Positions 1 to 32,373 of a DNA stretch of 32,373 nt are shown in pieces; the stretch's first letter is position 1; each line of letters starts with the position of its first letter. The notes beneath the pieces were generated by a model that was not told the origin of the DNA, did no database searches, and saw only the letters and a list, made by a program, of their open reading frames with translations. The stretch covers positions 1-32,373 of the forward strand of contig DUAT01000153.1 of NCBI GenBank assembly GCA_012960755.1. The letters run 5' to 3'. This DNA comes from Gammaproteobacteria bacterium (lineage in GTDB: Bacteria > Pseudomonadota > Gammaproteobacteria > Pseudomonadales > Azotimanducaceae_A). Position numbers and translations under genes: made by a program.

Positions 1-11
1 CCGGACTAAGC

Positions 12-83
12 GTCTGCTTTCACCAAAAGTGGTAGTGCTGTCCTCTCACGGCGGTATAAGCGGTTCGAATCCCCTAGCAGGTT
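12..83 (+). pseudogene. Degenerate tRNA-Glu(CUC)-like sequence at an IS end
   Basis: The stretch resembles a tRNA-Glu: the anticodon loop reads CTCTCAC (anticodon CUC), followed by GGCGG, a variable segment and a T-loop GGTTCGAATCCCCT, as in bacterial tRNA-Glu. The 5' GTCTGCT can pair with the 3' AGCAGGT, using two G-U wobbles. The D-arm is short and irregular, one T-stem pair is mismatched (C-C), several anticodon-stem pairs are wobbles and no CCA follows. The 3' half of the acceptor stem is contributed by the inverted repeat of the adjacent insertion sequence. I read it as a tRNA-derived remnant, not a working tRNA. A fortuitous match is possible, but the T-arm and anticodon-loop agreement argue against that. 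Confidence 0.45.
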
Positions 84-88
84 GTTGA
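73..88 (+). repeat. IS left inverted repeat
   Basis: CCTAGCAGGTTGTTGA is matched perfectly in reverse complement at 1367-1382. The first five bases overlap the presumed CTAG target duplication, so the true repeat may begin at 78. Confidence 0.85.
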
Positions 89-1377
89 TTTTCTCCCTGA
101 TAAACACTGGGTTTGATATAATTCAAAAATCGAAATAGGTCATAGGACTATAGTTTTTGCGCGGAATCGATGTTGTTCAAGAATCTCTTTTCACGACCGT
201 TCAGCTGGAATCCTTTGTCCCTGCCGAACATCCCTTACGCTCGATAAAATTGTTAGTCGATGAAGCACTCGAGCGACTAAATTGGTTATTCGATAGTATC
301 TATTCTGAGGTTGGTCGTGAATCAATTCCACCTGAACGGCTAATTCGTGCCCAGTTACTCCAAGTACTTTACAGTATCCGCAGCGAACGACAGTTAGTTG
401 AGCAAGTTCATTACAATCTCCTGTACCGTTGGTTTATCGGGCTAACTATTGATGATGTTGTCTGGGATCATTCAACCTTCAGCGCCAACCGAGACCGCCT
501 TATTGAAAACAATGTCGTCTGCGAGCTTTTTGCAGAAGTGGTCAATCTTGCTCGTGAGAATGACTTACTTTCAGAGGAGCACTTCAGCGTTGACGGGACG
601 TTGATTCAAGCTTGGGCATCACAAAAAAGCTATCGCCCCAAAACCGATGACGATGGTGACGATGACAACGACGTGGGGCGGAATAAGGAAGCCAATTTTC
701 ACGGGGAAAAGCGCAGTAACAAGACGCATGCATCAACGACTGACAATGAAGCACTGCTTGCAAAGAAAGGCCCCGGTAAGGAAGCGAAACTTTCTTACAT
801 GGGCCATACGGTGATGGAAAATAGAAACGGGATGATAGTTCAAGCGGAGGCAAGTCAAGCGACCGGGGTTGCTGAACGTGAGATCGCGGTAAAATTGCTA
901 AGTCAGCTACCAGGTAAACAGAGCAAGACAGTTGGTGCGGACAAGAATTACGACACGAAAAACTTTGTTTCAGTATGCCGAGAAATGAAAATAACCCCGC
1001 ATGTTGCGCGTAACGATAAACGCCCAGGAGGCTCTGCCATCGACGGTCGTACCAGTTCAAAGGAAAGTTATCAGGTGAGTCAAAAGAAGCGCAAACGGGT
1101 TGAAGAACCATTTGGCTGGGGCAAGACGATTGGACTGATTCGGCAAATCAAGGTACGTGGATTGACGAACGCCAATGGCGTATTCAAGCTGACAATGGTT
1201 GGTTGGAATTTGGTTCGAATGTGCAACCTACAGGAGACGTACGCGTGAAATTAGGCAATGACCGAGACAGCCGGTTAGAACAAAAGAGCGCCAAGGGTAC
1301 TCAACCACCAATATTTATCGAAAAATACAGGTTAAAGTGAACAGCAGCGGCAAACATCAGCGATTTTCAACAACCTG
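78..1377 (+). mobile_element. IS5-family insertion sequence, complete
   Basis: A single transposase gene is flanked by inverted repeats that start CAGGTTGTTGA at both ends. Outside them, CTAG is present at 74-77 and 1378-1381. This fits the 4-bp YTAR-type target duplication known for IS5-group elements, although CTAG is its own reverse complement and could instead be part of the repeat. Length is about 1.3 kb, usual for the family. The transposase frame is intact, so the element may still be mobile. It sits at the 3' end of a tRNA-Glu-like remnant and 50 bp from the end of a molybdenum hydroxylase operon. Confidence 0.85.
157..1248 (+). CDS. IS5-family transposase (DUF772 + DDE domain)
   Basis: This 363-residue transposase catalyses cut-and-paste movement of the surrounding IS. 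The N-terminal ~110 residues look like the DUF772 helical domain (SIRSERQLVEQVHYNLLYRW around 73-92). The DDE catalytic core follows, with likely acidic residues D146 (FSVDGTLI), D262 (GADKNYD) and E316 or E317 (RVEEPFGW). An acidic, low-complexity insert (DDDGDDDND, 164-172) separates the first and second catalytic segments. The start is TTG: a stop codon (TAG, 151-153) lies two codons upstream in frame, so no earlier start is available. It fills nearly the whole element, with 79 bp before and about 130 bp after it. No frameshift is visible. Confidence 0.9.
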   Translation: MRGIDVVQESLFTTVQLESFVPAEHPLRSIKLLVDEALERLNWLFDSIYSEVGRESIPPERLIRAQLLQVLYSIRSERQLVEQVHYNLLYRWFIGLTIDDVVWDHSTFSANRDRLIENNVVCELFAEVVNLARENDLLSEEHFSVDGTLIQAWASQKSYRPKTDDDGDDDNDVGRNKEANFHGEKRSNKTHASTTDNEALLAKKGPGKEAKLSYMGHTVMENRNGMIVQAEASQATGVAEREIAVKLLSQLPGKQSKTVGADKNYDTKNFVSVCREMKITPHVARNDKRPGGSAIDGRTSSKESYQVSQKKRKRVEEPFGWGKTIGLIRQIKVRGLTNANGVFKLTMVGWNLVRMCNLQETYA

Positions 1378-1382
1378 CTAGG
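1367..1382 (-). repeat. IS right inverted repeat
   Basis: TCAACAACCTGCTAGG is the exact reverse complement of 73-88. Inward of it the two ends diverge, apart from a shared AT-rich stretch. Confidence 0.85.
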
Positions 1383-1400
1383 AGGCTGACCGAGAATCTA

Positions 1401-1423
1401 GGGCTTTTTCAGCAGCCTCCTGG
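1401..1423 (-). repeat. Solo IS-end-like remnant next to the IS
   Basis: Read on the minus strand the segment contains AGGCTGCTGAAAA, which differs at two positions from AGGTTGTTGAAAA at the right end of the adjacent IS. It looks like the terminal repeat of a second, related IS5-type element with no transposase attached. Its CAGCCTCC (1413-1420) also pairs with GGAGGCTG at 1381-1388, so it could form a hairpin at the 3' end of the minus-strand operon. Without a T-run I do not call a terminator. Confidence 0.4.
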
Positions 1424-1430
1424 GGGAATG

Positions 1431-3584
1431 TTAATCCGACCGGAGCAGTTCCTGCTTCAGCCTGGCCGGTGTGAAAGGAAGATCTCGCAGGCGTATCCCT
1501 ACAGCATCGTAAATGGCATTGCAGATGGCAGCAGGTGTAGGACCTTGTGTCGCTTCTCCGGCGCCAAGGCAGGGTTCATCAGGTTGATCGATTAAAGTGA
1601 CCTCAACCGTAGGGATTTCCGGAAACGTAAGAATAGGATAGCTTTCCCAATCTGTTGAAACACTGCTGAATTTATCAAACTCAACAGCTTCTTTTAGTGT
1701 CCAGCTTGCCGCCTGGATCAACCCACCTTCCAGTTGATTGGCAAGACCATCCCTGTCGATGATTAATCCGGCGTCAGCAATAATGTCGGCACTAATGAGT
1801 TTAGTTTCGAAAGTGTTCTCATTTATTGCCAGATGTATGGCGACTCCAGCGTAACATTTAGTGTTCTTGTACCGTGCAAACGCGACCCCAACGCCGGATA
1901 TAGAGGTTGGAAGTGCGATAATTTTTTGCTTTGCAGTTTTTTGGCGCAGTACCTCGAGGATTTGGATTGCGCGCGGATCGTTTAGGTGATCAATGCGCAG
2001 CTGAATAGGGTCGGTTTGAAGATACACTGCGATCTCGTCAATAAATGTTTCGATGGCGAATACGTTCGCAAACGCCCCCAGCCCCCTTGTGGACGAGGTT
2101 CGAATTCTCTGGTCAGAAACCAGGTTTTTAGTGATCCGTTTCTGTTCAAAGTTATAGTAAGGGTCAGCGTTACGATGAATCCCGCCATGGGATACCATAC
2201 CTGGTCGTGCTTTGGCCCTGGATACAGGTTCTGATTTTTCCCATGCTGCGAGCAGGTTTGAGACCCCAACCATTGGAATGGGTCGCGACATATGAGTTTG
2301 ACTGAATATGTCTGCCTGCCAGGAAACAATTTTTCCCTTCTCTACATAAGCGGCCATATCAAGCAACATGGCAGGACTCATTGGCTCCCATAGATGCTCG
2401 TCCTGACGTTGCCACTGCAACATGATTTGGCAGTTGGGGACGTTCAATGCGAGCATGGCCGCGTCCATTGCCGCATCATCCGCGCCGTTGTGACCGTAAC
2501 AACCAGCGTTTTCCCGATGTTCGACGACAATGGATTCAGGGTTCATACCAAGTGCCGTTGCGATTGCATTGCGGATCACATAGGGCCCCTGGCTATGACT
2601 GAGTATCTGCAGCTTTATTTCCTCATCGGGCGTGTATTTTGCCAGTGCTGCAGACGGAGCAATTGAACCGTGTAGTGTATAAGGCTTGGAATACTGTGCA
2701 GTAATATGAGGCGAGACTAGTGACTCAGGTATTGGATCATCTACCGGGATTCCATTTTTTACCAGAAATCTTTCACTGACATTGTTCTTCAGGAATCGTA
2801 GATAATCCGCGGGAGGTTTGAGATCTGAGTCGATTTGCCATTCTGCGATTTCCTGCAAACGGGTTTTCGCCTGTATTGCAGTGTAGGGGTCTTTGGCCAC
2901 CACGCCGATAAAATTACCATCAACAACAACCTTGACTACTTTGACCATCTGTTCAATTAGATGCGGCTCGATGTTTAACAGCTTGTATGCCAGACCTGGA
3001 GGGCGGACAATGCAGCCGAAAAGAGTTTCCTTGTTAACCTCGTCCTGAATAAATGCAGTACCGCCTGAAATTTTTACAGGTAAATCCAGTCGCTTTACAG
3101 AACTACCCACAAGTTTGTAATCGCCACTTTTCTTTGCCGTTATCTTACCGGTTGCGAGAAGTTCCGAGAGGTCTGTGTCTAGATCCCAGTACGAAATGAA
3201 CTCGTTTCCAAATTGATGTTTGATCAGGCCTTCGTGGACTGTTAGGTTATCGATATCAATTTGCAAGGCAACACTGGCGCGGCTGAGTAGGTGATGTCTG
3301 ACCTCGGCGGTGACCTGCCGGACTGCGCTGCCACTACCTTCGATGGACATACTGCCTGCTGTAATAAACTCGTTCGGGCCAGATACGGTGTTTCCGGTTT
3401 GTATGACGACCTGATCCGGACGGAGATCAAGCTCTTCTGCAGCGATAGTCGCTATCGCTGTCTTTATTCCCTGCCCCAATTCGACTTTGCCGGTTTTGAT
3501 TAACACCAGTCGTTCCGACTCGAGGAAGGAAACCCAATCAGCCAGTTTCGGGTTTCTAATGAGGGCATCGGGCAAACTATTCAT
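1431..3584 (-). CDS. Molybdenum hydroxylase, molybdopterin-binding large subunit (isoquinoline 1-oxidoreductase beta-like)
   Basis: This 717-residue catalytic subunit belongs to the xanthine dehydrogenase family. Such enzymes hydroxylate an aromatic N-heterocycle or oxidise an aldehyde at a Mo-pterin centre; the substrate cannot be read from sequence. Family hallmarks are KVELGQGIKT near residue 33, the Arg-rich loop TSSTRGLGAFANVF in the C-terminal half, and LGAGEATQGPTPAA near the C-terminus, where E677 is the likely catalytic glutamate. There is no Tat signal or transmembrane segment, so a cytoplasmic location is likely; many IorB-type proteins do carry an N-terminal Tat signal. The start overlaps the stop of the upstream [2Fe-2S] subunit gene by 8 bp, indicating translational coupling. 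No cytochrome c subunit or maturation gene is adjacent. Confidence 0.85.
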   Translation of the reverse strand: MNSLPDALIRNPKLADWVSFLESERLVLIKTGKVELGQGIKTAIATIAAEELDLRPDQVVIQTGNTVSGPNEFITAGSMSIEGSGSAVRQVTAEVRHHLLSRASVALQIDIDNLTVHEGLIKHQFGNEFISYWDLDTDLSELLATGKITAKKSGDYKLVGSSVKRLDLPVKISGGTAFIQDEVNKETLFGCIVRPPGLAYKLLNIEPHLIEQMVKVVKVVVDGNFIGVVAKDPYTAIQAKTRLQEIAEWQIDSDLKPPADYLRFLKNNVSERFLVKNGIPVDDPIPESLVSPHITAQYSKPYTLHGSIAPSAALAKYTPDEEIKLQILSHSQGPYVIRNAIATALGMNPESIVVEHRENAGCYGHNGADDAAMDAAMLALNVPNCQIMLQWQRQDEHLWEPMSPAMLLDMAAYVEKGKIVSWQADIFSQTHMSRPIPMVGVSNLLAAWEKSEPVSRAKARPGMVSHGGIHRNADPYYNFEQKRITKNLVSDQRIRTSSTRGLGAFANVFAIETFIDEIAVYLQTDPIQLRIDHLNDPRAIQILEVLRQKTAKQKIIALPTSISGVGVAFARYKNTKCYAGVAIHLAINENTFETKLISADIIADAGLIIDRDGLANQLEGGLIQAASWTLKEAVEFDKFSSVSTDWESYPILTFPEIPTVEVTLIDQPDEPCLGAGEATQGPTPAAICNAIYDAVGIRLRDLPFTPARLKQELLRSD

Positions 3585-4050
3585 TTAAAATATTCACACT
3601 TTTCGCTGCCCTCTGGATCGCCCGAATGATGCGATTGTGAGCACCACAACGACAGAGATTGTCGGCTAGCGATTCTTTTATCTCTTCGCGGGTAGGTTGA
3701 GGGTTATGAGATAACAGATCGAGTGCTGTCATGATGATTCCACTCAGGCAAAAGCCACATTGGCCTGCATTCTCATCCAGGAAAGCCTGACGAATCTGCT
3801 GAAGATCTGCAATTTCTTCATGGCCTTCAAGGGTTACAATATCGGCATCATGGAGATCCGATATTTTCCTGGTACATGCATACACTGGCTGACTGTTTAC
3901 TAACACTTTGCAGCAACCGCATTGTTCCAGACCACAGCCGAAACGCACGCTATGGTAACCAGCTTGTCTTAGTACATAGAGTAGCGGGGTGTCTGGATCT
4001 GCTGCTACTACAACGGTTTGATTGTTGATGTTAATGGTGTAGTCGGTCAT
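3577..4050 (-). CDS. Molybdenum hydroxylase, [2Fe-2S] small subunit (isoquinoline 1-oxidoreductase alpha-like)
   Basis: This 157-residue electron-transfer subunit has the usual family length. A plant-ferredoxin-type cluster is ligated by C39, C44, C47 and C59 (GCGLEQCGCCKV). A second, helical cluster domain supplies C98, C101, C133 and C135 (GQCGFCLSG and NLCRCGAH). It passes electrons from the Mo-pterin subunit encoded immediately downstream, whose gene it overlaps by 8 bp. There is no signal peptide. It is the first gene of a two-gene minus-strand operon that diverges from the GAF-HlyD gene, so a shared 154-bp control region lies upstream. Confidence 0.93.
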   Translation of the reverse strand: MTDYTININNQTVVVAADPDTPLLYVLRQAGYHSVRFGCGLEQCGCCKVLVNSQPVYACTRKISDLHDADIVTLEGHEEIADLQQIRQAFLDENAGQCGFCLSGIIMTALDLLSHNPQPTREEIKESLADNLCRCGAHNRIIRAIQRAAKSVNILNE

Positions 4051-4104
4051 TGAATCGCGTTAAGGCACCGTTCGTCTATCGTTGGGTTCTGTAGTTGGAT
4101 TAGT

Positions 4105-4134
4105 TTGGGAAAAGATAGTTGTTTTCCTTATACT
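4105..4134 (+). promoter_or_regulatory. Candidate sigma-70 promoter for the export block
   Basis: TTGGGA (4105-4110) and TATACT (4129-4134) are separated by 18 bp, about 70 bp upstream of the GAF-HlyD start, in the divergent intergenic region. This is pattern recognition only; the -35 is weak. Confidence 0.35.
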
Positions 4135-4204
4135 CCTTCCGCAACGATTCGCAAAGTGGTTCTGCATGAAATTCTACTTATCCATGTTGTCGAGAGACTG
4201 ATAG

Positions 4205-5974
4205 ATGGATCCTGACAAGACATCAGTTTTGGAAATCTGGCTGTCTAATCTCTGCCGGATGTTACCGGATGTTCAGCGTGCCATTATCATAGGTGATTTT
4301 GCAACTGCAGGTGATCAGACACCGGACGTCAGCTGGCCGGATTCAGCCTTTGATCCCCGCGACTTATATACCGCCGCAAAACTTGCAAGCAATAGAAAGT
4401 CACCGGTTTTCAATTTTCGGAAGCAGGGTGATCAGACCCTTGATCGCAGTGAGATCCTGGTGGCCTATCCGCTGAACATCAAAGATAAGGTGTTTGGTAC
4501 TGTCTCAATTTCAATGTTTGGCTCACCCAGGCAGCAGGATGTCATCTTACAATTGCTTGATTGGGGGCTTTCTTGGTTAAAGCTTGTTCTACAGCAAAAA
4601 GATAGCAAGCTTGACCTCCAACAACCGGAAATTGGTGTGCTGCAGGCTTGTGTACATACCGACCAGGTTCGATCATCAGCCTATGCAGTGGCAACCGAAA
4701 TAGCCATGACTGCGCAGTGCCAGCGAGTCAGTCTTGGATTGCTGGAGGGTAAAGAGATCAAATTAATGGGCATCTCTAATACCCCTATCTTTGATATAAG
4801 GGCTTCACTGACTCATAGTATTACCGATGTCATGGTAGAAACGCTGGGGAAAGGGATCCCGGTGTTCTACAACAAGGATCAGTCAGGGGAAGCTTCGGAT
4901 GCCAGTGCACACTGGCAACTATCTCAGGCTCAGGGTGTGGATCACATTTTTTCCATACCAATCATCGATGCAAATCAGGTGATAGGGGTCCTGGTGCTGG
5001 AAAGAAACCTAAAAGCGTTTTCTTCCACCGAGCCGGGAATTGATCAGTCCTTAGTTGATTTGTTGGCAAGGCTGTTTGTCCTGAAGCAGCAGTTGGATAT
5101 GGGATTCATTGAAAAGTGTAAACGCAAGCTGGGTTTGGTTGCCGGGCAATATCTGGGAGCAGGTTCGATTCGGTTAAAACTGCTGACCATTGGTGTGCTT
5201 GCCATGTTTTCGTCCATCATGCTGGTGCCGGGTGAGTTTAGAGTGTCTTCGACCGCTGTTCTGGAAGGTCGAGTTCAGCAGGCGATTGTTGCCCCTTTTG
5301 ATGGTTATGTGGCGAAGGCTATCGCCCGGGCGGGGGACCTGGTGCAAAAGAATGATATCATTGCGGAACTGGACGATCATGAATTGCGTCTCGAACAAAT
5401 GCGCTGGCTCAGCCAGAAAGATGAATTTACGAAACAATATCGCACCGCCCTTGCCGGTCTGGATCATTCTGCAGTGCGCATCTCCCAGTCACAGATAGCC
5501 CAGGCCGACGCGCAGCTTGAACTGGTTGCGAGTCGCCTGGAAAGAGTGAAACTGGTTTCTCCCCTGGATGGGATAATCATATCCGGCGATCTTAGTCGCT
5601 TATTGGGGATTCCTCTGGAGAGAGGTCAGCTGCTGTTCGAGATTGCTCCACTGAATGAGTATCGGCTGGTTCTCAATGTTGATGAACAGGATATTGTGTA
5701 CGTGCGACAGGGCCAGACTGGAACCTTAACCCTGGCTGCGTTCCCCCGTCGTGAAATACCGTTTACGGTCCGTAAAGTTGCGGTACTTCATCAGCAGGTT
5801 GATGTCGCCATTACTTTTCGAACTGAAGCAAGTATAGAGTCTGATGTAATTGACCTGCGTCCCGGGATGCAAGGGGTGGGTAAGATCAACATTGATAAAA
5901 GAAACTACCTGTGGATCTGGACTCGCAGCGCACTCGATTGGCTCAGGCTCAAAATGTGGGCATGGCTTCCATGA
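4205..5974 (+). CDS. GAF domain-HlyD membrane fusion protein
   Basis: This 589-residue protein has an N-terminal half with two GAF-like segments (about 10-130 and 150-295), presumably cytoplasmic. A single transmembrane helix follows (about 323-342, LKLLTIGVLAMFSSIMLVPG). The periplasmic part is a HlyD/biotinyl-lipoyl adaptor: the hairpin start VAPFDGYVAKAI (~362), a short coiled coil, the second lipoyl half RVKLVSPLDGIIISGD (~447) and a beta-barrel domain. Adaptors normally bridge an inner-membrane transporter and an outer-membrane channel; fusing one to a GAF sensor is uncommon and suggests export gated by a cytoplasmic signal. The stop overlaps the start of the next gene (ATGA at 5971-5974), so the two are probably co-translated. 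No ABC transporter or TolC gene is present in the window. Confidence 0.82.
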   Translation: MDPDKTSVLEIWLSNLCRMLPDVQRAIIIGDFATAGDQTPDVSWPDSAFDPRDLYTAAKLASNRKSPVFNFRKQGDQTLDRSEILVAYPLNIKDKVFGTVSISMFGSPRQQDVILQLLDWGLSWLKLVLQQKDSKLDLQQPEIGVLQACVHTDQVRSSAYAVATEIAMTAQCQRVSLGLLEGKEIKLMGISNTPIFDIRASLTHSITDVMVETLGKGIPVFYNKDQSGEASDASAHWQLSQAQGVDHIFSIPIIDANQVIGVLVLERNLKAFSSTEPGIDQSLVDLLARLFVLKQQLDMGFIEKCKRKLGLVAGQYLGAGSIRLKLLTIGVLAMFSSIMLVPGEFRVSSTAVLEGRVQQAIVAPFDGYVAKAIARAGDLVQKNDIIAELDDHELRLEQMRWLSQKDEFTKQYRTALAGLDHSAVRISQSQIAQADAQLELVASRLERVKLVSPLDGIIISGDLSRLLGIPLERGQLLFEIAPLNEYRLVLNVDEQDIVYVRQGQTGTLTLAAFPRREIPFTVRKVAVLHQQVDVAITFRTEASIESDVIDLRPGMQGVGKINIDKRNYLWIWTRSALDWLRLKMWAWLP

Positions 5975-8127
5975 ACACCACTGAAGCACAGGTCGAGGAG
6001 GATCAAGCCCAGTGGCAAGAGCTTGCATCATTGTCACCTGTGTTGAAAGCAGGCCTGGGAATATATCGCCATCAATACCGAGGGGTCACCTGGTTTTTAC
6101 TGACAGACCCACTCAATGGACTGCATTTTAGATGCAGCGTTGACGCCTATCGTCTGCTCATGTTGCTGGATGGCCAGACAACAGTTGCCGATGCGTTTCA
6201 AAAAATCTCACCCGCTCAGGATGCAAGAACGTCTTTGCAGGTTGAAGTGATGCGATTATTCTCGTTGCTACATCAATCGAATCTTCTGCAGGGCGGCTAC
6301 TTTGACGCAGATGATGAGGGCCATGCACCCAAAAAACCCGTTGCAAAGTGGGCGCAGGTGTTGATGCGGCCCCTGGCCATTCCGATCCCTATGCTGGATC
6401 CTGACCACTTTCTGACATGGCTGATATCGTCAATTCGTGTGTTCTTCTCAAAGCCGGTTCTCTTGATCTGGCTGTCAATTATTGTCTGGGCCGTGTCTCA
6501 GGCAGCGATGTCATGGCCGGAACTGGTCGTTCACTGGAATGCCAGATTTCTGGATACCCAGAACTTGTTGCTACTACTACTGGTTTATCCATTGGTCAAA
6601 GCGCTGCACGAACTTGGACATGGCCTTGCTGTCAAGAACTGGGGAGGAGAAGTGCATGAAATGGGCATATTGCTGTTGGTGTTTGTACCGGTTCCCTACG
6701 TTGACGCCTCTGCGAGCAACGCCTTTTACAAAAAACACAGGCGCATGCTTGTAGATGCCGCGGGCATTATGGTCGAGTTATTTCTTGCCGCTACAGCCAT
6801 GTTGTTGTGGTCGGACATGGACCCGGGTCTGATTCGTGACCTGTGTTTCAATGTCTTATTCATAGGTGGCGTTTCTACGGTATTGTTTAATGGCAACCCG
6901 CTGTTGCGCTTCGACGGTTACTACGTACTTTCTGATCTGCTGGAGATACCAAATCTTGCTTCGAGGTCAAGCCAGTATCTTGGCTATTTGTTGCGCAGAT
7001 ATGTGTTGGGCTTAGAACTTGCGAAATCTCCAGTCACTGCCAGAGGCGAAAAGGGCTGGTTTATTTGCTATGGATTATTGGCCGGGACCTATCGCATTTT
7101 TATCAGTTTTTCTATCGCGATGTTGGTGGCCAGCCAGTATTTTATTTTTGGAATTCTTCTTGCCGCCTGGTTTGTGTTCATGCAGATCCTGTTGCCCTTT
7201 GCCCGGTCAATCTACCGATTGGTGCCAGACATTGTCCACCAGGGTCGGTTGATACGTGTCGGTGTGATCGTCCTCATTTTTACCGGCGTGTTGTTAAATC
7301 TGCTGTTTGCCAGGTCTTTTGAGCACAGCAGTTTTGCTGAAGGTATAGTGGTTGTACCGAAGGATTCTCATATCAGGGCAGGTATCAATGGCTTTGTAAG
7401 ACAGGTTCTGGTCGAAAATGGTCAATGGGTTGAGGTCGGTGAACTTCTGTTTCGATTGGAAAACCGGGAAATTAGTGCGCGTATTAACATCGCCAAAGCC
7501 CGGCTACAGGAGCAGCGGGCAAGGCACAGTCGCGCATTGAGCTTAAACAAGCTGAAGGCCGCTATCCTGAAGCTCGAGCTTCAGGAGATACAGGCTGAAC
7601 TTGATGAATTGCAACGACAGAATGACGAGATGGATGTGGTTAGCCTGAGATCAGGACGGTTTACCACGAGACAAGCGTCTGACTCGACGGGTCGGTACGT
7701 CGCGAAAGGTGACCTTTTGGGATATGTTGTTGATTTGTCTCAAGTTCAAGCGAGGGTTGTGATTACCCAGGACCAGCTGGACCAGGTCAGCCATAATACC
7801 CGTTATATTGACGTCCGGCTTGCGAGTGAGGCATCCCGGTTGCTTCGGGGAGAGTTGCTGCAGGCGGTACCATTAGCCATCAAACAATTGCCAAGCCGGA
7901 TGCTAGGGAGTCAAAGTGGTGGACGGATCCCGGTCGATGCTCGTGACCAGGATGGCCTGATGACGATGGACCCTGTCTTTCAACTGGATATCGGGCTGCC
8001 ATCCCGGTCGCAGGGTGACTATCTTGGCCAAAGCCTTGTGGTTCGATTCGTCCATTTTCGGGAACCGATTGCCGATCGGCTCTTTCAAATGCTACGAGGA
8101 CAGGTACTGGAACGATTTGATCTCTAA
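5971..8127 (+). CDS. PqqD-like / M50 metallopeptidase / lipoyl-domain membrane protein (peptide zinc metalloprotease-like)
   Basis: About 718 residues from the ATG in the ATGA overlap; GTG 5911 or ATG 5962 are in-frame alternatives. Domains in order: a PqqD-like winged-helix segment (SVDAYRLLMLLDGQTTVADA, then LLHQSNLLQGG); a polytopic membrane region with the zinc motif HELGH (His at ~213) and the second M50 motif NPLLRFDGYY; more membrane helices; then a HlyD-like lipoyl/coiled-coil domain (GINGFVRQVLVENGQW onward). M50-type proteins of this architecture sit in peptide export or processing loci. PqqD-like domains commonly bind leader peptides of ribosomal peptides. The likely role is therefore recognition and membrane processing or export of a peptide or protein. 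It is coupled to the preceding GAF-HlyD gene. The substrate is unknown; the LEPR-motif protein downstream is one candidate. Confidence 0.85.
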   Translation: MNTTEAQVEEDQAQWQELASLSPVLKAGLGIYRHQYRGVTWFLLTDPLNGLHFRCSVDAYRLLMLLDGQTTVADAFQKISPAQDARTSLQVEVMRLFSLLHQSNLLQGGYFDADDEGHAPKKPVAKWAQVLMRPLAIPIPMLDPDHFLTWLISSIRVFFSKPVLLIWLSIIVWAVSQAAMSWPELVVHWNARFLDTQNLLLLLLVYPLVKALHELGHGLAVKNWGGEVHEMGILLLVFVPVPYVDASASNAFYKKHRRMLVDAAGIMVELFLAATAMLLWSDMDPGLIRDLCFNVLFIGGVSTVLFNGNPLLRFDGYYVLSDLLEIPNLASRSSQYLGYLLRRYVLGLELAKSPVTARGEKGWFICYGLLAGTYRIFISFSIAMLVASQYFIFGILLAAWFVFMQILLPFARSIYRLVPDIVHQGRLIRVGVIVLIFTGVLLNLLFARSFEHSSFAEGIVVVPKDSHIRAGINGFVRQVLVENGQWVEVGELLFRLENREISARINIAKARLQEQRARHSRALSLNKLKAAILKLELQEIQAELDELQRQNDEMDVVSLRSGRFTTRQASDSTGRYVAKGDLLGYVVDLSQVQARVVITQDQLDQVSHNTRYIDVRLASEASRLLRGELLQAVPLAIKQLPSRMLGSQSGGRIPVDARDQDGLMTMDPVFQLDIGLPSRSQGDYLGQSLVVRFVHFREPIADRLFQMLRGQVLERFDL

Positions 8128-8353
8128 CCCAATGTAGCTGGATGCTCCGCTGTTGCTGCTACCTGTTAAATTGCCCCGCTTAAACCCTGATTTTACCCGT
8201 CTGTCACTAGTGTTAATTTCATCTCGGCATTAATTGATAAGCTGCCTACATAGGACTGTGTGGGCGTTCGGTAGTTGTTTGAAACACGGATTCCTATCAG
8301 ATTGCTCCTCTCAAGTGGGGGAATGTTTTTAATGGATTGCGGGGTTTGAAAAA

Positions 8354-9727
8354 TTGAACACAATATGGAGACGATCAGCATATGCCCGGGCAGTGTGGCT
8401 ACTGCTGGTGTGCTCGTTCAGCTCTTCAGCCGACGAGTTTCCGGCGGTGGACTGCGTGATCAGCCCCTACCAGATCGTAGAACTAGGTAGTGCAGTACCC
8501 GGTGTTATTGATCGCATTTCTGTTGAACGCAGTGACTTCGTCAGAAAGGGCCAGATTATTGCGGAGCTGGCATCGGGTGTTGAGCGTGCCGCTGTTGCAC
8601 TGGCCAGGGCACGCGCCCAGGTAGAGCCAGAGATCAATGTCTGGCAAATCAATGTTGAATTTGATGAAAAACGCAAAGAGCGGATCCATTCGCTGTATGA
8701 CAACAAAGTTGTCTCCGATGACAACAAGGATGAAGCAGATCGCGAAGCCAAACTCTCGACCTGGAAGCTTCAACAGGCCCGGGATCTGAAGAAAATACGT
8801 CAACACGAACTTGAGCGCGCGGTGGAACAACTGAAGCAAAAGACGATTGCCTCACCCATTGATGGTTTTATCCTCGAGAAATACAAGCTGGTTGGAGAGT
8901 ATGTCGAAGATCAGGCGATCGTCAGAATTGCGCAACTGGATCCCCTGAATGTTGAAGCCATTGTACCTATTGAACTGTTTGGCAAGATCCCCGTTGGCAT
9001 GCTTGCCGAGGTACATCCAGAGACATTGTCTGCCGGAGTAAGAACGGCTCTTGTGACCGTGGTAGACCGAACTGGAGATGCTGGCAGCGGCACTTTTGGT
9101 GTACGCCTCGAAATGCCGAACCCTGCACTTGAGTTACCTGCAGGGCTGAAATGCGACTTACGATTTGTCGAGAACTCAGTGCCCGAAGCAACAGCCGGTA
9201 GCATGCCGAGTAAACTATCGAATGCATGGGAGCAGATATCAGGATCAGCTCGCGCGTCCGCTAACAAAGAATCGAATATTCCGAAAAAACAGATCATTGA
9301 AGCATTGTCCGATAGCGAATTGGGACTCGTTGAGCTGGACCCCAAAACACCACAGGGGGCGTCAAAGTCCCCGAGACCTTCGGCCCGTGTATATGCAGAA
9401 CCATGGGCTGGTGCTCAAAAGAAACTGGCAGATCAACTGGAGATGCTGATGGCGTCTTCCGTAAACCAGACACTGGATAAAAGTGGAGCAGCGAGTGCTG
9501 ATGGCACTGACGTCGGTGGCTCGAGCAAGAAATTCCACCCTATCCAACTGCCTCCCGTAACGAAAAAGAAAGAAACCAGTACTTCAGTTGAACCTGAGCT
9601 TGAATCGACGTCAACGTCTGAGATTGACGAAGACAGTGCCGTCGTGGTCATCGATCAAAACTTCAGTCAATCCACTTTGAGATCAGCGAATGGACTGGAT
9701 TCGAAAATTATTACAACACCGCGATAA
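8354..9727 (+). CDS. Periplasmic adaptor (HlyD/RND MFP type) with long disordered C-terminal tail
   Basis: A 457-residue protein starting at TTG. The N-terminus is a Sec-type signal (AVWLLLVCSFSSSA, cleavage near 26). Residues ~35-275 form a compact adaptor: first lipoyl half VELGSAVPGVIDRI, a hairpin of about 80 residues, second half TIASPIDGFILEKYKLVGEY, then a barrel domain. The last ~180 residues are Ser/Thr/Glu/Lys-rich with no recognisable domain and end SKIITTPR; such a tail is unusual for an adaptor. The gene follows the M50-lipoyl gene after a 226-bp gap in which I see no gene. The LEPR-motif gene begins inside its last 38 bp. Likely third adaptor of the same export module. Confidence 0.8.
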   Translation: MNTIWRRSAYARAVWLLLVCSFSSSADEFPAVDCVISPYQIVELGSAVPGVIDRISVERSDFVRKGQIIAELASGVERAAVALARARAQVEPEINVWQINVEFDEKRKERIHSLYDNKVVSDDNKDEADREAKLSTWKLQQARDLKKIRQHELERAVEQLKQKTIASPIDGFILEKYKLVGEYVEDQAIVRIAQLDPLNVEAIVPIELFGKIPVGMLAEVHPETLSAGVRTALVTVVDRTGDAGSGTFGVRLEMPNPALELPAGLKCDLRFVENSVPEATAGSMPSKLSNAWEQISGSARASANKESNIPKKQIIEALSDSELGLVELDPKTPQGASKSPRPSARVYAEPWAGAQKKLADQLEMLMASSVNQTLDKSGAASADGTDVGGSSKKFHPIQLPPVTKKKETSTSVEPELESTSTSEIDEDSAVVVIDQNFSQSTLRSANGLDSKIITTPR

Positions 9728-10076
9728 TTGGTCCGAGCGCACCCCTGCAACATCTTCGTCCCACTTTGAACGCCTGGAACCACGTGTAGTGCTGTCGGCA
9801 GACTTTCTGCCGGGTTTGATGGACCAGGATTTTGGCGATCTGCCTGAGCGACTGGACGGGTCGTCTGACCTTCAGCCGTTAGTTTCGTTTCTCTCCTCAC
9901 TGTTGGAGAAGCAAACGATTAAGGATTCTTTTTTTACACTACGACCGGGCTACCAACAGCTAATTGATACCGTGCAATCATCGCCTGATGGCGCGGTTTA
10001 CAGCGGCAGGCAATGCAAGCAGCCTAAACCCGAACTTCATTCATTGCAGGCGATAATCGAAAGTAGAGTCCAATAA
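9690..10076 (+). CDS. Small LEPR-XLL motif protein
   Basis: A 128-residue protein carrying FERLEPRVVLSADFLPG at residues 26-42. This matches the LEPR-XLL motif, normally found near the N-terminus of very long, repetitive bacterial surface or secreted proteins, where it is presumed to direct sorting. Here the protein stops about 90 residues after the motif and has no repeats, no signal peptide and no transmembrane helix. The gene overlaps the adaptor gene by 38 bp and lies 27 bp before the hybrid kinase gene, so it is firmly inside the operon. It may be a dedicated small substrate, an accessory factor, or the surviving N-terminus of a former long protein. The frame continues cleanly to TAA. 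Confidence 0.65.
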   Translation: MDWIRKLLQHRDNWSERTPATSSSHFERLEPRVVLSADFLPGLMDQDFGDLPERLDGSSDLQPLVSFLSSLLEKQTIKDSFFTLRPGYQQLIDTVQSSPDGAVYSGRQCKQPKPELHSLQAIIESRVQ

Positions 10077-10103
10077 AAAGGTTAAAAAGCAAGAGGGATT
10101 GAA

Positions 10104-13100
10104 ATGATCAATGTACTATCATTACCATTGCGATACATGCGGGCTCACAGCACCAAGGCCTGGGTAGCGCTTGGCCAGGCGGGTATGATTGTCAGTCTGA
10201 TTCTGACCGCTGCAATTCTCGGTTTGTTACCCGACAGAGATGGCATGTTGAGGGAAAGCTACACAGCCGTCGGCGAAGCGGTGGCGGCGAACAGCTCTGT
10301 ATTTCTCACGCGCTCGGATATTCGGCGTATGGAAGCCAACCTGGCGATCATAGTAGAACGTAATTCGAAAATACAATCCGCTGGTATTCGGACTGAACAA
10401 GGGCTTCTCGTCGTGGAGATTGGTAACCATGAATCACAATGGGCTACGTCAGAGGATACTGATGCGAATAGTACGCAGGTTTACGTCCCTATCTGGCAAG
10501 GTAGTGCCAAATGGGGGCAGGTTGAACTACGTTTTCCGCCTTTGCGAGCAGCGGGTTGGAAAGGCTGGTTCTCGCATCCGCTGGTCAACCTGATAGTATT
10601 TTTAACCCTGAGTAGCTTCCTGCTGTTCTTTTTTTACCTGGGCAGAATTCTTAAGCAACTTGACCCATCCCAGGCGGTACCTGATCGAGTCCGGTCTGCC
10701 TTTGATACGTTGGCCGAAGGGCTACTGGTAATTGATGCAAGGCAAAACATTGTCCTGGCCAATGCCGCATTTGCGTCAATCGTGGACCGCACTCCGCAGG
10801 AACTGATGGGCCATCAGGCTGGCAACTTTCCCTGGGCAAACATGAATGCTGATCCTTTTGACAACGATCAGGCGCCATGGACGCTCGCTCTGAAAGAAGG
10901 CACGCAGCAAACGAATACTCGCCTGCGACTCGAACTTGTTCGAGGCAGAAGCTGGACATTTATTGTGAATTGTTCACCGGTTCAGTCGGAAGCTGGCAAG
11001 GCAAGTGGGGTGTTAATTAGCTTTGATGATGTGACTGAGCTTGAAGGAATAGAAATTGAACTACAAAAATCAAAGGAGGAGGCCGATGCCGCGAATCAGT
11101 CCAAGAGTGATTTCCTTGCAAACATGAGTCACGAGATTAGAACACCAATGAATGCCATACTGGGGTTTACAGATGCATTGAGACGTGGTTTCGACAAGAA
11201 TGGTGCTGAAAGCCGGAAGTACCTGAACACCATTTATTCAAGTGGTACTCACTTGCTCGACTTGATAAACGACATACTTGACCTGTCGAAAGTGGAGGCA
11301 GGCCGTATCGAGATTGAGACCGTGCCTTTCGGTCCTCACCTTTTGGTCCATGAAATCGTGAAAATCATGACAGTCAAAGCTGCAGAAAAAGACGTTTTTA
11401 TCCAGTACGAACCTGATGGTCCGCTGCCGGTGCAGATTGAATCTGATCCGGGTAAGATCCGCCAGATACTCACGAATCTGATCGGAAATGCAATCAAGTT
11501 CACGCAGAGTGGTGGAGTCACAGTAGCAACAAAATTTGAGACCAAAGAGAGTCGCTCCCTGATCAGCTTCGAAGTAAAAGACACAGGTATTGGCATGACC
11601 AAGGAACAGACGGGTATGGTGTTTGAGTCATTCGTGCAGGCTGACAGTTCGATTACTCGTCGCTTTGGTGGCACCGGGCTTGGACTCGCCATTAGTAAGC
11701 GTTATGCGGAGGCACTTGGCGGCGATATCCTGGTCAAGAGTGTGCCCGATGAAGGCAGTGTGTTTACCTGCACCATTGAAGTGTTAACCAGTCCCGATGT
11801 TGAGATTCTTGAACCTCAGCAACTGTTGTTAGATGACGAGATCGTAATAGAGGAGTCCGGAATGAGTTGGGTCTTTCCGACTGCCAGGATTCTGGCTGTC
11901 GATGATGGCGAAGAAAACATTGCTTTGCTGGGACTGGTATTACGGGAGCTTAATCTTGAAGTTGATACGGCCGTAAACGGGAAAATAGCAGTCGAGATGA
12001 CCGAGAGCCACAGCTACGACCTGGTACTGATGGACGTTTCAATGCCGATGATGGATGGTTATGAGGCAGTTGGACGAATGCGAAAACAGGGGCTTAAAAT
12101 TCCTATCATTGCCCTGACAGCACACGCAATGAAGGGTGCTGAAGAGAAGTGCCTGGCTGCTGGCTATTCCGGTTATATGACTAAACCGATAGATATTGAA
12201 AAGCTGACTGCCGATTTGGCGAAGAACCTTAATGCCGAATCTGTTGTGGATTCAGAAAATACGTGGAAAAATTCACACAAACAGCCTCGGGGGCATAACA
12301 AGGAGGTTATTCGATCATCACTGCTTACTGCCAACCCTAAAATTTCTGAATTGGTTGCAAGATTTATTATTCGCCTGGATGAGCAGCTAGGTCTTGTTGA
12401 ACAGGCTTTTGACCAGGGTGATTTTGAAGAAGTGGCGCGTATCAGCCACTGGTTAAAGGGGTCGGCGGGCAGCATTAGGTTTCACGAGTTTACGGAACCA
12501 GCTAAAAAGCTTGAAGATGCAGCGCAAAGAGAGGATTTCACCGTTGTTAGTGAACTATTGCATGTCCTGCAGGACATGGCCGGTCGGTTACAACCAATGA
12601 AAACGAAGCCTGGTCGTGAAAGAAGAAATCGACCCATCGAGAATATGTCAAGTAGTGAGAGTGCCGGACAGGCTGGAGTCGACCGCAAAAACGATAGGCT
12701 TGTCGAATTGCATGCAAGGAGCCCAATTTATTCCAGTTTGCACTTGAAGAATGAAAAACTTCGCGAACTCGTTGGGCAGTTCGTTACCAAACTCGAAAAA
12801 CAACTGGTTGTAATGGAGCAGGCTCGTGAAGACAGGAACTATGACCAAATGACGTTGCTCAGCCATTGGCTTAAGGGTTCGGCTGGCAGCGTTGGATTTC
12901 AGGAATTCACGGTCCCCGCCGCCGAACTTGAAATTGCCTCTGGAGAAAGCGATGATGAAAGAATCGATTCATTGGTCGTTGAAATTAATAATTTATTCAA
13001 TAGAATTGAGTTACTTCCTGCGCTTCAAACCGTATCAGGATACCCTGGTAAAAAATCGGGGTCAGGTTTCGAGTTCGGATCAGAGGAAAGGAACAGACAA

Positions 13101-13115
13101 TTAACAACAAACTAA
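10104..13115 (+). CDS. Hybrid sensor histidine kinase with REC and two tandem Hpt domains
   Basis: A 1003-residue kinase with RBS AGAGGGA 7 bases before ATG. Layout: TM1 (~22-43), a ~110-residue periplasmic loop, TM2 (~160-180), PAS (~195-315), HisKA with H343 in MSHEIRTPMN, HATPase (N-box NLIGNAIKF, DTGIGM, GTGLGLAISKR), REC (~595-705) with D644 in LMDVSMPMMDG, then two Hpt domains with H782 and H921. Both Hpt motifs read HWLKGSAGS and the surrounding ~60 residues are clearly similar, so the second arose by duplication. ArcB/BarA-type kinases usually have one Hpt. The gene sits directly after the LEPR gene and 50 bp before the REC-EAL gene, a likely phosphorelay target. Confidence 0.92.
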   Translation: MINVLSLPLRYMRAHSTKAWVALGQAGMIVSLILTAAILGLLPDRDGMLRESYTAVGEAVAANSSVFLTRSDIRRMEANLAIIVERNSKIQSAGIRTEQGLLVVEIGNHESQWATSEDTDANSTQVYVPIWQGSAKWGQVELRFPPLRAAGWKGWFSHPLVNLIVFLTLSSFLLFFFYLGRILKQLDPSQAVPDRVRSAFDTLAEGLLVIDARQNIVLANAAFASIVDRTPQELMGHQAGNFPWANMNADPFDNDQAPWTLALKEGTQQTNTRLRLELVRGRSWTFIVNCSPVQSEAGKASGVLISFDDVTELEGIEIELQKSKEEADAANQSKSDFLANMSHEIRTPMNAILGFTDALRRGFDKNGAESRKYLNTIYSSGTHLLDLINDILDLSKVEAGRIEIETVPFGPHLLVHEIVKIMTVKAAEKDVFIQYEPDGPLPVQIESDPGKIRQILTNLIGNAIKFTQSGGVTVATKFETKESRSLISFEVKDTGIGMTKEQTGMVFESFVQADSSITRRFGGTGLGLAISKRYAEALGGDILVKSVPDEGSVFTCTIEVLTSPDVEILEPQQLLLDDEIVIEESGMSWVFPTARILAVDDGEENIALLGLVLRELNLEVDTAVNGKIAVEMTESHSYDLVLMDVSMPMMDGYEAVGRMRKQGLKIPIIALTAHAMKGAEEKCLAAGYSGYMTKPIDIEKLTADLAKNLNAESVVDSENTWKNSHKQPRGHNKEVIRSSLLTANPKISELVARFIIRLDEQLGLVEQAFDQGDFEEVARISHWLKGSAGSIRFHEFTEPAKKLEDAAQREDFTVVSELLHVLQDMAGRLQPMKTKPGRERRNRPIENMSSSESAGQAGVDRKNDRLVELHARSPIYSSLHLKNEKLRELVGQFVTKLEKQLVVMEQAREDRNYDQMTLLSHWLKGSAGSVGFQEFTVPAAELEIASGESDDERIDSLVVEINNLFNRIELLPALQTVSGYPGKKSGSGFEFGSEERNRQLTTN

Positions 13116-13165
13116 CCGGCACGGATCGCAACTTTTCGGGGCAATCAGGTAACCCCTATGATTCG

Positions 13166-14869
13166 TTGATCATGATGGTCGACGATGAACCGATATTGAT
13201 GGCGGTTGTGAAAGAGTTTCTCCATGAGGCTGGTTACCGCAATTTCAATCTGGTGGAGGATTCGACAAAAGCTCTGGGGAAACTCAGAGAATATCAACCT
13301 GATATCTTATTGCTTGATCTGGTAATGCCTGAGGTTGACGGCTTTGAAATTCTACAGGCAGTCCGGGCCGATCCGGTAACGCGGCACTTGCCTGTCGTTG
13401 TTCTAACATCCTCAGGTGATGCAGAAACCAAGCTCAGGGCACTGGAAATGGGCGCTACTGACTTTCTGGCGAAGCCAGTCGATAGCAGTGAGTTGATACT
13501 ACGATTGCGAAACACGCTCACCGTCAAGGCTTACCAGGATCAGCTTGCGCATTACGATACCCTGACTGGATTACCAAACAGAGAACAGTTCACGAACAAG
13601 CTTACCTGGGCGATTCAGCATGCTCAACAAACGCGTCAACCAGCTGGTGTTCTTAACATCGAGCTGGAGCGCTTTAAGTATGTTAATGACACACTGGGGC
13701 CCAGGATTGGAGACAAGCTGTTGGCGCTGGTCGCATCCCGGTTGACGCATTGTATTGCAATGGATAATTATCTCACTGAAACTGAACGAATTATTCCTTC
13801 TGGTAGTGTTTCAAGGCTTGGCGGCAGCGAGTTTTCCGTGATACTCCACGAAATAGCTCATATTGAAAAACTAATATATGTAGCACGCCGGTTAACCCAG
13901 TCGATGATTGACCCATTCTACGTTGACGAACACGAGATATTCCTCACCGCGAGTATCGGTATCGCACTATATCCACTAGACGGCGACGCACCCGACGAGC
14001 TAATGAAAAATGTAGCAGTCGCAACAGATTATGCGAAACGAAATGGTCGCAGCAGCTACCAGTTTTATACCAGGGATCTTAACGCCAGCGCTGAGGGACT
14101 GTTGAAGCTGGAGACCGACCTTCGAAAGGCGATTGAAAGAAACCAGCTTGAAATCTACTATCAACCGAAAATTAATGGCGGTACTGGCAGGGTGTCCGGG
14201 ATGGAGGCGTTGATACGTTGGCACCGGAGCGAAAACGATATGGTATTTCCCGGTGATTTCATACCCGTCGCTGAACAGATGGGAGAAATTGTTCCCATGG
14301 GTAACTGGATTTTCAACGAGGTGTGCCGACAATACCGTGAATGGCTGTTAGACGGCATGGAGGCACTGAAGGTTTCTGTAAATGTGTCAGGCTATCAGTT
14401 TTCGGATAAGGATCTTTGTAGTTCCCTGGAGGTTGTACTCAGCGAACACAAGATGGATGCGGCCAATCTGATGCTGGAAATAACAGAGACGGTACTGATG
14501 GGTGATGTGGAAGGTAGCATTCAGACACTGCACGACATCAAAGATCTTGGCCTTTCGCTTTCCATCGATGATTTTGGAACAGGTTACTCGTCCCTGAGCT
14601 ACCTGAAACTACTCCCGATTGAAGAATTGAAGATCGACAGGTCCTTTATTGTTGATTTGAATGAGAGTAAGAGTGACGCCGCGATCGTTCGGGCCATCAT
14701 TGCGCTGGCAGACGGTCTTGAGCTTGACCTGGTAGCGGAAGGCGTCGAAACCGAACAGCAACTAAAATTCCTGAACGACAATGGCTGTGAGACGATACAA
14801 GGTTATTACTATAGCAAGCCGCTGACGGCTGACCAGTTCAGACAGTTTGTGCAGCAGCGTAATCAGTGA
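13166..14869 (+). CDS. Response regulator REC-GGDEF(degenerate)-EAL, probable c-di-GMP phosphodiesterase
   Basis: A 567-residue regulator. The REC domain (1-120) has the acidic pair VDDEP and phosphoacceptor D51 (LLLDLVMPEVDG). The GGDEF domain (~125-300) carries GGSEF at 219-223: the substitution in the active-site motif argues against cyclase activity, though it may still bind GTP. The EAL domain (~315-560) is intact, with GMEALIRW, the Asp pair in SIDDFGTGYSS and VAEGVETE, so phosphodiesterase activity is expected. The start is uncertain: TTG 13166 or ATG 13172 begins unusually close to the REC core, and the frame stays open upstream into the kinase gene. The upstream hybrid kinase is the obvious phosphodonor. 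Confidence 0.9.
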   Translation: MIMMVDDEPILMAVVKEFLHEAGYRNFNLVEDSTKALGKLREYQPDILLLDLVMPEVDGFEILQAVRADPVTRHLPVVVLTSSGDAETKLRALEMGATDFLAKPVDSSELILRLRNTLTVKAYQDQLAHYDTLTGLPNREQFTNKLTWAIQHAQQTRQPAGVLNIELERFKYVNDTLGPRIGDKLLALVASRLTHCIAMDNYLTETERIIPSGSVSRLGGSEFSVILHEIAHIEKLIYVARRLTQSMIDPFYVDEHEIFLTASIGIALYPLDGDAPDELMKNVAVATDYAKRNGRSSYQFYTRDLNASAEGLLKLETDLRKAIERNQLEIYYQPKINGGTGRVSGMEALIRWHRSENDMVFPGDFIPVAEQMGEIVPMGNWIFNEVCRQYREWLLDGMEALKVSVNVSGYQFSDKDLCSSLEVVLSEHKMDAANLMLEITETVLMGDVEGSIQTLHDIKDLGLSLSIDDFGTGYSSLSYLKLLPIEELKIDRSFIVDLNESKSDAAIVRAIIALADGLELDLVAEGVETEQQLKFLNDNGCETIQGYYYSKPLTADQFRQFVQQRNQ

Positions 14870-14938
14870 TCTATCCATGCCATACCCCTTGTAGTATTTA
14901 GTGTTAAATCGGCCAGAAGCTTCAATTTGGGAAACCTC

Positions 14939-16846
14939 GTGAAAATTGCCATTATCATCTGGGCATTAGCCCTTGCCAGCTGCCAGGATAGTTCAAGTGT
15001 GGTCGATTTAGGCGAGCGGAAGACAATGGCGTCTGATCATCAAACTGTTAGCTACTCTGCGAAGGATTTATTTGCCTCAACATCTGTATTTGGCAGTTCA
15101 ATCAGCAAAGATGGCAGCGCAATTCTTGTTACAACTGATGAAAGCGGAATATTTAATGTGTACCGACAACCCGTTAGTGGAGACAAGAAAAAGGCTATTA
15201 CCCAATCAGTCGCCGATGCAATTATTGGCGTGTCTTTTTTTCCAGCAGACGATCGAATTCTTCTGACAGCTGACCAGGAAGGAAACGAGTTAAACCATCT
15301 ATATGTAAGGGAGCTAGATGGTTCCCTTAAAGACATCACACCAGGTGACAATGTGAAAGCAAACTTCACCGGTTGGGTATCGGATCGGTCTGAGTTTTAC
15401 CTGAGTACCAATGAGCGAAATGAGAAATACTTTGATCTGTATCGCTATCAGACAGCTGATTATTCACGGCAAATGGTCTTCAGAAATGACGCAGAGTGGG
15501 CAATATCTGCGATTAGCGATGATGGTCGTTGGGTTGCGATACGTCGCAAGCACAATGATGCGGATTCAGATATTTATGTGGTAGATCTCACGGAAAAGAC
15601 AGCAGACCCAGTATTGATTACAGCCCATGTAGGTAATGTTGAGCACTTCTTTTTTACCTTTACTCGCGACAGCCAATACCTTGTTTACGGTACAGATGAA
15701 TATGGAGAATACGTACAGGCCTGGCGACACAATCTCTCCACGGAAGAAAAAGAAAAAATTGTTGAGCGAAACTGGGATGTTACTTTCCTGTCATTTTCTT
15801 CAGATGGGCGTTATTCCGTTACAGGGACTAATGCCGATGCGTCGACAAAGATTGAAATTGTAGAAACTGCGACAGGTGAAATCCTATCGTTGCCTGATCT
15901 GCCCACTGGAGATATGGCTGGCGTGAATTTCTCGAATGATAGTAAAACAGTAGCGTTTTACATCAATGCTGACAATACACCTGCCAATCTTTATGTCTAC
16001 CATATTGACTCGAAAAAACTTCGGCAGTTAACGCAGTCGATGAATCCGAAGGTTGATCCTTCATACCTTGTTGAAAGTGAGGTCGTACGTTTTCCGAGTG
16101 ATGACGACCTGGATATTCCGGGGTTGCTGTACAAACCGACGCAGGCTTCCAGTTCAAAACCAGTGCCGGCGCTAATCTGGATTCACGGGGGGCCGGGTGG
16201 GCAGTCGCGAAAAGGCTATCGGCCGGAAATTCAACACCTGGTTAATCACGGTTATGCCGTGCTTGCTGTAAATAATCGCGGGTCTTCGGGATATGGTAAG
16301 ACGTTTTATCATCTGGATGATCGGCGGCACGGCGAAGCTGATCTGGCGGATATTGTGAACGCAAAGTATTACTTGCAGTCATTGGCCTGGGTAGAACCGA
16401 ACAAGATAGGGGTCATTGGTGGGAGCTATGGGGGTTATCTGACAATGGCGGCCATGGCTTTCACAGACGAATTCCAGGTTGGGGTTAATATTTTTGGTGT
16501 AATGAACTGGGAACGGACGCTTCAGAACATTCCGCCCTGGTGGGAGAGTATTAAAGCGTCATTATACGATGAGATGGGTGATCCGGCGGTTGACCAGGAA
16601 CGCCATCGTAGAATTTCTCCGTTGTTTCATGCAGCGAACATTCAAAGACCTATACTGGTTGTTCAGGGTGCCAATGATCCAAGGGTTTTGCAAATCGAGA
16701 GTGATGAAATGGTTGCTGAGCTCAGAAAAAATGAGATACCCGTGGAATATGTGCTCTTTCCGGATGAGGGCCATGGCTTTCGAAAGAAAGCAAACCGCAT
16801 AACGGCTCAAAATGCCTATCTGTCATTTCTGAAAAAATACCTGTAG
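14939..16846 (+). CDS. S9-family (prolyl oligopeptidase-type) peptidase, lipoprotein
   Basis: A serine peptidase of about 635 residues with an N-terminal beta-propeller (~40-385) and a C-terminal alpha/beta-hydrolase domain. The nucleophile lies in GGSYGGY (Ser ~496), with ANDPRV for the Asp and DEGHGF for the His; the oxyanion region is WIHGGPGG. I chose GTG 14939 over TTG 14927: it yields KIAIIIWALALASC, a short lipoprotein signal with lipobox LASC, and GGGA lies just upstream. It is therefore likely lipid-anchored, facing the periplasm or outer surface, where it would cleave oligopeptides. It begins 70 bp after the REC-EAL gene on the same strand and is convergent with the next, decayed gene, only 12 bp away. 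Confidence 0.9.
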   Translation: MKIAIIIWALALASCQDSSSVVDLGERKTMASDHQTVSYSAKDLFASTSVFGSSISKDGSAILVTTDESGIFNVYRQPVSGDKKKAITQSVADAIIGVSFFPADDRILLTADQEGNELNHLYVRELDGSLKDITPGDNVKANFTGWVSDRSEFYLSTNERNEKYFDLYRYQTADYSRQMVFRNDAEWAISAISDDGRWVAIRRKHNDADSDIYVVDLTEKTADPVLITAHVGNVEHFFFTFTRDSQYLVYGTDEYGEYVQAWRHNLSTEEKEKIVERNWDVTFLSFSSDGRYSVTGTNADASTKIEIVETATGEILSLPDLPTGDMAGVNFSNDSKTVAFYINADNTPANLYVYHIDSKKLRQLTQSMNPKVDPSYLVESEVVRFPSDDDLDIPGLLYKPTQASSSKPVPALIWIHGGPGGQSRKGYRPEIQHLVNHGYAVLAVNNRGSSGYGKTFYHLDDRRHGEADLADIVNAKYYLQSLAWVEPNKIGVIGGSYGGYLTMAAMAFTDEFQVGVNIFGVMNWERTLQNIPPWWESIKASLYDEMGDPAVDQERHRRISPLFHAANIQRPILVVQGANDPRVLQIESDEMVAELRKNEIPVEYVLFPDEGHGFRKKANRITAQNAYLSFLKKYL

Positions 16847-16858
16847 ACAAGCGACGGG

Positions 16859-17995
16859 TTAATCCGAAGCGAGAACCGTTTCGGCCACGATAAAGTCATA
16901 TTCAATATCTCCACATATCGAAGTGACCATCTGGGCATGTCCGGCTTTGATGACATTCGAGAGATTCGGCTTCATGCTGGCAACATCAGCATCGTCTGTG
17001 ATTTCGGCTCCATACAAACCAACCCAGGAATTTTTGCCATTTTTCTTTGCGATGTAGGCAGCCTGGTCGGCAATTCCTACAACCTGCTTCCAGGTAAATC
17101 GTCGCGGATGATAAGAATTGAAGGGGTAGTTTGCGAAGCCTATCGACCCGGTCAGGTGACCGACATTGAATCCAGTCAGTTTGTAAAGATACTGATTCTT
17201 GCCGGGGGATGCATAGTCCAAAGCTGCAAACTTGAAATCCACGAAACGATCCGCATAATCAGGATTAATCGATCCCAGTGTCTCCTGACCACTGTAATTC
17301 GTGACAGTGGCTTGTGAATTCGTAGTAGCAGATACGATGATTTTTGGCCTATGCTTGTTGTGCAGAACTTTTGCAGGGTCAAACACAACCAGTCCCTGCA
17401 TACCACCGAAAACAAGTAAGCCAGAACGAGTTTTTAGTCTCGCACCATGGTTAAATTCATCGCCCCGAATACCGTTGTGTCTATCGAAGTGACGAACATC
17501 TCGACTCCCTGGGTTAAGCTGGGACAGCCCCCTGTTACTACTTAGCCAGATATCTCCCGACTCATCTTCTAAAATACCGTAAATGGTACTGCCCGTAAGA
17601 CCGTCGCTTTTTGTAAACCGATCAAAAAGAGGGATACCTTGTTTCCGGTAATTTGCCGGCCAGCGGTTTAAGCCAGCGTTCATGGTGCCAACCCAGAGTG
17701 AATGTTCTTTGGTCTCGATAATTTCCCAGGCTGTATTGTTACTAACTGATCGGCTGTCCGCAGGATCATGATAAATTTGTTGGAATATCTCTTCGTTTTG
17801 TATGAAGCGATTCAATCCCCCATCTTCGGTACCCACCCAAAACCCTGCCATCTTGTCCCGGTAAATGCTCAATACTCGATCACTTCCAATACTGTCAGGA
17901 TTTTCCGGATCGTGTTGAAACCGGGTGAATCGTCCAGTCGCCGTATCAAGTCTGTTGAGTCCGCCACCGTAAGTTCCAGCCCATACCTGATCACC
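16859..17995 (-). pseudogene. Decayed two-component-propeller / Y_Y_Y / GGDEF diguanylate cyclase
   Basis: The reading frame begins with Reg_prop propeller repeats (GGGLNRLDTATGRFTRFQHD, then FWVGTEDGGLNRF, LWVGTMNAGLNRW, IWLSSNRGLSQLNPG). It reaches the Y_Y_Y domain (FKFAALDYASPGKNQYLYKL) and then, around 17160, switches directly to the last part of a GGDEF domain (GSIGFANYPF, WKQVVGIADQAAYIAKKNG). The transmembrane helix, coiled coil and the GGDEF signature itself are missing. The 5' end is also lost: a stop (TAA at 18020-18022 on the minus strand) precedes the repeats and there is no signal peptide. Full-length relatives have about 1000 residues. The internal frame is intact (337 codons from a TTG at 17872), so a truncated product could be made but not a cyclase. 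Confidence 0.75.
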
Positions 17996-18133
17996 CTGGA
18001 TGCTATGATTAACTGTTATTTAACCGTTGGATAGGAAGATACGGAACCAAAAGAGTGGACAATTCCAGCTTCAAAGAATATTTCGGGGGAAATCGACAGG
18101 GGTAGGTAATCGTAAGATCAACGGTGATGACTA

Positions 18134-19942
18134 TTACAGGGAATCCTTGATCCTGACAACCAGCTGATAACCGTCAACATCAGGTTGGTTTCGGTTGGTT
18201 ATTGGAAATGCGATGTCAATATGGATAATTCTGTTTGAGTCTGCCTTGGTAGACGCTAGCCTGAGGCCGAAGCCGACATCGGCCAATAGTTTATCTTCCA
18301 ATCCGTCATCGACATCGGGGTTCCAGGCACGACCAATGTCGATAAACCCGGCGAATCCCAGGTAGGCCAGATTGAAGAGGTGGTACTCGGTGTACTGTCG
18401 TTCTTCGAGGGTTAGAACCACACGTCTGTCACCGTCCTGGTACCTGTTATTGAATCCGCGAGCACCGGTTGATCCACCCAGCAGGACTTGTTGATTTGAA
18501 TTAAGGTTGCGGGTCAGTACTGTGCTCAGTTGGGCAAAGAATGAACGTTTTTCGGTTTGGCTTCTAAAATATTTGATATCGTAGGAGAGCACGACATCCT
18601 CGGAGGTCTCTTTGTCTTTATTCCAGAGCCCGCGTCCATTTAGAGAATGCTGTAAGAGGATCTTATTGTTATAAATCAGCGTATCCCGAAATTGACCGGA
18701 AAATACAAACCGATCAACATCGGAGCCAAATCCCTTGGCTGCGTAACCAAAACTGGCGTGAAAGAAATATCCCAGGTGCAGATCTTCTGTCCTTTGAATC
18801 TCGTTGAGATTAGAGGAAGTGGTGTAGTTATCTTCAACTACCTCATATTGTAAAAACGGGTACGATAGTTTTGTATTACGTGGTTTTTCAGTGGGGGGAG
18901 GCAGATCGTCACTCGGTGTAAAAACATCCTTTCGGAACCGATAGCCCAAACGCCAGCGTTTTGTCAGGCCATTGCGTATTCCTGCAGAAAAACCGTAATG
19001 AGTTGAGAAGTCTTCAATTTTATGATCCACCTCAGTGACGGAGTGGCCACGGAAATATTGTTTATCAATCCGTTTGTTGTCTTGTAGCCGGACGCCCCAG
19101 GCACGTTTTGAATCAAGGGCAAAGAAAGGAAGATTGACGCTGACTAATTTATCAGCGCCGTCGTCTGCATTCGCATATCGGATGTCGCCGCGAATTCTGG
19201 TACCAAAAAGGTTAACGTCTTTGTAACCGATTTCCGTTGATTCTCTCTCCGAGTCTTTCTTGCTGGCAATAGAGATTCTTCTCCCTGTACCCAGCAGGTT
19301 ACTTTCTGAAATTCCGAAGCGATGTTTATTTTCTCCGCCAGATCGACCATAAGAGATATCGAGATTCAGGGACCAGACATCGCGAGTGACAACTTCGAGT
19401 TCGACTTCGTCTTCGCACACACTCACCGTACGAATCCCGGCATCATATAGGTGGCTTAGCTGCCGTAGCAGCCGCGCTGATTCTTCCATGATTCTTGGGT
19501 CGTACACATCACCTGTGGTGAACAATAACTGCTGTTCAATATTGGTTTGTGTTGTCAGTACATGGAACCGATTGGCAAAACGAAATAGCCAGTTATTCTC
19601 TTTTGGATCCTGCTCATTGAAAATGGGTAATCGAGTGATGTGAATATTTCTTATCCGGGGGGTCAGAGAAGGCAAATTGTTGTCTGTTGCAAGAAAGTCA
19701 TAATTGCCATCTGCGGGTACGAAAGCCTGGTCGCAGATGAGAGATTGGCTGTCGCGCAAAGAACTGGCGGCGACCGGGGGGGATAACATGAGATTGGCGA
19801 CAACATTGACGATAACAAAGACGAATGAAAAACGTACGAACATGGAAGCCTGGTTCAATCGGCTGTTAAAACACCTCAGCAACACGCTTGTAACTAACAA
19901 GAACCACAGCCAGCGGGATGGTACTTTTCGCTTGTCTACCAC
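18134..19942 (-). CDS. BamA/TamA-like (Omp85) outer-membrane protein
   Basis: Up to 602 residues: a signal peptide, a POTRA-like region, then a surface-antigen (D15) beta-barrel. The frame opens at GTG 19942, overlapping the stop of the dehydrogenase gene by 7 bp. ATG 19843 gives a cleaner Sec signal (MFVRFSFVFVIVNVV...PPVAAS) and is the better start, at about 569 residues. One POTRA-like unit is seen around residues 90-190 (FTTGDVYDPRIMEESARLLR). The barrel region has alternating aromatic/polar strands, a GSTGARGF-type loop like the conserved Omp85 motif, and an end of VVRIKDSL. Such proteins insert or secrete other outer-membrane proteins. It is much shorter than BamA (~800 residues, five POTRA units), so it is a different Omp85 member. 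Confidence 0.8.
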   Translation of the reverse strand: MVDKRKVPSRWLWFLLVTSVLLRCFNSRLNQASMFVRFSFVFVIVNVVANLMLSPPVAASSLRDSQSLICDQAFVPADGNYDFLATDNNLPSLTPRIRNIHITRLPIFNEQDPKENNWLFRFANRFHVLTTQTNIEQQLLFTTGDVYDPRIMEESARLLRQLSHLYDAGIRTVSVCEDEVELEVVTRDVWSLNLDISYGRSGGENKHRFGISESNLLGTGRRISIASKKDSERESTEIGYKDVNLFGTRIRGDIRYANADDGADKLVSVNLPFFALDSKRAWGVRLQDNKRIDKQYFRGHSVTEVDHKIEDFSTHYGFSAGIRNGLTKRWRLGYRFRKDVFTPSDDLPPPTEKPRNTKLSYPFLQYEVVEDNYTTSSNLNEIQRTEDLHLGYFFHASFGYAAKGFGSDVDRFVFSGQFRDTLIYNNKILLQHSLNGRGLWNKDKETSEDVVLSYDIKYFRSQTEKRSFFAQLSTVLTRNLNSNQQVLLGGSTGARGFNNRYQDGDRRVVLTLEERQYTEYHLFNLAYLGFAGFIDIGRAWNPDVDDGLEDKLLADVGFGLRLASTKADSNRIIHIDIAFPITNRNQPDVDGYQLVVRIKDSL

Positions 19943-20688
19943 TCCTTGCCGATACCACCTCTATTACCAAAGAAGGCTGCAGGCCAGTTCCGACCGGTGA
20001 TCATCGCTTTATCCACATCTTCCTCAGTCGCGATACCATCTTCAACTATTTTTCTACCTTCCCTGGCAGCCGCGGCAAAGACTCGATTGAGGATAAAGCC
20101 ATAGGTTCCCGGCATATCCTTGACCATGCTGACCGCACGTTTTGACGCTTTGGCGATACCGACAATGGCCTCTATGGCATCGTCACTTGACTGTGGAGTG
20201 GTAATCACTTCACACATGCTCATGACGGGAACAGGATTAGAAAAGTGCATGCCAAGGAACTGTTTTTGTCGCTGTTCGGAAACAGCAGAGGCAATTTCCT
20301 GAATGACGAGGCCCGATGTATTCGAGGTAAAAATGGCGTCGTCTTTTACCACGATATCAAGTTCCTTGAATACTTCCTGCTTTAGTTCCAGCTTTTCCGG
20401 AACCGCCTCGATAATGACATCACAGTCGGACAAATCAGCGACGTTGGTTGTATACCCGACTAGATCGATAACCTGGCTAGCTGTATCGAACCCCATTTTG
20501 CCGTGTTCGACCGCTCGTTTTACTCCCCACTTGCCTTCTACCAGTGCGTCTCGGGTATCGTCAATAACCTGATCTGTGATGTCCCGGATGGTGACTCGAT
20601 AACCCGCTGCGGCAAGTACCTGGGCAATACCTGCCCCCATAATACCTCCTCCGACGACCCCTACGTGTTTTACATTCTCAAGTCTCAT
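19936..20688 (-). CDS. 3-hydroxyacyl-CoA dehydrogenase (3-hydroxybutyryl-CoA dehydrogenase-like)
   Basis: A 250-residue NAD-dependent dehydrogenase that oxidises 3-hydroxyacyl-CoA to 3-ketoacyl-CoA in fatty-acid or polyhydroxybutyrate-related metabolism. The Rossmann motif is GVVGGGIMGAGIAQ (10-23); the catalytic dyad is probably H148 (GMHFSNPVP) with E160, plus SNTSG (122-126) and N201. The C-terminal dimerisation domain is shorter than in the usual ~283-residue enzyme, ending AFFGNRGGIGKEW, so either this is a short subfamily or the tail was lost. The stop codon overlaps the possible GTG start of the Omp85 gene. It diverges from the RND efflux genes across a 382-bp region with two palindromes. 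Confidence 0.88.
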   Translation of the reverse strand: MRLENVKHVGVVGGGIMGAGIAQVLAAAGYRVTIRDITDQVIDDTRDALVEGKWGVKRAVEHGKMGFDTASQVIDLVGYTTNVADLSDCDVIIEAVPEKLELKQEVFKELDIVVKDDAIFTSNTSGLVIQEIASAVSEQRQKQFLGMHFSNPVPVMSMCEVITTPQSSDDAIEAIVGIAKASKRAVSMVKDMPGTYGFILNRVFAAAAREGRKIVEDGIATEEDVDKAMITGRNWPAAFFGNRGGIGKEW

Positions 20689-20746
20689 AGCCTCTCCGCG
20701 AATTTTCGCCCTGCATTACCCTGGAAGCAAAGCCGATTAGTTAGTC

Positions 20747-20760
20747 TTGCCCCGGGGCAA
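20747..20760. promoter_or_regulatory. 14-bp perfect palindrome, operator-like
   Basis: TTGCCCCGGGGCAA is a perfect palindrome 59 bp upstream of the dehydrogenase start and 310 bp upstream of the RND permease, in their shared intergenic region (20689-21070). No regulator gene lies beside it. It could be an operator for either gene. Apart from this and the repeat at 20773 I see no gene in this 382-bp stretch. Confidence 0.4.
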
Positions 20761-20772
20761 CTCTAAAGGAGA

Positions 20773-20795
20773 ATGGCGATGGTAACAATCGCCAT
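20773..20795. promoter_or_regulatory. Inverted repeat, 8-bp arms with 7-base loop
   Basis: ATGGCGAT (20773-20780) and ATCGCCAT (20788-20795) are perfect complements, 13 bp from the 14-bp palindrome. It could be a second operator, or a hairpin in the leader of the RND operon. No T-run follows, so a terminator is unlikely. Confidence 0.35.
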
Positions 20796-21070
20796 GAATT
20801 GCAACTCACAGATCCAAACCCTTTTAATTCCAGCCACGTCTAACACCTGAACGTAGCGATAAGCTGCAGAAAGCTGTAAGGGCTCTGGTCAAAAGTACGT
20901 TTGATAGTTAATTTCGCCAACTGATAACCACTGCCGTCAGCATTTAATGTGTAAAAACAAAAGGATAGCTAGTTGGCACGAAATGTGTACTTGTCGCTGG
21001 CATACTTCCAGTGACCATTGATGCTGGCGACTGAACTAAAACGAAAAGAAGTTTTTGAGAAACAGAAATA

Positions 21071-24000
21071 ATGAATGCATCCAATACCCTGATCGATCTA
21101 TTTACTCGCCACCGTGTGGCATCGAATCTGGCGATGATCATGATGGTCTTATCGGGTCTGTGGGCCGTGGATCGCATCAATACGCAACTGGATCCAACAA
21201 TTGTCTGGCCTGTTGTTTATGTCAGGGCGAGTTGGCAGGGTGCCTCCGCTGAAGATATTGAACGGCTGGCGATAATGCCCATTGAGCAAAGGCTGACAAA
21301 TCTACCCGGCATGCAGGAGGTTTTCTCTCAAAGCGGTAACGGTTACGGCTTTGTTCGGATCCAGTTTTCCCACAGCATCGATATGACCCTGGCGACCGAT
21401 ATGGTTAAGGACAGAATCGGACAGATAAGAAATTTCCCTCCTGATATGGACCCAATTCGAATCAATCGGGATGTGGACTACGAAAATATTGCGGCGGTTC
21501 TGGTATCGAGTGAAGGCACACTCTCTGAGCTTATTCCACTGGTTAGAGAAATGGAAAGAGAAATTCTAAACGAGGGTATCGACCTCGTTCAGTTTGATGG
21601 TCTGCCTGAAGAAGAAATTGCGATTCAGGTCAGCAGTGCCAGACTGCTTGAACTTAACACGGATCTTGAGAGCATTGCGGCAGAAGTAAGGAATCGATCC
21701 AGCAATTCTCCGGCGGGAACAGTAGGTCGAGGTCAGGGTTCGCGGCAGCTTAGAAGCCTTGACCAGAAGCGAGATCCTGTTGGTTTTGAGAACCTGGAAG
21801 TTCAACTCCAGCCCGGTGGTCGACTCACCCGTTTGGAAGATATTGCAAAAATCGAACGACGCGCGAAGATCGGAAATTCCAGCCTTACCAGGGATGGGAA
21901 AGTTGCCATAGAAATGCAATTGCACCGTCTCTCTGACACTGATGCGATTAAGTCCGCAGCTATATTGCATCGTTGGGTTGAACACAAGCGACAACAGTTA
22001 CCAAGAGGAGTGGAGATCCATATCTACCAGGAAGTCTGGGTCATGATGGAGAAGCAGTTGTCGGTACTGTTTGAAAATGGAACATCGGGACTGATTCTGG
22101 TAATCGCTGCACTATTCCTTTTTCTGAATGGTCGGGTTGGATGGTGGGTCATGGTCGGTATCCCCGTTAGCTTCCTGTTCGCCACAGTGATTTTCTACGG
22201 TGTTTTTGGAGGCAGTATCAATATACTTGCACTGATCGCCTTTATTATGGCGCTGGGCATTGTGGTGGATGATGCGATTGTGGTCGGGGAGGATGCTGTC
22301 ACCCATTTTGAACAGGGTATGTCACCAGAGGAGGCAGCAGTTGCGGGTGCAAAGAGAATGTTCTTGCCAGTGATGACTTCCTCACTAACAACAATGGCGG
22401 CGTTTGTGCCATTGCTGATTGCCGGTGGTGACATGGGTCAATTTATCGTCACTATTCCGACAGTGATGCTATGTATCATCATCGCCTCCTTAATAGAATG
22501 TTTCCTGGTGTTACCTGGCCACTTAAAAGCCAGCTTCGAGAAAATTGACCGCGGCAGGCCTAGCCGGTTTCGGCTCTGGTTCGATACTCGGTTTATCTTT
22601 GTACGGGAAGAATATTATCGACCAGTGCTGGAACTGGCGTTGCGTAACCCGGGTGCAACTCTTTGTACGGCGCTGGGTTGTGTCATTGTTGCTTTTAGTC
22701 TCGCGGCCAGCGGTCGTGTGGGAGTTAACTTCGTTACCGGTATGAGCCTGGAAATGCTGGAAGCTAATGTGGAATTCAGCGCGGATGCCACCCAGGAAAA
22801 CAAAGATCAATTTATGGCTCATCTCGAAAAAACTCTGGCTACAACGGATGAGTCTTTTGGTGAAGTAAACGTCAATGGGTTTGTGACTCGGTACAACAGT
22901 GCTCGCCTGAACGAAGAGCGAAAGCGAGGTAGCCAGTTTGGTGCGGTTTCGGTGGAATATGCCTGGGAGGAAGACAGACTGGTGCCGCCACAGGAATTTG
23001 TGGACGACTGGCGTAGCAGGGTAATTCGTTTACCTTATGTAGAGCAGTTACAAATTCAGGTCAGGGGCGGGGCGAATAACGGTAGGCCTGATATCACAAT
23101 GATTTTGAGAGGCAAGGACATACCGACGCTTAAAAAAGCATCGGAAAAACTGCAGATAGCTCTGTCAGGCTACGAGGGAGTATCAAATATTTATGATGAT
23201 CTTCCCTATGGTCGTGACCAGATTGTGTTCTCCCTCAATCCCACCGGGAAGGCTTTGGGTTTGACCACCGAGACAATTGGGCGACAGCTACGGGCAGCCT
23301 ACAATGGCCGCCGGGTACAAATATTCAATCAAGACAACACTGAACTGGAAGTACTGGTCATGCTCCCCGACGACGAGCGCGATCAATTGTTATCTCTCAA
23401 ACAGTTCCCGGTCAGGACGCCTGAAGGGGAACTGGTGGCGTTGGGTATGGTGGTTGAACTATCAAATCGTCGCGGCATTGATGTCATCAATCACAGCGAT
23501 GGTTATATGTCTGTCTCTGTCAATGCCACTGTAGATTCTAAAGTGAACAATACGCAAAAAGTCCTGGGCCATCTGAATGAGAACGTCATGCCTGATTTGC
23601 TGGGCACTTATGGCATCAGTGCCGGTCTTGGCGGTAACTCGAAGCAGAACCAGGAAATTGTCAGGATTATGTCCGTCGGCGCTGTTCTAACACTGATTTT
23701 TATCTACCTTATTCTGGCCTGGTCCTTTGCATCATACACCTGGCCACTCGCAGTGATGGCGGCAATCCCTCTTGGTCTGACCGGAGCCATAGTTGGTCAC
23801 TGGATTATGGGTATGGATATTGGTGCCATGTCGTTACTTGCATTCTTTTCTCTCACTGGAATTGTTGTGAATGATTCGATTGTTTTGATCAGTTTTTTTC
23901 GCAATGGCCTGGAAGAGGGTTTATCCATCAATGATGCGATAAGGGATGCGTCTCTGTCTCGTTTCCGGGCTGTGATGCTGACTTCTTTAACTACTGTTGC

Positions 24001-24250
24001 AGGTTTGTCGCCGTTGATGTTTGAAACATTCAGTTTGGCGATGTACATGGTACCGATAGCCGTAACAGTGTGTTTTGGTCTCACCTTTGCCACCTTTCTG
24101 GTACTGATAGTTGTACCGGCGCTTGTTGTCCTGATTGAGCAGGGGCGGATGAAAATTGTTGGCGCAGGGAAGAATTATTTATCGATGAGGGGCGATGCTG
24201 TTTCTCGAATTGGCAATGCAGATAAAATGGGGAGTACTTACAATGCCTAA
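21071..24250 (+). CDS. RND efflux permease (AcrB/MdtB/MexF class)
   Basis: A 1059-residue inner-membrane proton/drug antiporter, the usual HAE-1 length. The N-terminal helix is followed by a large periplasmic porter domain. Transmembrane helix 4 carries MALGIVVDDAIVVGEDA with D400/D401, equivalent to the AcrB proton-relay Asp pair. The second half repeats the fold and has GIVVNDSIVLISFF in TM10. The adaptor gene follows immediately, overlapping by 8 bp; permease-before-adaptor is the reverse of the commoner order. No outer-membrane factor gene is in the window, so TolC is probably borrowed from elsewhere. Substrate unknown. Confidence 0.92.
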   Translation: MNASNTLIDLFTRHRVASNLAMIMMVLSGLWAVDRINTQLDPTIVWPVVYVRASWQGASAEDIERLAIMPIEQRLTNLPGMQEVFSQSGNGYGFVRIQFSHSIDMTLATDMVKDRIGQIRNFPPDMDPIRINRDVDYENIAAVLVSSEGTLSELIPLVREMEREILNEGIDLVQFDGLPEEEIAIQVSSARLLELNTDLESIAAEVRNRSSNSPAGTVGRGQGSRQLRSLDQKRDPVGFENLEVQLQPGGRLTRLEDIAKIERRAKIGNSSLTRDGKVAIEMQLHRLSDTDAIKSAAILHRWVEHKRQQLPRGVEIHIYQEVWVMMEKQLSVLFENGTSGLILVIAALFLFLNGRVGWWVMVGIPVSFLFATVIFYGVFGGSINILALIAFIMALGIVVDDAIVVGEDAVTHFEQGMSPEEAAVAGAKRMFLPVMTSSLTTMAAFVPLLIAGGDMGQFIVTIPTVMLCIIIASLIECFLVLPGHLKASFEKIDRGRPSRFRLWFDTRFIFVREEYYRPVLELALRNPGATLCTALGCVIVAFSLAASGRVGVNFVTGMSLEMLEANVEFSADATQENKDQFMAHLEKTLATTDESFGEVNVNGFVTRYNSARLNEERKRGSQFGAVSVEYAWEEDRLVPPQEFVDDWRSRVIRLPYVEQLQIQVRGGANNGRPDITMILRGKDIPTLKKASEKLQIALSGYEGVSNIYDDLPYGRDQIVFSLNPTGKALGLTTETIGRQLRAAYNGRRVQIFNQDNTELEVLVMLPDDERDQLLSLKQFPVRTPEGELVALGMVVELSNRRGIDVINHSDGYMSVSVNATVDSKVNNTQKVLGHLNENVMPDLLGTYGISAGLGGNSKQNQEIVRIMSVGAVLTLIFIYLILAWSFASYTWPLAVMAAIPLGLTGAIVGHWIMGMDIGAMSLLAFFSLTGIVVNDSIVLISFFRNGLEEGLSINDAIRDASLSRFRAVMLTSLTTVAGLSPLMFETFSLAMYMVPIAVTVCFGLTFATFLVLIVVPALVVLIEQGRMKIVGAGKNYLSMRGDAVSRIGNADKMGSTYNA

Positions 24251-25559
24251 ACAGATTCTGAGCTGGATGTTCGATCATCACCTGACGGGAGTTGGTATTT
24301 TGGGAACTTCGCTGGTGTTAGCGTTAACGATATATGCTACGCGGCCGCAAGCTGCGCCGAGAGCTTCCATTGAAAAAGCATGGCCCGTATCAATCATCAA
24401 ATCAAATCCTTTAGAACTAGCGCCAATACTGACGGCCTATGGCAAGGTTGAGTCCCGACAGGTCGCAAACTTGAAGACATCGATCATCGCGCCGGTTGCA
24501 GAAGTGCTGACCCATGAAGGTCAATGGGTGAACCAGGGAGATTTGTTATTACAGCTGGATGCAACAGAACTTGAGCTGGCCCTTGGTATTGCACGGTCGA
24601 ATTATGACCAGCAACTGGCCCTTCTGGAGTCCGTCCGTAATGACTTTGATTTAGCCGAACAACTGACACCGCACTTTCAGGAATTAAAGGGCATCACAGA
24701 TGCCAAATTGAAGCGCCACCTTAACCTGTACAGTAATCAAATGATGTCGGATGCGATCGTTGACGAGGTACGTCGACAAGCGAGCCAGCAAGCGATTATT
24801 TTGGCGGAACATTTTTCCGGCCTAAAGGATTTCCCCAACAAGATTAAGCGACAGGAAGCGCTGGTCTCTGAAAACAAGGCCAATCTTGATAAAGCCTATC
24901 TTGATTTGGCTCAAACAAGAATCACTTCACCATTTGATGGCAGGGTGATTAAGACTTTTGTTGCGTCTGGTGATCGAATATTACCAGGTGTACCGCTAAT
25001 TCAGGTTGCAGACCACAATGGTTTAGAGGTGAGAACGTCTATTCCAACTCAGGTTGGCAGGGCGTTGAGACAACAAATGGCACAAGGTGCTTCAATCAAA
25101 GCCACGGGAATCATCGATGCGCAACGAGTTCAGTTTACTCTCAGTCGACTCTCAGCTGATATAAAACTAGGTCAAAGTGGGCTCGATGCTTTCTTTAGCC
25201 CGGACAATCAGGATTCATTGGATATAGGTCGGGTGATTGCCATGTCCGTGACCCTGCCAACCCAGAGCGATGTGGTCGTTCTGCCGATTCAGTCAATCTA
25301 TGACAATAACCGAATATACAGGGTTGAGGATAATAGACTGGTGGGTATGGAGATCGAGCAGGTAGGAGATTACATCGATTCTGATGGCCAATATAGAATC
25401 CTGGTGAGATCCGCCCAAATATCAAAAGGGGACGTACTGGTTACGACACAACTTCCCCGCGCTATCACAGGCCTTCTGGTGGAACCTATCGATGCGAGTA
25501 CATTTGATCATGCCCTTGCCGTCAAACATGCGGATGACGAGAAAAAGGTAGTTCAGTAA
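24243..25559 (+). CDS. RND efflux periplasmic adaptor (membrane fusion protein)
   Basis: About 438 residues from ATG 24243, which overlaps the permease stop and follows GGGGAG; a longer frame opens at 24195 but lies wholly inside the permease gene. There is one N-terminal membrane anchor (GVGILGTSLVLALTIYATRP), a lipoyl half NLKTSIIAPVAEVLTHEGQW, an alpha-hairpin of about 120 residues, the second half LAQTRITSPFDGRVIKTF, and beta-barrel and membrane-proximal domains. It connects the RND permease to an outer-membrane channel. It is convergent with the dienelactone hydrolase-like gene 21 bp downstream. Confidence 0.9.
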   Translation: MPKQILSWMFDHHLTGVGILGTSLVLALTIYATRPQAAPRASIEKAWPVSIIKSNPLELAPILTAYGKVESRQVANLKTSIIAPVAEVLTHEGQWVNQGDLLLQLDATELELALGIARSNYDQQLALLESVRNDFDLAEQLTPHFQELKGITDAKLKRHLNLYSNQMMSDAIVDEVRRQASQQAIILAEHFSGLKDFPNKIKRQEALVSENKANLDKAYLDLAQTRITSPFDGRVIKTFVASGDRILPGVPLIQVADHNGLEVRTSIPTQVGRALRQQMAQGASIKATGIIDAQRVQFTLSRLSADIKLGQSGLDAFFSPDNQDSLDIGRVIAMSVTLPTQSDVVVLPIQSIYDNNRIYRVEDNRLVGMEIEQVGDYIDSDGQYRILVRSAQISKGDVLVTTQLPRAITGLLVEPIDASTFDHALAVKHADDEKKVVQ

Positions 25560-25580
25560 CTTTTTGGATAAAGTTGGTCG

Positions 25581-26309
25581 CTACTGGAGATTACGCTGGA
25601 ACAATCCGTGTAGTCTTTCCCAATGCCGCTCCGCCGATGGCTTGTGATATTTTCCTTCACGCAATGGAAAAACAAATCCGTGTTCGGTCTGGGGGTACCA
25701 CTCAACCCGGGAATTGATGTTAGTCGACTTCAGATGTGCTTCCAGGCGATCAACCATTTCCCTCGGTGCCCAATCGTCAGTTTCGGCACAACCGATATAA
25801 AGTTCACCGGTTATTTTGTCAGCGTCAAGATGCGGTGAATCTGGCGTGTCAACGCAGAGCCTCACACCATGAAAAGATGCCGCTGCTTTAATGCGATCCG
25901 GAATCTGTGCAGCCGCAGCAAATGCAAATGGACCACTCATACAGTAACCGACCGTCCCGACCGGTCCGTCGCTGGCAATAGGGCTTGTTTTTCCGTAATC
26001 CAGCAGCGCTTCGCAGTCTTCAACCACCATTGAGTTTGACAAGCTATTCATATGACCAAACATAGCCTCTCGGCTTGCGGTGCTACCGTCAATGACAAAT
26101 TCCCTAGCGGTTCGGTAATAAAGATTAGGTAACATGACGACATATCCCGTGGTAGCGATTCTTCGGGCCATGTCATGAAGTTCCTCGCGCTTGCCGGGTG
26201 CATCCATCAAGAAAAGTATGATCGGGTAGGGGCCACCCTCTTCGGGGTGGGTGATAAAGGTATTTATCATTCCGTCACGGGTTTTGATGTCTACTTCGTG
26301 TTCCAGCAT
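25581..26309 (-). CDS. Dienelactone hydrolase-family protein
   Basis: A 242-residue alpha/beta hydrolase, close to the usual ~235-250. I chose ATG 26309 because AAGGGGAG lies 4 bases upstream; the longer frame to 26450 adds 47 residues that look non-coding. The triad is visible: nucleophile C123 in GYCMSG (family GFCxGG), an Asp in CAETDDWAP (~178) and H210 in TEHGF. Relatives hydrolyse dienelactone or related lactones, but many have other ester substrates. Neighbouring genes do not show an aromatic degradation pathway, so the exact reaction is open. It diverges from malate synthase G across 174 bp. Confidence 0.87.
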   Translation of the reverse strand: MLEHEVDIKTRDGMINTFITHPEEGGPYPIILFLMDAPGKREELHDMARRIATTGYVVMLPNLYYRTAREFVIDGSTASREAMFGHMNSLSNSMVVEDCEALLDYGKTSPIASDGPVGTVGYCMSGPFAFAAAAQIPDRIKAAASFHGVRLCVDTPDSPHLDADKITGELYIGCAETDDWAPREMVDRLEAHLKSTNINSRVEWYPQTEHGFVFPLREGKYHKPSAERHWERLHGLFQRNLQ

Positions 26310-26483
26310 GTTGCTCCCCTTGTGTCGTTTTGTAGTTGTTGCGTGTGGTGATTTCGATTCGGCTGTGCGATTCATAGGTATAAAGAAAGAAGATTGTAGC
26401 CTATCAGGAACAACGTTAGACATGCACAAAAACTCAAATTCGCGTAGCATTGTGTCTCGAAGTAACGCTAGCGGAGCAGGGCA

Positions 26484-28655
26484 ATGTCAGAGCAGGTATC
26501 ATTTGGTGAACTCACCATAGAAAAGGTCCTTTATGACCTGGTGCGGGATCAGATTACTTCGGGGATCGACATAGAATCAGCAGTGGTCTGGTCCGGATTA
26601 GAGGCTATCCTGAAAGAGATGATGCCTCTCAACAAAGACCTGCTCGCCAGGCGTGATGAATTTCAATCCAGCATAGATGCCTGGCACAAAGCCCGTGCAA
26701 CCAAACCTCACAATCCAGAAGAGTATGAAGCTTTTCTACGGGAAATTGGATATCTGTTGCCTGAGGGAGATGATTTTGAGATTGAAACTGTTAATGTCGA
26801 TGACGAAATTGCGCTGCTGGCAGGTCCCCAGTTGGTTGTGCCTGTGATGAATGGGAGATTTGCACTTAAGGCGGCCAATGCCCGCTGGGGCAGTTTGTAC
26901 GATGCACTGTATGAGACGGATGTTATTCCTGAAACAGCCGGAGCAGAGAAAAGTAATGGATACAACCCGGCCCGAGGTGAGAAAGTCATCGAGTATGGCA
27001 ATAAATTTTTGAACGAAAACGCGTCTCTCGCAGATCAGCATTATGAAGATGTTGTTCAATATGCTATCAAAGATGACGCACTTCATCTGACTCTGGCTGA
27101 TGGGTCGGCTACCAGTTTGAAGGACTCAACCCAGTTTGTTGGTTGGCTCGGCGATGACGCTGATCCCTCAGGCGTATTGTTAGTCAGCAACGGATTACAT
27201 ATGGAAATTCAGATAGACCGACACGCACCCATAGGAGAAGACACCCCGGCAGGGGTAAAAGATATCCTGATGGAATCTGCAGTTTCTACGATTCAAGACT
27301 GTGAGGATTCTGTTGCAGCGGTTGATGCTGAAGATAAGTGTGTTGTTTACAGTAACTGGCTGGGCCTCATGAAGGGGGATCTTGCGGAGGAATTTGAGAA
27401 GGGCGGGAGTGTTATTCGTCGCAAACTTAACCATGATCGGGTCTACCAAGGAGCTGACGGCGAAGAACTGACGCTTCACGGCAGAAGCTTGTTACTGGTT
27501 AGAAACGTGGGTCATTTAATGACGACAAATGCTGTGATGCTCAACGGTGAGGAGATTCCTGAGGGAATACTGGACGGTTTGATCACCAGTCTTTGTGCGA
27601 TGCATGACCTGAAGAGTACCGGACCCATCAGGAATTCCCGCAAGGGTAGTATTTATATCGTCAAACCCAAGATGCATGGCCCTGATGAGGTTGAATTCGC
27701 TGTCGATCTGTTCACACGAATAGAAGATGTACTGGGCCTGGCCAGAAATACTGTGAAAATTGGTATTATGGACGAGGAACGGCGCACAACACTTAACCTG
27801 AAAGAGTGTATTCGAGTGGCAAAAAAGCGGGTGATATTTATCAACACGGGCTTCCTGGATCGCACTGGTGATGAAATCCATACGAGTATGGAAGCGGGCG
27901 CCATGGTTAGGAAGACCTTAATGAAGCAGGAAGCCTGGATCGAAGCGTACGAAGACTGGAATGTGGACGTCGGTCTGGAAACTGGCCTTAAGGATAAGGC
28001 CCAGATAGGCAAAGGTATGTGGGCCATGCCGGATGAAATGGCTCAAATGATGGAGGCGAAAATCAATCATCCAGAAGCGGGTGCAAATACTGCCTGGGTA
28101 CCATCCCCAGTAGCCGCGACATTGCATGCCATGCATTATCACAAGGTGGATGTTGCCAGTCGTCAGGAGGAATTGAAGTCCAGAACCAGAGCGAGCCTTT
28201 CTGCGTTGCTCACCATACCCGTACTGGGAGGCACCAACCTGTCGGCCGACGAAGTCCAGAATGAATTGGACAATAACGCTCAGGGCATACTGGGTTATGT
28301 TGTTCGCTGGATTGACCAGGGTGTAGGTTGCTCAAAGGTGCCGGATATTAACGATGTTGAATTAATGGAGGATCGCGCAACACTTAGAATCTCCAGTCAA
28401 CATATTGCCAACTGGATGCATCACGGTTTGTGTTCAGAAGAACAGGTTATGGAAACGCTCAAGCGCATGGCTGCCGTGGTTGACTTGCAGAATGCGGACG
28501 ATGAGGACTATCGAAACATGACGCCCGGGTTTGGTGACAGTGTTGCCTTTCAGGCAGCCTGTGATCTGGTGTTTAAAGGTATTGACCAACCTAACGGGTA
28601 TACTGAACCGATTCTGCATGCACGTAGAAGAGAAGCAAAGAGAGTATATGGTTGA
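26484..28655 (+). CDS. glcB: Malate synthase G
   Basis: A 723-residue monomeric enzyme condensing glyoxylate with acetyl-CoA to malate in the glyoxylate bypass; length and motifs match form G throughout. Active-site residues are visible: R340 in [10 protein letters not shown]431 in GIMDEERRT, and D459 in [26 protein letters not shown] (271-285) is typical of the family. The start ATG follows GGAG(CAGG), a good RBS. No isocitrate lyase or glycolate oxidase gene is adjacent, so it is probably transcribed alone, supporting growth on acetate, fatty acids or glycolate. Confidence 0.97.
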
Positions 28656-28690
28656 ACGTCGCGTTTGTTTTTCCAACATTCACGACTGTA

Positions 28691-28705
28691 AAGTTGTAAC
28701 AACTT
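28691..28705. promoter_or_regulatory. 15-bp palindrome upstream of the sigma-54 activator
   Basis: AAGTTGTAACAACTT has 6-bp arms with a TAA centre, 45 bp before the activator start and 36 bp after the glcB stop. It resembles an operator and may serve autoregulation. No T-run follows, so I do not call a terminator. Confidence 0.35.
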
Positions 28706-28749
28706 CTGATAGGTTGTTAATGCACGGCTTTGAAAACTAACAAAAATTA

Positions 28750-31653
28750 ATGATGACTTCGAAGAAACAGACAATACTTATTATCGAGGACGAGGCGCTT
28801 ATTGCCCGCGAGCTGAAGAGTCGTCTGACGCAAATGGGTTATGAGGTTGTCGGTATTGCGTTTGGCCTGGAGGCCATCGAGTTGGCTGCAGATACCCAGC
28901 CTGATTTATTGCTAACAGATATTCATTTAAAAGATGGGGTCGATGGTATTGAAGTCGCCCAGGTTATTCAGGCCGAGCGGGGTGTACCGGTCGTCTTTTT
29001 GACTGCCTACTCGGATGAGGAGACTGTGTCACGGGCTAAGGAAGTAACGCCCTACGGTTACATCATCAAGCCTGTCGAGAATCGGGAACTGCAGATCGTA
29101 ATAGAGATGGCGCTGTACAAATTTTCCATTGAAAGAGAACTTAGGAAAACCCAACAGCTTTTACAAACCGCACTGACATGTATCGGTAACGGACTGGTTT
29201 TCGTTAACCAGTGGGGTGATATCAGCGACCTGAATAGTGACGCTGAAACAATATTAGAAACAAACTTGGAAGTGGCCAGAGATCGTCCCTGGCCGGAAGT
29301 GTTTTCTTTGTTGGGCAATTCTGTGCAAGCCAAGATAAATGCCGCCTTGCTAAGTAGTGATGTAACAAAGCTGGCTCCCTTTGTGATTAGCGCTGTTGGA
29401 AAAATTCCAAAGTTGGTTGATGGCATTGTTGGTCCCATGCACGATGGAGGCGTGTTGATTTTAAGGGAGTTGACCGAAATCGCTGACCCCATCGAGATGC
29501 TGCCAACCACACAGGAGCTGATGTTACAGGTCGGACCCGACCGCTTGACGCCAAGTGAATCTTCAATGTGTCAGCTTCTGGTATCTTTCAAAACTAAAGG
29601 CAAGCCCGTGGTCGTTGAGGAAGTCTCCCAGGTGCTTAACCAGATGTTGCGTTCGACCGACCTCGTTAGCATTTACTCGCCAGCGCATCTATCAGTCAGT
29701 ATGCCTTATACATCGGTTGTGGAAGGTGAGCTTATCGCTGATTCAGTACTAAGTTCGCTCAAGAAGCATTTTTCGCTAACAAATCCAAGTATCAGCATCG
29801 GGCTTTCATATAGTTCGCCTGGCGACCAGCAGCCATTCGAGCTTTTTCGGCGTGCCGAGTGGGCATTGAGTGTGGCGAAGGACTCAGGCGGTGACAGGGT
29901 AATCGTCTGGAGTGATGATGTTGAGAATAGTTTGCAAATTGCCAGTACGGAGTCTGAAAAACAGCGCGAATATCATAACCTTGTTCTGATGTGGAATGTT
30001 GTAAGTGTGGTTGCCCGGACGACCAGTCTTGAAGAAATGAGCAAGAAAATCTGCCACCACCTGCTTCGATCCTTCGACTTCGACCAGGTGGCTGTACTTG
30101 AATCTGAAAATAGTACAATTTGGGCAATCTCTGGTGCAGTAAAAGGCGTTGATGATTTTAAAGGTATGCAAGATATCGCCCTGTCAAAAATGCACTTTTT
30201 AAAAGTCGGTGAGTTGCTGGCATCAAATAGCAATTACGTTAACGCCGGAAAAGTCCATCTGTTTCGACTGAGTGCCGAGAAGCTGGTGTTTATTACTGGC
30301 GGGGAATTGTTACAAAGTGATGTGGAATTTCTGGAAACGTTGGTAAATTACGTCGCCTCGGGATTGTCCCGGTTTGATCTACCTGCTGAAGCAACTACCA
30401 GTGCTACCGGGGAATCTCATTTCCTCTATCAGTCTGCGATTATGAAGAGTCTCGTCGAGAGTATCGAGATGGTGGGACCTACAGAAGCGACGGTGCTTAT
30501 CTCAGGAGAATCAGGCACGGGCAAGGAGTTGATTGCCAAAACCATTCATGAAAATAGCAAACGAAAAGACAAGCCCTATATCATTGTTGATTGCGGCGCC
30601 ATTGTCGGCAGCCTTATCGAAAGTGAACTGTTTGGCCACATCCAAGGGTCCTTTACCGGCGCAGATAAGAATTTCTCCGGGAGACTCAAAGAAGCTGATG
30701 GCGGAACAGTTTTACTGGACGAAGTTGGAGAACTACCACTCGATGTGCAGGTTAAATTGCTTCGTTATGTTCAGGAACGACAACTCGTCCCAGTCGGTTC
30801 GAATCGATATGAATTAGTTGATACCAGAGTAATAGCAGCGACGAATCGTGATTTGCAGGCGCTGGTGAGAGAGGGTAAATTTCGCGAGGATCTGTATTAC
30901 CGCTTGAATGTATTTGCTATTGATTCGCCGCCGCTTCGCGCTCGTCAGGGCGACATAATGTTGTTGGCGAATCACTACCTCAAAATCTACTCTTCCCAAT
31001 ACAGCAAGAACCTTCTGGGATTTACAGAGAATGCCGAGAAGGCGCTGGTCGAGCATAGCTGGCCCGGCAATATTCGGGAACTTATCAATGTTATCAATCG
31101 TGGCTTAATTCTCTGCAAAGATTCCAGGTTAAGTTCTATACACCTTGGTCTTTTTCCGGCAGAATCGAATGAGATTCCAACAAGGCGTGCCAAGGACCAG
31201 AGTCCTGAGAGCCACTTACAGACTCTGCTCAAACGAATGGTGGACAGTTGTATGGCGAATGTGAATGACTTGCCTCCTCTGGGTCGGTGGCTTGAAGAAG
31301 ACCTGATCAAGAAAAGCCTGGCTTTAAATTCTGAGGTACTCAATCGTGCTGCCCTGACCCTTAGGGTGCCTGAATCAACACTTCGGCGTAAAGTCTCTCG
31401 CTTGCAGGGTAGTCCCGGCATCAGAAACCCTGGTGGTCAGGCAGACTGGGAGATTCTCCAGACGATACTATTCGATTTGACTGTGCTGGCTCGTGATCGA
31501 GGTCAAACGGTACTGGATTTGGTGTCGTTTGCGCTTGTTCGGGAGTTGGAGCAGCGTTCTCTGAACAGGAAAGAAGCTTCAAGTTTGATGGGTGTTTCCC
31601 TGCCAACCTACCGGCGCCTGGTTGCCGAGGTCCCTTTGGAGCACGCTGTTTAG
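28750..31653 (+). CDS. Sigma-54-dependent response regulator with REC, degenerate GGDEF, GAF, AAA+ and HTH segments
   Basis: A 967-residue enhancer-binding protein, about twice the NtrC length. REC (8-122) has D57 in LLTDIHL. A PAS-like segment follows (~130-245). Residues ~262-390 have the GGDEF fold pattern (RSTDLVSIYS, SISIGLSYSS, RRAEWALSVAKDSGGDRVIVW) but SPAHL stands where GGDEF should be, so no cyclase activity is expected. A GAF-like segment spans ~405-545. The AAA+ domain (~555-800) has Walker A GESGTGKE, Walker B GGTVLLDEVGEL, and GSFTGA in the sigma-54 loop (consensus GAFTGA). Two helix-turn-helix candidates lie at ~845-885 (NRAALTLRVPESTLRRKV) and ~938-960 (KEASSLMGVSLPTYRRLV). 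Its likely target is the -24/-12 promoter immediately downstream. Confidence 0.88.
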   Translation: MMTSKKQTILIIEDEALIARELKSRLTQMGYEVVGIAFGLEAIELAADTQPDLLLTDIHLKDGVDGIEVAQVIQAERGVPVVFLTAYSDEETVSRAKEVTPYGYIIKPVENRELQIVIEMALYKFSIERELRKTQQLLQTALTCIGNGLVFVNQWGDISDLNSDAETILETNLEVARDRPWPEVFSLLGNSVQAKINAALLSSDVTKLAPFVISAVGKIPKLVDGIVGPMHDGGVLILRELTEIADPIEMLPTTQELMLQVGPDRLTPSESSMCQLLVSFKTKGKPVVVEEVSQVLNQMLRSTDLVSIYSPAHLSVSMPYTSVVEGELIADSVLSSLKKHFSLTNPSISIGLSYSSPGDQQPFELFRRAEWALSVAKDSGGDRVIVWSDDVENSLQIASTESEKQREYHNLVLMWNVVSVVARTTSLEEMSKKICHHLLRSFDFDQVAVLESENSTIWAISGAVKGVDDFKGMQDIALSKMHFLKVGELLASNSNYVNAGKVHLFRLSAEKLVFITGGELLQSDVEFLETLVNYVASGLSRFDLPAEATTSATGESHFLYQSAIMKSLVESIEMVGPTEATVLISGESGTGKELIAKTIHENSKRKDKPYIIVDCGAIVGSLIESELFGHIQGSFTGADKNFSGRLKEADGGTVLLDEVGELPLDVQVKLLRYVQERQLVPVGSNRYELVDTRVIAATNRDLQALVREGKFREDLYYRLNVFAIDSPPLRARQGDIMLLANHYLKIYSSQYSKNLLGFTENAEKALVEHSWPGNIRELINVINRGLILCKDSRLSSIHLGLFPAESNEIPTRRAKDQSPESHLQTLLKRMVDSCMANVNDLPPLGRWLEEDLIKKSLALNSEVLNRAALTLRVPESTLRRKVSRLQGSPGIRNPGGQADWEILQTILFDLTVLARDRGQTVLDLVSFALVRELEQRSLNRKEASSLMGVSLPTYRRLVAEVPLEHAV

Positions 31654-31671
31654 ATGTTGGCGCATCTGGTG

Positions 31672-31723
31672 AAAGAAATATATTGCGCTTAATGCGCCAT
31701 TAATTACCGCTATATATTTCTTT
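31672..31723. promoter_or_regulatory. Nested inverted repeats, candidate enhancer (UAS)
   Basis: AAAGAAATATAT (31672-31683) and ATATATTTCTTT (31712-31723) are perfect 12-bp complements. Between them TTAATG-CGC-CATTAA (31689-31703) forms a second palindrome. The centre is about 118 bp upstream of the candidate -24 element, the range used by NtrC-type activators. It could instead form a transcript hairpin ending the activator gene, although the 28-base loop and lack of a clean T-run make that less likely. Confidence 0.45.
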
Positions 31724-31813
31724 ATTTCAAAATATTTTCGCCAAATGTTCTTTTTCGATCTAGGAATTTTCCATATTTGTTTCAAAACAACCACTTATCG
31801 GATAAACCTAGAA

Positions 31814-31829
31814 TGGCATGAAATTTGGA
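31814..31829 (+). promoter_or_regulatory. Candidate sigma-54 (-24/-12) promoter
   Basis: TGGCATGAAATTTGGA matches TGGCAYRNNNNTTGCW at every defined base except the C at -12, which is G. It lies between a sigma-54 activator gene and the repeat-protein gene. Transcription from it would start near 31840, giving a leader of about 145 bases. The mismatch in the -12 GC pair would be expected to weaken it. Confidence 0.5.
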
Positions 31830-31985
31830 TACTAATCTGCAAAGATTGATGTCTATCTGTTTGTTCTGTAGCAAGCCCGGACTGAAGTCCTGATTGAGAA
31901 AAGTATAAAGAAATGCAAATTAAAAAATACTTAAAACTAGGGATTCGTATCAGACAGGGATTGATGTTAAGAACAGGGGATAGAT

Positions 31986-32373
31986 ATGAGTAAAATTGGA
32001 TATTTTTTGGTCACCGTACTCGTCGGAGTACTACTAGTTACAACTCAAATTTCAATTGCGGCGACAGGAATAATCGGCCCGGAGGATCAGTCCGTGCAGC
32101 CCAGTATCGCCAGGTATTTATGGGATGAGGAAAACCCAGACAGTGCAAAACCTCGACAGCATCTGGTCAGGTACCTCTGGGATGAGGAAAACCCAGATGA
32201 AGTCGAACCTCCGCAGCGTTTAGTCAGGTATCTCTGGGACGAGGACAATCCGGGCAATATCGAATCGTCACAACGTGTAGTCAGGTATCTCTGGGACGAA
32301 GACAATCCGGACAATATCGAATCGTCACAACGTGTAGTCAGGTATCTCTGGGACGAAGACAATCCGGACAATA
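31986..32373 (+). CDS. Secreted 19-residue RYLWDE-repeat protein, 3' end beyond the window
   Basis: The start ATG follows AGGGGAT, a good RBS. Residues 1-26 form a Sec signal peptide (IGYFLVTVLVGVLLVTTQIS, then IAA). A ~16-residue linker leads into tandem 19-residue units, consensus RYLWDE(E/D)NPD-x4-P/S-xQ-x2-V. Four full units and the start of a fifth are visible before the window ends. The units are acidic, each with one Trp and one NPD/NPG. I do not recognise a family. The mature chain should be periplasmic or extracellular; the regular acidic repeat suggests a structural, binding or multi-copy peptide precursor role, but nothing fixes this. Upstream is a candidate sigma-54 promoter and activator gene. 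Confidence 0.8.
   Translation, partial: MSKIGYFLVTVLVGVLLVTTQISIAATGIIGPEDQSVQPSIARYLWDEENPDSAKPRQHLVRYLWDEENPDEVEPPQRLVRYLWDEDNPGNIESSQRVVRYLWDEDNPDNIESSQRVVRYLWDEDNPDN
32112..32373 (+). repeat. 57-bp direct tandem repeats inside the secreted repeat gene
   Basis: Units begin at 32112, 32169, 32226, 32283 and 32340 (57 bp each, in frame). Units 3 and 4 differ at only two bases, and the 34 visible bases of unit 5 are identical to unit 4, while units 1 and 2 are more diverged. The array continues past the window end. Confidence 0.95.

Follow-up and report, generated by a model that had tools for sequence, protein, structure and literature searches.

The tandem RYLWDE array that closes the 32,373-nucleotide stretch analysed here (the window) very probably belongs to a protease precursor encoded in a signalling gene cluster, a reading of the gene's anatomy that we put at a probability of about 0.93. 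The window itself stops short of any propeptide or S8 region; by homology and synteny its ORF most likely encodes the N-terminal part of a secreted S8 (subtilisin-like) protease precursor, and very probably not a protein made of repeats alone. A recurrent Trp-motif repeat is thereby placed on the propeptide side of a protease in a two-component/cyclic di-GMP cluster, and the case is a caution that an ORF of repeats at the end of a sequence may be a piece of a larger gene.

A tandem array at the window end

The array ORF and its parts, all on the forward strand, are:

31986..32373 (+; ORF coordinates 31986-32372), array ORF of 129 codons, still open at the window end
31986..32060 (+), Sec-type signal sequence of about 25 residues, hydrophobic, judged by eye
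32112..32168 (+), repeat unit 1, RYLWDEENPDSAKPRQHLV
32169..32225 (+), repeat unit 2, RYLWDEENPDEVEPPQRLV
32226..32282 (+), repeat unit 3, RYLWDEDNPGNIESSQRVV
32283..32339 (+), repeat unit 4, RYLWDEDNPDNIESSQRVV
32340..32373 (+), repeat unit 5, truncated by the window end

The first-pass annotation had claimed a Sec signal peptide followed by in-frame 57-bp units encoding RYLWDE(E/D)NPD, and both are borne out: a hydrophobic signal sequence opens the ORF by eye, and RYLWDE starts at 32112, 32169, 32226, 32283 and 32340, a spacing of exactly 57 bp that gives four complete 19-residue RYLWDE(E/D)NP units and a partial fifth. Tandem Repeats Finder reported two overlapping stretches, 32121-32245 (81% matches) and 32217-32373 (97%). 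The gradient that had been proposed, with near-identical later copies and diverged earlier ones, is also present. Unit identity rises toward the 3' side from 65% (units 1 and 4) through 74% (1 and 2) and 96% (3 and 4) to 100% over the 33 shared bases compared between units 4 and 5, in line with the suggested recent expansion on that side. Comparison of units 1 and 2 gave three synonymous and no amino-acid changes in the ten core codons, against one synonymous and five amino-acid changes in the nine linker codons; the RYLWDE repeat is therefore coding rather than a chance pattern. Several relatives likewise end within repeats at contig ends, which makes an assembly break at the window end likely.

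The RYLWDE unit had no Pfam or NCBIfam match at E 0.001, as the earlier claim that it belongs to no known family would have it, and Pfam at E up to 10 returned matches below the cut-off only. The arrays of the proteins scanned were likewise without a Pfam or NCBIfam match above cut-off. No description of the RYLWDE array or its gene module was found in the open-licence literature; within that literature and the Pfam and NCBIfam searches, the unit is undescribed and has no curated family.

In relatives the array precedes an S8 protease

A protein made of the repeats, as the sequence had first been read, is not what relatives show. There the array is an N-terminal extension of an S8 protease precursor, in the order signal sequence, flexible RYLWDE array, propeptide-like domain, S8 domain and C-terminal [YF]xW array. 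PF00082 scored above its cut-off of 21.8 in all three proteins scanned, with 168.9 bits for L133 (S8 domain E 2e-49), 172 for P0010 and 160.4 for P0011. The Asp, His, oxyanion Asn and Ser motifs were all four present in 23/23 S8-bearing sequences, a set defined by holding the D and H motifs, with partial sequences lacking them excluded. Thirteen of these 23 (for example L114, L118, L133, P0007 and P0010) finish in WVxxE, perhaps a signal for sorting or recognition; of the remaining ten, most reach a contig end or have no clear C-terminus.

Pfam I9 gave no match at E 0.001, and the L003 model places an alpha-beta domain before S8 at about residues 236-300, within a block (residues 231-300) of strands and helices at pLDDT 59-84. 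The top Foldseek matches of this model were ProN-Tk-SP (3afg, E 1.6e-22) and unprocessed pro-subtilisin E. The family resembles known S8 subtilases (PF00082, MEROPS S8; ProN-Tk-SP, PDB 3afg) in its S8 domain and catalytic motifs and, as modelled, resembles ProN-Tk-SP, the best fold match, in a propeptide-like alpha-beta domain ahead of S8. It differs from them in the RYLWDE array before the propeptide-like domain and the [YF]xW array after S8. AlphaFold models of the L003 protease (10 alignment rows, mean pLDDT 46) and of P0012 (2 alignment rows, mean pLDDT 29.5) gave the arrays no reliable structure.

Distribution of the unit and of the protease

With the 129-residue fragment as query, no relative appeared in genome contigs, viral contigs or plasmids, and solved structures gave a single match, at E 1.4. 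The protein search with the fragment returned one relative, 118 residues long and from a 661-base contig; it admitted lengths of 0.55 to 1.75 times the query, so full-length relatives lay outside its range. A longer tandem query recovered the array proteins P0003, P0004 and P0005, each a signal sequence followed by 8, 8 and 5 motif units, respectively, with differing linkers; by eye, a propeptide-like segment follows the array in P0003 and P0005, the latter labelled at source as Candidatus Azotimanducaceae bacterium. In genome G003, which supplies the contig of L003, the array forms the N-terminus of a 779-residue S8 protease. A region search of a large database gave seven proteins, six with S8 (P0007, P0009-P0013) and the partial P0008. 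Plasmids gave no match to the full L003/L133 protease at E 1e-60.

Searched as an exact DNA pattern in 390 genomes of the order, RYLWDE gave 17 matches in 16 genomes, with more than one in G003 only, against 33 for the reversed control. YLWDE was searched in 24 genomes selected by S8 matches or N-array fragments, where 31 of 37 matches lay inside protease or N-array ORFs and six elsewhere (control 21). Two of those six, L169 and L170, were considered as a stand-alone RYLWDE array elsewhere and had no array nearby. Such exact patterns miss variants like RYLWEG and RFMWED, and absence outside the family holds for this spelling only. A triple of [YF]xW motifs at six-residue steps occurred in 2/299 genomes of the phylum (control 5), probably by chance; arrays with 12-residue steps escape this pattern, as does the GQVWNV form of G003 itself.

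Among 150 genomes of the family searched with the L133 protease, an S8 match at E 0.001 turned up in 78; in 17 the best one scored at least 457 bits and lay in an open frame of 779 residues or more. G012 and G094 hold orthologous fragments (L156, L159) beside the regulator.

A conserved neighbourhood of signalling genes

Two window genes lie upstream of the array ORF:

26484..28655 (+), malate synthase G, conserved upstream neighbour
28750..31653 (+), receiver, degenerate GGDEF and sigma54 AAA+ activator protein of 967 aa, directly upstream of the array ORF

The window probably comes from the Azotimanducaceae, the group named for P0005: its malate synthase G shares 73% identity with the L001 (K189A clade) and L003 proteins. 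The order malate synthase G, receiver-sigma54 activator, array gene is repeated in 10/20 related gammaproteobacterial loci. Immediately before the array gene, 11 of the 20 have the activator (L114, L116-L121, L123, L125, L131, L133), preceded by malate synthase G in ten of these, L117 being cut, and malate synthase G itself is directly upstream in five more (L124, L126-L129). As for the remaining four, L115 is preceded by some other gene, the L122 locus begins within the array gene, L130 encodes a different S8, and in L132 the regulator lies 5 kb upstream, separated by an opposite-strand gene for a different propeller sensor.

Downstream, a Reg_prop/Y_Y_Y histidine kinase comes next in 10/10 loci with more than 100 bases left (L114, L115, L118, L119, L121, L122, L123, L125, L129, L133), split into two ORFs in L118, cut by the contig end in L123 and preceded in L129 by a short ORF of the same Trp repeats. 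Seven loci (L114, L118, L119, L121, L123, L125, L133) have the activator directly before the protease gene and the sensor directly after it. The two sensors scanned with Pfam, those of L133 and L114, comprise Reg_prop repeats, Y_Y_Y, PAS, HisKA_2 and HATPase, and in both loci the following gene encodes a receiver-PAS-GGDEF-EAL protein. In L133 a single 18-kb contig holds all five genes (malate synthase G, regulator, array-S8, sensor and RR-GGDEF-EAL); the window ends before the sensor and GGDEF-EAL positions. A RiPP-like maturase or exporter was not among the recurrent genes as a constant neighbour, with flanking genes partly annotated.

The sensor also tracks the protease between genomes. A sensor query against 206 genomes matched 39 of them at 1e-100 or better, with an orthologue in 16 of the 17 array-S8 genomes, which are related so that the events are not independent. 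G111, where the protease lies on a 4-kb contig, has only a 34% sensor relative. Conversely, a sensor orthologue was present with no full array-S8 seen in G138, G037, G103 and G001, with contig ends in the last three.

Two loci, each a single assembly, adjoin a full-length sensor ORF where the protease is missing: L134 has a 161-residue ORF with a signal sequence and the C-array only, between malate synthase G and the sensor, and L137 a 299-residue N-array ORF followed by an out-of-frame WVEQE before the sensor. Loss, decay or misassembly would account for them, none being favoured, and the protease may be dispensable or decaying there.

Shorter S8 paralogues carry a C-terminal YxW tail and no N-array. 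A propeller gene lies near four (L130, L157, L166, L167), L166 and L167 having been known from both match lists before retrieval. The available flanks of L161, L162 and L163 hold no propeller sensor, and no propeller gene was found at L154, L155, L158, L160 and L164, where the contig ends on at least one side. L142-L147 were picked for having sensor and protease on one contig and so are no evidence of linkage. L165 and L168 are ordinary S8 proteins with neither tail nor sensor. A single YxW falls in the first 90 residues of 6/16 tail-type paralogues (shuffle p 0.018 to 0.088), and it is possible that this early motif is the ancestor of the array. Across the wider S8 set (L142-L147, L154-L167), tails consist of YLWANS-, YMWNNG- or FLWNDG-like hexapeptides, several of them ending in WVxxE.

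Selection on the Trp motifs

Motifs were counted in 28 proteins after near-duplicates and paralogues had been removed, with the window and P0002 included and L130, P0004, P0009, P0010 and the paralogues left out. The N-motif gave 190 matches, with majority residues [LVIM][AS]R[YF]LW[DE][DE][DE]. The proposed count of repeats in relatives gave 2 to 13 copies wherever the N-terminus is present, that is, in 27/28 proteins; L122, with none, starts at a contig end. N-spacings differ between proteins (15, 19, 13, 16, 20, 12 and others to 37 and beyond). The C-motif, G[YF][IL]W[NT], gave 253 matches, and among its 233 spacings 174 were 12, 27 were 6 and 13 were 13. The core recurs among unrelated linkers and spacings.

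Neighbouring N-units in eight loci differ over the six-codon core by 96 synonymous versus 20 non-synonymous codons, and neighbouring C-units in ten loci, three of them paralogues, by 274 versus 24; because units were chosen by motif, the non-synonymous counts are lowered by construction. Runs of constant period with no decayed unit (ten units 13 apart in L132, ten units 15 apart in L129) support selection on the motif free of this unit-picking bias. It is very improbable that the repeat is a functionless product of neutral slippage or assembly. The stop of the array at the window end and its varying copy number would fit such an origin, but the 190 core matches persist in 27/28 proteins despite unrelated linkers and spacings, and core differences are mainly synonymous (the 96 versus 20, biased by motif-picked units).

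Near-identical units whose core codons are kept while linkers change, a copy number of 2 to 13 and an adjacent sensor kinase would also suit an N-array cut at its repeats, either into signal peptides or as a sacrificial substrate that times activation. PopC of Myxococcus xanthus, a subtilisin-like protease with a role in C-signalling, offers a functional parallel. As described (PMC6434023), PopC resembles the array protease in being a secreted protease, and the two are set side by side by function alone, not by Trp-array architecture or operon. Residues after the core and unit lengths vary by lineage, so no constant processing site is visible, and the window units have no dibasic pair. We consider cutting at the repeats distinctly improbable.

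The presence of [YF]xW in both arrays of one polypeptide raises another reading, an intramolecular latch in which the N-array pairs with the C-array in the zymogen and keeps the protease stable or without activity until propeptide cleavage. The spacing of N-motifs differs between lineages, as it might in flexible tethers, while 201/233 C-spacings are 6 or 12, and the C-array of P0012 is modelled, at very low confidence, as short strands about every six residues. Against pairing, both regions are mostly net acidic (net charge negative in 6/7 N-regions and 7/7 C-regions of the array-type proteins computed), and the YxW-tail paralogues have a C-array with no N-array. The models (mean pLDDT 46 and 29.5) are uninformative either way. 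A latch is quite unlikely on this balance.

Candidate sigma54 control and paired receivers

One promoter element was noted upstream of the array ORF:

31814..31829 (+), candidate sigma54 -24/-12 element, TGGCATGAAATTTGGA, weak at 12 of 15 points

This site has a p of about 0.17 and is matched by a score of 12 on the reverse strand. The scan took in the window and 18 relatives, 19 regions in all, with the first start codon that each frame allows marking the edge of the upstream region. Sigma54-like sites of at least 13 of 15 points occurred in 14/19 regions, with p at most 0.013 in nine, and the forward strand outscored the reverse in 16/19, with ties in three. Loci without an adjacent sigma54 gene (L126-L129, L134) had sites as well; L126-L129 share nearly the same site and so are not independent. 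Taken together, sigma54 control in the family is probable.

One kinase may serve both operon receivers, as their 52-56% identity in 5/5 loci compared would fit. For the receiver of the window regulator, identity to two further receivers in the window is 26% and 35%.

A putative switch-controlled protease read by its neighbour

The closest known sensors are Reg_prop/Y_Y_Y proteins of the Bacteroides hybrid two-component type, which sense glycans. The operon kinase shares Reg_prop and Y_Y_Y followed by PAS, HisKA_2 and HATPase, and differs in that it is not a hybrid, its receivers lying in separate proteins (the sigma54 activator and the GGDEF-EAL protein), and in that its genetic partner is a protease.

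From these parts we propose a chain in which the operon kinase would phosphorylate the receivers of both the sigma54 activator and the GGDEF-EAL protein, and the sigma54 regulator would switch on the protease promoter. Upon autoprocessing, the disordered N-array would depart with the propeptide. The [YF]xW motifs might serve as multivalent ligands or tethers for the periplasmic propellers of the kinase, which would thereby read the presence or processing of the protease. As a constant downstream neighbour, the sensor is the best candidate partner. L134 and the tail-only paralogues point to the C-array as the likelier sensor-linked part, the N-array perhaps being an addition of this lineage. 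We rate the whole chain, a switch-controlled protease whose Trp arrays are read or tethered by the operon sensor, at somewhat short of even odds. That the sensor recognises a Trp array is a tentative proposal, less likely than not. The fuller version, a self-reporting S8 zymogen whose [YF]xW arrays are read by the propeller kinase with feedback on the sigma54 promoter and cyclic di-GMP, appears rather unlikely. The YxW-tail paralogues L161-L163 lacking a propeller sensor in the flanks available and five loci lacking an adjacent sigma54 gene speak against the mechanism, as do the protease-less L134 and L137, the weak sigma54 site of the window and the differing upstream arrangements of L115 and L132. 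If the sensor does read the arrays, a periplasmic kinase would sense its own operon's protease via multivalent short motifs, a testable case of propeller-sensor recognition beyond glycans.

The same kinase would fit a different role for the arrays, as multivalent arms that bind the cell surface, a polysaccharide or a protein substrate and position the protease, with the kinase sensing substrate or products. Trp/Tyr-rich acidic repeats of variable copy number would suit adhesion, and Reg_prop/Y_Y_Y sensors are known from glycan loci. The recurrent module genes include no carbohydrate-active one, and the N-array precedes a propeptide that would normally be shed on activation. Adhesion thus appears improbable. 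Metal binding by the unit, another of the first-pass suggestions, drew no specific support.

Other genes in the window

Rfam and tRNA scans of the window gave no match. A transposase with DUF772 and DDE domains occupies 157-1248. At 4205-10073 lie three HlyD-type genes, one with GAF and another with a daptide-protease/M50-like match that is weak; after them comes an oddly short ORF of 128 residues with a LEPR-XLL domain match. A hybrid histidine kinase with Hpt and then a receiver-GGDEF-EAL gene follow at 10104-14869, and theirs are the receivers 26% and 35% identical to that of the window sigma54 regulator.
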